A stretch of DNA of 52,154 nucleotides from Ignavibacteria bacterium (GTDB lineage: Bacteria > Bacteroidota > Ignavibacteria > Kapaibacteriales > UBA2268): NCBI GenBank assembly GCA_026417135.1, contig JAOADV010000003.1, positions 1-52,154 of the forward strand, in the 5' to 3' direction. A program made the position numbers and the translations under genes. Of the stretch, positions 1-52,154 are shown piece after piece; within the stretch, counting starts at the first letter, position 1, and the number at the start of each line of letters is the position of its first letter. Below the pieces are notes generated by a model. It was not told the origin of the DNA. It saw only the letters and a program-made list of their open reading frames with translations, and did no database searches.

Positions 1-1546
1 CCTTCCACTTCGGGTCGGGGGGAACTGTGTCTGGCTTCTCAAGGTCCGCTAACGCCGCACTCGTAGGATAGCCGTACGAGTCGCACCAATCATAGCCAAA
101 AGAATAACAAGCAAACGGATTTTTTGCGCGAATCTTGAAAACGCCAGTACTCGGCAAATCTAAAATCTTCATAGCGTACTGCTTTTCGTTTACTTTGTAA
201 GCAAACAACTCATCGACGCCAGGGAACCTGTTCTTAATTTTAGTCCATACATACCGACCACTTCTAACTTCTGCAAATTCCAAGTCATCTGGTATCATTC
301 CATTTTCATCAGTTTGGTAGACAAGTGCAACATAATTCGCAGTTCTAAATTGTTTCCCTCCAAAAGTTCCAGGTAAACAAAATGTAACTTCCTTCTGAAA
401 TTGTTCCATTGGGGTAATTACCATAACGAAGGGGTCTGAAATGCAAGGCTGCCCATCCTCTTGAGAGCCAGTGTTATAAAGAGTAACCCCAATAGGTTTA
501 TCTCCCGAGATTATCGCAGACCTTGGTGAGCCCGGAGACAAACGAGTTTCTAAAAAGCGATTACCTTCGGTAAAATCTGTGGCTTTTAAAAAACCAAACT
601 CTTTGCCATCTCGATAAATAGTTGTATTTCGTTCTTTCGCATAAACTCGAATTATAGGTGGTTTTACTCTGCCTGGAATTTTAGGGACAAGATAATCTTT
701 TCCCCATGTATAAGTTGGCAAATCCATTTCGACAGTGTAATCACACCATTGGTTTCCATTAGGAATATTCGTACATTGATTTCCAGTAACCACAGCAACA
801 GGCTTATTTGCAACAACCCTACTGCCAGAAAGGTCTCCACCGTCTCCTTTTGTGGAAAGAGCAAAAACATCACCTCTATTAAGAGTTACCTCACGAGTTT
901 GTCCCGGTTTTAGACCGCCAGCAGTTACAGTCATTGAATTTCCACCAAGTGTAAACCGAACCTTAGTTTGGTCGTAAGGAGCAACAATCAAGCAAACATT
1001 AGGTAGAGGCAAATTCCAAACTGCTCGAAACATAGGGTCGACAGGATATCCCGCAATTATGTATTCCTTACCTAACGAAGAAACAGGAACAGCGAGGAAA
1101 CCATCACTTGTTGCATAGTATCGCACCACAACGTAAACAACAATTGGATGTTCAGAAACAATATTAACCCCACGCCCGAAAAACACATTGTCTGGTACTT
1201 CGGGGTCTGGTGGATACTTCATATACGGTTGCCCCATTGTAGGAGTAAGTTCGAGCATAGTTACATCATTTGGAACTGTCATAACTGTCCTTTGCCAACC
1301 TTCCCCCGGAACTTGTATGGTTACTTTCGTTCTATACGGACTTGTTATGTAAACTTTTATGTCATCGGTAGGGTCGCTCGGATAACAAGGTGGAATAGAA
1401 AACCAAAACTCCTTGCCAACATTTGTTGCTCCAAGCATTTTAGGCAAAGCAGACTTTATTTCTTCGTCGGAATATTCTTGTGAATTGCAAACAAATACAA
1501 TTGCTAAAAAAAACATAAAGACTAATAATAGTCGAAAATTACCCAT
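1..1546 (-). CDS. Secreted protein with IgGFc-binding-type N-terminal domain (3' end outside window)
   Basis: Read on the minus strand, 515 codons run without a stop from ATG at 1546 to the window edge. A strong ribosome site, AGGAGGG at 1551-1557, fixes the start. Residues 1-22 are a signal peptide (MGNFRLLLVFMFFLAIVFVC, then NSQ). The mature part begins with GKEFWFSIPPC and carries repeated beta-strand segments such as VVYVVVRYYATSDG, KPVAVVTGNQC and KPIGVTLYNTGS, which I recognise as the IgGFc_binding N-terminal domain, a beta-rich adhesin-like module found in many bacterial exported proteins. Binding of IgG is not implied. Known relatives in this group often end in a T9SS sorting domain; that part is not visible here. 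The gene is divergent from the dCMP deaminase at 1721, with 174 bp between them. Confidence 0.8.
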   Translation of the reverse strand, partial: MGNFRLLLVFMFFLAIVFVCNSQEYSDEEIKSALPKMLGATNVGKEFWFSIPPCYPSDPTDDIKVYITSPYRTKVTIQVPGEGWQRTVMTVPNDVTMLELTPTMGQPYMKYPPDPEVPDNVFFGRGVNIVSEHPIVVYVVVRYYATSDGFLAVPVSSLGKEYIIAGYPVDPMFRAVWNLPLPNVCLIVAPYDQTKVRFTLGGNSMTVTAGGLKPGQTREVTLNRGDVFALSTKGDGGDLSGSRVVANKPVAVVTGNQCTNIPNGNQWCDYTVEMDLPTYTWGKDYLVPKIPGRVKPPIIRVYAKERNTTIYRDGKEFGFLKATDFTEGNRFLETRLSPGSPRSAIISGDKPIGVTLYNTGSQEDGQPCISDPFVMVITPMEQFQKEVTFCLPGTFGGKQFRTANYVALVYQTDENGMIPDDLEFAEVRSGRYVWTKIKNRFPGVDELFAYKVNEKQYAMKILDLPSTGVFKIRAKNPFACYSFGYDWCDSYGYPTSAALADLEKPDTVPPDPKWK

Positions 1547-1720
1547 ACTTCCCTCCTAAAGCATAATAGAAATATAATAAAATTACAAAAAAATTTGAAA
1601 ACTATATCAATTTGATAAATAATCGGTAACAAATAAGAGTAAATAAAGTTACATCAAGAATTAATGCTAATTTGAAGTCGAATTTTTATTTTTGTATTTA
1701 GTTAAAAAATCTTTCACAAT

Positions 1721-2275
1721 ATGAAAAGACCAAATTGGGACCAGCTTTACATTACATTGTGTTACCTTGTAGGAATGAGAAGCAGAGACGATATGACCCA
1801 CGTTGGTGCTGTCATTTCCGATTCAGACAACGTTCTCGTTTCAACTGGCTACAATTCTTTGCCTCGTAATATTGAAATAGATAAAGAAGCCAAAAGAATA
1901 AGTCGAGAAAATGGGGAAAAGTATTTTTGGATTGAGCACGCAGAAAGAAATGCTATTTACAATGCTGCAAGACGCGGAACTCCACTCAAAGGTTGCAAAA
2001 TATACGTCCCTTGGCTACCTTGCACCGATTGTGCAAGAGCCATAATTCAAACTGGAATTTCCGAAGTTGTCGTCCATAGAAATGGACAAGACTTTTACGA
2101 CCGCCATACCGACGGGAAATGGCTAGAACAACACAAAAGAACGACCGAAATGTTTCTCGAAGCTGGAGTTCGCCTTCGCTATGTTACTTGTAATATCGTG
2201 GTACCAGAAATTTATATGAACGGTATAGTTCACAATGCTTATGAATATTTTAACCGTGAGCCTATTGGAGAGTAA
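1721..2275 (+). CDS. dCMP deaminase family protein
   Basis: A 184-residue zinc-dependent deaminase of the cytidine/deoxycytidylate family. The zinc and catalytic signature is complete: H73-A-E75, then P100-C101-x2-C104 in PWLPCTDCARA. The N-terminal half (MTHVGAVISDSDNVLVSTGYN) matches the usual dCMP-deaminase fold and the length is normal. The expected reaction is dCMP to dUMP, feeding thymidylate synthesis; a ComEB-like or other nucleotide substrate cannot be excluded. A TATTTTTG element at 1687-1694 fits the TAnnTTTG -7 consensus about 27 bases before the ATG. The stop codon abuts the ATG of the next gene, so the two are very likely cotranscribed and translationally linked. Confidence 0.9.
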   Translation: MKRPNWDQLYITLCYLVGMRSRDDMTHVGAVISDSDNVLVSTGYNSLPRNIEIDKEAKRISRENGEKYFWIEHAERNAIYNAARRGTPLKGCKIYVPWLPCTDCARAIIQTGISEVVVHRNGQDFYDRHTDGKWLEQHKRTTEMFLEAGVRLRYVTCNIVVPEIYMNGIVHNAYEYFNREPIGE

Positions 2276-3586
2276 ATGAACCAAATACTGATTATTGCTT
2301 ATTACTTCCCTCCTTCGGGTGGTCCTGGGGTCCAAAGAGTTTTAAAATATACTAAATATTTACCAGAGTTTGGGTGGGAGCCAGTTGTCCTAACAGTCGA
2401 AAAAGGCTCATTTCCAGCATTAGACTATTCACTTTTAGAAGAAATCCCAGAAAATGTAAAAGTTTTTCGTACAAAAATTTTCGAACCTCATAACCTTTAT
2501 CGAAAACTACTTGGTAAACCAAAAGATTCAGCTATCGACGTAAATGTAATTAAAAAAGATGACCAAAAAATAACCTTGAAAGAAAGGTTTGCAGAGTTTT
2601 TTAGGTCAACTTTTTTTATTCCCGACGCAAGAATAGGCTGGTTTTTTTTTGCAATCAAAAAAGCAAAAGAGATAATTAAAAATTTCAACATAAAAGTCAT
2701 TTATACTTCCTCGCCGCCTTACACTTGCTCTCTTATAGGCAAGTGGATTAAAAAAAAATTTGGTATTCCTTGGATTGCTGGTTTTCGCGACCCTTGGACC
2801 GGATTTATTTCCGCACCAAAAAGATGGTTAGTTCCAGCTTTAATTGACAAATATTTAGAATTCAGTGTTTTCAACGAAGCAGATTTGGTTGAAGTTGCTT
2901 GGGAAGGAATCGCAAAAGATGCTCTTACAAAATATCCTACTCTTAGCGTCGAAAAGTTTATCCATATACCTAATGGTTACGACCCAGCAGACTTTCCAAA
3001 ACTTGAATACAAACCAAATCCCGTATTTACATTAACATACACTGGTTCGATGTATGGCAGAAGGAACCCCGAAAGCCTTTTCAAAGCTTTAGAAAAATTG
3101 CTCGAAAAAGGTATCATTCGTTCAGAGGATTTCGTAATCAAACTAATAGGAAGGTTCGGGGACGAAGTAAAAGAGATGATAAACAAAACTAAAATTAAAA
3201 AATCAATTCAAACATTCACATACCTTCCACATTCAGAAAGTTTAAAACACTTACTTTCCAGCGATGCCTTGCTTTTGATTGTAGATGAGTCAAAAGAAAG
3301 CGAAGAAATAGTTCCCGGCAAAGTGTTTGAGTATCTCGGAACTTTTAAGCCAATTCTTGCAATTGCCCCCAAAAAAGGCGCCATTGCAAAGCTCTTAGAA
3401 AAAACTAAATCGGGATTTGTCGCCCACCAGTCAGAAATTGACGAAATTGGAAAAAATTTTCTTCAAATTTTCAATCTTTGGAAAAGCAACGTAAAATTTG
3501 AACCAAATTATGAAGAAATTAAGAAATATTCTCGCAAAGAACACACAAAAATTTTTTCTGAGCTTCTATTTCAATTAACAATTTAA
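2276..3586 (+). CDS. Glycosyltransferase family 4-like protein
   Basis: A 436-residue GT-B glycosyltransferase. The N-terminus MNQILIIAYYFPPSGGPGVQR is the typical donor-side start of family 4-like enzymes. The C-terminal Rossmann half contains YTGSMYGRRNPESL and VPGKVFEYLG (residues 346-355), where the conserved glutamate of the nucleotide-sugar site lies. It has no signal peptide or membrane segment, so it probably acts on the cytoplasmic face of the membrane, moving a sugar onto a lipid-linked or surface glycan. Donor and acceptor cannot be told from sequence. The ATG directly follows the stop of the deaminase gene. No other glycan genes sit beside it, so the target polysaccharide is unknown. 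Confidence 0.85.
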   Translation: MNQILIIAYYFPPSGGPGVQRVLKYTKYLPEFGWEPVVLTVEKGSFPALDYSLLEEIPENVKVFRTKIFEPHNLYRKLLGKPKDSAIDVNVIKKDDQKITLKERFAEFFRSTFFIPDARIGWFFFAIKKAKEIIKNFNIKVIYTSSPPYTCSLIGKWIKKKFGIPWIAGFRDPWTGFISAPKRWLVPALIDKYLEFSVFNEADLVEVAWEGIAKDALTKYPTLSVEKFIHIPNGYDPADFPKLEYKPNPVFTLTYTGSMYGRRNPESLFKALEKLLEKGIIRSEDFVIKLIGRFGDEVKEMINKTKIKKSIQTFTYLPHSESLKHLLSSDALLLIVDESKESEEIVPGKVFEYLGTFKPILAIAPKKGAIAKLLEKTKSGFVAHQSEIDEIGKNFLQIFNLWKSNVKFEPNYEEIKKYSRKEHTKIFSELLFQLTI

Positions 3587-3934
3587 ACCAATTAGATTAC
3601 TTTTTTGGTGAAAAGGAATTGGAAGTTCACCAAAATTGAATTTATAATTTACGACAAAATCCTCTTAAAATCTTGCCTTTACAGTATTTTAAAATAATAT
3701 TCACGATTTTTCGTTTATTAATTTTAACAAAGTTCGCTGCGAACAACTTTTATTGCATAAGTTTGTTCACAATCGTCGTTTTTCTCGCTTCAATTATACA
3801 TTTGCTTGATTGTTGAATTAAGTTAGCTACTTTTCAAAGTACAATTCGCTTGTAAGGCTCCTTTAAAAGTCTCATAGACTTAAAACATTAATAACCGAAG
3901 AAGTATTTATGAATTCTAAGAAATAAGGGAATAA
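3587..3934. other. 348-bp intergenic region with inverted repeats
   Basis: No gene is recognisable here. It holds a perfect 10-bp inverted repeat close behind the glycosyltransferase (listed separately) and the symmetric sequence GTTCGCTGCGAAC at 3732-3744. A promoter for the DUF2490 gene should lie in the last 100 bases, but I cannot place it with confidence. An unannotated small RNA is possible but nothing shows it. Confidence 0.5.
3603..3635 (+). terminator. Inverted repeat, possible terminator of the glycosyltransferase transcript
   Basis: TTTTGGTGAA at 3603-3612 and TTCACCAAAA at 3626-3635 are exact reverse complements with a 13-base loop, 17 bases after the stop codon. There is no long T tract after it, so it may be a 3' stabilising hairpin and not a classical intrinsic terminator. 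Confidence 0.45.
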
Positions 3935-4696
3935 ATGAAAAAAACTCGACTTAGCACAGCCAAGAGAAAATTGATTGTAGTTTTTTTTCTTTCCAATTTA
4001 CTTCTTTATTACATTTCTATCAATAACCTATTCGCCCAAACTTTTGAACTTGGCAGTTGGAATATATTGCATTTAAAGTACAATCTTAATGAAAAATGGA
4101 GCATTTTCGGCGAAGCTCAATTACGCTCCCTAAAATTTTACAACGATTTTCACTACTACGAATATAAAGGTGGGCTAAACTTGTGGGTGCATAAATACTC
4201 AAAGCTTACTTTAGGCTTTGGTAGCTATCAAACTTACGGCGAAGGAGGTGATTTCGTCTTACCTAAAAACAATGATGAATTGAGAATTTGGCCACAGATA
4301 ATTCTTGTCCAATCAATAGAAAATCTAAAAATCGAACAACGTTATCGCGGGGAACTGAGATTTACTAGCAAAGGCTATCGAAATCGCTTTCGTTACCGTT
4401 TAGCATTATCTTATCCATTTGGGATAAGCGAAGAATCCAAACCTTTTCAAATCAGTTTAAGCGATGAAATTTTTTTCACGAATAAAGAACCATATTTCGA
4501 AAGAAACAGATTTTTACTTGCATTGAACTACAAGCTTTCCAATGCACTGACTTTACAAGTTGGATATTTACATCAATTCGACTATCGAATAAACGATGAA
4601 ATTGGTAGGGACTTTTTGGTAGTTGGTCTCTCCTACGAGATATTAAGAAAACCAGCAACAACCGAAGTTCAAGACGATGAAATCAGAGACAATTAA
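3935..4696 (+). CDS. DUF2490 family outer-membrane beta-barrel protein
   Basis: A 253-residue protein with a long N-terminal signal peptide (about residues 10-35, ending NNLFAQ). The rest alternates short hydrophobic and aromatic strands, for example WNILHLKYNLNEKWSIFGEAQ, LTLGFGSYQTYGEG, IEQRYRGELRF, FRYRLALSYPF and LTLQVGYLHQFDYRI, as expected of a small outer-membrane barrel. The pattern and the conserved QRYR..RFRYR core fit DUF2490, a Bacteroidetes-type family of unknown role. It stands alone between its own promoter region and a likely terminator. The function is unknown; a porin-like or structural role is only a guess. Confidence 0.75.
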   Translation: MKKTRLSTAKRKLIVVFFLSNLLLYYISINNLFAQTFELGSWNILHLKYNLNEKWSIFGEAQLRSLKFYNDFHYYEYKGGLNLWVHKYSKLTLGFGSYQTYGEGGDFVLPKNNDELRIWPQIILVQSIENLKIEQRYRGELRFTSKGYRNRFRYRLALSYPFGISEESKPFQISLSDEIFFTNKEPYFERNRFLLALNYKLSNALTLQVGYLHQFDYRINDEIGRDFLVVGLSYEILRKPATTEVQDDEIRDN

Positions 4697-4754
4697 AAAC
4701 AAACCCAATTGTTAGACCAAATATCGGCATTAGCATAAACTTTATTATTTCAAC

Positions 4755-4783
4755 AAATCTTGCTCTTAGGCAGATTTTATTTT
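4755..4783 (+). terminator. Probable intrinsic terminator after the DUF2490 gene
   Basis: AAATC-T-TGC (4755-4763) pairs with GCA-GATTT (4770-4777) around a 6-base loop, with one bulged T, and is followed by TTTTATTTTG. The stem is short and AT-rich, hence moderate confidence. Confidence 0.5.
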
Positions 4784-4805
4784 GAGAGTAACGATTTGAT
4801 ATATA

Positions 4806-4848
4806 TGTTTAACAAGTTTTGTTAAACATTAACACATTTGTTAAACAA
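4806..4848 (+). promoter_or_regulatory. Three palindromic TGTTTAACAA boxes before the amidotransferase gene
   Basis: TGTTTAACAA at 4806-4815 and TTGTTAAACA at 4819-4828 are exact reverse complements with a GTT spacer. A third box, TTGTTAAACAA, is at 4838-4848. The cluster lies 16 to 58 bases before the ATG at 4864, where an operator for a dimeric regulator would sit. The regulator is not identifiable from this window. Confidence 0.55.
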
Positions 4849-4863
4849 TTTAAGGGTGTTAAA

Positions 4864-5640
4864 ATGTGTAGATTACTTGGCTTAATTGCAAATCGAGCAG
4901 TCGACCTCGAATTCTCCTTAAGTAAATTTAAGAATCTCTCGATTAATAATCCAGATGGATGGGGCATTGGCTGGTACGAAAATAATTCTCCGCGAGTTTT
5001 CAAAGAAGGTTTATCGGCACAAGCCAAAAACTCAAAACTACCCTACTTAGCAAAGCAGGTTTACTCAAACATCATCATTGCTCATTTAAGAAAAGGTACG
5101 AATGGTTCAGCATCGGATGAGAATTCACATCCATTCAAATTGGGAAACTGGATTTTTGCTCATAATGGTCAGGTTGATAGAGATTCTTTGCTTCTGCATT
5201 TAAATGAAAACCACCAGAAGGAATTGAAAGGAGAAACTGATTCCGAAGTTTACTTTTACTTCATTCTACAATCAATTGATGAAACGAAAGATGTTGTGAG
5301 AGGAATAAAAAAGTCAATTGAGACGATTACTCAAAGTTCCTTTAAAGGATTAAATTTTTTATTATCGGATGGGAAATATCTCTATGCATTTCGGTATTCC
5401 AATAACTCGAGAAATTATTATTCTCTTTATTTACTTAAAAGAGAGCCAAGCAGAGATGGTCCATTTAATGTTCAATCGAAAGAAACACAGGCTTTGCTGC
5501 AAAGTAAAGCACTTAATAATGAAAAAGCAATTTTAGTTTGCTCAGAGAAATTAACAGATGAGAACTGGAAAGAAATCAATTTTGGGAGTTTGGTAATTAT
5601 TGACCAAAATCTAAACATTAAAAATGAACATATAATATAA
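4864..5640 (+). CDS. Class II glutamine amidotransferase (YafJ/EgtC-like)
   Basis: A 258-residue stand-alone Ntn-hydrolase glutaminase domain. I start at ATG 4864 and not at the in-frame TTG 4819, because these enzymes need cysteine as residue 2, exposed after methionine removal: the protein then begins MCRLLGLIAN. The glutamine-site motifs follow in order: DGWG (31-34), AHLR (73-76), SHPF (88-91) and AHNG (99-102). No synthase domain is attached, as in the YafJ, DUG3 and EgtC families, which hydrolyse small gamma-glutamyl compounds or support a partner. No EgtB or EgtD gene lies nearby, so the substrate is unknown. Three TGTTTAACAA boxes precede it, which suggests dedicated transcriptional control. 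Confidence 0.85.
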   Translation: MCRLLGLIANRAVDLEFSLSKFKNLSINNPDGWGIGWYENNSPRVFKEGLSAQAKNSKLPYLAKQVYSNIIIAHLRKGTNGSASDENSHPFKLGNWIFAHNGQVDRDSLLLHLNENHQKELKGETDSEVYFYFILQSIDETKDVVRGIKKSIETITQSSFKGLNFLLSDGKYLYAFRYSNNSRNYYSLYLLKREPSRDGPFNVQSKETQALLQSKALNNEKAILVCSEKLTDENWKEINFGSLVIIDQNLNIKNEHII

Positions 5641-5971
5641 ACGAAGAATTTTAGGGAAATTTCCAAACTTTGGGATATTCAACAGTAAATCCCTACGATT
5701 GGCAAAACTTACATAAAAAAACCTATAAATCGTAAGTTAATTTAAATATTAAACTTAGCCCTTTTGTTTGAAAATCAAGTTGCACTTTATCGCTCTAAGA
5801 AATTGCTAAACTATTTGTTTAATTCGACTTATATATTTTTACCTAAAATCTTGGTTAACTGACTAATCTAAATTAAACGAAGAGATGTAAATTTAAATAA
5901 AATATAATACTTAGTTAGGATTGATTACGAATCAGACAACATTACAAATAAACTGAACTAAAAATGTTGTA
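5641..5971. other. 331-bp gap between convergent genes
   Basis: No gene is seen. It holds two weak inverted repeats: AACTTAC at 5706-5712 with GTAAGTT at 5732-5738, and ACAACATT at 5936-5943 with AATGTTGT at 5963-5970. The second directly follows the stop codon of the minus-strand T9SS gene and may form its 3' hairpin. Neither has a convincing T tract. Confidence 0.45.
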
Positions 5972-7795
5972 TTAATCCAAAATCAAAATAGGAAACAAAG
6001 TTCTGTTTTTACCGTCTTTAATATTGACAAAATAAATACCTTTTGAGAGATGGTTAAAAGTAAGAATTCTTGAAAAAATTCCATTTTTTTCAATTGCAAA
6101 AGAATATTGTTCGACAACTTTGCCAAGAATGTCTGTAACAACTACCGATAGAAAATCTGTTGAGAGCTCTTTACCAAAAATACTCAAACTATTCTCATTT
6201 GGCGAGAAAAATATTTCAACAAAATTATCATTTTCGACTGATGATTGAATTCCTTCGATTTCACCTTCGAGTTCAATATACAATTCGCTATTTTCTTTTG
6301 AATTCGAAACAATGCGTATTCGTCCATAGTATACCCTTTCTTCTACAGCAGCAGCCGAAAATCTTACTTTCACAGTAACTGAATCTCCAGCTTCGATATA
6401 AAGTGGCTTTTGAACAACTTGAGCAAAATCGAACCTTTCGTGGTCCTTGTAGGTTTTATCAATTTCAAAAACATCTATTTGTAATTGTCTATCTCCAACA
6501 TTTTTTAAGACTAACTCAATTATCTTGCTGGTCGGTTTTCTGACTTTCCCAAAATTAATTTTCCCACCAGCAAAGTTAGTGGCAATTATTGGACCTTTGG
6601 ATTCGAGACCACCACCATATCCATAAATGTCAACATAACGATATTCATTATACAATGCATTCGATTTGATAGAAAGTTGTCCATAGTACGAAATCCTTTC
6701 TTTTGGAGAAAAGCGGATTTTTACAATATGACTCTGCCCTCTTTTCAAAGTCTTAGCTTTTGTAATTTTACCAGAAACAATTTCGAATACATTATCTTGA
6801 TTTTCCCAGAAATCAATTTCTTCGAGGACAAGGTCCAATTTCCCAGTACTCGTGATTTTTAACTCAAGTTCATCAGTTTCACCCGGCTTAACCTCTCCAA
6901 AATCAATAAGAAGTGGGTCGAGTTCGTAAGCAGCTCCATCGGGAGCAATATTACCTTTAAGCCAATACATTGCCCTTGCCAATTGCGTCCCACGAGGAAT
7001 ATCCCCAGCAAAAGCTTCGAAACCAATACTCCAAAAACACAAACGAGCAGTTCCTATTTCGGAACGGATACCAACTATCGTATCATCAGGGTAATCATTA
7101 TTAGTTCTAATAAAATGGTCTACGGGAGGGTATTTAACAGGGTCTTTAGATTTAAATACATCAAAAGCAAGATAATGAGCAAGAGGTGTCCAAATTTCTC
7201 TTCCAGTATTAAAATTAATATTACACCATTTGATTACGGATTGACCTACTGGGTCGCCAAACGCTCCCCGAATGTTGAAACTCCAATAAGTAATTGTTTG
7301 ACCATCTTGACGCGAAACTCTCAGCCGAGTAAGATATTCAATCCCAAGAGTATCGGAAAGAAATTTTTGAACTTCGGGATTGAGGTCACCACCACTTGGG
7401 TTAAAAGCATAATACAATACATTTCGACCAATAATCAGACAATTCTTACCAGCAGATATCATTTGCCGTATCGCATTCAGAACATTTGCATTTCCGACCC
7501 TTGTATTTAACCTATAATCGCCGAGAACGAAAATAGCAACATCAAAATCAGTCAATTTAAATTGTTGAAGTGTGGCGTCGTTGAAAGGTTTACGAATGAC
7601 ATAGGGAGAAATTTCGGGCATAAAATTCGGGTCTGTAAGATAAATCCAATAGGCACTATCTAAAAACCTCCTATCTTCGAAATTGTCGAATAGAATGTAT
7701 TTTGGTTGCTCAGCGAAAGAGCGAGAAAATACAGCTACGCATAAAAAGAAAATCGTTAAAAAAATCCTTGCAAATCTTAACCAAAAGTTTCTCAT
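5972..7795 (-). CDS. T9SS-exported protein: GATase-like module, two ASH repeats, C-terminal sorting domain
   Basis: Translation from ATG 7795 gives 607 residues. I prefer this start over an upstream in-frame codon because GGGGG lies just before it and a signal peptide follows at once (MRNFWLRFARIFLTIFFLCV, ending FAEQ). Residues about 25-280 look like a Rossmann/type-1-amidotransferase-like fold (FDVAIFVLGDYRL, MISAGKNCLIIGRN, FWSIGFEAFAGD), with no obvious catalytic triad. About 285-390 and 400-510 are two ASH (choice-of-anchor D) beta repeats, each starting with a DFGEV or NFGKV motif. The last 80 residues (VVVTDILGKVVEQY ... LSKGIYFVNI) are a T9SS type A sorting domain. It should be exported and surface-anchored or released. 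The module plan parallels the upstream gene at 7877-10645. Confidence 0.8.
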   Translation of the reverse strand: MRNFWLRFARIFLTIFFLCVAVFSRSFAEQPKYILFDNFEDRRFLDSAYWIYLTDPNFMPEISPYVIRKPFNDATLQQFKLTDFDVAIFVLGDYRLNTRVGNANVLNAIRQMISAGKNCLIIGRNVLYYAFNPSGGDLNPEVQKFLSDTLGIEYLTRLRVSRQDGQTITYWSFNIRGAFGDPVGQSVIKWCNINFNTGREIWTPLAHYLAFDVFKSKDPVKYPPVDHFIRTNNDYPDDTIVGIRSEIGTARLCFWSIGFEAFAGDIPRGTQLARAMYWLKGNIAPDGAAYELDPLLIDFGEVKPGETDELELKITSTGKLDLVLEEIDFWENQDNVFEIVSGKITKAKTLKRGQSHIVKIRFSPKERISYYGQLSIKSNALYNEYRYVDIYGYGGGLESKGPIIATNFAGGKINFGKVRKPTSKIIELVLKNVGDRQLQIDVFEIDKTYKDHERFDFAQVVQKPLYIEAGDSVTVKVRFSAAAVEERVYYGRIRIVSNSKENSELYIELEGEIEGIQSSVENDNFVEIFFSPNENSLSIFGKELSTDFLSVVVTDILGKVVEQYSFAIEKNGIFSRILTFNHLSKGIYFVNIKDGKNRTLFPILILD

Positions 7796-7810
7796 ATTTC
7801 CCCCGTTTTG

Positions 7811-7855
7811 TTTAACAAAAATAAAGGCTGTCCCCTTTGGCAAAGGAGACAGCCT
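7811..7855 (-). terminator. Strong intrinsic terminator between two T9SS genes
   Basis: On the minus strand AGGCTGTC (7848-7855) pairs with GACAGCCT (7825-7832), continued by CCTTT/AAAGG with one mismatch and a 3-base loop, and followed by TTATTTTTGTT. It lies 21 bases after the stop of the 922-residue gene. The downstream T9SS gene must therefore use its own promoter or read-through. Confidence 0.9.
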
Positions 7856-7876
7856 CGAAAATCGAATAAATCATAA

Positions 7877-10645
7877 TTACTTGATAATAATAAGCGGAAT
7901 TGTCTGTAGCTCATTATTTAGTTGCATATGTATATTATAAAAACCTTCGGGTAAATTAATATTTTCGAATTCGTACGAATTATCCCCAGAAAATACATCA
8001 AATTCACCTAAGCTTTGGACTAAATTACCCTTGATGTCATAAACATTTAAAATCACTTTTTTGGTTAAGCTTTCAACATTCTTAATTCTTACATTGAACC
8101 AATTTGAAATTGGCATCGGATTTACAACAACACTCGAGCCATCGGAAAACTTCAACTCCGAAACAGAGGATGGAACAACACCTGTCCCAACAAGTGGGAT
8201 ATTAAGCGTTGGGTCATTAGTTGCATTAGAAGTAATCCGAAGCATTGCATTATAATTTTTGCCTTCCTTTGGCGAGAAAATAATGCTTAGAGTAAGGGCT
8301 TCGCCTGGACCAAGCGTGTATGGGAGGTTCGGTGGGCTCATAATTGTAAAGACATTCTGCCCAAGTAAAATCTGAATATTTGAAATTTGTAGGTCGGCCA
8401 ATCCAGTATTGGTTAAATCAACACTCGATACCTTGCTGCTTTGAACATCGACATTTCCAAAATTAATTTCATTTTTCGAAGCAGTAATTATTGGAACATT
8501 ACCAGCAACTCCAATTCCATCGAGCGAAATCATTTCGTTGGGGGAATTCGAAGCATTCGATTTTATAACTATCACGCTTGCGTAACTTGTGGCTTCTTGT
8601 TTAGGCGAGAAAGTTACTTGCAACGTAAACTTCGAGTTTGGTTTAATAGTCAAAGGCAAATTAGGTTGATTTGCTATATTAAAGACTCTTTCTGGATCGA
8701 AATCACGGTCGACATAAAGTTCAGAAATTACCAAATCTTCATCGCCAGTGTTAGAAATATCGACAGTCTTAGTTGCTGTTTGTCCAACAATGACTTCTTC
8801 AAAATCAATTGCATTTGTACTAAAAGCAATACGAGGACCTAAAGTTGTTGTACCTTTAGCTAACAGCCAATCGAAAATTTTATTCACGAAAGAATTTCTC
8901 AAAGTTACGCTTGCAATTGCCTCGAATCCAGAGGTAAGATAAACAATTCGGGACTTATTATTTTCAATTCTAATCCCCCCAACATTTTCTGTGCTATTAT
9001 CGTAGTATAAAAATGGTTTAGCAGCTTGCTGGTTGAGAGTGGTCAATATGTCTGTAAAAATGACGAAATATGGATGGGATGATTGATTATATTGGTTTAA
9101 AGTTAAGTTAATTCCATCACCAATTGGGTCATTTGCTACCCCTCTTGCAGGATATTGATTAATATTTGTGATTTGCCCTTGGGAGTTAGCTGTAACACGA
9201 ATAATTGGGTCTTTAGCTTTCCTAATAAACAATTTGTTATAGAAAAAGTCTTTTCCATTTGCTGTTCCTTGAAGGTCGACAATATTTGCATCCAGTTCAG
9301 ATGTGATTAAAATGCTTTTCCCAGCCGAAATTAAGGAATTTAAAGAAGTTAACAGCGGTGAACTTTCAGAGTAAACCCCGGCAAAAAGCCCACGTGTCCG
9401 ATAACTGGTCCCTAAAACAACTAAATCGAAATCTTGCATCGAGTAATTATTTATTATGTCCGTCGAAAAAGCAAGCAAAGCTGCATCGTTAGAATATTTT
9501 GCATTAGTTAAAATGGCTTGATATGCAAAATAAGGACTCGGAGTGTTTGCAAGTGAATAAAATGAATACTTTGTTCCTTCGCTCAACACATAAATGCTCG
9601 CAATTGTAGAAACCGACTTTATTGATACTCTGGGAGTAAATTCCACGCCAAAAATACCAAATTCTGCTTTTCCACCACTTTTTACAGTAATCCTTAAATC
9701 TTGTGTCTGGTTCGGTGGTATTACAAGTTCATTACTACCAACGCTCGCCTGCCAATTAGGTGGAGTATAAGTAGCGTTTTGGTTGATTGCAACTCCGACA
9801 CGCATCAGCTCTGAGGTCGGATTAGTAACTTTAAAAGTATATGTTAATTGTCCATTTCTTGGAATCCTCAAAAAGGGATTTTCAGCTTGAACTTGAACCT
9901 TGGCAACCTTCAAATTTTGTGCTGCTTGAAGAACCTCTTTCGTGTTATCATCTTGGATAAAGGCAACAATATAAATTTCCTTTGCCTGCCAGCTGCTTTT
10001 CATTGTGTAGCTGAAATTATATGTTCTTGTTGAACCAGCATCTTGATTGATTGTCGTCCCAGTATGGTCAGGCAGCATTGTTCTGGCGACCCAATAAAAA
10101 TCTTTTTCTCCATTCGTTCCCGGGGGATTGGTGTAGCCAATGTAATATTCAACTACAGCAACACGCAATTTACGATTGTTTAATGCTTGTACTGTGTTTA
10201 CTGTTACCGAAACGTTACATTGATTGCCAGTCCTTTCTTCGGCAATAGTCAAAGTAATCGGTGATGTTGTTCCTTTGAACTCATTAAAACGTTGCTCTAT
10301 CTGTGCCAGGTTAGAAACTCCTACCAAATATTTTCCATTTATAGCAGCATAAGGTACACCCAAATTTTGTATTCCGTAGTATTCAATCCTACCTCGATTC
10401 ATAGCAGTATTTTCAAGATACATTGGGTCGTTTGCCCCGGGCCACCAAGAATGATAAACCAAAGGAATAATATGGTCAAAATTATCGTTAATAAATTTTT
10501 GAAAAGCTGGATTGTAAGCTGCACAAGGAGGACAACTTGCATTTGTTGCCTCCTCGATTAAGGTCATACGAGGAGTATTCGAATAAAGCGATAAAGCTTG
10601 AAAAAGTACAAAAGTGGAAAGAAGGAATGTAATAAGTTTTTTCAT
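7877..10645 (-). CDS. T9SS-exported Omp28-like protein with CPPC motif, GATase-like module and ASH repeats
   Basis: A 922-residue exported protein. GGAGG just before ATG 10645 fixes the start; residues 1-22 are a signal peptide. About 24-240 is an Omp28/thioredoxin-like domain with C38-P-P-C41 in the context TLIEEATNASCPPCAAYNP, a position where thioredoxin-fold proteins carry their redox cysteines. About 345-600 is a Rossmann-like region (FDLVVLGTSYRTRG, LISAGKSILITSE, YLTSGFEAIAS) resembling the same region of the gene at 5972-7795. Two ASH repeats follow (about 600-718 and 718-828), then a T9SS sorting domain (VILNVYDIKGNLVQSL ... LPEGFYNIHM). Expected location is the cell surface or medium. 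Redox activity is inferred only from CPPC. The transcript ends in the terminator at 7811-7855. Confidence 0.85.
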   Translation of the reverse strand: MKKLITFLLSTFVLFQALSLYSNTPRMTLIEEATNASCPPCAAYNPAFQKFINDNFDHIIPLVYHSWWPGANDPMYLENTAMNRGRIEYYGIQNLGVPYAAINGKYLVGVSNLAQIEQRFNEFKGTTSPITLTIAEERTGNQCNVSVTVNTVQALNNRKLRVAVVEYYIGYTNPPGTNGEKDFYWVARTMLPDHTGTTINQDAGSTRTYNFSYTMKSSWQAKEIYIVAFIQDDNTKEVLQAAQNLKVAKVQVQAENPFLRIPRNGQLTYTFKVTNPTSELMRVGVAINQNATYTPPNWQASVGSNELVIPPNQTQDLRITVKSGGKAEFGIFGVEFTPRVSIKSVSTIASIYVLSEGTKYSFYSLANTPSPYFAYQAILTNAKYSNDAALLAFSTDIINNYSMQDFDLVVLGTSYRTRGLFAGVYSESSPLLTSLNSLISAGKSILITSELDANIVDLQGTANGKDFFYNKLFIRKAKDPIIRVTANSQGQITNINQYPARGVANDPIGDGINLTLNQYNQSSHPYFVIFTDILTTLNQQAAKPFLYYDNSTENVGGIRIENNKSRIVYLTSGFEAIASVTLRNSFVNKIFDWLLAKGTTTLGPRIAFSTNAIDFEEVIVGQTATKTVDISNTGDEDLVISELYVDRDFDPERVFNIANQPNLPLTIKPNSKFTLQVTFSPKQEATSYASVIVIKSNASNSPNEMISLDGIGVAGNVPIITASKNEINFGNVDVQSSKVSSVDLTNTGLADLQISNIQILLGQNVFTIMSPPNLPYTLGPGEALTLSIIFSPKEGKNYNAMLRITSNATNDPTLNIPLVGTGVVPSSVSELKFSDGSSVVVNPMPISNWFNVRIKNVESLTKKVILNVYDIKGNLVQSLGEFDVFSGDNSYEFENINLPEGFYNIHMQLNNELQTIPLIIIK

Positions 10646-10741
10646 GGAACCTCCAAATTATGAATTAAAAAAAAATAATAAACACAATATCAAACCTAAA
10701 AGTTACAACTTCAAATTAAAAAATTTTTTTAAAATAAAAAA

Positions 10742-10837
10742 GGTCAAGTCTTCTATGCACTTCAAACCATTGCCTACCGTTGCTTCCTTCCGGACCTGGC
10801 GGGGTTCGGCAAGTTTTGAAAGCATAGGACCTGACCC
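10742..10837 (-). ncRNA. ffs: Signal recognition particle RNA, bacterial small type
   Basis: On the minus strand the segment contains the diagnostic helix-8 core CAGGTCCGGAAGGAAGCAAC (GGAA tetraloop). The ends pair: GGTCAGGTCCTATGC at the 5' side with GCATAGAAGACTTGACC at the 3' side, giving a single long hairpin of about 96 nt, the size of the 4.5S class. A T-rich stretch follows the 3' end and a TAAATTTG -7 element lies about 5 bases before the 5' end. The exact ends are inferred from pairing. Confidence 0.95.
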
Positions 10838-10841
10838 AACA

Positions 10842-10849
10842 CAAATTTA
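10842..10849 (-). promoter_or_regulatory. -7 element of the SRP RNA promoter
   Basis: TAAATTTG on the minus strand fits the Bacteroidetes TAnnTTTG -7 consensus and lies 5 bases before the inferred RNA start at 10837. I see no clear TTTG at -33. Confidence 0.5.
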
Positions 10850-10921
10850 ATATTTTTTTTGAAGATAATAATTATTCTTTGAAAAATGAAGAGTGTTAAA
10901 TAACAACTGAAAAAAAATTAT

Positions 10922-10929
10922 TAAATTTG
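10922..10929 (+). promoter_or_regulatory. -7 element before tRNA-Arg
   Basis: TAAATTTG, identical to the element before the SRP RNA on the other strand, lies 11 bases before the tRNA. No clear -33 element is seen. Confidence 0.45.
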
Positions 10930-10939
10930 CATTTCAAAT

Positions 10940-11013
<74 letters not shown>

Positions 11014-11895
11014 CTATCTAATGAAAATCTTTTTAGTATCTCGCAAATTTGGAAACTCTTGCTTTACCTGCGTCGGTGATATTATTTTGGTAGCCGTGTC
11101 GATAAAAGTTTGCACTTTCGGTTTCGGAGCTCTCCAAAAATAAATACTATCGCGAGTAACCATAACAGATTTAACCACAATTCCTCGAGCACCAAGTGGT
11201 GGCAATTCCTTCCCATCGCGCCTTATAATTACCCCTCCAGCATTACCAAGAGTAAAACGAAAAAATTTACCAGCTTTCCAAACTTTCGTTTTCTGAGGGA
11301 ATAGAATAATATTCTCGGACAATTTATTATCGACTATCATATTAATCCAAACAGTATCTGTTGCAATGAACTCCAAAAGAATACTATCTTTTGTAATCAC
11401 TTGTCCTGCTTGCTCGCTTGTTTTTATTCTACCAACATCAAAAGTGTCAACAGCACCCCTACTCAACTCGAAAGGTTTCACCTCGTCTTTTTCGTAAAAA
11501 AATGAAAAATAAATTATCGCAAGAACGGAAAGAAATAGTGAACCATAAATAAATATAAGAACTCTATTTAGCTGCTGTGCTGTGTATCGAAACTTTTTCT
11601 TTTTTACCTTTGGTTGAAAAAAGATTAATTCATCCTCTGTCCGAGTTTCTATTTCCTTTTGTTTTCTCTTAAAAATTTGATTAATCTCGTTTTTATACTC
11701 ATCAGAATTTATTCCGAGAAACTCCATATATTCTTTTAAAAAGGAAATCATATAAATCGATGGTTGAAAATCGAAGTTTCCATCTTCAATTGCCTTTAAA
11801 ACATTTAATCTTATTTTAGTTGCTTCGGAAACTTCTTCTAAGGAGAGCCCCTTTTCGACTCGAGCTTTTTTCAATACTTCAGTTAAACTCTCCAT
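11014..11895 (-). CDS. RodZ-like membrane protein with cytoplasmic helix-turn-helix domain
   Basis: I start at ATG 11895 (293 residues, MESLTEVLKKARVEKGLS), the typical RodZ-family start; a TTG seven codons upstream also keeps the frame. Residues about 1-70 are a helix-turn-helix_25 domain (LSLEEVSEATKIRLNVLKAI), followed by a basic linker, one transmembrane helix at about 110-133 (LIFIYGSLFLSVLAIIYFSFF) and an extracytoplasmic beta domain like DUF4115 (about 165-265; ITKDSILLEFIATDTVWINM). RodZ links MreB filaments to the cell-wall elongation machinery and this protein probably has that role; mreB is not in the window. The stop codon abuts the tRNA-Arg gene, which is transcribed toward it. 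Confidence 0.8.
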   Translation of the reverse strand: MESLTEVLKKARVEKGLSLEEVSEATKIRLNVLKAIEDGNFDFQPSIYMISFLKEYMEFLGINSDEYKNEINQIFKRKQKEIETRTEDELIFFQPKVKKKKFRYTAQQLNRVLIFIYGSLFLSVLAIIYFSFFYEKDEVKPFELSRGAVDTFDVGRIKTSEQAGQVITKDSILLEFIATDTVWINMIVDNKLSENIILFPQKTKVWKAGKFFRFTLGNAGGVIIRRDGKELPPLGARGIVVKSVMVTRDSIYFWRAPKPKVQTFIDTATKIISPTQVKQEFPNLRDTKKIFIR

Positions 11896-11941
11896 AAATT
11901 CTTTTATTTTTGCCAATTATTTAAGAGAAAAATTAGTAAAA

Positions 11942-12997
11942 ATGCATAAATTTTTCAAACTACTTATCTTAATAATTACTTTAAATTTAACCATATACGC
12001 AAAAACTCATTCACAAGATACTTCGGTAAAAAACAGCACCCTTTCGCAAAGTATGAATAATTCAACATTGGAAACCGAAAATTATTTTATAGCCGACAAA
12101 CCTCTATTTACCATAACTGGCACCAAAATCCAGAAGAAATCAAAAATCAAGCCAATACCTTTGGCAATTTTCTCAGCAACATACGTTGGCGTTTTTACTT
12201 TACAGCATATTTTACAACTAAATACAATCTGGAAAAATCTTGGAGAATTCCACATTATGGAAGATAAAAATTATGCATTGAATGTCGATAAATTTGGTCA
12301 TTTCTATGGCGCCTTTCTTTCATCTTATGTGTTGAGCCAGACACTACTCGAATGTGGCTTGAGTTACAATTGGGCTATGGGAGTTGGGGCCTTCCTTGGG
12401 CTTGGCTATTCAACTTATGTTGAAATCCTCGACGGATTTGCAGTTGAATGGGGATTTTCTCCAAGCGATTTTTATTCCGACTTGGCTGGTGGTCTTTTCT
12501 TTCTTGGATACGCATATCTACCTTTTTTTCAAAACTTTACCCCTAAGTTTATGTATTTACCTCCAAAATGGTTCAATTCGCATTCCCGAAAACCATCCAA
12601 GATGTTTATTGATGATTATAGTGCCCATACTTTTTGGATAAGTTTGAATGTTTACAATCTACTCCCTCAAAACCTAAAAAAATTTTATCCAAAGTGGTTG
12701 GACATTTCAATCGGCTATGCAGCAAGGAACTTATGTTTTCCTTTGGATACAGCTTTTCACTGTGACCCAAATATTTCTGAACCGGTTCTCCCCTATGTTT
12801 GGGGCAATCAAAAAATTATTATCGCACTCGATTACGACTTGGTAAAATTACTTCCAGATGGACCGCCTTTTTGGAATTGGTTGAAACAATCGCTGAACTA
12901 CTTTAAACTTCCAAGCCCCGCTCTGGAAATTGGTAAGGAAATTAGGTTCTACCTTCTCTATCCTTTCCCTGTAAATTTAGGTAAACTTAAATTTTAA
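11942..12997 (+). CDS. DUF2279 family membrane/periplasmic protein
   Basis: A 351-residue protein with an N-terminal signal peptide (about 1-25, HKFFKLLILIITLNLTIYAK). The central part, around residue 115 onward (DKFGHFYGAFLSSYVLSQ, LGLGYSTYVEILDGF, WGFSPSDFYSDLAGG), is the conserved core of DUF2279, a family that also includes YfiM-like lipoproteins. The invariant-looking H, D and E residues in this hydrophobic core could form a site, but no activity is known. The C-terminal third (SIGYAARNLC, KIIIALDYDL, LEIGKEIRFYLLYPF) could be barrel strands. Its start is only 46 bp from the divergent RodZ-like gene, so the two promoters must overlap. The glycosyltransferase that follows begins 51 bp downstream. 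Confidence 0.7.
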   Translation: MHKFFKLLILIITLNLTIYAKTHSQDTSVKNSTLSQSMNNSTLETENYFIADKPLFTITGTKIQKKSKIKPIPLAIFSATYVGVFTLQHILQLNTIWKNLGEFHIMEDKNYALNVDKFGHFYGAFLSSYVLSQTLLECGLSYNWAMGVGAFLGLGYSTYVEILDGFAVEWGFSPSDFYSDLAGGLFFLGYAYLPFFQNFTPKFMYLPPKWFNSHSRKPSKMFIDDYSAHTFWISLNVYNLLPQNLKKFYPKWLDISIGYAARNLCFPLDTAFHCDPNISEPVLPYVWGNQKIIIALDYDLVKLLPDGPPFWNWLKQSLNYFKLPSPALEIGKEIRFYLLYPFPVNLGKLKF

Positions 12998-13048
12998 TTC
13001 CTTTTTTTTTCATATCTTTGAATTTTTTAATTAGAGTAACCATTAGAA

Positions 13049-13852
13049 TTGGAAAAAATTAATACCTTCGACTATGTTAAAAAGAAAAAATTACCAAAAC
13101 TCGAAAGTAGGACACCCCAGAAACCATTCATAAGCATTGTCATACCAGTATTCCAAGAAGAAAAAATATTGGAAAGTGTTTTATCTAAATACGACAAATC
13201 TATTTTAGAAAAATACAACGCAGAGTTAATCATCAGCGATGGAGGTAGCACAGATAAAACTCTACAAATTGTAAGAAAATTTACCTCCAATTACGTTTTG
13301 CATCACGGGAAACATAGGCAAACTATCGCAGAAGGTAGAAATCTCGGTAGCCAAATTGCAAAAGGCGAAATTCTGGTTTTCATAAACGGCGATACAATCC
13401 CTTGCTGCTTAGATAAGTTTTTGAACTATATTCATACTTGGGCAAAAACTGATAGAACAACGATAGCACTTGCTGTTAAAGTTAAACCTTTCCCCGAAGA
13501 AGAAAACTTAAAGGACAAAATCTTTTACTTTTTGCATAATAACTATGTCCGATTTCTGAATTTACTTGGTATTGGAATGGGTAGAGGTGAATGCCAAATA
13601 ATAAGAAGGTCCTTTTTCGAAAAAGCTGGAGGATACAATCCAAAAATTCACGCTGGAGAAGATTTCGACTTATACTTTCGACTTTCTCGAATTGGTAAAG
13701 TAAAGTATGTCGACGAAATCTTTGTTTACGAATCCCCAAGACGATTCCGAAAAAATGGATATCTTAAAACTATTTTTCAATGGGGACTTAATGCATTCTT
13801 TGTAATGTTTTTCGAAAAATCCTTTTCGAACAATTGGGAGCCAATTCGGTAA
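13049..13852 (+). CDS. Family 2 glycosyltransferase
   Basis: A 267-residue GT-A glycosyltransferase. The start is TTG 13049; no in-frame ATG is available before the conserved domain. The fold begins with FISIVIPVFQEEKILESVL. Donor-binding residues are seen in D64-G-G-S-T-D69 and in NGDT (about 113-117), which takes the place of a DxD motif. The acceptor-side ED motif is G203-E204-D205. There is no transmembrane segment, so it acts as a soluble or peripheral enzyme on the cytoplasmic side. Substrate is unknown. It sits between a DUF2279 gene and the activase gene, with 20 bp to the latter, and is probably cotranscribed with both. Confidence 0.85.
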   Translation: MEKINTFDYVKKKKLPKLESRTPQKPFISIVIPVFQEEKILESVLSKYDKSILEKYNAELIISDGGSTDKTLQIVRKFTSNYVLHHGKHRQTIAEGRNLGSQIAKGEILVFINGDTIPCCLDKFLNYIHTWAKTDRTTIALAVKVKPFPEEENLKDKIFYFLHNNYVRFLNLLGIGMGRGECQIIRRSFFEKAGGYNPKIHAGEDFDLYFRLSRIGKVKYVDEIFVYESPRRFRKNGYLKTIFQWGLNAFFVMFFEKSFSNNWEPIR

Positions 13853-13872
13853 TTTTTGATTGTCAATGAACT

Positions 13873-16800
13873 ATGAAAAGCTTTTGGGGAGTTTGTATTG
13901 GTGCTTCAACCATTACATTCGTCAAAATAAATAAAACATTAAATAGCAATTTCGAGCTTCAAGCTGTTGAATCATTTTCTCACAGTGGCAAACCTCGCGA
14001 AGTCTTCGCAACCGAAATTGAAAGATTAAACCCAGAAAGATTCCCTATTGTCGTTACCGGACGCAAATTTCGAAATAATGTTAGATTACCAAATATTTCC
14101 GAAATCGAAGCTACCGAACTAACATTTAAAGAATTATTTCTCGACAAAGGTAACTTCAAAGCCATTGCTTCGCTGGGTAGCGAAACTTTTGTAGTCTATG
14201 TATTGGATAAGAAAGGAAATATATCCAATATAATTACGCGCAACCAATGTGCATCCGGAACTGGCGAATTCTTCCTTCAACAAATTAGAAGAATGAACAT
14301 TGAATTAGAAGACCTCAAAAACTTTCAAAATAACGTTAAACCCTTTAAGGTTTCTGGACGATGTTCAGTATTTTGCAAATCTGATTGCACACATGCATTG
14401 AACAAAAATGTTCCGAAGGAGGAAGTTCTTGCTGGACTTGCATTGATGATGGCTGACAAAATTGAAGAGTTACTACATAAAGTTGAAAACGGCAAAGTTC
14501 TTGTCGTTGGCGGGGTAACCCGAAATAAACTTGTAATGAAATTCCTATCAGAAAAAAATTTCGAAATTGTTATTCCTAAAGAGGCAACTTACTTCGAAGC
14601 CTTAGGGGCCGCTCTTTATTGCGCCCAAAATCATCAAAACCTTTCATTCGATTTTAGCAATATTTTTAAACCAGCGAAAAGTTCTTTTCTTTTCCACAAA
14701 CCTTTAAAGGAACATTTGGATTTGGTTGAATTTAAAAAAATTGAAAAAGGTGAACCTAAAGATGGAGACGTTTGTATTGTAGGCTTGGACGTTGGCTCTA
14801 CAACAACAAAAGGAGTTTTAATAAGAACGACAGACTGCAAAATTTTGGCTTCCTCGTATATATATACGCACGGAGAACCAATCAAAGCTGCAAGAAAGGT
14901 ATATTCAGAATTATCTAGTCAACTGCTGGGGAAAAAAATTAAAATAATTGGGTTAGGAACAACGGGTTCTGGACGTCAAGTTACTGGGCTTCATGCTTTA
15001 ACAAAAGGTATTTTTAATGAGATAATTGCCCACGCCACCGCAGCAATCTATTTCGACCCGAATGTCGACACTATTTTTGAAATTGGTGGACAAGACGCAA
15101 AATACACATACTTGGTAAATAAAGTCCCCGCAGATTACGCTATGAACGAAGCTTGTTCTGCTGGAACTGGTTCATTTATCGAAGAAGCAGCTTTTGAAGC
15201 TTTGGGAATTCGTGCAAATCAAATTGAAAAGTACGCTTTTGCCGCCGACAACCCACCCAATTTCAGCGACCAATGTGCTGCTTTTATAAGTTCAGACATC
15301 AAAACTGCACAAAACGAAAACATAGATAGGAACAACATAACAGCAGGTTTGGTTTACTCGATATGTGTAAATTACATCAACCGTGTTAAAGGAAATCGCC
15401 CCATTGGAAACGTTGTTTTCATGCAAGGTGGGGTTTGCTACAACAAAGCCATACCAGTTGCAATGGCTGGCTTGATAGGGAAAAAGATAATTGTGCCTCC
15501 AGAACCCGGACTTATGGGTGCTTTTGGTGTAGCCTTGCAAGTGAAAGAAAAAATAGAACTGGGGCTTTTAGAACCACAAGAATTTTCTTTAACTGAACTT
15601 GCTACTCGTGAAGTTTCATACAAAGAACCCTTTATCTGTTATGGTGGAAAAGAAAAATGCGACCTTCGTTGCTCAATTAACCGAATTACTGTAAATGGCA
15701 AAACATTCCCATTTGGTGGTGCTTGCAACAAATTCTACAACTTGCTCTATGATAAAAGAGTAGATATTGGCGAATACGATTTTGTTGCCAAGCGTAACGA
15801 ATTACTATTTAGATTTTCAAACAATGAACAAAAACAATATTCAAAAATTAAAACGACAATAGGACTGAATTTATCTTATCATAATTTTACAATACTACCT
15901 TTATTCAAAACTTTTTTCGAAGAATTAGGGTTCGAAGTTATTCTCCCAGATTTTGCTGACCCTCGTGGTTTTGACCGTGAACATACAAGTTTTTGCTTTC
16001 CAGCTCAAATTTCTTTATGTATGTTTCAGAACCTTTTAGATAAAAACCCAGATTACATCTTTCTCCCAGAAATTTTCGAAATGTGGACAGAAGAAGACGA
16101 ACCACAACGATTGGATTTCAATAGTAGTTGCGTTTTTGTAAGTGGAGAGCCTTTTTATTTAAAGCAAGCTTTCAAAGATTACAATCTTGAAAATAAAATT
16201 ATTACAGATTACTTTAACTTTGCTAATGGTTTCGATAAAGAAATAGATAAATTTCAAAAAATTGCCAAACATCTTGGTATCGACGAGGAACAATCGCAAA
16301 AGGCTTTTCGTTTGGCACTCGAAAAGCAAAATTTATTCTTTGACGCAATTCGAGAAGAAGGTCAACAATTTTTAAACTTTCTTGAAAATAATCCAGATAA
16401 GTTCGCTGTAGTTTTAGTTGGAAGACCATATAATTCCTTTACAAGTTTTACAAATAAAGGAGTTCCTCAGAAATTTGCAAGCCGAGGAGTTTATGTTATC
16501 CCTTATGAATTTTTAGATACAAAGACACATTCACTCGATGAAAGCCAATTTTGGGAAGCTGGAAAGAAAATTTTGAAAGCTGCAAAGGCAATTGCTTTAA
16601 ACGAACAGCTCTTTCCCGTTTATATTACTAATTTCTCTTGCGGTCCCGATTCTATGCTTATTCCCCAATTTCGTTCGATAGTAGGAACAAGACCTTCGCT
16701 AACACTCGAACTTGACCAGCACACAGCCGATGCCGGTATTAATACAAGAATAGATGCTTTCTTGGATATTGTAGAAAATTATCGAGCATTAAAAAAGAAA

Positions 16801-18183
16801 ATTCATAATATCAATAATGAGTTTAAAATTGCTGAAATTAAATTTCAAGATTCAACCCCTTATTTCGTTTGCTCCGATGGTTCTTGGATACCACTTAAAA
16901 GCAAAGAAATCGATATACTCATCCCTTCGATGGGGGACCTTGCTGCACCATTGTTCGCAGCTGCACTTCGTAGCATAGGTTTTAATGCAAAACCAATGCC
17001 CGAAAGTAACCCAGAAATTTTAAAAATTGCCCGCTCTGTAGCTACGGGGAAGGAGTGTTTACCTTTGCTCCTTCTTGTTGGTCATCTGTTGAATTACATA
17101 GAAAACATTTGGGATAGAAACCAAAAAATTGCATATTTTGTTGTTCAAGGTGCTGGTAACTGCCGACTTGGGCAATATCCAGTATTCATTCGAAATTTGT
17201 TACGGGCAAAAAAAATTCCCAACGTTGCAACTCTTGTTCTAATGAACGAAGATGGTTTTGCTGGTTTGGGTAGCGATTTTTCTTTACGCGGAATACAATC
17301 AATTATAATTAGTGATGTACTCGACGACATCCGTTCAGCGATAATGGCACACGCAATCGACCCAGAAGAAGGACTCAAAATATTCAATCAAGAATACGAA
17401 AAGCTTGTCGAATCTTATGCCGAAAATCCAAAAAATATTTACAAGGCATTAAAGAAATTTGCAATAAAACTAAAAAAAGCTATTCCAAGTAGCAAACCAA
17501 TTAGCGAAGCAAAATATATTGCACTTGTCGGAGAAATTTATGTTCGCCGAGACCACTTCGCACATCGTTACTTGAATAAATATTTTGCCTCGAAAGGATT
17601 CATACTCAAAGATGCTTATATAAGTGAATGGATATTTTACGTCGATTATCTTCTAAAATTAAAGCTTTTAGAGCCTGACACACTTTTTAGCAAAAAATTA
17701 GAAAGGTGGATCCGAGTTCTCTTTATGCGAATTGCCGAACATAAAATAAAGAAAATATTAGCAAAAAGCGGATATTACGAATACTCCCGTACTTTAATTG
17801 AACCTATTTTGAATCATAGTAAACATTTGATACCTTTGGAATACAAAGGTGAACCCGGTTTAACATTAGGAATTGCTCTTAAAGACATTTTGAATAAGTA
17901 CTGTGGGGTTATCAACGTAGGACCATTCAGTTGTATGCCAACTCGATTTGCCGAAGCCGTCTCGGTTCCGGAAATGAAAGTGGAAAACAAAATTTATGCT
18001 TGTAGGTTAAACGACCCCAATTTCACCTTACCAGAACACATTGATAGAAAGATGGCATTACCATTTTTAACAATCGAAACAGATGGCAACCCATATCCAC
18101 AAGTTATCGAAGCCCGACTCGAAGCGTTTTTACTTCAAGCAGAAAGAGTAGCCAACTTGATTAAACAACTTAAAAATCACTAA
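13873..18183 (+). CDS. Giant acyl-CoA dehydratase activase-related protein (double BadF/HgdC plus DUF2229)
   Basis: A 1436-residue protein. It has two tandem BadF/BcrA/HgdC ATPase domains. The second is canonical: phosphate loop G304-LDVGSTTTKG-314, GGQDAK, and cysteines C428 (NEACSAGTG) and C468 (QCAAF), 40 residues apart like the [4Fe-4S] ligands of HgdC. The first has matching cysteines C126 and C164 (plus C168 and C172) but a weaker ATP loop (GVCIGAST). DUF2229 starts near 660 after a cysteine-rich patch (CYGGKEKCDLRC), and an HgdB-like C-terminal region follows. HgdC-type activators drive electrons into radical dehydratases using ATP. This fused form is widespread in anaerobes, and its substrate is not established. 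No dehydratase subunits lie nearby; purM follows after 14 bp. Confidence 0.85.
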   Translation: MKSFWGVCIGASTITFVKINKTLNSNFELQAVESFSHSGKPREVFATEIERLNPERFPIVVTGRKFRNNVRLPNISEIEATELTFKELFLDKGNFKAIASLGSETFVVYVLDKKGNISNIITRNQCASGTGEFFLQQIRRMNIELEDLKNFQNNVKPFKVSGRCSVFCKSDCTHALNKNVPKEEVLAGLALMMADKIEELLHKVENGKVLVVGGVTRNKLVMKFLSEKNFEIVIPKEATYFEALGAALYCAQNHQNLSFDFSNIFKPAKSSFLFHKPLKEHLDLVEFKKIEKGEPKDGDVCIVGLDVGSTTTKGVLIRTTDCKILASSYIYTHGEPIKAARKVYSELSSQLLGKKIKIIGLGTTGSGRQVTGLHALTKGIFNEIIAHATAAIYFDPNVDTIFEIGGQDAKYTYLVNKVPADYAMNEACSAGTGSFIEEAAFEALGIRANQIEKYAFAADNPPNFSDQCAAFISSDIKTAQNENIDRNNITAGLVYSICVNYINRVKGNRPIGNVVFMQGGVCYNKAIPVAMAGLIGKKIIVPPEPGLMGAFGVALQVKEKIELGLLEPQEFSLTELATREVSYKEPFICYGGKEKCDLRCSINRITVNGKTFPFGGACNKFYNLLYDKRVDIGEYDFVAKRNELLFRFSNNEQKQYSKIKTTIGLNLSYHNFTILPLFKTFFEELGFEVILPDFADPRGFDREHTSFCFPAQISLCMFQNLLDKNPDYIFLPEIFEMWTEEDEPQRLDFNSSCVFVSGEPFYLKQAFKDYNLENKIITDYFNFANGFDKEIDKFQKIAKHLGIDEEQSQKAFRLALEKQNLFFDAIREEGQQFLNFLENNPDKFAVVLVGRPYNSFTSFTNKGVPQKFASRGVYVIPYEFLDTKTHSLDESQFWEAGKKILKAAKAIALNEQLFPVYITNFSCGPDSMLIPQFRSIVGTRPSLTLELDQHTADAGINTRIDAFLDIVENYRALKKKIHNINNEFKIAEIKFQDSTPYFVCSDGSWIPLKSKEIDILIPSMGDLAAPLFAAALRSIGFNAKPMPESNPEILKIARSVATGKECLPLLLLVGHLLNYIENIWDRNQKIAYFVVQGAGNCRLGQYPVFIRNLLRAKKIPNVATLVLMNEDGFAGLGSDFSLRGIQSIIISDVLDDIRSAIMAHAIDPEEGLKIFNQEYEKLVESYAENPKNIYKALKKFAIKLKKAIPSSKPISEAKYIALVGEIYVRRDHFAHRYLNKYFASKGFILKDAYISEWIFYVDYLLKLKLLEPDTLFSKKLERWIRVLFMRIAEHKIKKILAKSGYYEYSRTLIEPILNHSKHLIPLEYKGEPGLTLGIALKDILNKYCGVINVGPFSCMPTRFAEAVSVPEMKVENKIYACRLNDPNFTLPEHIDRKMALPFLTIETDGNPYPQVIEARLEAFLLQAERVANLIKQLKNH

Positions 18184-18197
18184 AATTTATTGGATAA

Positions 18198-19187
18198 ATG
18201 GGCATTTCTTACAAAAAGGCAGGCGTTAACATATCTACTGCGGAAAAAGCAATAAAGAAAGTCAAAAGCATAGTCAAATCAACATTTAACCAAAATGTTA
18301 TAAGCGACTTGGGACTGTTTGGCGGTCTTTACGATGCTAAATTTCCTAATTATAAGCATCCTGTTCTTGTTTCGAGCACAGACGGAGTTGGAACTAAACT
18401 CAAAATTGCATTTTTAATGAACAAACACGACACCGTAGGCCAATGTTTAGTAAATCATTGTGTAAACGATATCCTAACTACTGGGGCTAAACCATTGTTT
18501 TTCCTCGACTATTTCGCAACTGGCAAACTTGATGTTGAAACGACTTTTCAGATAATATCTGGAATTGTAACGGCTTGCCGCGAAAACGATTGTGTTCTTA
18601 TCGGTGGCGAAACTGCCGAAATGCCGTCATTTTACAAGCCCGGAGAATATGACATTGCTGGCACCATCGTTGGAGTTGTCGAAAAAGATTATATTATTGA
18701 TGGTTCAAAAATACAGAAAGGGGATATTATTTTGGGTCTAAAATCCAATGGTTTACACACAAACGGCTACAGCTTAGCGAGAAAGGTGCTTTTACGAAAA
18801 TATAAAGTCGACTCGTATATTGAAGAATTAGGCGATACTCTTGGCAATGAATTACTTAAAATTCACATCTCCTATTTTAAGAGTGTTTTTCCATTGATAG
18901 AGGAAAAATTAATTAATGGTATTTCGCATATTACGGGTGGTGGGATAATCGGAAATACAAAAAGGATTGTTCCGAATCCTTTCAAAATTAAGATTGACTG
19001 GAAAGCTTGGGAGGTCCCACCAATTTTTAAACTCATTCAAAAATTGGGGAAAATTACCGATGCCGAAATGCGGAAAGTATTCAATCTTGGAATTGGTCTA
19101 TTGTTAATTGTTTCGCCAGACAAACTCGATTCTGCAATAAATCACTTTCCGAAAGGTGGTATCTATATTATTGGGGAGATTGTTTAG
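18198..19187 (+). CDS. purM: Phosphoribosylformylglycinamidine cyclo-ligase (AIR synthetase)
   Basis: A 329-residue enzyme that closes the imidazole ring in purine synthesis, using ATP to convert FGAM to AIR. The N-terminus MGISYKKAGVNISTAEKAI is typical. Conserved sites are S-T61-D-G-V-G-T66, G136-G-E-T-A-E-M-P143 for nucleotide binding, and HTNGYSLAR. Length is normal to slightly short. It is the last gene of the plus-strand run from 11942 and overlaps the convergent M50 peptidase gene by 20 bp. No other pur gene is in the window. Confidence 0.95.
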   Translation: MGISYKKAGVNISTAEKAIKKVKSIVKSTFNQNVISDLGLFGGLYDAKFPNYKHPVLVSSTDGVGTKLKIAFLMNKHDTVGQCLVNHCVNDILTTGAKPLFFLDYFATGKLDVETTFQIISGIVTACRENDCVLIGGETAEMPSFYKPGEYDIAGTIVGVVEKDYIIDGSKIQKGDIILGLKSNGLHTNGYSLARKVLLRKYKVDSYIEELGDTLGNELLKIHISYFKSVFPLIEEKLINGISHITGGGIIGNTKRIVPNPFKIKIDWKAWEVPPIFKLIQKLGKITDAEMRKVFNLGIGLLLIVSPDKLDSAINHFPKGGIYIIGEIV

Positions 19188-19884
19188 TTCCTTTCCAAAT
19201 ACTTTTCATTGCAAAGAAAAATAACGTAAGCGTGATAACAATAATTAAAATTGCCCAAAACCAGTAAGGAAGAAAGGTATATTGAGCAACCACTTGGGTA
19301 TCCGACGTAAAGGAAGATTGTTGTACAACTCCACCTTGAGAAAATAAATAACCCAAACTGAGATAAACACTTAAAAAGGCTTGTATTCCAATAACTCTTG
19401 TTAGGAAAATTTGAAATCCACTAAATTTGGAGATTGCAGAAAAGAAAAGTAGTAATGAAATAATTAGTAAAAAAATACCGCCAAAAATTGTCCGAACCCA
19501 AAGAACCAATGTAAGGATAATTGCGAAACTTGTCAAAAGTAAAACAAGTCTTGTAAGATTTAAATTTTTAGAAGAAACAACATAGAAAAAGCCCATAATC
19601 GGAGGAAACAATGGACCACCAAGAGCGACAAATGCATTGCCCAAGCCCCCGAACAAATTTGGCTGAGTAAAAGTTGCAAGTCCAGAACCATCGGGAAATA
19701 ATTCAATTTTCAAAACACTACCACCTAAAATCAATGCGAACAAGCCATGTCCAATTTCGTGGAACCAAGTACTCAAAATAACAAACGGGTAAATAATAAT
19801 TCGACCAGTAGAATCTTGTGTTAAAACAAGATTCACTAACACAAGAAAAAGAAAAGGAATCAAAGCTTTGAAACCACTTTTCAT
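19168..19884 (-). CDS. M50-type membrane metallopeptidase
   Basis: A 238-residue integral membrane protein with about six hydrophobic segments. The zinc motif H42-E-I-G-H46 lies in the second segment (STWFHEIGHGLFALILGG), followed by LGNAFVALGGPLFPP, as in the M50B-like peptidase family. These cleave substrates within the membrane, but the second part of the site (NPxG/DG motif of site-2 proteases) is not clearly present, so activity is unproven. Its ATG directly follows the recN stop codon, so it is translationally coupled to recN. Its 3' end overlaps the end of purM by 20 bp on the other strand. Confidence 0.75.
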   Translation of the reverse strand: MKSGFKALIPFLFLVLVNLVLTQDSTGRIIIYPFVILSTWFHEIGHGLFALILGGSVLKIELFPDGSGLATFTQPNLFGGLGNAFVALGGPLFPPIMGFFYVVSSKNLNLTRLVLLLTSFAIILTLVLWVRTIFGGIFLLIISLLLFFSAISKFSGFQIFLTRVIGIQAFLSVYLSLGYLFSQGGVVQQSSFTSDTQVVAQYTFLPYWFWAILIIVITLTLFFFAMKSIWKGTKQSPQ

Positions 19885-21609
19885 TTAGTTCACCAACTTT
19901 TTAAAATTTTCGATAAGTTCTTTTGCACTTTCCAGTGCAGATGTATTCAACTCCTTGCCACTAATTAGCTTAGCGATTTCAGAAATTTTCCCATTCTCAT
20001 CCAAAGGTTGAGCTACTATTTTAACATCTGAACCTTTTTCCATTTTTTGAACCAAAAAGACCTTGTCGCCAGCAGACGCAATTTGTGGCAAATGTGTAAT
20101 TACAATTATTTGATGCCTTTTCGAAAGCTGTTTCATAAGATTTCCAGCCATATAAGCGATTTTACCACTAATCCCAGCGTCAATTTCATCGAACACCATA
20201 GTAGGGAACTTATAACTTTCTGCCGATAAGCTTTTCAAAGCAAGCATCAAGCGCGAGATTTCCCCACCCGAAGCAATAGTTGACAAAGGCATTGGTTTAA
20301 ATCCCTGAACAGTTGCTATTAAAAATTCAACCTTGTCGATACCATTTTCCATTAGCTTGATTGCTTTCCCATTTAGTTCGATGGCTAATTTATCAATCGA
20401 TAGGTTATCTATTTCTTCGGGATAAATTGAAATTTCGAAAGTTGCATTTCGCATTCCAAGAGTTTCGAGAACTTTTGGCACCTTGCCCTCTAAATATGAC
20501 TTACAACTTAATCGCTTCTCTCTTATGCTTAGAGCCAGAGCCGAAATTTTTTCTTTCAATTTGATAATCTCTTCGGCTGTTGTTTTTATCTGTTCTTCAA
20601 TTTGCAAACTTTGTGTTAAAAGCTGCAATATTTTATCTTTCCGTTCGAAAACATTTTCGTACGAAAAATACTTTTTGGACAAATATTTTAAATCGGAAAA
20701 TCTTGTTCGCAAATTTTCGAGATATTCCCTATCGAAATTTACGTTGCCAATTCTACTCCTTATCTCATTTGAAATTTCATTTAGTTCAAAACTCAAACTA
20801 CTTATTCGTTCCAAACAAGTCCTTAATTCATAGTCATATTTAACTATACTCTCCATTTTTTTTATCGAAGCAGACAATCGATTCAATGCCGAATCGCTTG
20901 ATTCATAAAGATTTTCGTAAATCTCGTATAAGGTACTATTTATAATTTCATAGTTTTCCAACTTTTTCAACTCATTTTCAATTTCTTGAAGTTCACCGGG
21001 TTGTGGATTTATTCTTTGGATTTCTTGAAATTCAAATTCCAAGGCATCCTTCTGGAGTTTAATCCTTTGTTCTTCTTCAATTAACTGAATGTATCTAAAA
21101 ATAGCATTTTCAAGTTCCTTTCTCACCTTTTTATATTTCTCAATTTCTTCTTGATTCATAGCGATGCTATCCAGTAATTTCAGTTGAAATGCCGGATTTA
21201 ACAGTTGTTGATGACTATGTTGACCGTGAAAATCAACCAAATAGTTACCAACTTCTTTCAAAATATTTAATGTATAAGGTGTATCATTTATGAAGCTTCG
21301 AGAAGTTCCCTTAGTTGTAAACTCACGTCTCAATATAAAAGTATTATCGATAATATTATCTTGTTCTTGCAAAATATCGCTGATTGCAGTAACATCATCT
21401 AAACTAAAGGTTGCTTCGATAACCGATTTGTTTTGACCTTGCTTAACAAGCTCTGGGGAACTTCTTTCCCCAAGTGCAATCATAAGAGCATCGATAATAA
21501 TAGATTTTCCTGCACCAGTTTCGCCAAGAAGGATGTTTAAGCCATTATCGAATTCGATAAATAATTCGTCGATTAGTGCAAAATTCTTTATGTATAAACT
21601 TTGCAGCAT
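19885..21609 (-). CDS. recN: DNA repair protein RecN
   Basis: I start at ATG 21609 (574 residues, MLQSLYIKNFALIDELFIEF), the standard RecN start; an in-frame TTG ten codons earlier is less likely. It is an SMC-like ATPase for double-strand break repair. Walker A is at 29-36 (GETGAGKS), long coiled coils occupy roughly 150-360, the ABC signature SGGEISRLMLALK is near 446-460, and Walker B with its glutamate (MVFDEIDAGISG) near 468-480, followed by ITHLPQIAS. It follows scpB by 139 bp on the same strand and is immediately followed by the M50 peptidase gene. Confidence 0.96.
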   Translation of the reverse strand: MLQSLYIKNFALIDELFIEFDNGLNILLGETGAGKSIIIDALMIALGERSSPELVKQGQNKSVIEATFSLDDVTAISDILQEQDNIIDNTFILRREFTTKGTSRSFINDTPYTLNILKEVGNYLVDFHGQHSHQQLLNPAFQLKLLDSIAMNQEEIEKYKKVRKELENAIFRYIQLIEEEQRIKLQKDALEFEFQEIQRINPQPGELQEIENELKKLENYEIINSTLYEIYENLYESSDSALNRLSASIKKMESIVKYDYELRTCLERISSLSFELNEISNEIRSRIGNVNFDREYLENLRTRFSDLKYLSKKYFSYENVFERKDKILQLLTQSLQIEEQIKTTAEEIIKLKEKISALALSIREKRLSCKSYLEGKVPKVLETLGMRNATFEISIYPEEIDNLSIDKLAIELNGKAIKLMENGIDKVEFLIATVQGFKPMPLSTIASGGEISRLMLALKSLSAESYKFPTMVFDEIDAGISGKIAYMAGNLMKQLSKRHQIIVITHLPQIASAGDKVFLVQKMEKGSDVKIVAQPLDENGKISEIAKLISGKELNTSALESAKELIENFKKLVN

Positions 21610-21748
21610 TACCTTATAAACAGAAAAAACTAATTGCAAAAATATGAAAGTTTTAACGTTGAGTTTATACTAATTGGTCGAATTCCAATTTTCCACAATT
21701 CAGACTAAATAGATTATTAAAAATTGGTTTCATTATGATTTTTGAGAC

Positions 21749-22423
21749 TTAAGATTCTAAATCTTCTCTATTGAAATCTATTTTCAACTCTATTTTCTCT
21801 TGTTTGTCTCTTTCTTCAACAAGTGTTCTAATTTCATTATATTTTGGAAGTTCTTCCAAACTACCCAATCCAAATAATTTGAGAAAGTCATTTGTAGTAG
21901 CAAATAGATGAGGCTTCCCTGGAACATTTTTGCGACCAACAACTTTTATCAAATTCTTTTCTAATAATGAATTGATTACTTCTGCCGAATTAGTTCCCCG
22001 AATATTTTCTATCTCGGGTCTGGTAATTGGTTGATTATACGCAATTATTGTGAGAACCTCCAACATAGCGCGACTTAAACGCTTTTTGTACCTAAAAGAT
22101 GGCAAAAGAGAAATGATTTTCCCATATTCTTCGGTTGTAGCAAAAGTATATCCACCGGCAACGAAAATAATTTGATATGGACGTAATGTGTACCTAAGCT
22201 CTTGATTAATATCCTCAATCAATTTTTTAAAATACTTTTCGAAATCAATCTCATTTGTAGGGGGGCTTTGCTGAAAATTCGACTGAAGATTCATACTGCT
22301 GAAATCAATCTTAGAAGTTAAAATTTCTGTTAAATTTACTATCGAAATCGGTTCCTCACTTGCAAAAATCAAAGATTCAACAATTCTTTTTTGGACCTCG
22401 TAATCTAAGTAAAAAAACATCAT
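21749..22423 (-). CDS. scpB: Segregation and condensation protein B
   Basis: A 224-residue ScpB. It has the two winged-helix domains of the kleisin-interacting subunit: the N-terminal one includes KRIVESLIFASEEPISI, and the second has the conserved LSRAMLEVLTIIAYNQPITRPEIENIRG core. It works with ScpA and SMC in chromosome condensation and segregation. The C-terminal 25 residues are charged (VEERDKQEKIELKIDF). Two consecutive ATG codons open the gene, 11 bp after scpA; either could be used. Confidence 0.95.
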   Translation of the reverse strand: MMFFYLDYEVQKRIVESLIFASEEPISIVNLTEILTSKIDFSSMNLQSNFQQSPPTNEIDFEKYFKKLIEDINQELRYTLRPYQIIFVAGGYTFATTEEYGKIISLLPSFRYKKRLSRAMLEVLTIIAYNQPITRPEIENIRGTNSAEVINSLLEKNLIKVVGRKNVPGKPHLFATTNDFLKLFGLGSLEELPKYNEIRTLVEERDKQEKIELKIDFNREDLES

Positions 22424-22434
22424 TCTTCAACCAA

Positions 22435-23163
22435 TCAATTTTTTGCAATGAAATCTGATGAAAAAACCAAAATTTCGGTATCAAAATCGCATTGATACAA
22501 ATATGCTTTCTTTGATTTTACTAATTCGAGCAAAGCCAAAAAAGTAATAATTACATATCTTTTTTCTTTACTCTGGATAAGTTTCGGAAAAACGATATAC
22601 TTTTTTCGTTTTAAAATATTTTGGATTCTATTAATTTCTTCTTGTATGCTTAAAGTTTCCTTTGGAATTATTTGTCCTTTGTCCTCAGGTTTATGCTGAA
22701 CAAAAAGTGCATAAAAAGCATTTGCCAAGTCCACTAATCCTAATGGCTTAAATGTCTTTAATTGCTTAGAAAGCTCTGTAATTTCACTTTCGAACAAACC
22801 GCGAAAAAAAAGATTTTGATTTTTGATGAAATTTAACTTTAACTCGTTGCTTAATTCTTTGATAACTTGATATTCTATCAATTTATCGACAAGTTCCTTT
22901 CGCGGGTCTTCGTCTTCTTTAAAGTTTTGCTCATTTTTGTTTGGTAAGAGCATCTTTGCTTTTATTTCCATAAGCGTTGAAGCCATTAGAATAAACTCGC
23001 TCGATATTTCAATATCAAGTATCTGCATCAATCTAATATAATTCAGAAATTCATTAGTAATTTTAGCAATAGGTATATCGTAAATGTTTATTTCGTATCT
23101 TTTGATAAAATAAATTAATAAATCCAGCGGACCTTCGAAATTCGGTAAAATAATTTTGTACAT
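22435..23163 (-). CDS. scpA: Segregation and condensation protein A (kleisin)
   Basis: A 242-residue kleisin subunit of the SMC-ScpAB condensin. The N-terminus FEGPLDLLIYFIKRYEINIY is the family hallmark, which binds the SMC neck; MASTLMEIKAKMLLP is also conserved, and the C-terminal winged helix (about 195-242, FLALLELVKSKKAYLYQ) contacts the SMC head. The middle contains an acidic insert (KEDEDPRKELVDK). It leads the minus-strand operon scpA-scpB-recN-M50. No smc gene is in the window. The 211-bp region upstream is shared with the divergent gene at 23375. Confidence 0.95.
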   Translation of the reverse strand: MYKIILPNFEGPLDLLIYFIKRYEINIYDIPIAKITNEFLNYIRLMQILDIEISSEFILMASTLMEIKAKMLLPNKNEQNFKEDEDPRKELVDKLIEYQVIKELSNELKLNFIKNQNLFFRGLFESEITELSKQLKTFKPLGLVDLANAFYALFVQHKPEDKGQIIPKETLSIQEEINRIQNILKRKKYIVFPKLIQSKEKRYVIITFLALLELVKSKKAYLYQCDFDTEILVFSSDFIAKN

Positions 23164-23321
23164 ATTCTCGAAGAAATAAAAACAAAAATAAAAATACTAA
23201 CAATAATAATTTACTTACCCAAATATTCCATTGGAACAACGATTTCAAAAATATCTTGCTCAAGTCTTAACTAAAATCTACTTTCGCTGTTTGCATATCT
23301 TTAATTTCAAACTGAAAACAA

Positions 23322-23352
23322 TTTGTTATGTAAATAAATTTATCTAATTTTG
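23322..23352 (+). promoter_or_regulatory. Bacteroidetes-type promoter for the 23375 gene
   Basis: TTTG at 23322-23325, exactly 19 bases, then TAATTTTG at 23345-23352. This matches the primary sigma consensus of Bacteroidetes (TTTG-N19-TAnnTTTG). Transcription would start about 15 bases before the ATG at 23375. Confidence 0.65.
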
Positions 23353-23374
23353 CTTTTTAATTTAACTTCTCTAA

Positions 23375-23794
23375 ATGAAAAGATTTTTTTTATTATTTTT
23401 CATTTCTCAAATTATTTATCTTTCCTACAGCAGTGAAATTTATATCGAAAGCTTCACTGCACAATCAAATGGAAAGGATATAGTAATTGAGTTTAAAACT
23501 ATTAACGAAAAGAAAATACTTTCTTTCGAAATTGAGCGGTCAATTAATAACGGTAGCTTTAAAAAAATAACTACGCTTGAAGCAAAAGGTTATCCCTCGC
23601 ACTATAAATACATAGATACAGACGCTTACTTACGAAACAACCAAGAAAACCAAACCTCTTCCAATCAATATTCTTACAGACTTAAAATTAATTTCAAAGA
23701 CAACACATCAATTTATACCAACTCGATAAATTTGACCCACAAAATCAACAGAATCTACAAGACTTGGGGAATGATTAAGGAAATGTTCAAGTAA
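23375..23794 (+). CDS. Small exported protein with one fibronectin-III-like domain
   Basis: A 139-residue protein with a signal peptide at about 1-19 (KRFFLLFFISQIIYLSYS). Residues 22-125 look like one Fn3-type beta sandwich: IESFTAQSNGKDIVIEFKT, then LSFEIERSINNGSFKKI, and YSYRLKINFKDN. The C-terminus ends in a basic, aromatic tail (KINRIYKTWGMIKEMFK) that is unusual for a loose beta domain and could be a binding or anchoring element. No T9SS sorting domain is visible. I do not recognise a named family. Its stop is one base before the ATG of the metalloprotease gene, so the pair is almost certainly coexpressed. A good promoter precedes it. Confidence 0.7.
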   Translation: MKRFFLLFFISQIIYLSYSSEIYIESFTAQSNGKDIVIEFKTINEKKILSFEIERSINNGSFKKITTLEAKGYPSHYKYIDTDAYLRNNQENQTSSNQYSYRLKINFKDNTSIYTNSINLTHKINRIYKTWGMIKEMFK

Positions 23795-23795
23795 A

Positions 23796-25442
23796 ATGTT
23801 TTTTATATTTCCCTTATTTTTTATTTTTTTTATTCAATTCCAACTTGTTTTTGCCCACGAGCCAGACATAAAGTGTAACACATTTCCGATACTTCATAAC
23901 AAAGAGTTACACGAGAAAATACTTTCTGGAGTCCAACTTGACCCCGTAACAGGAAGACCGAAAAACCAAGTCACAGTTCATTCATCAAGTGGTAGATTTG
24001 CAGTTCATTTCGATACTATTGGCAAAAATAAGGTTCCATTAAAAGACATTAATTTAAACAATGTCCCGGACTACATTGATTCTGTCCTTTACTATTTAGA
24101 ATATTGCTACAATTTTTTTGTCGACACTCTGGGATTTTCTTCCCCACCGATTGATAGTGGCCGTGGCGGTTCGGACGCATACGACTTTTATCTTTGGGAT
24201 ATTGGAAATGGTGCAGCCGAAGAAGTTGCCTATGGCTGGACAAACTTGGACTTAAACATTAAAGTTTTTGGAATTTTCGAAAAATATGCTTGCTACTCTA
24301 TAATTGATAACGATTATAGTCCATTCGATACTACTTTTTTCCCTAATGGGACGAAAAGGCAAACATATCGCGAAAGCGGTTATCAAGGAATGAAAATTAC
24401 AGTAGCTCACGAATTGCACCATTTGTTCCAGTTTGGTTATGGCGACCCACTTTTTCCATCTTTCAACGAGATGACAAGCACTTTTATGGAATGGAGAGTT
24501 TTCCCCGAAACAAAAGATTACTTACAGTTTGTAAAAAGCTTATTTTCATCATTTTCTAAGTATCTACTTTCCAATCCAACCTACAATGTTGGCTACCGAT
24601 ATGCGATTTTCCTTCAATATATATACTTAAAGTTCGGAGACAAACCAATTGTTGAACTTTGGGAAAACATTGGGAAAGGTAATAATGCTTTGCTATCTTT
24701 GGAACTTGCCTTACGAAGTGTTGGAAGTTCTATGCCCGAAGCATTAGCAAATTTCTTACCATACATCTATTATTCTGGCGATAAAACAAGAGAAAATTCT
24801 TTGCCCAATTCTAATCTCTTCCCTCAAATAAGTTTTCAATTCGAAAAAAAATTTGAAAAAGACGAGATTACCACACGATACCTTCGCCCTTACGAAATTA
24901 TGCCAATCAGATTTTTTATGCCATCGGAAAATCCTTCAATTCTTTGGGATACTCTTTCCATTTTTCTTGCAAACCTCGATACATATTCAGCGGTCAATCA
25001 AAAGCTCGATAGCACATTGGAATGTTCGATTATCCTTTCTACAAATGCTCTCGAGTCAAGCATTCAACTTTATCCAAGAAATATATTCTATAAGTTCAAC
25101 GGAGATAAATCGTTAATTGCCGATTCGTTATTTTTTGACTTAGGATTTAAGACTTTTGTAACAATTGCACCTTTCCCAAATCCTTGGAAATACAAAAAAG
25201 AAGGTATAAGCTTTCCAATTCCCGATAATGTCCCAATCAAAGAAAAAGTTGAATTTTGGCTATTCGATTCGAATATGAACGAAATTTCTTTGAGTAAAAA
25301 GGAAATCGAGACCTCTTTAGTAGGAACTATTCGAGCCCTTCATTTAGAAAAGATTCCGGAAATTCAATCCTCTGGAGTTTACTTCTATAAAATAAAATTC
25401 AAGGATAAAGAAATTTTCGGAAAATTTATTGCAATCGAGTAA
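23796..25442 (+). CDS. Secreted zinc metalloprotease (MXAN_6640-like) with probable T9SS sorting domain
   Basis: A 548-residue exported protein with a signal peptide at about 1-20 (ending LVFA). The zinc motif H205-E-L-H-H209 is in TVAHELHHLFQFGY, and a glutamate-rich helix follows (NEMTSTFMEWRV) that may supply the third ligand. Residues about 80-95 (LKDINLNNVPDYIDS) resemble a calcium-binding DxNxNxxPD loop. The arrangement fits the MXAN_6640 family of putative metalloproteases. The last 90 residues (PFPNPWKYKKEGISFPIPD ... GVYFYKIKFKDKE) look like a T9SS sorting domain. Expected to act outside the cell; substrate unknown. It is preceded by the small Fn3-like gene one base away. Confidence 0.8.
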   Translation: MFFIFPLFFIFFIQFQLVFAHEPDIKCNTFPILHNKELHEKILSGVQLDPVTGRPKNQVTVHSSSGRFAVHFDTIGKNKVPLKDINLNNVPDYIDSVLYYLEYCYNFFVDTLGFSSPPIDSGRGGSDAYDFYLWDIGNGAAEEVAYGWTNLDLNIKVFGIFEKYACYSIIDNDYSPFDTTFFPNGTKRQTYRESGYQGMKITVAHELHHLFQFGYGDPLFPSFNEMTSTFMEWRVFPETKDYLQFVKSLFSSFSKYLLSNPTYNVGYRYAIFLQYIYLKFGDKPIVELWENIGKGNNALLSLELALRSVGSSMPEALANFLPYIYYSGDKTRENSLPNSNLFPQISFQFEKKFEKDEITTRYLRPYEIMPIRFFMPSENPSILWDTLSIFLANLDTYSAVNQKLDSTLECSIILSTNALESSIQLYPRNIFYKFNGDKSLIADSLFFDLGFKTFVTIAPFPNPWKYKKEGISFPIPDNVPIKEKVEFWLFDSNMNEISLSKKEIETSLVGTIRALHLEKIPEIQSSGVYFYKIKFKDKEIFGKFIAIE

Positions 25443-25479
25443 ATTCAATCACTATTCCGACGAATTAACCTATTTTAAG

Positions 25480-25487
25480 TAATTTTG
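25480..25487 (+). promoter_or_regulatory. Possible -7 element for pdxJ
   Basis: TAATTTTG fits TAnnTTTG and lies 22 bases before the pdxJ ATG. I see no TTTG at the expected -33 distance. Confidence 0.4.
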
Positions 25488-25509
25488 CTATTTATTTTTT
25501 TGATTTTAT

Positions 25510-26247
25510 ATGATTGCACTTAATGTAAATATCGACCATATTGCCACTATTAGGCAAGCAAGAGGAGGTAACGAACCCGACCCAATCTTTGCGGCAGTAA
25601 TTTGTGAACTTGCAGGAGCAAAAGGAATAGTTTGCCATCTAAGGGAAGACCGAAGACACATAAACGATAGAGACGTTGAACTTTTAAGAAAGGTAGTTAC
25701 AACAAAATTAGACTTGGAAATGGCTGCTGTCGAAGAGATAATACAATTTGCTTTAAAAATTAAACCCGATATGGTTACTATCGTACCAGAAAAAAGAATA
25801 GAACTAACAACAGAAGGTGGATTAGACGTCACCAAAGACACGAAAGTATATAAAGAGCTGGTTAAAAGAATGCATTCCGAAGGAATTGAGGTCAGTTTTT
25901 TCATAGAACCTGAACAACCTCAAATCGAGGCTTCCATTCAGTTAGGAGCAGATATAGTCGAGTTTCACACTGGGGTATATTCTCGTCTGAAAAAACCAAA
26001 AGAAATTCAAAAAGAGCTTGTTAGAATTCGCAAAGCGGCAGATTTAGCAAAATCTTTAGGTTTAAAAGTCGCAGCTGGACACGGTTTGAACTATATAAAT
26101 GTCTCAGAAATCTGTAAAATCGAATCCATTTCGGAGCTGAGTATTGGCCACTCAATTGTTGCACGTGCATCTTTTGTTGGATTAGAGCGAGCTGTTCGCG
26201 AAATGATTGAAATAATCAATTATTCTGTACTTGAACGAAAATCCTGA
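25510..26247 (+). CDS. pdxJ: Pyridoxine 5'-phosphate synthase
   Basis: A 245-residue TIM-barrel enzyme that condenses 1-deoxyxylulose 5-phosphate with 3-amino-2-oxopropyl phosphate to make pyridoxine 5'-phosphate. The family signatures are all present: LNVNIDHIATIRQARGG at the N-terminus, GIVCHLREDRRHINDRD, MVTIVPEKR, EFHTGVY, AAGHGLNY and SIGHSIVARA. Length is normal. It marks the DXP-dependent route of vitamin B6 synthesis. Its TGA stop overlaps the ATG of the asparagine synthase gene by one base, so the two are translationally coupled although their pathways are unrelated. Confidence 0.97.
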   Translation: MIALNVNIDHIATIRQARGGNEPDPIFAAVICELAGAKGIVCHLREDRRHINDRDVELLRKVVTTKLDLEMAAVEEIIQFALKIKPDMVTIVPEKRIELTTEGGLDVTKDTKVYKELVKRMHSEGIEVSFFIEPEQPQIEASIQLGADIVEFHTGVYSRLKKPKEIQKELVRIRKAADLAKSLGLKVAAGHGLNYINVSEICKIESISELSIGHSIVARASFVGLERAVREMIEIINYSVLERKS

Positions 26248-28178
26248 TGTGTGGTATAGTTGGCATTCGCCATTTCAATAAAACCTTAAACGAATCCTAC
26301 GATTCAGCCCTCCTGCTAAAAATGACAAACCTACTTCGACATCGAGGACCCGATAGTAATGGCATTTGGTTTTCTCCTTCTAAGCAATGTGCCTTTGGCT
26401 TCCGAAGGCTTGCAATAATCGATTTGTCTGAAGCTGGAAATCAACCAATGCAAACAGACGATGGAAATGTTACCATTGTCTTCAACGGGGAAATTTATAA
26501 TTACCTTACTCTTAGAAAAGAGTTAATCGAAAAAGGATATAAATTTCGTTCACGGACAGATACAGAAGTTATACTCAACGGATACAAAGAATGGGGGTTG
26601 GACGTTGTCAAACGTATTTCAGGAATGTTCGCTTTCGTCATTTGGGACGAGCATAACCAACTACTCTTCGGAGCAAGAGATAGAGTTGGGAAAAAACCTC
26701 TATATTATTTTTATGATGACGAAATTTTCATTTTTGCCTCGGAAATCAAATCCATCTTAATCCATCCGAGGGTTCAAAAAAATGTAAATTTTAAAGAAAT
26801 TCCTAATTATCTCAACTTCGGTATAAGCTCTAACCGAAATACGTTGTTCGAAAACATAAACAAAATCCCACCAGCACATTTTTTCACTCTTGATGTCAAT
26901 CGGGATTTTAAACTGAGGAGGTATTGGAATCCATTTGCCTTAGGGAAAAATGAAAAAATTAGTGAAAACGAAGCCGTCGAAGAAATTCTTCGACTACTGC
27001 GTCAAGCAGTTAAAGATAGGATGATGAGCGATGTCCCCTTCGGAGTATTTTTAAGCGGTGGTATCGATTCCAGCCTTAATGTTGCTTTAATGTCGGAACT
27101 AATGACACGTCCAGTTGATACTTTCACTGTTGGTTTCAAGGAATTAGAAAAATATAATGAACTTTATTATGCAAGGACGATTGTAAACCTATTCAAAACT
27201 AACCAGCACGAAATACTAATTGATAGCGACGATGCCTTCGAGGTACTTGAAGAATTAGTTTGGTTCGAAGACGAACCAAATGCCGACCCAGTTTGTATTC
27301 CGTTGTTTTTTCTTAGCAAACTTACTCGAGAATCTGGAACAATCGTAGTACAAGTCGGCGAAGGCAGCGACGAACAATTCGTTGGTTATCCCTGGCTCCT
27401 CCGCGATTTCAAATTTTACCATAATATTTGGAAACCATTCGATTCTTTGCCAACCCCAATTAAAAGGAGCCTTTTTTATTTATCCAAACCTATATTTTCA
27501 AAAATAAAGCAGTACCTCCCGTTAGATTTTATTCGGCGAAGTGCTTACAACGAAGAGTATTATTGGAGTGGAACTCCGATTTTCCCTCCAAGTGAATTAG
27601 AAGTAATTTTAAACCACCAGCCAAAATACTTCTCTCATATTCCATGGCAGTATGTTAACAATCTTTTGTCTGAGGCAAAAAATCTGAACAGCTCCTTGGA
27701 TTTTCTACAATGGGTATTGTTTGTCGAAATATCACAAAGATTATCTGAACTACTTTTGATGAGAGTGGATAAAATGGGAATGGCTCATAGTATCGAAGCG
27801 CGCGTCCCATTTTTAGATTATAGACTTATTGAATTTACAATGTCTTTGCCACAGAAGCTAAAAGTCCCAAATGGAAGAACTACGAAATACCTTTTGAAAA
27901 AAGCTGCGGAAAGAATACTACCGAAAGAAATTGTTTATCGAAAAAAACAAGGATTTTGGGCACCAATCAGCGAATGGCTACGAAATGAATGGTTCGATTT
28001 TGCTTGCGAAAGAATAAGCAACTCCAATCTCCTTCGCAAAATATCAAATTTGGAATATATAAATATAATGCTCCAAGAACACCGAAAAAGTAAAAAAAAC
28101 TACGGATTTAAGATTTTCACACTTCTCAATTTAGCCCTTTGGTACGATAGATTTTTTTCGAACGAACGATTGTATTAA
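26247..28178 (+). CDS. asnB: Asparagine synthase (glutamine-hydrolysing)
   Basis: A 643-residue two-domain enzyme. The N-terminal glutaminase domain begins MCGIVGI with catalytic Cys2 and has LLRHRGPDSNG, FGFRRLAIID and VFNGEIYN. The C-terminal synthetase domain has the pyrophosphate loop S270-GGIDSS-276 and continues through EARVPFLDYRL and RKKQGFWAP. It makes asparagine from aspartate, glutamine and ATP. Paralogues of this length also amidate sugars or peptides in surface-polymer gene clusters; no such cluster surrounds it here, so the primary role is favoured. It is coupled to pdxJ and overlaps the end of the convergent rhomboid gene by 4 bp. Confidence 0.92.
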   Translation: MCGIVGIRHFNKTLNESYDSALLLKMTNLLRHRGPDSNGIWFSPSKQCAFGFRRLAIIDLSEAGNQPMQTDDGNVTIVFNGEIYNYLTLRKELIEKGYKFRSRTDTEVILNGYKEWGLDVVKRISGMFAFVIWDEHNQLLFGARDRVGKKPLYYFYDDEIFIFASEIKSILIHPRVQKNVNFKEIPNYLNFGISSNRNTLFENINKIPPAHFFTLDVNRDFKLRRYWNPFALGKNEKISENEAVEEILRLLRQAVKDRMMSDVPFGVFLSGGIDSSLNVALMSELMTRPVDTFTVGFKELEKYNELYYARTIVNLFKTNQHEILIDSDDAFEVLEELVWFEDEPNADPVCIPLFFLSKLTRESGTIVVQVGEGSDEQFVGYPWLLRDFKFYHNIWKPFDSLPTPIKRSLFYLSKPIFSKIKQYLPLDFIRRSAYNEEYYWSGTPIFPPSELEVILNHQPKYFSHIPWQYVNNLLSEAKNLNSSLDFLQWVLFVEISQRLSELLLMRVDKMGMAHSIEARVPFLDYRLIEFTMSLPQKLKVPNGRTTKYLLKKAAERILPKEIVYRKKQGFWAPISEWLRNEWFDFACERISNSNLLRKISNLEYINIMLQEHRKSKKNYGFKIFTLLNLALWYDRFFSNERLY

Positions 28179-28798
28179 AACCCTTGTATAAAGACTTCTA
28201 TAAAACGAATGATATTTAGTACTACTTTTGGTTCAATTATTATTGTAAAAATTATACCCCAGATTGCACCCCAAAAATGTGCTTCGTGGTTTATATTTGA
28301 ACTTTGATACTTTGCAGCATACACACAATAAATGAGAAACAAAAGCCCAAATATTGGGGCTGGAATTCCAATTGGAACGAAAAAAACATAAATTCTCGAG
28401 GTTGGATAAAACATTAGAAATGAAAAAACGACGCCCGAAATTGCACCCGAAGCACCAAGTGAATAATAGTTCGGATTATCCTTTTGCTTGATAATACTTG
28501 GGATTGAAGAAAAAATTCCAGAGCTAAGAAATAGAACCACAAAGTATAACGAGCCAACTGTCATTTCAACTTGGGGAGCGAAGAACAGAAATGTCAAAGA
28601 GTTGAACAAAAGATGTATAAAATCGAAGTGAACAAACATATGAGACAAAAGCAAAAAAAGCTTTTTATTATGGACAAAATCAAAAGGGTTCAATGCTAAA
28701 CTGAATCTCAGATTCGGGCGAACAAATAAAGTAAAGAAACCAAAGCCCAAGAAGAGCAAGAAAATCAAGACAGAAATCTTACTTTCTATAAGTTCCAT
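28175..28798 (-). CDS. Rhomboid-family intramembrane serine protease
   Basis: A 207-residue membrane protein with about six helices. The catalytic serine is S117 in LGASGAISG, and the partner histidine is H174 in NHEAHFWGAIWG; both are in the usual positions. The HMFVHFDFIHLLFNSLTF segment is the conserved second helix. Rhomboids cleave transmembrane segments of other proteins inside the bilayer. The substrate is unknown. It is a single-gene transcript, ending 4 bp inside the convergent asparagine synthase gene. Confidence 0.92.
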   Translation of the reverse strand: MELIESKISVLIFLLFLGFGFFTLFVRPNLRFSLALNPFDFVHNKKLFLLLSHMFVHFDFIHLLFNSLTFLFFAPQVEMTVGSLYFVVLFLSSGIFSSIPSIIKQKDNPNYYSLGASGAISGVVFSFLMFYPTSRIYVFFVPIGIPAPIFGLLFLIYCVYAAKYQSSNINHEAHFWGAIWGIIFTIIIEPKVVLNIIRFIEVFIQGF

Positions 28799-28992
28799 TA
28801 TTTTTCCATTAATTCAAAAAACTAACTTTATGACAAAATTAATTAAACTTTCGATTTAGTCCTAAAAACAAGCAATTATTCAAGATTATATCTTAAAACT
28901 AATTTTCTTTACTATAAAACTACATTAAAACTTAAAATCCAAAAGATAATGTCGATAATAACTATGAAGTTTCGCAATGAGAATTCGACTTT

Positions 28993-29373
28993 ATGGAAGC
29001 AATTTTTTCTCACGAAATTAGGTTTCAAAACATAGAAAGACAATTAAGTTCGGTTAACTTCAAAAAACAAAAAATTGAAGGAAAAAACAACGGCATCGAC
29101 ATCAACAAAATTATGAATGCAGTCGATAGCCTTTTCGATTTAGGCGATTCGAACATTTTTGCTATGTTAAAATTGAACGGGCAAGAGCAAAAAAAGTATT
29201 GGGAAATTGTTCGAAAGCTCGTAAAAGCTGGAATAGTAGGTTATCGATATTATCAGAACAATGGAAATTTAGAATTGCACTTTATCGAAATGGAAATGGT
29301 CAATCCGAAACTGGCTAATGCAAAAATAAAATATATAGATAAAAGACAATATACAAGAACTTGGGTCGTTTAA
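28993..29373 (+). CDS. Hypothetical protein, 126 residues
   Basis: I do not recognise this protein. ATG 28993 is the first possible start after an in-frame TGA at 28978. It has no signal peptide or membrane segment. Residues 32-80 are helical and leucine-rich (NKIMNAVDSLFDLGDSNIF, MLKLNGQEQKKYWEIVRKL), followed by a short strand-rich part (GIVGYRYYQNNGNLELHFIEM) and a basic end (YIDKRQYTRTWVV). The base and codon use match the neighbours, which supports a real gene. The ccmB gene starts 32 bp downstream on the same strand, so a shared transcript is likely. Confidence 0.65.
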   Translation: MEAIFSHEIRFQNIERQLSSVNFKKQKIEGKNNGIDINKIMNAVDSLFDLGDSNIFAMLKLNGQEQKKYWEIVRKLVKAGIVGYRYYQNNGNLELHFIEMEMVNPKLANAKIKYIDKRQYTRTWVV

Positions 29374-29405
29374 GTTTTTCTTAAATAAGAAATTTAGTAA
29401 ACATT

Positions 29406-30071
29406 TTGCTTTATAGAATTTTTGCCGTAGCTTACAAAGACGCTCTAATTGAGTTTAGAAATCGTTACTCACTAACGACAATTTTATTGTTTACACTTAT
29501 TTCGACAACGGTTATCAATTTTAGCATTTCATCTGAAACAATTTCCACCCAAATTTATACTGGTTTGCTTTGGACGGTGATTTTTTTTGCCTCTATGACT
29601 GGAATGTTAAGAACTTTCGTTAGTGAGGAAGAGAAAGGTACTGTTCTACTTTTAAAAATTTTTACAACCCCATATCAAGTTTTTTTCGGGAAGTTTTTAT
29701 CTAATCTTTTAATCTCTTCATTTATAAACATAGCTGTTATTTTTATGTTCTTGCTGTTTTTCGATAAAATTAAAATTTCTTCTCCCATACTTTATGCTCT
29801 CACAATATTTAACGGTGGCTTTGGGATTGCTGGTTGCTCAACAATAATCGGAGCAATCGTAGCAAAAGCTAATGTAAAAGGGGCTTTGTTCCCTATTCTT
29901 TCTTTACCAATATTGATACCACTTTTTTTGGTTGCAATCGAAGCAACAAATTTGACGATAATTGGAAACAATGCTGAGCAAGTCATAAGGAACAATTTAT
30001 TAATCTTCTCCTACTCTGGTCTTTTGCTTACGATTTCTTCTCTACTTTTCGAATTTGTTTGGGAAGATTAG
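29406..30071 (+). CDS. ccmB: CcmB-like heme exporter membrane subunit
   Basis: A 221-residue protein with six transmembrane helices. It starts at TTG 29406 with MLYRIFAVAYKDALIEFRNR, like known CcmB N-termini, and has the conserved SEEEKGTVLLLKIFTTP segment after the second helix. CcmB is the membrane part of the CcmABCD transporter, which delivers heme for c-type cytochrome maturation at the periplasmic side. The ATPase partner ccmA and the other ccm genes are not in the window, so it is isolated from the usual operon. An ABC-2-type permease of another kind is a less likely alternative. Confidence 0.8.
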   Translation: MLYRIFAVAYKDALIEFRNRYSLTTILLFTLISTTVINFSISSETISTQIYTGLLWTVIFFASMTGMLRTFVSEEEKGTVLLLKIFTTPYQVFFGKFLSNLLISSFINIAVIFMFLLFFDKIKISSPILYALTIFNGGFGIAGCSTIIGAIVAKANVKGALFPILSLPILIPLFLVAIEATNLTIIGNNAEQVIRNNLLIFSYSGLLLTISSLLFEFVWED

Positions 30072-30129
30072 TTGAAAAAAACTATGAATAAAATTATTTT
30101 TGTAGTTTTTCAAAAATCAAATCACTAAA

Positions 30130-32022
30130 ATGCGTAAATGGAGAATAGAAGACTCTATCGAATTATATAACATCAATGGATGGGGTCAAGATTACTTTTC
30201 GGTCAACGAAAAGGGGAACCTTGTTGTAACGCCATCCAAAAATGGGGTAAAAATCGATATGAAAGAATTGGTCGACGAGCTAATATTACGAGATGTTTCA
30301 TTGCCAGTTCTTATTCGTTTCCCCGATATTTTAGACGATAGAATCGAAACAATTACTCGATGTTTCGAAGATGCCTCGAAAGAATATGATTTTAAAGGCA
30401 AGTACTATAATGTTTATCCGATAAAAGTTAACCAAGTTCGCCCAGTTGTCGAAGAACTTATGCGTTACGGACAGAAATATAATATTGGATTGGAAGCAGG
30501 TTCAAAACCCGAATTGCACGTCGTTTTAGCTGTCGCCCACAGCCCAGAATCACTGATTATTTGTAATGGATATAAAGACGAAAACTTCATCGAACTTGCT
30601 CTTTTAGCTCAAAAAATGGGTAGGAAAATCTTCGTTGTAGTTGAAAAGCTTAACGAGCTCAAACTGTTAATTTCAACAGCGAAAAGACTTAAAATAAAGC
30701 CAAATATTGGTATCCGTATCAAACTTGCAACCCAAGGTTCTGGTAAATGGGAAGACACAACTGGCGATAAAAGTAAATTTGGGCTTTCTTCGAGCGAAGT
30801 TATAGAAGCTATTGAAATTATAAAATCAGCAAAGCTTCTCGATTCTTTTAAGTTAATTCATTTTCATATTGGTAGTCAAGTTGCAAACATAAGAACAATC
30901 AAAAATGCACTCCGAGAATGCTCCCAATTTTACGTTCAAATGAGAAAATTAGGGTGCAACATTGAATATGTTGACATAGGGGGTGGATTAGGTGTCGATT
31001 ACGATGGAACTCGTTCATTCAGTCCAAGCAGTATCAATTATACAATCAACGAATATGTTTACGACGCAGTTTATATGCTAAAAGAAGCTTGCACTAAGAA
31101 CAACCTACCACATCCAAATATCATAACAGAATCTGGACGTTCGCTTACAGCGCATCATTCGGTTCTAATTTTTAATGTTTTAGAGTCCAATTCTATACCA
31201 AGATGGAACTACGAAGAAGACAAAATAGAAGAAGATGACCACGATAACGTAAAAGAATTGTACAACCTTTTAGAAAATATAAATGCATCGAATCTTTTAG
31301 AAAATTGGCACGACGCACAGCAACTTAGAGAGGATTCGTTAGACTTATTCAGTTTGGGACTTTTGGACTTAAAATCCCGAGCAAAAGTTGAAAAGCTTTT
31401 TTGGTCAATTGCAACTGATGTTTACAATATTGCTTCGGAAATGAAGCATATGCCCGAAGAAATTAGACCACTATCGAGAATGCTTGCCGACAAGTACTTT
31501 TGTAATTTTTCTCTATTTCAATCACTACCCGACTCTTGGGCAATCGACCAAATATTCCCTATTGTACCAATCCACCGATTAAACGAAAAACCCACCAGAT
31601 TTGCAACACTGCACGATATTACTTGCGATTCGGATGGCAAAATCGATACATTTATCGGAATGAAAAACTATTCACACTACCTACCTGTCCACGAATTAAA
31701 ATCCAACGAACCTTACTACATTGGTGTTTTTCTGGTTGGGGCATACCAAGAAATTCTTGGGGATTTACACAATCTTTTTGGCGACACAAATGCTGTCCAT
31801 GTTGTTGTCGAAGACGACAGTTACAAAATTGTCCAAATAATTTACGGGGAAACTGTCGCCGATGTTCTCGACTTCGTCCAATACGACGCTAAAAGACTTG
31901 TGCGAACTATTGAAACTTGGGTTACAGCGGCTGTCAAAGAAGGTAAAATCACACCACAAGAAGGAAAAGAATTCCTTTCAAATTATAGGTCCGGACTTTA
32001 TGGTTACACATATTTGGAGTAA
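30130..32022 (+). CDS. speA: Biosynthetic arginine decarboxylase
   Basis: A 630-residue PLP-dependent fold-III decarboxylase that converts arginine to agmatine for polyamine synthesis. The PLP lysine is K99 in YPIKVNQ; other conserved sites are GLEAGSKPEL, FHIGSQ, DIGGGLGVDYDG and the C-terminal GAYQEILGDLHNLFGD. Length and the N-terminus (WRIEDSIELYNINGWG) match SpeA. A 58-bp gap follows ccmB. The HD-domain gene starts 2 bp after its stop. No agmatinase or agmatine deiminase gene is in the window. Confidence 0.96.
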   Translation: MRKWRIEDSIELYNINGWGQDYFSVNEKGNLVVTPSKNGVKIDMKELVDELILRDVSLPVLIRFPDILDDRIETITRCFEDASKEYDFKGKYYNVYPIKVNQVRPVVEELMRYGQKYNIGLEAGSKPELHVVLAVAHSPESLIICNGYKDENFIELALLAQKMGRKIFVVVEKLNELKLLISTAKRLKIKPNIGIRIKLATQGSGKWEDTTGDKSKFGLSSSEVIEAIEIIKSAKLLDSFKLIHFHIGSQVANIRTIKNALRECSQFYVQMRKLGCNIEYVDIGGGLGVDYDGTRSFSPSSINYTINEYVYDAVYMLKEACTKNNLPHPNIITESGRSLTAHHSVLIFNVLESNSIPRWNYEEDKIEEDDHDNVKELYNLLENINASNLLENWHDAQQLREDSLDLFSLGLLDLKSRAKVEKLFWSIATDVYNIASEMKHMPEEIRPLSRMLADKYFCNFSLFQSLPDSWAIDQIFPIVPIHRLNEKPTRFATLHDITCDSDGKIDTFIGMKNYSHYLPVHELKSNEPYYIGVFLVGAYQEILGDLHNLFGDTNAVHVVVEDDSYKIVQIIYGETVADVLDFVQYDAKRLVRTIETWVTAAVKEGKITPQEGKEFLSNYRSGLYGYTYLE

Positions 32023-32024
32023 GT

Positions 32025-32591
32025 TTGGAAAATAAAATACCAACAAGAGAAGAAGCCTTAGAATTATTCCTACAATACAATAAAACTGATTCACTAATTA
32101 AACACGCTTTGTCTGTCGAAGCAGTTATGCGGCACATTGCTGAAAAACACAACGAAAATCCAGATATTTGGGGTGTCGTCGGGTTAATTCACGATTTAGA
32201 CTACGAAATGTACCCAGAAGTTCACTGCCAAATGACGAAAAAAATTCTCGAAGAAAGAGGATGGAATCCTGAATTAATACGTGCAGTTATGGCTCACGCA
32301 TGGGGAATTTGCACAGATGTCGAACCGAAAAGCTTAATGGAAAAGTACTTGTTTGCAATAGATGAGCTAACTGGTTTGATTACTGCTGTCGCTTTAGTGC
32401 GACCATCCAAAAGTATAATGGACGTCGAGGTTAAATCTGTTAAGAAGAAGTGGAAAGAAAAGAACTTTGCTGCTGGTGCAAATCGTGAAATTATCGAAAA
32501 GGGCGCAGAATTGCTCGGCATTTCATTAGATGAACTAATACAGCTCACTATCGACGGTATGAAAAAAGTAGCAAAAGAAATTGGATTATGA
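32025..32591 (+). CDS. HD-domain hydrolase
   Basis: A 188-residue HD-family protein starting at TTG 32025, with GGAG at 32015-32018 as a well-placed ribosome site. Metal-binding residues are H27 (IKHALSVEAVMRH) and the H56-D57 pair (GLIHDLDYE), with further histidines in RAVMAHAWG and an aspartate in FAIDELTGL. These proteins are usually phosphohydrolases acting on nucleotides or small phosphate esters. The form with HALSVEAVMR...HDLD is common in anaerobes and is often annotated only as HDIG/HD domain protein. It is wedged between speA (2 bp) and lysC (26 bp), and so probably cotranscribed; the substrate is unknown. Confidence 0.85.
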   Translation: MENKIPTREEALELFLQYNKTDSLIKHALSVEAVMRHIAEKHNENPDIWGVVGLIHDLDYEMYPEVHCQMTKKILEERGWNPELIRAVMAHAWGICTDVEPKSLMEKYLFAIDELTGLITAVALVRPSKSIMDVEVKSVKKKWKEKNFAAGANREIIEKGAELLGISLDELIQLTIDGMKKVAKEIGL

Positions 32592-32617
32592 TTTCCCACC
32601 TTTGAGTTGCCTATACT

Positions 32618-33985
32618 ATGATAGTTTCCAAGTTTGGAGGGACCTCGGTTCAAGATTCTAATGCGATAAATAGGTTATATTCAATCGTCTCGAATAGAAC
32701 CGACGAAACATTTATCGTAGTGTCTGCCTTGTCGAAAGTAACGGATAACTTAGTTCAAATAGCCCACCATCTCGAAAATAGAGAACTCCAAAAAGCATCC
32801 GAGCTTATTGACAGTATTTTCAACAGACACTTCATTTTAGCAACCGATTTAAATATACTTCCCCAGATTCAAGATTTTCTCCAACAAAAACGAGAAGAAC
32901 TAAAAAACTTAGCTAATGCACTTCTTACTTTAGGAGAAATAAGTCCACGTTCGCTTGACAAAATATTAAGTTATGGAGAAATTTTATCCTCATACTTGAT
33001 ATACCTTTTTCTCCAGGCAAAAGGCTTGGATATTGTTTACTATAATCCAGTAGAAATAATTAAGACAGATTCGAACTTTACGAGTGCCGAAATTGATTTC
33101 AAAGAGACAAAAAGAACTTTAAGCAATTTTGTTCGAAAGAGCAAACATCAACTTCGTATTACTGGCGGTTTTGTCGGGAGCACATACGACGGAATAACAA
33201 CTACTTTGAGTAGAGGTGGTTCGGACTACACTGCTTCGGCAATTGCTTCAATTCTTAATGCAAAAGCACTGGAAATTTGGACTGACGTTGATGGTATTTT
33301 AACAGCAGACCCCAAGATTGTCCCAAACGCAAAACTGATTAAGGAAATATCCTATTTCGAAGCGTCGGAGATGGCTACATTTGGTGCAAAAGTTTTACAC
33401 CCAAAAACAATTTTTCCAGCAGTAAAAAGTAGAATACCTGTATTTGTTCTTAATTCCTTGAAACCAGAAAAAGCTGGAACTCTTATCACATTTAAATCAC
33501 CAAGAAAGAAAATAGTCAAAGCAATAACATATAGAAAAGGTATTACTGTTGTAACTATACGTTCCAATCGGATGCTCGGTGCTTACGGATATTTACAAAA
33601 AGTTTTCGAAATTTTTGGAAAATATAAAACTTCTGTGGACTTAGTTTCAACCTCTGAGGTAAGTATCTCCTTAACCATTGACGATACAAAGGATTTAAAA
33701 AATATTTTAAAGGAGTTAAGTAAAATTGCAGAATGCGATGTATCGCACGAAAATGCAATGGTCTCTGTTGTCGGCGAAGGATTGAAAAATAGCACAAATA
33801 TCGCTAATAGAATATTCAATTCGCTACGGGAAGTCAAAATAATAATGGTCAGTATGGGGGCATCGGATATAAACTTTAGCATCGTTGTAAAAGAAAGTTC
33901 TGTCGAAAAAGTTGTTAATCTCCTTCATAATGAATTTTTTTCAAAAAACAATTACCCAGAATTATTCGAGGACTTGTATGAATAA
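32618..33985 (+). CDS. lysC: Aspartate kinase
   Basis: A 455-residue aspartokinase that phosphorylates aspartate, the first step toward lysine, diaminopimelate, threonine and methionine. The N-terminal kinase domain has K5-F-G-G-T-S10, then LSRGGSDYTAS and WTDVDGILTADP. Two ACT domains fill about 310-455 (ITVVTIRSNRMLGAYGYLQ and AMVSVVGEGL), so feedback inhibition by an end product such as lysine is expected. It is monofunctional, with no homoserine dehydrogenase attached. Its last 8 bases overlap the start of lysA. Confidence 0.96.
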   Translation: MIVSKFGGTSVQDSNAINRLYSIVSNRTDETFIVVSALSKVTDNLVQIAHHLENRELQKASELIDSIFNRHFILATDLNILPQIQDFLQQKREELKNLANALLTLGEISPRSLDKILSYGEILSSYLIYLFLQAKGLDIVYYNPVEIIKTDSNFTSAEIDFKETKRTLSNFVRKSKHQLRITGGFVGSTYDGITTTLSRGGSDYTASAIASILNAKALEIWTDVDGILTADPKIVPNAKLIKEISYFEASEMATFGAKVLHPKTIFPAVKSRIPVFVLNSLKPEKAGTLITFKSPRKKIVKAITYRKGITVVTIRSNRMLGAYGYLQKVFEIFGKYKTSVDLVSTSEVSISLTIDDTKDLKNILKELSKIAECDVSHENAMVSVVGEGLKNSTNIANRIFNSLREVKIIMVSMGASDINFSIVVKESSVEKVVNLLHNEFFSKNNYPELFEDLYE

Positions 33986-35201
33986 AATTAATGGTTTCGA
34001 CATTTTAGAAATTGCCGAAAAATTTGGAACTCCAATCTATGTCTATGATGCAAAAAAAATAAAAGAAAACTATAGCAAACTTTATTCATCGTTTTCTAAC
34101 TATTTCGAAAAATTTACTATCCACTACTCTTTAAAAGCAAATTCCAACATTCACATTCTTAAAATTCTAAAAAATCTCGGCGCTGGTGCAGATTGTTCGT
34201 CGCCAATTGAATTAAATCTTGCGCTAAACTCTGGATTCGACCCAACAAAAATCATTTATACTGGAAATTTTGAAAGTTCAGAAGATTTAAGAGAAATCAC
34301 AAGATATAATATAAAAATAAACTTAGACGATATCACATCTTACTTTCGACTAAAAGAAATTTGTTCCCCAAACTTTGTTTCGTTTCGTGTAAATCCCGGT
34401 ATAGGTAAAGGAGGTTTCGAAGGCATCACAACTGGTGGAACCGACGCTAAGTTCGGTGTTCCATATGAATTAATACCACAAGCTTATAAAACTGCAAAAA
34501 GCGACGGAGTAAATAACTTCGGTGTGCATATAATGACTGGTTCAAATATTTTAGAACCTTTTTATTTCGCAGAAGTGCTCGATAAACTCTTCAAAATCGT
34601 TGGCAATGTGTTCAAAGAGCTTGATATTCAACCTAGATATATCGACATCGGTGGTGGTTTTGGCATTCCATACACTGAAACAGATAAAGAACTCGAAATT
34701 GACTTCACGGCAAAACTTATTGCCGATGTATTCTTCGAAAATACACGAAAGTTTGAACTTGGCATACCAGAACTCAAAATCGAGCCAGGTAGGTATTTGA
34801 TAGGTAACGCTGGTTATTTAATTACAAAAATTACTGGGATTAAGAACGGCTACAAAAAATTTATTGGTGTCGATGCCGGAATGAATATTTTTCCTCGACC
34901 AGCATTATATGGTGCACAACATAAAGTAACTTTGTATAAAAAAGAAGTCCCTAATCAAATAGTTCAAGTTTGTGGTCAAATATGCGAAAATTCGGACATC
35001 CTTGCTAAAAACGTTGCAATCCCCGAACCTAAAGAAGGAGATATTCTTGTTTTTCATAACGCTGGGGCTTATTGTTATTCTATGGCTTCAAACTATAATG
35101 GTCGTCTTCTACCAGCAGAAGTACTACTCGACCAAAAACCACTACTTATTAGAAAAAGGCAAACATTCGAGGATATTCTCGAAACAATGAGGTTTGAGTA
35201 A
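33978..35201 (+). CDS. lysA: Diaminopimelate decarboxylase
   Basis: I start at ATG 33978 (407 residues, MNKINGFDILEIAEKFGTP), which matches the family; an upstream in-frame codon inside lysC would add 22 unrelated residues. It is a fold-III PLP enzyme that makes lysine from meso-diaminopimelate. The PLP lysine is K53 in YSLKANSN; DIGGGFGIPY, EPGRYL and VCGQICENSD are conserved substrate and cofactor sites. It overlaps lysC by 8 bp and is probably translated by coupling. Its stop directly abuts the stop of the convergent DHH gene. Confidence 0.95.
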   Translation: MNKINGFDILEIAEKFGTPIYVYDAKKIKENYSKLYSSFSNYFEKFTIHYSLKANSNIHILKILKNLGAGADCSSPIELNLALNSGFDPTKIIYTGNFESSEDLREITRYNIKINLDDITSYFRLKEICSPNFVSFRVNPGIGKGGFEGITTGGTDAKFGVPYELIPQAYKTAKSDGVNNFGVHIMTGSNILEPFYFAEVLDKLFKIVGNVFKELDIQPRYIDIGGGFGIPYTETDKELEIDFTAKLIADVFFENTRKFELGIPELKIEPGRYLIGNAGYLITKITGIKNGYKKFIGVDAGMNIFPRPALYGAQHKVTLYKKEVPNQIVQVCGQICENSDILAKNVAIPEPKEGDILVFHNAGAYCYSMASNYNGRLLPAEVLLDQKPLLIRKRQTFEDILETMRFE

Positions 35202-36245
35202 TTATGGATTAAGGATATTTTTGGCTCGGTCAACAAGCATTTTTTTCACTTCTTCAAGTTCCATTTTGTTAAATCGACAACCAGCAGCATTTTTATGCCC
35301 ACCACCGTTGAAGTTCAAAGCCAAATTCCTTGCCGAAAACTCCCCTTTGGAACGAATTGAGACTCGAATTTCATTTCTTTCTATAACTTCAATAATAAGT
35401 ATACTCATCACAACATTTTCTATCGAAAGCATTGCCTCGACAAATCCTTCAGTATCTTCCTCTGTTGTTGAAGTAAGCAGAAAATCACGATTGCGAATTG
35501 ACATTACTACCAATTTGCCGTCGTAAAAACTTTCCAAATTTGAATACCCAACCCCCAGTAACCTCGCAGTATTCAAAGGCATAGTGTTATACACTACATT
35601 ATACAATTTTACGGGGTCAACTCCAAAGTCTATCAAATCGGCAACGATTCGGTGAACTTCCCCATCAGTTCGTTCAAAACGAAAGTTTCCAGTATCTGTC
35701 ATAATCGCAACATACAGCGCCTCGCATAGTGGTGCTGTCCAGTTTATATCCTTATCCTCTTTAAACAACTTGTATAAAATTTCGCCAGTAGAGCTGGCTG
35801 TTGTATCTATCAAATAATAATCAGCAAAATCTTTAGGTTCGAGATGGTGGTCTACAACAATTTTAACACCATTGCATTTTTCTATTGAATCTCGCAAAGC
35901 CTTAACTCGCGAAATATCGTTTAAATCGACTACAATTACAGCATCCGTTTGTTCGAAAACTAACCCAGAATCGGAACTAAACTTGATTTTGTCTATTCCA
36001 TCCAAAAATCTTAAATTTGAAGGAATTGGTGAGTGAAAAAAAATAGAACAATTTTTGTTTTTTTGGCGAAGATAGTGGTATAAAGCTAAGCAAGAACCAA
36101 CAGCATCTCCGTCGGGATTTATATGTGTCGTTAACAAGAATGAGTTTAAATTGTTAAGCAAGTTCAAGATTTTTGCAACTGAATCATTAAAATCTGGTAT
36201 GGGAGTTAAAAGTTTAACATTACTCTCTGGATTTTCTAATATCAT
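35202..36245 (-). CDS. nrnA: DHH-family phosphoesterase (NrnA-like)
   Basis: A 347-residue DHH/DHHA1 protein. The metal site is H41-I-N-P-D45-G-D47 with VDLND, the DHH motif in VVDHHLEP, and MTDTGNFRF. The DHHA1 part ends in the substrate motif GGGHKNAAG. NrnA degrades short oligoribonucleotides and can hydrolyse pAp; cyclic dinucleotide phosphodiesterases share the fold but usually carry extra sensory domains, absent here. It is a single-gene unit, with 72 bp to the divergent beta-helix gene and no gap to lysA. Confidence 0.88.
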   Translation of the reverse strand: MILENPESNVKLLTPIPDFNDSVAKILNLLNNLNSFLLTTHINPDGDAVGSCLALYHYLRQKNKNCSIFFHSPIPSNLRFLDGIDKIKFSSDSGLVFEQTDAVIVVDLNDISRVKALRDSIEKCNGVKIVVDHHLEPKDFADYYLIDTTASSTGEILYKLFKEDKDINWTAPLCEALYVAIMTDTGNFRFERTDGEVHRIVADLIDFGVDPVKLYNVVYNTMPLNTARLLGVGYSNLESFYDGKLVVMSIRNRDFLLTSTTEEDTEGFVEAMLSIENVVMSILIIEVIERNEIRVSIRSKGEFSARNLALNFNGGGHKNAAGCRFNKMELEEVKKMLVDRAKNILNP

Positions 36246-36317
36246 TTTTTGTTGAAAAGGTAAAATTAAATTGATTTTGACGAGAAGATGTAAATTTAAT
36301 TTTTTAAAGGGGTAATT

Positions 36318-38780
36318 ATGAAAAAAATTTTCTTTACAATAATATTAAGCTTATTTCCAATATTATTGTTTTCACAATCAATAACTTCAATCCAACTCCC
36401 GCATTTTCATTTCAAAAGAGGCGAAAAATTTTCATTGGCAATTAAAACCAGTAGTCCATTCAACATTGGCAACATATTCAAAGTTGAACTTTCCGATAAA
36501 TTCGGGAATTTCGATACATTCACTGAAATCGGTAGAATAAATGCAAGAACTGATACTACTATCGCTTGCCAAATACCAGACACTATTCCTCTCGGTAATA
36601 ACTATCTCTTACGTATATCTGCAACATCACCAAATTATATTTCGAACCCAACAGCGAACAAAATAATCATTTACATAGGAAAAACTTTTTTTGTCTCGCC
36701 AACTGGGGATAACAATAATGCTGGAACAAAAGATGCTCCATTTAAAACTATTCAATGGGCAATCGAACAAGCTTGGTTCTACGATACAATTTTAGTAAAT
36801 CCCGGAACCTACTTCGAAAACATTAATTTTCTTGGCATTGACGTTTCTTTAATAAGTATTAAAGGAAAAGATAGTACAATTATTGACGGACAAAGCAACG
36901 GACAACCCGTTTTAACTTTTGAAAACGGAGAAAGTAGTGCTACTATAATCGATGGCTTTACAATTCAAAATGGCATCAATAGAAACTTCGAAGGTGGTGG
37001 AGGTATTACTATACGCTACCAAAATACTTCCCCCCGCTTAAAGAATCTTAAAATTCGGCGAAACGAGGCTTCCGCGTATGGCGGGGGTATTTATTGTTTT
37101 AATGCTGGAACAATTAGTATTCAAAACTGCATAATCGAAGAAAATAAATCCCAATTTTTTGGGGCTGGCATCTACTCGAACAATAGTTTTCTTAAAATTG
37201 AAAATTCCATTGTAAGGAAAAATAACCCGGGAGGAATTTATAATTGGAGGTCTTTTTCAAATATTACAAATAGCCTAATTTATTGGAACAATTCACACGA
37301 AGTTGTCCACCTTTCCGACTTAGGTATCCAAATGACACCAAAAATTATTAATTCAACCATTATATCAAAAGACAAGTTCTACTGTTACTTCCTCGAAGGT
37401 CGCTTTCTTGGTAAGCTCTATAATTCAATATTGTTTGGACAAGACTCATCGATTGCTGTAGTCGGAGATGCCTACGATACGCTCGAAATGGATAATAATA
37501 TCATCTTTAAGTATCCTCGTGGTGCCTATACAACAAAGGCAATAATAAAATTCGGAGATAATAATTTGATTGACGACCCAATGTTCAAAAATCCAAGTTC
37601 AGAAAATTTTCATTTGGACACTTGTAGTCCAGCACTTGGAATGGCACTAAAAGAATTGGCCCCCCCAAAAGATGTTTATGGATACCCCAGGCAAATTGAG
37701 CCCAATAACGAAGAAAACCCTGACCTTGGTGCTATTGAAAGTCCACTGAGTCAGCGTTCCAGTAGCGTTTCAATTAGAAATATCTCAAATACACGATTTT
37801 GTAAAGGCGGAACATTAAGTCTTGATTTCTCTGTCGGCGGCTGTCCGTTTTTCGAAGGGAATGAATTTATCGCTGAACTTTCTAATTCTGAGGGAAAATT
37901 CAATCCATCGTATCAAATTGGTAAAATTATATCTACTAAATCTGGTACTATACAGTGCACATTGCCATCAGGAATAAAAGGAAGTGCAAATTATAAAATA
38001 AGAATTCGTGCAACAAAATTGCCTTTTAGGTCCGAACCCTATCCTCAATCAATAACAATTATGGACAATCCCAGTGTAAAAATTTTTGGAAGCGACCGAG
38101 TATGTTCATCAAGAGAGTATACCTATTGGACGGACTCCACCGAAAATCCTCTTAATTTATGGATTTTAAAAAATGGGATTTCACACAATAAATTAACTGA
38201 AAATTCAATTGTAGTGGTTTGGCAGGATTCTGGTACTGGCTCGATTAAACTTATACAGACAAACCTCGCTGGTTGTAGAGATTCACTAACAAAGACAATC
38301 ACAATCCTCTCTACTCCACCAAAACCCTACATTCAACAAATAAGTGACGGTCAGCTCCTCTCCAGTTATCCAAGCTTTAACCAATGGTATTTGAATGGCA
38401 CACCGATACCGGGCGCTACCAGTAGAATACATAAGCCCACAAAAAATGGATATTACTCAGTAAAAATTATCCCACCTCACGGATGCGAATCTGATATGTC
38501 CGATAGCATCTTCGTTACGGTTTCAACGGTCGACGAACTCGAGCCTAATTTTATAGTAAATATCTATCAGAGCAATGAATTTATTTTGATAAACCCAAGC
38601 TTGAATTGTAAAATATACAAATTCCTACTCTGGGACTTCCTTGGCAAAGAAATACAAAATCTGCAAATCGAAGAATCAGAGAATATTTTAGTTAATACAT
38701 CCCATCTTGCCCCGGGCATTTATTTCCTTCATATCATAACTGAAAAGTCAACACAAACACTAAGGTATATTAAATTCTAA
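36318..38780 (+). CDS. T9SS-exported right-handed beta-helix protein
   Basis: An 820-residue exported protein, with a signal peptide at about 1-20 (ending LLFSQ) and GGGG 6 bases before the ATG. Residues about 130-460 form a parallel beta-helix of the DUF1565/pectate-lyase-like type: FVSPTGDNNNAGTKDAPFKTI, then stacked turns such as IIDGFTIQNG, YGGGIYCFNAGTISIQNC and GAGIYSNNSFLKIENS. Two Ig-like segments resembling each other flank it (FKRGEKFSLAI near 35 and FCKGGTLSLDF near 495). The C-terminus (YKFLLWDFLGKEIQ ... LAPGIYFLHI) is a T9SS sorting domain. A carbohydrate-binding or adhesive role is possible; no catalytic residues are evident. It heads a run of four plus-strand genes. Confidence 0.82.
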   Translation: MKKIFFTIILSLFPILLFSQSITSIQLPHFHFKRGEKFSLAIKTSSPFNIGNIFKVELSDKFGNFDTFTEIGRINARTDTTIACQIPDTIPLGNNYLLRISATSPNYISNPTANKIIIYIGKTFFVSPTGDNNNAGTKDAPFKTIQWAIEQAWFYDTILVNPGTYFENINFLGIDVSLISIKGKDSTIIDGQSNGQPVLTFENGESSATIIDGFTIQNGINRNFEGGGGITIRYQNTSPRLKNLKIRRNEASAYGGGIYCFNAGTISIQNCIIEENKSQFFGAGIYSNNSFLKIENSIVRKNNPGGIYNWRSFSNITNSLIYWNNSHEVVHLSDLGIQMTPKIINSTIISKDKFYCYFLEGRFLGKLYNSILFGQDSSIAVVGDAYDTLEMDNNIIFKYPRGAYTTKAIIKFGDNNLIDDPMFKNPSSENFHLDTCSPALGMALKELAPPKDVYGYPRQIEPNNEENPDLGAIESPLSQRSSSVSIRNISNTRFCKGGTLSLDFSVGGCPFFEGNEFIAELSNSEGKFNPSYQIGKIISTKSGTIQCTLPSGIKGSANYKIRIRATKLPFRSEPYPQSITIMDNPSVKIFGSDRVCSSREYTYWTDSTENPLNLWILKNGISHNKLTENSIVVVWQDSGTGSIKLIQTNLAGCRDSLTKTITILSTPPKPYIQQISDGQLLSSYPSFNQWYLNGTPIPGATSRIHKPTKNGYYSVKIIPPHGCESDMSDSIFVTVSTVDELEPNFIVNIYQSNEFILINPSLNCKIYKFLLWDFLGKEIQNLQIEESENILVNTSHLAPGIYFLHIITEKSTQTLRYIKF

Positions 38781-38783
38781 TTT

Positions 38784-39338
38784 ATGCGTAAACTTCTTCA
38801 CAACGAAATCCTAAAAGAACGACTAACTATTGAAGAGGCACAAACTGCCCAAAAACATCCAATTTCTATTTTATTACATAATATTCGTAGTATGTATAAC
38901 GTAGGTTCAATCTTTCGAACATGCGATGCAGGGCGTTGCGAAGAGCTAATACTTTGCGGTTATACACCTTGTCCACCACGAAACGAAATTTCCAAAACTT
39001 CGCTTGGAGCAGTCGAAACAGTTCGCTGGCGTTACTTCAAAGATACCACTGACGCAATATACTACCTTCGAATGGAGAACAAAAAAATTTTTGCCCTTGA
39101 AATTACAGATAGGAAGAGATACTACACACAAATTAAAAGTAAAGATTTTCCGTTAGTTGTAATTTTAGGAAACGAACTTGTCGGAATAGACCAATTCATT
39201 TTAGAACTTTGCGATGATGCTATCGAAATTCCTATGTTCGGAGTAAAACACTCGCTTAATGTTTCAGTTGCAGCTGGTATAGTAATTTTCGAACTTGTTA
39301 GACTTTATAGAAGATTTTCTTTCGGGGAAATTTGGTAG
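38784..39338 (+). CDS. TrmH/SpoU-family RNA 2'-O-methyltransferase
   Basis: A 184-residue SPOUT methyltransferase with the three family motifs: N39-VGSIFRT-46, VVILGNELVGI and IEIPMFGVKHSLNVSVAAGI, which form the knotted SAM site. It probably methylates a ribose in tRNA or rRNA; without an N-terminal substrate domain the target cannot be named. It starts 3 bp after the beta-helix gene and is followed 6 bp later by a histidine kinase, an unusual mix that suggests a loose operon. Confidence 0.93.
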   Translation: MRKLLHNEILKERLTIEEAQTAQKHPISILLHNIRSMYNVGSIFRTCDAGRCEELILCGYTPCPPRNEISKTSLGAVETVRWRYFKDTTDAIYYLRMENKKIFALEITDRKRYYTQIKSKDFPLVVILGNELVGIDQFILELCDDAIEIPMFGVKHSLNVSVAAGIVIFELVRLYRRFSFGEIW

Positions 39339-39344
39339 AATATT

Positions 39345-42326
39345 ATGGCTAAGTCTAAAAAAGGATTCTGGTTTTTATTATTTATTTTTTTCTTAGCATT
39401 TTCCACTTATAGCTATTCTAATGGAAACCAAAGTTTATTAAATTTCGGCGAAATAAACCTCTTTTTGCTAGCTTTTGCTAATCTTTTAATTATTTTACTG
39501 ATTGTATTAGTTGTTATTCTTACTGCATACAACAAGAATTTAAAGAAACTCAAAGCCTCTCATAACTCGTTAAACGCAAAAACCAAATACTTCGAACTTT
39601 TGTTAAACAATTTACCTTTCGGTCTTGTCATAACCGACTTGGAAGGAAAAATCATTTCGCACAATTCACTTTTTTTGAAACTGCTCGATTGCAATGAAAA
39701 TGACTCGTTTGTTAATAAAAATCTAAAGGATTTAATTCGTTTATCCGCCCCCGAAAGCGATTTCGAAATAACTCCCAGTTATTTTGATAAAACCAAAATA
39801 TTAACTAAGGAAATTCGCATCTCAACCAGTCTCAAAAATAAATGGCTATTTCATATCCTCAGCAGTTTCGAAAATCTAGTAGACGAAACCAATACTTATG
39901 TCCATATTTTTAGCGATATTACCGAAAAGAAACAAATTGAAGTTTTATCGAAGATAAGCGAAGAAAAATACAAAACTTTCATTCAGCTTTCGACAGATGC
40001 AATGTGGTGTTTCGAAAGCCACAAGCCTCTACCAATTTCATTATCCCCAGAAGAACAAATTGTCGAAATATTTAATCACGCTTTCCTAAGTGATTGTAAT
40101 TTATCGTTTGCAAGATTTTATAATTTCGAAACACGAGAATCTGCTATTGGGACGCCCTTGTCCAGAATCGTAAGTAAAGATAATCCGACTAAAATCGCTT
40201 TGCTTCATAATTTTATTATTAATAATTATCGGCTAGAAAATTTCATCACAATAGTGCAAGATAACGAAGGAAATGACATTTTTTTGCGAAATACCCTATT
40301 TGGAATTGTTGAAAATGGTCATTTAGTTCGGGCTTGGGGGTCCTTCCAAAACATCACAGAACTAATAAAGTTGCAAAAAGTTTACGAGCAAACAGCAAAC
40401 AAATATCAATTTCTACTTAACAACTTAAATAGTATTGTTTTGCATTGGGATTTAAACGGAAGAATTCTTTTTATGAATGAATACGGTTTACGCTTTTTTG
40501 GATATTCTGCCGACGAGCTAATCGGTAAAAATGTTGTTGGAACTATTGTCCCAGAGGAAGAGTCTATAACAAAAAGAAATCTCGTAGAACTTATGCAAGA
40601 AATCCTTTCGGACCCGAATAGGTTCGAATGGAATGAGAACGAAAACATAAACAAGGAAGGAAAGCGATTTTGGATTTCTTGGAAAAATACACCAATCAAA
40701 GACGATGAAGGAAAAATTACCGCTCTTTTAAGCGTCGGAATTGACGTAACTAAGCGTAAGCAAGCCGAATTAGAGGTGCAAAGAACTTGGGATTTAATTT
40801 TCTCCTTGATGGACATTCTACCCGACGGTTTTCAATTCAAAGATAGTGAAAGCCGGTGGATTCACGCCAATCAAAAAATAATAGAATTCTTTCAACTTGA
40901 AGGTATAAACTATAAAGGTAAGACAAACTCGGAATTAATCAGTAATAATGAGAAAATTAAAGAACTCTTCTTGCGATGTGAGGCGGCGGACGAATTAACT
41001 TGGCAGAAAGGAAGTGTGAGCGAATTCGAGGAAGAGATAACAACACAAAGTGGGAACAGAAAATATTTCAAGATAATTAAAGCACCTTTATTTAACGAAG
41101 ATGGTTCTAAACGTGGCTTAGCTGTAATTACTCGCGATATCACTTTACAAAAAGAACTAAACGAAACTTTAAAACGAAACGAGGAAATGTTTAGGAACAT
41201 AGTCGAAGTGCTCCCTCTTCCAGCATTAATTATTTCGAACAATCTTGTCGTTTATTCAAATAATGCCGCAAAAAAAATCTTCTTTATTGATGGCGAGGGA
41301 GTCGAGTCCGAAACAAGCATAGAAACTATTTTTAAATCAAACGAAATTGAAAAATTATATGATATTGTAAACTCCTACGAAGAGTTTGAAAAAACAACCA
41401 TAACAATTCAGACGAAGGATGGAGAACGGATATACAAAGTCTCTGGTGTAACTTTCCCGTTTGGGCAAGCTTTAACCAAATTAATCGTATTTAGCGATAT
41501 TACCGACCAACAAAGGTATTCCGAATACTTAGAGAAAGTCCAAAAAGAACTTACTTTTCAAAAATCAGAGCTAGAAAGAATAAATAAAGCTTTAAATGAT
41601 AAAAACAAAGAACTTGCCGAGCTTAACGCGACAAAGGATAGGTTTTTCCAAATAATTGCACACGACTTGAAAAATCCCATATTCGGAGTGAAAAATTTGT
41701 CGGAAGAATTCATTCGCTCCTTTAACGAATTGAAAGCAGAGGAAAAGCGGGATTTTTTGTTTGCTATTAACTCTTCTGCTACTAAGCTTGCTGACTTGCT
41801 CGAAAATTTACTTCTTTGGGCAAGAACTCAAACAAGGAACTTCCCATATAACCCAGTAGAGTTGAATCTTGCTTTTATCGTCGAAAATTCTATTTCTATT
41901 TTCTCCGAAATCGCAAAGCACAAAAAAATTGTGATAATTTCCAAAATCCATAAAGAAATAAGTGTATTCGCCGATTTGGCTTGTATTACAACAATCCTTC
42001 GTAATTTGATTAGCAATTCACTAAAATTTACTAATGAAGGTGGAATTATTAGAATTTTTTCCAAATCAATAGTTGAAAACGATAAATTATTTGAACAAAT
42101 TTCAATACAAGACAATGGAATTGGAATTCCTTTTGAAGTGCAACCTAAACTTTTACAGTTGGATTTTCATTACACCGCTGTTGGTACCTTTGGAGAAAAA
42201 GGGACTGGGTTGGGTCTCATAATAACTAAAGAACTTGTTGAATTAAACGGCGGTAAACTCTGGTTTGAAAGTACTCCAAAAGTAGGTTCAACTTTTCACT
42301 TCACATTGCCTAAAGTCCAAAAATGA
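39345..42326 (+). CDS. Multi-PAS membrane sensor histidine kinase
   Basis: A 993-residue kinase. It has two N-terminal hydrophobic segments (about 7-25 and 40-62) with only a short extracytoplasmic loop. About five PAS domains follow, at roughly 84-200, 207-345, 352-475, 482-610 and 612-730, and a coiled coil at 728-765. The HisKA domain has H773 in IIAHDLKNP, and the HATPase domain carries LRNLISNSLKF, QDNGIGIP and GTGLGLI. It lacks a receiver domain. Signals are probably cytoplasmic, since the PAS domains lie after the membrane part. It overlaps the next kinase by 4 bp (ATGA), so the two are made together. No response regulator is nearby. Confidence 0.9.
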   Translation: MAKSKKGFWFLLFIFFLAFSTYSYSNGNQSLLNFGEINLFLLAFANLLIILLIVLVVILTAYNKNLKKLKASHNSLNAKTKYFELLLNNLPFGLVITDLEGKIISHNSLFLKLLDCNENDSFVNKNLKDLIRLSAPESDFEITPSYFDKTKILTKEIRISTSLKNKWLFHILSSFENLVDETNTYVHIFSDITEKKQIEVLSKISEEKYKTFIQLSTDAMWCFESHKPLPISLSPEEQIVEIFNHAFLSDCNLSFARFYNFETRESAIGTPLSRIVSKDNPTKIALLHNFIINNYRLENFITIVQDNEGNDIFLRNTLFGIVENGHLVRAWGSFQNITELIKLQKVYEQTANKYQFLLNNLNSIVLHWDLNGRILFMNEYGLRFFGYSADELIGKNVVGTIVPEEESITKRNLVELMQEILSDPNRFEWNENENINKEGKRFWISWKNTPIKDDEGKITALLSVGIDVTKRKQAELEVQRTWDLIFSLMDILPDGFQFKDSESRWIHANQKIIEFFQLEGINYKGKTNSELISNNEKIKELFLRCEAADELTWQKGSVSEFEEEITTQSGNRKYFKIIKAPLFNEDGSKRGLAVITRDITLQKELNETLKRNEEMFRNIVEVLPLPALIISNNLVVYSNNAAKKIFFIDGEGVESETSIETIFKSNEIEKLYDIVNSYEEFEKTTITIQTKDGERIYKVSGVTFPFGQALTKLIVFSDITDQQRYSEYLEKVQKELTFQKSELERINKALNDKNKELAELNATKDRFFQIIAHDLKNPIFGVKNLSEEFIRSFNELKAEEKRDFLFAINSSATKLADLLENLLLWARTQTRNFPYNPVELNLAFIVENSISIFSEIAKHKKIVIISKIHKEISVFADLACITTILRNLISNSLKFTNEGGIIRIFSKSIVENDKLFEQISIQDNGIGIPFEVQPKLLQLDFHYTAVGTFGEKGTGLGLIITKELVELNGGKLWFESTPKVGSTFHFTLPKVQK

Positions 42327-44590
42327 GGGGAAAAAATATTAAGAATGCTATAAATCGGTATTTAAATTTTTTCTGGGTCTTTTGGACCATATCCCAATTT
42401 TTTTGCTCTCAGGAATTATTCGCAAAAAAAGTAAACAGTAGCACATTATTTTTCGTAATTGAAAACGAAAAATATGGGTCATCTGTTCTACCGCCAAATC
42501 TGCCTTTACTCCCAATTCTTCTTATTCTACTTTTGCTCGTTCTTTTCTTAAGTTCGACACTATTCTTAATTCAAAGAAATAAGCTTAATCAAGAAATAGC
42601 TCAATTAAAAAAACAAAACCAAAAAATAAAATACCACGAAATAATAGTTAATCACGCTGACGATATTATTGTACTTTGCGACACAAACTTCAATATACTT
42701 GAAGCAAATAACAAAGCAATTCAAGCTTTTTCACTTTACGACAAACCCTATGTAGGAAAAAAATTTTTCGACTTCATCCAAACAAAAGATGTTAATCTTC
42801 TCGATACATTTAAAGATTGTTTCGAGGTTCAAATCATTTCGGATTATAAATCGCCTTTTTTTGGAGAACTTTCGCTCAACGAAATCACAAAAGGGAACGA
42901 AAAACTCTTTGTTTGTATAATTCGCGATATTACAGATAGAAAAGTTCTAATTGAAAAAATTTCGAGGCTTAAGGACCTTTTAACCTCTCTTTTGAAAATA
43001 AATAACATTATATTACACAAATATGAGCTAACAGAAATATTCCAAAAAACTTGCGAAAGCCTTGTAAAAGATGCGAAGTTTACCTCAGCAGTTTTTTTCC
43101 GATACATTCCCGAAGAAGATTATTTTTACCTTATTGCAAAATATGGAACAGAAATTCCCACATTAACAGAATCCGATTTTCCTATGTCCGTTGCTGAAAG
43201 GGATATCCCCTTTTTATATGATTCAATAATACAGGAAACTAACCTTTTTTGCAATGATTTGAGTCAAATCGAGTCAAGTGGGATTATTTACCAAAAATTA
43301 AAAAATCTTGGTGTAAGTTCTTATTATACCATACCAATATTCTTCAAAAAAAATGTATTTGGAGTTTTTATACTTTTTTCCGACTTAAAAAATTTCTTTG
43401 ACAAGGACATAATCAAAACCCTAAATAGCTTCGTTTCTGAAATTGAATTTTGTATTTATGATTTTTACGAAGAACAAAAATCTTTCGAAAGTGAATTTAA
43501 AAAAAGGCTTTTTTTCGAAAAGTCTCCAAACGGTTTTTTAATAACAGACTTGGATTATAAAATCATCGATGCAAATCAAAGTTACTTGAACTTAGTCGAG
43601 AAAAAAAGAGAAGAGGTAATAGGTCAAGAACTTTTTAAAATAATTAGCTCTTTAAGTTCAAAAGAACTAAATGGATTATCAACAAAGATAGAGCCGGCGA
43701 CCAACTTCAGTAAAGCAATTAAAATATTTAACAAGTCGGGCCAAGAAAAATGGGTTCAATGTATTTGTGAACAAGTCATCGAATACAATTTCTTACTTTT
43801 TGTTTTCACAGACATAACCGAGTTGAAGAATACTCAAAAGAATTTAGAAATCGAAAAAGAACGAGCTGAAGCCTCAAGTCGATTGAAAACACATATTTTA
43901 CAAAATATCTCCCACGAGTTTAGAACTCCGCTAAGTAGTATACTTGGCTTTTCGAAAATAATAAAAGATACTTTCGACGACACAGACCTGCAAGATTTTG
44001 CAAATGCAATATACACCTCGGGTCACAGATTATACAAAACACTTGAGTCTTTAATATTAACTTCCCAGCTTGTGGCTGGTTCGCTTGTAATTAAGCCAAA
44101 AGAAATATATTTACCAATTTTTTTGGACAATCTTTCGAAAGAGTTTACACCATTTGCAAAAGAAAAAAACATTGAATTCATAATTAAATACTCTGGGGTT
44201 GAAAACCCAATCAAATTCGATTCCGAGCTACTTTCCACTCTTTTACACATCCTTATAGACAATGCTCTAAAATTCACAACAAAAGGGAGTATAACAGTAG
44301 AAGCCGAGATTATCGAAGAAAACGGAAAGCGAGGTTTAAATATCAAAATTGAAGATACTGGAATAGGAATTCAACCAGAAAAATTCGATAAAATTTTCGA
44401 CTTATTTATCCAAGGAAGTGAAGGAATTGCAAGAGATGCAGAAGGACTTGGAGTAGGTCTTTTCAATGCAAAGAAAATAATTGAACTTCTTGGAGGTAAA
44501 ATTTCATTTGAATCTAAATTAGGAGAAGGAACAAAATTCTTTATCTACCTACCAGAGAACAACGGTCAGCACATTGCAACAAATTCTTGA
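42323..44590 (+). CDS. PAS-GAF membrane sensor histidine kinase
   Basis: A 755-residue kinase. It has two hydrophobic segments (about 12-35 and 57-82) and a PAS domain at about 103-215. A GAF-like domain lies at about 225-380 and a second PAS at about 396-505. The HisKA domain has H531 in ISHEFRTP, and the HATPase domain has LLHILIDNALKF, EDTGIGI and GLGVGLF. There is no receiver domain. It starts inside the last codons of the preceding kinase. The shared layout (short N-terminal hairpin, PAS, HisKA) suggests related sensors, but the H-boxes differ (HDLKNP against HEFRTP), so they are not recent duplicates. Its stop is 2 bp from the stop of the convergent Memo gene. Confidence 0.9.
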   Translation: MRGKNIKNAINRYLNFFWVFWTISQFFCSQELFAKKVNSSTLFFVIENEKYGSSVLPPNLPLLPILLILLLLVLFLSSTLFLIQRNKLNQEIAQLKKQNQKIKYHEIIVNHADDIIVLCDTNFNILEANNKAIQAFSLYDKPYVGKKFFDFIQTKDVNLLDTFKDCFEVQIISDYKSPFFGELSLNEITKGNEKLFVCIIRDITDRKVLIEKISRLKDLLTSLLKINNIILHKYELTEIFQKTCESLVKDAKFTSAVFFRYIPEEDYFYLIAKYGTEIPTLTESDFPMSVAERDIPFLYDSIIQETNLFCNDLSQIESSGIIYQKLKNLGVSSYYTIPIFFKKNVFGVFILFSDLKNFFDKDIIKTLNSFVSEIEFCIYDFYEEQKSFESEFKKRLFFEKSPNGFLITDLDYKIIDANQSYLNLVEKKREEVIGQELFKIISSLSSKELNGLSTKIEPATNFSKAIKIFNKSGQEKWVQCICEQVIEYNFLLFVFTDITELKNTQKNLEIEKERAEASSRLKTHILQNISHEFRTPLSSILGFSKIIKDTFDDTDLQDFANAIYTSGHRLYKTLESLILTSQLVAGSLVIKPKEIYLPIFLDNLSKEFTPFAKEKNIEFIIKYSGVENPIKFDSELLSTLLHILIDNALKFTTKGSITVEAEIIEENGKRGLNIKIEDTGIGIQPEKFDKIFDLFIQGSEGIARDAEGLGVGLFNAKKIIELLGGKISFESKLGEGTKFFIYLPENNGQHIATNS

Positions 44591-44592
44591 AA

Positions 44593-45819
44593 TTATTCAA
44601 AACAGAAACTGGCAAAAGACACAATTGAACTATTGTCCTTATCGTCCCAGTAATCGTAAGCGAGAAAATGTCCTTTTTCGAACTGGCAAATTGAAAGCAA
44701 AGAATATATCGGAGATAAACCACAAATTTTAAATTTATTCTGAGTATCTTTTATCTCTTTGAAAAATGCCTCGGGGTCGCAATTCGAAATGTGTTCGATT
44801 AATCTACGGTCGTGTGAACGTAAATTTTCCAATTCCATAATACCGTCGAATTTGTCATTGAATTTTCGGCCTATGTGTCCAAAATCGACGCTGGCTATTA
44901 TTAGTGGATTTTCATATCTATCGTAAATGGTTTCCTTTAATGCTTTTAAATAGTTCCCGAGTTTCGGGTCGTCCTTTGGGAAATAATCGGTATAAAAAAA
45001 ATCATTAAAAGGACCGACTAATATCGGAACAATTCTTGGATTGGGTAAATTAAACACATATTGAATTAATATAACTTGAAACTCTATTGAATGTTCAAAG
45101 CGATGTGCTAATTCGTCTACTGTGATATCGGATTTGATTGCATTACTCACATTCGATAAGAAATCTTTATCATTGATAGCTACTCCCAAAGGGGTTTCAA
45201 AATCCTTTTGTGTAAACATAAAATAGTCCGAAGTACCGTAGTGTGATGTTCCAAGAATAATAAAAGCATCATATTTTTTGTCTTCGACAGATTTATAAGC
45301 TTCGGCATAAACACGAAGTGCAGGTTCACCAATTTGAAAATCAATATGAGGGACAATTAAGCCTTTAACATTCGATATTTTTCTTTCCCCTTTTGAGTAT
45401 GAAATCAAATTCGAAAGAGTTTTTTCCAAGGCTCTTTTCTCATTTGGATAAGAATTGCCAGCACAGATACTCGGTCTGAAAGGCTTATTCAAGTATTCAT
45501 CAATTTCATTTTTCAAAGCAAAGAAATATGGAGTTTCCAAATAACAAAGTATATCAAGGTCATTAATTAACTCAACGAAAATGTTCATAAACTGAGTAAC
45601 ATCGCCATCGTAATTTTGGGCAACTATTTTTTCAAATTGCTCCAAAGTTGTTTTTCCATCGAAGAAGGGAAATAAAACAGCAAATTCTTCTGGCAAAATC
45701 AAAGGTTGACTTGCTATCCTACTTAAATCGTAAAGAAGTATCTGTCTTGCTTTGCCTTCCTCGATTATTCGAAATGCAATTTCATTTCGAAGCTTCGGAA
45801 TTACTTGACTTTTGTCCAT
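44593..45819 (-). CDS. amrB: Memo-family protein (AmmeMemoRadiSam system protein B, long form)
   Basis: A 408-residue protein. Residues about 130-408 are the Memo fold, related to extradiol dioxygenases. H158 (IVPHIDF), H193 (GTSHYG) and C366 (KICGLSP) occupy the places of the metal ligands H49, H81 and C244 of human MEMO1; H243 in EHSIEFQ is also conserved. The first 125 residues are an extra domain that looks like a small winged-helix/PqqD-like module (LPEEFAVLFPFFDGKTTLEQF). In many anaerobes Memo genes accompany an AMMECR1-like gene and a radical SAM enzyme; neither is present here. The function is not established. It overlaps the preceding small membrane gene by 38 bp. Confidence 0.85.
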   Translation of the reverse strand: MDKSQVIPKLRNEIAFRIIEEGKARQILLYDLSRIASQPLILPEEFAVLFPFFDGKTTLEQFEKIVAQNYDGDVTQFMNIFVELINDLDILCYLETPYFFALKNEIDEYLNKPFRPSICAGNSYPNEKRALEKTLSNLISYSKGERKISNVKGLIVPHIDFQIGEPALRVYAEAYKSVEDKKYDAFIILGTSHYGTSDYFMFTQKDFETPLGVAINDKDFLSNVSNAIKSDITVDELAHRFEHSIEFQVILIQYVFNLPNPRIVPILVGPFNDFFYTDYFPKDDPKLGNYLKALKETIYDRYENPLIIASVDFGHIGRKFNDKFDGIMELENLRSHDRRLIEHISNCDPEAFFKEIKDTQNKFKICGLSPIYSLLSICQFEKGHFLAYDYWDDKDNSSIVSFASFCFE

Positions 45820-46006
45820 TCTCTGTTAATTTTTTATTAATTCTGATAATTAAAAAAACTAAAAATAATGAAGTTATGAAATTTACAATTACTGGTAACA
45901 AAAAATAGAAGTTGTTTGTAAGAAAATAAGCCAAAGCAAACAAAAAAGCAACAATAAGGTTAATAATGCAAAAAGAAAAAAGAGTTTGTCGAGCAGAAGA
46001 AAGCAT
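45782..46006 (-). CDS. Small two-helix membrane protein
   Basis: A 74-residue protein with two transmembrane helices (about 9-29, FCIINLIVAFLFALAYFL, and 33-55, FYFLLPVIVNFITSLFLVFLI) and a charged, serine-rich tail. The start is well supported: GAGGTG lies 5 bases before ATG 46006, and that ATG is 3 bases after the dapD stop. Its end overlaps the Memo gene by 38 bp. I do not recognise the family. The tight packing between dapD and Memo, and the good ribosome site, argue that it is real. Confidence 0.7.
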   Translation of the reverse strand: MLSSARQTLFSFCIINLIVAFLFALAYFLTNNFYFLLPVIVNFITSLFLVFLIIRINKKLTENGQKSSNSEASK

Positions 46007-46009
46007 TTT

Positions 46010-46837
46010 TCACCTCAAAGCCATTTCTAATGTAGATTTCGCATCGGTTCGTTCGTCTCTATATTTAACAATAATCGGAACATAAAGTGAAAGACCGTTT
46101 AATCGAGCAAATTCACTATCAATTTGTTTGCTCCCGGGAACTACAACGGCATTTTCTGGAATTTCCAAAGGGAGCCCATTTTTAGCACGATAGACTTTTT
46201 CGTTAACTAAATCATAAACTTTCGTTGAAGAAGTCAAAATAACACCAGCGGCGATTACAGCCGAGCGACGAACAAGAACCCCTTCGTAAATTCCACAGTT
46301 GCCACCAATAAAAACATCATCCTCGACAATAACTGGGCGAGCACCAACTGGTTCAAGTACGCCCCCGATTTGTGAACCAGCACTTAAATGCACTCGCTTC
46401 CCAATTTGAGCACAAGAACCAACAAGCGAATGAGAATCTAATAAAGTTCCGCTATCAACATAAGCTCCTATATTTACGTAGGAGGGTGGCATAATTATAA
46501 CATCAGAAGCAATATAAGCTCCGCTACGGACAGCTGTTCCACCGGGCACAATTCTTACCCTATCACCCAAAGAAAATTGACGCACTGGGAGCAACTCCTT
46601 GTCGATAAAGGAAAATAAATTATTAGAAAACTCATACAATCTAGAATATTTAAAAAGTAAAAGAATTCCTTCTTTCACCCACTCATTAACGAGCCAGCTG
46701 GAGCTCCCCGATGGCTCGGCAGCGCGGATTATACCTTTATTCAAGGCATCGACAAAACCTTTAGAAAATTCGAGAAACAGATTTTCATCGAACTGATTTT
46801 TCAATTGTTGTAGCTGACTTAGTAAGCTTTCGACCAT
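46010..46837 (-). CDS. dapD: 2,3,4,5-tetrahydropyridine-2,6-dicarboxylate N-succinyltransferase
   Basis: A 275-residue left-handed beta-helix acyltransferase that succinylates tetrahydrodipicolinate in the succinylase branch of diaminopimelate and lysine synthesis. The helical N-terminal domain is complete; conserved parts are RIVPGGTAVRSGAYIA, MPPSYVNIGAYVDSGT, IGGVLEPVGARPVIVEDD and VVPGSKQID. Hexapeptide repeats occupy about 95-230. Together with lysC and lysA at 32.6-35.2 kb it shows the organism makes its own diaminopimelate. Its first 53 bases overlap the end of lon in another frame, which points to coupled translation. Confidence 0.95.
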   Translation of the reverse strand: MVESLLSQLQQLKNQFDENLFLEFSKGFVDALNKGIIRAAEPSGSSSWLVNEWVKEGILLLFKYSRLYEFSNNLFSFIDKELLPVRQFSLGDRVRIVPGGTAVRSGAYIASDVIIMPPSYVNIGAYVDSGTLLDSHSLVGSCAQIGKRVHLSAGSQIGGVLEPVGARPVIVEDDVFIGGNCGIYEGVLVRRSAVIAAGVILTSSTKVYDLVNEKVYRAKNGLPLEIPENAVVVPGSKQIDSEFARLNGLSLYVPIIVKYRDERTDAKSTLEMALR

Positions 46838-49313
46838 TTCTTTTTTTCCGATTTAATTCACCATTTTCGGAACGATTTTCCCACTCCAATAACACAAAGG
46901 GCAAAGAATCGAAAATATGACCGACTGGAACAATTTTCAAATTCTCTTTAATATAAGGATTGACTTCCACTAAATCGGGTTCATTATCTTTTGGTATAAT
47001 GACGGTGGAAATTCCAGAACGTTTCGCAGCAAGAAGTTTTTCGTTTAATCCACCAATCGGAAGAATATTCCCACGAAGTGTAATTTCCCCAGTCATAGCA
47101 ACATCGCCACGGACACGATAGCCAGAGGCAGCCGAGATTAAAGCAATTGCTATCGTTATTCCAGCCGAAGGTCCATCTTTCGGTATTGCTCCTTCGGGAA
47201 TATGAATGTGTATTTCTTTCTTTTGGAAAAAGTCTTTTGGAATTCCTAAATGTTCAAAATTCGAGCGTATGAAGGACAAAGCAGCCTTTGCGGATTCTTT
47301 CATAACTTCGCCAAGTTGTCCAGTAAGCGTTAGTTTTTCTTGACCCGGCATAATGGTAACTTCAATTGGCATAATGTCGCCACCAACACTTGTCCAAGCT
47401 AAACCAATAGCAACCCCAACTTTTGGGGCAAGGTCTTCCTTTTTGAATTTGAATCTGGGCACCTTCAGATACTCTTCAACTTTCTTTTCATCGATAAGAA
47501 ACTTTTTTCTTTTAATAAACCTAATGAATTTTTTGTTTTCACGCAAAGCAGTAACGAAATCTGTTTTGGGGTCGAGATTGTATTTTTGCTCAAATTCTTT
47601 TATCAAATCCTTGATGGACTTTCTGAATACAGAGGCTAGCTCGCGCTCTAGATTTCTAACTCCAGCTTCGCGAGTATAATCGCGAATAATTTTTAAAATT
47701 GCATCGTCGGTAACATCAATAGAAAAATTATTAATACCAAATTCATCCTTTAACTTTGGAATAATGTGGTCTTTGGCAATCTTCAATTTATCGGGTTCTA
47801 AATAACTATTTAATTCGATAATTTCCATTCTATCGAGCAAAGGTAATGGAATTTCATATTTAACATTTGCCGTCGTAATAAATAAAACATTAGAAAGGTC
47901 GTAATCCACCTCGATGTAATGGTCTTGAAAAGCTACATTTTGCTCTGGGTCGAGAACTTCGAGCAAAGCAGCTGAAGGGTCCCCACGAAAATCCATTGAC
48001 ATTTTATCAATCTCGTCGAGAAGAACAACAGGATTAATTGTCCCGGCTTTCTTCATCGCTTGGATAATTTTCCCCGGCATCGCACCAACATAAGTTCGGC
48101 GATGTCCTCGAATTTCTGCCTCGTCCCTAACCCCACCCAAAGAAAAACGGACAAACTTTCGCCCCAATGCTCTGGCTATAGAGCGAGCTAACGAAGTTTT
48201 ACCTACGCCGGGCGGTCCAACAAAACATAGGATTTGTCGTTTCAAACTTCCCGCCAAGTTTAAAACGGCTATGTATTCCAGAATTCTTTCCTTTGGTTTG
48301 TCAAGGTCGTAATGGTCCTCGTCCAAAATTTTTTTGACGTGCTCAATGCTAAAATTATCATCAGTTTTAACTGACCAAGGCAAAGAAGTAAGCCATTCCA
48401 AATAAGTTCTATTTACAGAATACTCGGGAGACATTGTCGGGGTTTTTCTGAGCCGTTCAAGTTCCTCGATTGCCTTTTTATAAGCGTGTTCGGGCATTTT
48501 TGCATTTTCAATGGCCTCTTTTATTTGCGCAATTTCAGAAGTTGCGTCCTCTTCCTCTTCGAGTTCTTTTTGTAGTGCACGAATTTGTTCTTGGATATAA
48601 TATTTTTTCTGTGTCTTTTGAAGTTGTTTTTGAACCTTTGTATCGATTTCTTCTTCGATTTTTAAAATTTCAAGTTCTTCCGAAAGTATCGAATTCAATT
48701 CATAATACTGACTTTTAATGTCGGTTTTATCTAAGATTCTTTGCTTGACTTGAACAGATTGTTGAATATTTGCAACAGCAAAATACAATTTTCTTAGCAA
48801 ATCTTTTATATTTTCGAAGGCTGTAAAAACATCTGGTGAAAGGAACCGTTGAGCCCGTACGTAATTATAAAATAATTCTGTTGCCCGCCGAACAAGTGCT
48901 ATTAACTCTTGGTCCTTTTCGTCGTAAACAACTTGAATAGTTTCAACTTCAGCAACAAGATATTCATCTTTCTTTATTGGTTTTACAAGCTTCGAATGTA
49001 TTAACCCTTCTACTAAAATTTTAAGCAAGTTGTTCGGGAGCTTGACAACTTGCAAAATTTTAGCAATGGTTCCAAATTCGTAAATGTCGTCGAAATCTGG
49101 TTCATCTATTGTCGGGTCCTTTTGAGCAACAAGGAAAATAAATTTGTCTCGTTCCATCGCCTCCGATACAGCTTGAATCGAACTTGCACGGCCAATTAAG
49201 ATAGGATATATCATATACGGAAAAATCACAACATCACGCAAAGGTAAAATTGTGAGGAGTTTTGGGATGGTGGAATTTGAGTTCTTATCGTTATTTTCAG
49301 CGACTTCGTTCAC
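46785..49313 (-). CDS. lon: ATP-dependent protease Lon
   Basis: An 842-residue LonA with all three parts: the N-terminal substrate domain (about 15-215, LTILPLRDVVIFPYMIYPIL), the AAA+ domain with Walker A G366-PPGVGKTS-374 and DEIDKMS, and the C-terminal protease domain with the Ser-Lys dyad S716 (PKDGPSAGIT) and K759 (GLNEKLLAAK). It degrades misfolded and regulatory proteins in the cytoplasm. The start is GTG 49313. The last 30 residues are a basic tail (NGELNRKKRNGRKLTKS) beyond the conserved domain, and this tail overlaps dapD. A likely promoter lies about 75-105 bases upstream. Confidence 0.97.
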   Translation of the reverse strand: MNEVAENNDKNSNSTIPKLLTILPLRDVVIFPYMIYPILIGRASSIQAVSEAMERDKFIFLVAQKDPTIDEPDFDDIYEFGTIAKILQVVKLPNNLLKILVEGLIHSKLVKPIKKDEYLVAEVETIQVVYDEKDQELIALVRRATELFYNYVRAQRFLSPDVFTAFENIKDLLRKLYFAVANIQQSVQVKQRILDKTDIKSQYYELNSILSEELEILKIEEEIDTKVQKQLQKTQKKYYIQEQIRALQKELEEEEDATSEIAQIKEAIENAKMPEHAYKKAIEELERLRKTPTMSPEYSVNRTYLEWLTSLPWSVKTDDNFSIEHVKKILDEDHYDLDKPKERILEYIAVLNLAGSLKRQILCFVGPPGVGKTSLARSIARALGRKFVRFSLGGVRDEAEIRGHRRTYVGAMPGKIIQAMKKAGTINPVVLLDEIDKMSMDFRGDPSAALLEVLDPEQNVAFQDHYIEVDYDLSNVLFITTANVKYEIPLPLLDRMEIIELNSYLEPDKLKIAKDHIIPKLKDEFGINNFSIDVTDDAILKIIRDYTREAGVRNLERELASVFRKSIKDLIKEFEQKYNLDPKTDFVTALRENKKFIRFIKRKKFLIDEKKVEEYLKVPRFKFKKEDLAPKVGVAIGLAWTSVGGDIMPIEVTIMPGQEKLTLTGQLGEVMKESAKAALSFIRSNFEHLGIPKDFFQKKEIHIHIPEGAIPKDGPSAGITIAIALISAASGYRVRGDVAMTGEITLRGNILPIGGLNEKLLAAKRSGISTVIIPKDNEPDLVEVNPYIKENLKIVPVGHIFDSLPFVLLEWENRSENGELNRKKRNGRKLTKSATTIEKSVR

Positions 49314-49387
49314 TTTTCTTACAAAATTTAAACTTTAAATTAATAAAACGAATTTGCATCCTTTCAATTTGATAATATTTATACCCA

Positions 49388-49418
49388 GAAATTTAAAACA
49401 AGTAAAATAATTTGCAAA
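49388..49418 (-). promoter_or_regulatory. Possible promoter of lon
   Basis: On the minus strand TTTG (49415-49418), 19 bases, then TAAATTTC (49388-49395), one mismatch from TTTG-N19-TAnnTTTG. It would give a leader of about 70 bases. No heat-shock element is recognised. Confidence 0.4.
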
Positions 49419-49452
49419 AAAAGACAAAATAATTAATAGATAGGAATTCAAA

Positions 49453-49470
49453 AAGTTTGATACTAAACTT
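49453..49470 (-). terminator. Weak hairpin after the 217-residue gene
   Basis: AAGTTT and AAACTT pair around a 6-base loop, followed on the minus strand by TTTGAATT. It lies 18 bases after the stop codon. The stem is short and AT-rich. Confidence 0.35.
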
Positions 49471-49487
49471 AGATTTTAAAACGAAAA

Positions 49488-50141
49488 TTAACCAAAAGAA
49501 GACTTAGAAAATCCATCAGAAGAACGATGCATTAGTCTAAGTTTCTTATTTTTAAAATATGTGTATAATATAAACCCTAATGAACCCAAAACAATCAAGG
49601 TCATTAACAATTTACCAAAGTCAAAAGTTGGAGGATAATAGGAGATAGTTCCATCGGGATTTTCAACCTTAATCGGTTGAGAATAATAAAAAGCGGGATG
49701 AAAGGGTGTAAACCAAAGCCAAGATGTATGACCCAACAAATATCCCATCATCAGTCCACTTGCGAAATTACCGTAGTCATTTACAACAACATTTGGAGGA
49801 AGATTTGACATTTCCCGAGAGGTAATTTGCTTGCGAGGAATCCCATATTTACTTTGTAAGTTGAATTTGTTAACATTTGAAGAAACTGAACCCCCAAAAC
49901 TCCGTGGAGTAGTTTGTTGAGAACGAGGGGTAAAATTCTTGGGCGATGTCATTGGAGCATCGTAAGAACGAGTTCCAATTGGAGATTTTGTGCCACCAAA
50001 TGATTTGGGCGATGTCCGAAAACTACCACGACTTCCCCCAAAACTTTTGCCACCTTTCCTTGCAGAAAGTTCGTCTAATGGTAATAAGCCAATTAATAGA
50101 GAAATTATTAATGTCAAAATCAACCAACCTTTTATCTTCAT
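49488..50141 (-). CDS. Hypothetical membrane protein with SFGG-rich repeats
   Basis: A 217-residue protein of no family I recognise. It has an N-terminal signal or anchor segment (about 4-27, GWLILTLIISLLIGLLPL). Residues 28-90 are a low-complexity, basic stretch rich in Gly, Ser, Pro and Thr with repeated KSFGG/RSFGG and SPK or TPR units. A conserved-looking middle (NLPPNVVVNDYGNFASGLMMGYLLGH, cut here by me into one region near 113-138) is followed by an aromatic patch (SWLWFTPFHPAFYYSQPI), a transmembrane helix at about 175-195 and a basic tail. The pattern suggests a membrane protein with a flexible exported segment. Its ATG overlaps the stop of the 158-residue gene by one base, so the two form a coupled pair. 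Confidence 0.7.
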   Translation of the reverse strand: MKIKGWLILTLIISLLIGLLPLDELSARKGGKSFGGSRGSFRTSPKSFGGTKSPIGTRSYDAPMTSPKNFTPRSQQTTPRSFGGSVSSNVNKFNLQSKYGIPRKQITSREMSNLPPNVVVNDYGNFASGLMMGYLLGHTSWLWFTPFHPAFYYSQPIKVENPDGTISYYPPTFDFGKLLMTLIVLGSLGFILYTYFKNKKLRLMHRSSDGFSKSSFG

Positions 50142-50617
50142 TAGAATATCTCCTCTGTTTTTAAAACATCATTTTGATATCTGAAAGTAAAAGTTGCTCT
50201 GAAAACTGCACCTTCAGATATTTCGCCCTTATTAAAGAGCGAAGCAATGGAAGTTTTATTTTTTTTCGGGGCTTTGATATGAATGAATATGTTGACCAAG
50301 CCATCCAATATCTCACCATTGTAATACACTGTGGTATTTTCAATTTCACCATCGCTTTCGATAACAAGACTTTTCAACTGTCGTGCTTCCCATTCTGAAA
50401 ATGCAGGCTCTCGATAATTAATACTATCCAAATAGTCAATGAAAGGATTTTTTGTATATTCCTTTCCGTCCAGTCCCTTATAAACTAAAACAGAATCGAA
50501 GGTCCCATCTTCGTGTAAGTTAAGAAACAATTCGGTTAAACCAGCAATTTGCTGTCCGTTAAAATAAACAGCGGTCATTTCGATAGTTCCATTACTTTCG
50601 ATTGTTAAAGAAGGCAT
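50141..50617 (-). CDS. Hypothetical protein with internal duplication
   Basis: A 158-residue soluble protein without a signal peptide. Residues 3-34 and 83-114 are two copies of one unit (IES.G.IE.T.VY.NG ... GL), 16 of 32 positions identical by eye. The copies are 80 residues apart, so the protein is probably two similar beta-rich domains side by side, the second with a longer C-terminal strand region (AVFRATFTFRYQNDVL). No catalytic motif is seen. I do not recognise the family. It is coupled by a one-base overlap to the SFGG-repeat membrane protein, which suggests a shared job, perhaps a cytoplasmic partner of that protein. Confidence 0.75.
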   Translation of the reverse strand: MPSLTIESNGTIEMTAVYFNGQQIAGLTELFLNLHEDGTFDSVLVYKGLDGKEYTKNPFIDYLDSINYREPAFSEWEARQLKSLVIESDGEIENTTVYYNGEILDGLVNIFIHIKAPKKNKTSIASLFNKGEISEGAVFRATFTFRYQNDVLKTEEIF

Positions 50618-50710
50618 CTTTAACTCCCAACATTTAGTTTTATTATAAACCTATTCACAAATTTCCAAATACCTCTCAATTTTAATAACTAAATTACGTG
50701 CAAAATATTT

Positions 50711-50954
50711 TTAAACCGAAAAAACATAAGAAGCAATTGAGAAAGAAAGCAAAATTATATCATAATACATTAAAATTTGCTTTTGTTTCAAAAGGATAAC
50801 TACCAAAAGCACAAAAACTATTGGATTGAGCTTTAGATTAAGCTCATAAGGGTAGTCAAAGTTTAGCAAGGAATAGACCAGAAAAAATAACCCTAACAAA
50901 ATGAAATATACGAAAAAAGCTTTGCTTGACTTATATCTGATTTCCCTCAGGCAT
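50711..50954 (-). CDS. Small hydrophobic protein, possibly frameshifted at its start
   Basis: An excellent ribosome site (GAAAGGAG, 50963-50970) precedes ATG 50954, but that frame stops after seven codons (MPEGNQI). The adjacent frame is open from 50953 and encodes a convincing small membrane protein: a basic start (LREIRYKSSKAFF) and three hydrophobic stretches (VYFILLGLFFLVYSLL, PIVFVLLVVILL, IILLSFSIASYVF), ending at 50711. Either translation starts at CTG 50950 or TTG 50899, or one base has been gained near the start by mutation or sequencing error. Removing one base just after the ATG gives a single frame of about 80 residues. Family unknown. Confidence 0.45.
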
Positions 50955-51029
50955 TAAAATTTCTCCTTTCGTTAGTCAAGAAAAAATTTATTGCAATTCA
51001 AATAAACAAATTTCGTTTTTAGATTTTGC

Positions 51030-51037
51030 TAAATTTG
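51030..51037 (+). promoter_or_regulatory. Possible -7 element for hydF
   Basis: TAAATTTG fits TAnnTTTG but lies only 7 bases before the ATG, so the transcript would be nearly leaderless. No -33 element is clear. Confidence 0.3.
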
Positions 51038-51044
51038 AAATAAA

Positions 51045-52154
51045 ATGCTAACAACCCCTAAATCACTTCGCTTACAAATAGCAATATTTGGCAGAACAAA
51101 TGTCGGAAAGTCCAGTTTCTTAAATTTCATATCAAATCAAGATGTTTCTATTGTTTCGCCCATACCCGGGACAACAACCGATATTGTTGAAAAACCTATC
51201 GAACTATTACCGATAGGACCTTTAAATTTCATAGATACTGCGGGGATTGACGATACTTCGGTACTTTCGGAACAAAGAATCAAAAGAACTAGGCAAATAC
51301 TCGACAGAGCAGATGTTTGTATCTTCGTTCTCGAAGCTAATCTTTGGACAAATTTCGAAGAAGAAATTGTTTCGGAGATAAAGAAAAGACAACTTCCAAT
51401 TATTTTCGTTATAAACAAAATTGACATTGCAAAGCCTTCGGAAGAATTCATTAGCCTTTTGAAAAACCACAGCCAAAACATTCTTCAAATTTCTGCATTA
51501 CAAAAAGAAAAATACGACGAATATCTCAATCTCTTTAAAAATGTTTTAAAAAATGTTACAGACAAGCTCACCGAAGGCGAAATAACAATATTAGGAGATA
51601 TTGTCCCGAAAAATGGTTTTGCTATCTTTATTATTCCAATCGACAGCCAAGCACCAAAAGGAAGACTTATACTTCCACAAGTCCAAGCTATTCGCGACAT
51701 TCTCGACAATTCCGCAAGTGTTCTTGTCCTTAAAGAGACAGAATACAGTTATTTCTTAAATAAAATTAATTTAAAGCCAGACCTTGTTGTTTGCGATTCT
51801 CAAGTTGTGCATAAAATGGTCAGCGAAACACCACCAGATATAAAGTGTACCACCTTTTCAATTCTTTTTTCCCGATTCAAAGGCGACTTAATGGAGGAAG
51901 TCTGTGGAGCTGCAAAATCCGAAACACTTCAAGAAGGAGATAATGTCTTGATTGCCGAAGCTTGTTCTCATCATCCAACATTGGAAGATATTGGACGCGT
52001 CAAAATACCACAATGGCTGCAATTTTACTTAGGCAAAAAACTAAATTTTGACATCTCTGTCGGAAGAGATTTCCCCGACGATTTGACCAAATATAAATTA
52101 ATTATCCATTGTGGGGCTTGTATGCTAACAAGGAGAGAAAAACTCAATAGAATA
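51045..52154 (+). CDS. hydF: [FeFe]-hydrogenase maturation GTPase HydF (3' end outside window)
   Basis: 370 codons from ATG 51045 to the window edge, close to full length for the family (about 400). The N-terminal GTPase domain has the P-loop G16-RTNVGKSS-24, PGTTTD and DTAG. The C-terminal iron-sulfur site is complete: C307-x-H309, 45 residues, then H355-C356-x2-C359, the CxHx(n)HCxxC pattern that defines HydF. HydF is the scaffold on which HydE and HydG build the di-iron part of the H-cluster before its transfer to apo-hydrogenase. So the genome should also encode HydE, HydG and an [FeFe]-hydrogenase; these may lie just beyond the window. Confidence 0.96.
   Translation, partial: MLTTPKSLRLQIAIFGRTNVGKSSFLNFISNQDVSIVSPIPGTTTDIVEKPIELLPIGPLNFIDTAGIDDTSVLSEQRIKRTRQILDRADVCIFVLEANLWTNFEEEIVSEIKKRQLPIIFVINKIDIAKPSEEFISLLKNHSQNILQISALQKEKYDEYLNLFKNVLKNVTDKLTEGEITILGDIVPKNGFAIFIIPIDSQAPKGRLILPQVQAIRDILDNSASVLVLKETEYSYFLNKINLKPDLVVCDSQVVHKMVSETPPDIKCTTFSILFSRFKGDLMEEVCGAAKSETLQEGDNVLIAEACSHHPTLEDIGRVKIPQWLQFYLGKKLNFDISVGRDFPDDLTKYKLIIHCGACMLTRREKLNRI

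What the first reader, a model, noticed from the sequence alone, without database searches (positions are those of the whole stretch)
49488..50617. Coupled pair of unrecognised genes: duplicated-domain soluble protein and SFGG-repeat membrane protein
The first encodes two copies of an IES.G.IE.T.VY.NG unit, the second an exported low-complexity region with a C-terminal helix. The one-base overlap implies a joint function. Neither matches a family I know.
Basis: partly seen in the sequence, partly recalled or inferred. Interest (0 to 1): 0.5.

Follow-up and report, generated by a model that had tools for sequence, protein, structure and literature searches.

The report
Order-specific cytosolic and membrane protein pair
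Two adjoining genes with no recognisable family, one for an acidic cell-interior protein built from a doubled domain and one for an exported, glycine-serine-rich membrane-anchored protein, are kept together across most of one little-studied bacterial order and were not found outside it, so they probably do one unknown job at the cell envelope.

Summary
Window 50617-50141 (-) encodes P1, 158 aa, two copies of a ~59-residue beta unit (profile self-match E 4e-15). Window 50141-49488 (-) encodes P2, 217 aa: signal peptide, disordered SFGG-rich arm, compact juxtamembrane module, one TM helix, short tail ending SSFG. They overlap by one base (TAATG). No family matches credibly. Both were found only in one order, that of Candidatus Kapaibacterium. 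Of 123 order genomes, 85 have both, 2 only P1, 4 only P2, 32 neither; in 82 of the 85, P2 lies directly downstream of P1. No third gene is conserved beside them across the order. P1 has a confident predicted structure (pLDDT 91) without a PDB match. Best explanation, inferred: P1 is the dedicated cytosolic partner of P2, most likely held at the inner membrane by P2's near-invariant tail, while P2's disordered arm samples the periplasm. An export-chaperone role for P1 is a main rival. No function was shown. A new pair of protein families; moderate interest.

The parts
50141..50617 (-). P1: 158-aa soluble acidic protein, no hydrophobic signal seen; two tandem ~59-residue beta units
   Evidence: repeat; model pLDDT 91.2, pTM 0.84; family in 87 of 123 order genomes
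50441..50617 (-). P1 unit 1 (residues 1-59), the more conserved copy
   Evidence: 20 of 56 columns (residues 3-58) at 90% or more identity
50144..50377 (-). P1 unit 2 (residues 81-158)
   Evidence: 8 of 58 columns counted outside the insert (82-117 and 137-158) at 90% or more
50210..50266 (-). Insert loop in unit 2 (residues 118-136), mostly low-confidence; the stretch 116-138 holds [LFMI]F in 51 of 61 relatives; absent in one subgroup
49488..50141 (-). P2: 217-aa exported single-pass membrane protein
   Evidence: family in 89 of 123 order genomes
50061..50141 (-). P2 signal peptide (residues 1-27, likely cleavage LSA|RK; AxA-like sites in many relatives)
   Evidence: hydropathy; alignment; the cleavage site is read from sequence, no signal-peptide program was available
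49881..50060 (-). P2 disordered SFGG/Arg/Ser/Gly-rich arm (residues 28-87), basic (11 K/R, 1 D/E in 28-90)
   Evidence: pLDDT under 50 for most of 28-84
49626..49880 (-). P2 compact juxtamembrane module (residues 88-172): YGxPRK, YGG...GYxxG, PFHPAFYYSxP, NPDGTxxxYPPTF (family motifs)
   Evidence: block pLDDT 87-95 over residues 91-200; alignment
49551..49625 (-). P2 transmembrane helix (about residues 173-197)
49491..49550 (-). P2 tail, predicted cytosolic, ending KSSFG; SSF in the last 7 residues of 53 of 55 relatives, [SG]SF in 55 of 55
   Evidence: alignment
50141..50141 (-). Shared base of P1 stop and P2 start (TAATG)

Best explanation
P1 and P2 are a dedicated two-protein envelope module of one bacterial order. 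P2 is exported by its signal peptide and stays in the inner membrane by one helix near its C-terminus: a flexible basic SFGG arm and a small folded module face the periplasm and a short tail ending SxSSFx faces the cytosol. P1, made just before P2 from an overlapping gene, is a soluble cytosolic protein of two fused beta units that binds P2, most likely through the near-invariant tail, so that P1 is held at (or released from) the membrane according to what the arm and module meet outside. Shown: genes, repeat, conservation, pairing, restriction to the order in the genomes searched. Predicted: topology, disorder, folds. Inferred: direct binding, the tail as docking site, sensing or anchoring.
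For: Pairing and co-occurrence: 85 both, 2 P1-only, 4 P2-only, 32 neither of 123 genomes; adjacent in 82 of 85; in the other 3 (G007, G041, G379) both are kept although apart. No third gene is conserved beside them across the order (20 long loci plus window; 66 short loci), so the natural partner of each is the other. Overlap of 1 or 4 bases in 35 of 57 loci. The tail motif is conserved (SSF 53 of 55) although the stretch between helix and tail varies in length and sequence, as expected of a short binding motif. Two hydrophobic stretches and basic residues after the second fit N-out, C-in. P1 has no signal peptide visible in its sequence and is unusually acidic: mean net charge -15.9, range -24 to -10, over 61; the 14 most acidic of 125 mechanically called ORFs of 110-260 aa in the window and 20 long loci are all P1.
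Against: No complex was modelled and no binding shown. P1 charge does not track tail charge (rho -0.01, n = 53; independent contrasts r 0.11, p 0.44). The correlation of P1 and P2 distances (0.63) is not corrected for shared ancestry, so it says nothing specific. G357 and G359 keep P2 without P1 (no P1 in the 3.7 and 5.2 kb upstream that I fetched nor elsewhere in the genome) and G025 keeps P1 without P2, so neither strictly needs the other. Longer P2-like paralogues with the same arm and a tail ending GSFS have no P1 beside them. The window's own P1 is the mildest in charge (-10).
Confidence: 0.4

Rival explanations
1. P1 is a dedicated export chaperone: being acidic and made first, it holds the basic, Arg/Ser/Gly/Phe-rich arm of the P2 precursor soluble until export, then recycles.
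For: P1 strongly acidic, P2 arm basic (residues 26-95 mean +11, range +6 to +23 over 55); P1 precedes P2 with frequent overlap; P1 charge correlates negatively with arm charge (rho -0.38, p 0.005, n = 53).
Against: The charge correlation is not significant once relatedness is allowed for (r -0.22, p 0.11) and was one of three tried. G357 and G359 keep P2 without P1. Does not explain the near-invariant tail after the helix.
Confidence: 0.22
2. The two genes are only co-expressed: the products work in one process without touching.
For: Co-expression alone would explain overlap and adjacency; no physical evidence exists; genomes with one gene alone exist.
Against: Both are kept in the 3 of 85 genomes where they have been separated, no other gene is conserved beside them across the order, and absences coincide (32 neither against 6 with one, of which 3 are cut by contig ends).
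Confidence: 0.22
3. The pair belongs to an envelope-stress (phage-shock-like) response, linked to PspC.
For: In the window's genus a PspC-family gene lies upstream on the same strand in 4 of 4 other species (open frame in G001 and G002; interrupted or split in G003 and G004; L062-L064).
Against: The window's own genome has no PspC match. PspC is in 64 of 123 order genomes, in no other listed one beside P1; it is missing in P1 carriers (e.g. G040, G341) and present in P1-less genomes (five of genus g17). One genus is one ancestral arrangement; the gap to P1 is ~340 bases in L062.
Confidence: 0.1
4. A toxin-antitoxin, immunity, phage-defence or mobile-element pair.
For: Small overlapping gene pair; patchy in family f1.
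Against: One copy per genome apart from fragments, order-wide presence, no relative confirmed in viral contigs, one meaningless hit in 50,697 phage records (E 0.4), no PADLOC match for three pairs tried. P1 (soluble, acidic, slowly evolving) and P2 (exported) are not shaped like such pairs.
Confidence: 0.03

Closest known systems
Bacterial Tim44-like membrane proteins (PF04280) and TPM/YgcG-type proteins (PF04536)
   Same: By recall only: signal peptide, Gly/Ser-rich stretches with SFGG-like motifs, one membrane helix, basic residues after it
   Different: Neither domain is reported for P2; P2 has its own juxtamembrane module and is tied to P1
NF041554 SA1362 family (NCBIfam)
   Same: 13 of 30 P2 relatives match, best E 5.5e-6
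   Different: The window's P2 does not match (E limit 10, 1); the matched stretch was not shown, and a membrane helix plus basic/Gly-rich composition is my guess at the cause
phrog_20714 (phage protein family of unknown function, 81 positions)
   Same: 8 of 30 P1 relatives match weakly (best E 8.4e-4; L040 E 0.0033 at residues 13-60, that is unit 1)
   Different: Window P1 has no PHROG match; P1 found no confirmed relative in viral contigs and none of note in phages
Order-level novel gene families of uncultivated taxa (Nature 2023, PMC10849945; passages seen)
   Same: Lineage-restricted, purifying selection, conserved adjacency; signal-peptide or membrane proteins common among them
   Different: P1 and P2 were not looked up there: 'Kapabacteria' does not occur in its main text and supplements could not be opened; coverage here (87 and 89 of 123 genomes) is below its 90% criterion

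Membership tests
DUF7320 (PF24005) | Score over Pfam's cut-off (27 bits) | tested here: not met
   P1 15.1 bits, E 0.024, residues 79-99; 3 of 30 relatives, best E 0.024
Vps26 (PF03643) and TcaA_3rd_4th (PF22820) | Credible match to P1 | tested here: inconclusive
   7 of 30 relatives each, best E 8.5e-4 and 0.0018; bits and cut-offs not shown for relatives; no match for the window's P1 at E 10
Bacterial Tim44-like | Tim44 domain PF04280 | tested here: not met
   No such match for the window's P2 at E 10; not among the 25 families shown of 35 matched by its relatives
TPM / YgcG type | TPM domain PF04536 | tested here: not met
   No such match for the window's P2 at E 10; not among the 25 of 35 shown
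SA1362 family NF041554 | Score over NCBIfam's cut-off across homologous residues | tested here: inconclusive
   13 of 30 relatives, best E 5.5e-6; bits, cut-off and aligned stretch not shown; window P2 none
phrog_20714 | Significant full-domain match | tested here: inconclusive
   Best E 8.4e-4 in 8 of 30; no match for the window's P1
Phage-shock (PspC) system | Conserved linkage to PspC | tested here: not met
   Linked only in the window's genus; no order-wide association seen by inspection
Known anti-phage defence systems | Match to a PADLOC model | tested here: not met
   No match at E 1 for P1 and P2 of the window, L060 and L013
Known solved folds | Structural match of P1 or P2 to a PDB fold | tested here: inconclusive
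   P1 best Foldseek E 0.2, VIA Z 3.4 over 76 residues, rmsd 6.1; P2 best E 2.1, Z 3.8 over 40 residues, rmsd 1.5, on the helix only
Toxin-antitoxin pair | One product toxic, relieved by the other | not testable with these tools
   Would need an expression test

The most novel reading that the evidence does not exclude
An order-defining envelope module of a new kind: a cytosolic protein made of a duplicated beta unit with a fold not in the PDB, which reads or loads a transmembrane protein carrying a disordered SFGG/RGG-like arm in the periplasm, with P1's own flexible [LFMI]F loop possibly competing with the SSF tail of P2.
Probability: 0.25. Interest if true: 0.7.

Novelty: categorically new. 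Interest (0 to 1): 0.42.

Why it matters
If right, a whole order of mostly uncultured bacteria carries its own envelope module that none of the libraries searched names, and the first gene may hold a new small beta fold made by duplication. It gives a compact, testable case of how a dedicated cytosolic partner and an exported disordered protein are inherited together. 'Categorically new' refers to the protein families; lineage-restricted families of unknown function are themselves numerous (PMC10849945, passages), and no new mechanism has been shown.

Tried and rejected
Family scans: Pfam (window P1 and P2; relatives), NCBIfam (window P1 and P2; P2 relatives; P1 relatives not scanned), PHROGs (P1; P2), PADLOC (three pairs). 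Only weak scattered matches; the strongest were SA1362 for P2 relatives (E 5.5e-6), Chorion_2 for one P2 relative (5.4e-4), phrog_26986 for two P2 relatives (7.8e-4), phrog_20714 (8.4e-4) and Vps26 (8.5e-4) for P1 relatives. I take them as chance or composition, which was not proved. PDB by sequence, P1 only: best E 0.053, rejected. Phage origin, P1 only: viral contigs none confirmed; phage records one hit, E 0.4. First genome-contig scan with one sequence found nothing; the alignment scan found 66 loci.

Relatives outside the order: G179 and G616 for P1; G103, G125, G256, G286, G288 for P2. I read the ORFs around G125, G103 and G286 and judged them unrelated by eye; G288 was fetched but not read, G256, G179 and G616 were not fetched. 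A second weak place in the own genome (E 0.12) was rejected.

T9SS link: SprA is in 122 of 123 genomes, so it does not discriminate. PspC: no order-wide association. Charge coupling of P1 and P2: not significant after allowing for relatedness. Mirror tree: uninformative. Fold searches gave nothing usable; this does not prove a new fold. Rows dropped: the overlap count (57 loci) leaves out L078, L093, L108 (start unclear), L121 (left out by me; its ORFs also overlap by one base), L088, L091 (P2 elsewhere), L113 (P2 cut by contig end), L124, L125 (P1 cut). Alignment A3 leaves out the short-loop P1s (L108, L115, L116, L121) and the cut ones; A4 leaves out 7 of the 61 P2 ORFs (L078, L092, L093, L096, L108, L109, L121).

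Papers: full-text searches 'Kapabacteria' (83 papers, 20 listed rows seen), 'Kapaibacterium' with 'hypothetical protein' and 'conserved' (none), 'SFGG' (the 10 rows shown of 99 unrelated), 'signature proteins' with Ignavibacteria/Chlorobi/hypothetical (8 rows of 42), novel families (6 rows). Passages seen in PMC10849945 and PMC9318685. None of what I saw names these proteins; that is not proof of absence.

Full report
Check of the observation. On the minus strand, 50617-50141 encodes P1 (158 aa) and 50141-49488 encodes P2 (217 aa). The coding strand reads TTCTAATGAAG, so stop and start share one base. P1's two copies align over 59 columns with E 4e-15 in a profile-profile comparison of its halves (61 relatives); the ~19-residue insert in copy 2 is missing in some relatives (L108, L115, L116, L121), which shows the plain two-unit form. 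P2 passes the hydropathy threshold only at residues 1-27 and 173-196, has three SFGx motifs and a basic arm. Comparisons with the same-genus loci L062-L065 give pN/pS 0.22-0.28 (P1) and 0.33-0.41 (P2); synonymous sites are near saturation.

Host. NCBI places Kapaibacterium in Bacteroidota, Eximiradiales; 'Kapaibacteriales' is the name I recall from GTDB.

Neighbours. Downstream is lon (TIGR00763, E 2e-284); upstream and divergent is hydF, cut by the window's end (TIGR03918, E 5e-141). These are not conserved beside the pair. Clustering the ORFs of the window and 20 long loci from the order put P1 and P2 each in 19 of 21 regions; the next largest cluster covered 8. The missing cases are L047 and L050 for P1 and L050 for P2, dropped by my overlap filter although present, and L055 for P2, which lies elsewhere in that genome (as L160). 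In 66 shorter loci P2 was clustered in 59 and P1 in 58; the next two clusters reached 15 loci each (single linkage, including antisense ORFs and genes on either side), the others 8 or fewer.

Distribution. An alignment scan of genome contigs found 66 loci, mostly titled Candidatus Kapaibacterium, Kapabacteria, Ignavibacteria, Chlorobiota or Bacteroidetes. In 123 genomes of the window's order, P1 is in 87 and P2 in 89: both 85, P1 only 2 (G025; G392, whose contig ends beside P1), P2 only 4 (G357, G359; G015 and G361, whose P2 is cut by a contig end), neither 32. In 82 of the 85, P2 follows P1 on the same strand; in G007, G041 and G379 both are present but apart. Outside the order: P1, 1 weak match beside 25 order genomes of 296 phylum genomes, and 1 beside 73 order genomes of 391 class genomes; P2, 5 weak matches beside 25 order genomes of 296, three of which I read and judged unrelated. 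P1 has no confirmed viral and no notable phage relative; P2 was not sought there. No phylum other than the window's was searched genome by genome, except that the genome-contig scan for P1 covers all.

Anatomy of P1. The predicted structure is confident (mean pLDDT 91.2, pTM 0.84) except the insert loop: strands 3-8, 15-19, 22-24, 27-35, 40-47, 53-56, then 82-88, 95-99, 107-115, 138-146, 152-156. Unit 1 is the better conserved (20 of 56 columns at 90% or more, against 8 of 58 in unit 2 outside the insert). Foldseek found nothing credible in the PDB (best E 0.2) or among viral models (best E 0.13); VIA-align's best was Z 3.4. The fold may be new, but a missed match is possible. P1 is very acidic (mean net charge -15.9 over 61; the window's own is the mildest, -10).

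Anatomy of P2. The model is confident (block means 87-95) over residues 91-200 and has pLDDT under 50 over most of 28-84. Conserved over 55 relatives are YGxPR, YGG, GY, PF, PA, YY, YP and the C-terminal SSF; SSF is in the last 7 residues of 53 of 55 and [SG]SF of 55 of 55. No PDB match. In three genomes of family f7 examined, a longer relative (337 and 346 aa where I listed the ORF) has the same arm, YGIPRKE, another middle part, a helix and an end in SFS, with no P1 beside it.

Mechanism. The simplest reading is a cytosolic protein (P1) and its membrane partner (P2). The tail is the only part of mature P2 predicted to meet the cytosol, and its end is conserved while the stretch before it varies, which suggests a docking motif. 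Charge opposition (acidic P1, basic P2) fits binding but cannot tell tail from arm: the correlation with arm charge (rho -0.38, p 0.005) becomes r -0.22, p 0.11 with independent contrasts, and the tail shows none. Binding is unproven.

Context tests. A PspC-family gene lies upstream of the pair in four other species of the window's genus, with an open frame in two and interrupted or split in two, and is not found in the window's genome; order-wide there is no association. SprA of the type IX secretion system is nearly universal in the order (122 of 123).

Verdict. Interest is moderate because function is unknown and lineage-specific unknown families are many (PMC10849945, passages); it would rise with a new fold or a shown P1-P2 complex.

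Noticed in passing
L166:4363-5376 (-), L167:4181-5221 (-), L165 open frame 3957-5180 (-): Longer P2-like proteins in family f7 share the SFGG arm, YGIPRKE motif, C-terminal helix and an end in SFS but have a different middle part; the two scanned (L166, L167) have no Pfam match. L166 and L167 lie between a GDP-mannose-dehydratase-like gene and an amino-acid permease-like gene (names by recall).
   Followed up: partly
L062, L063, L064 about 2204-2680; G003:C14:37733-37900; G004:C22:23531-23703: A PspC-family gene sits upstream of the pair in the window's genus, open in two species, interrupted or split in two, and not found in the window's own genome.
   Followed up: partly
L156 (G357), L157 (G359): Two genomes of one genus keep P2 without P1, although four others of that genus (G037, G053, G356, G358) keep both.
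   Followed up: partly
L069, L108: Records titled Desulfobulbaceae and Bradyrhizobiaceae carry this pair; L069 resembles the Ignavibacteriae record L070 (upstream sequence). The titles are probably wrong or the bins mixed.
   Followed up: no
window 44593-45819 (-): A MEMO1 / AmmeMemoRadiSam B family protein (TIGR04336, 123.8 bits, cut-off 26) with 114 residues before the matched part.
   Followed up: no
L072, L076, L079, L083, upstream of P1: In these loci the gene before P1 encodes a large protein whose end resembles a type IX secretion C-terminal signal (by recall; the longest member of its cluster begins like a subtilisin-type protease).
   Followed up: no
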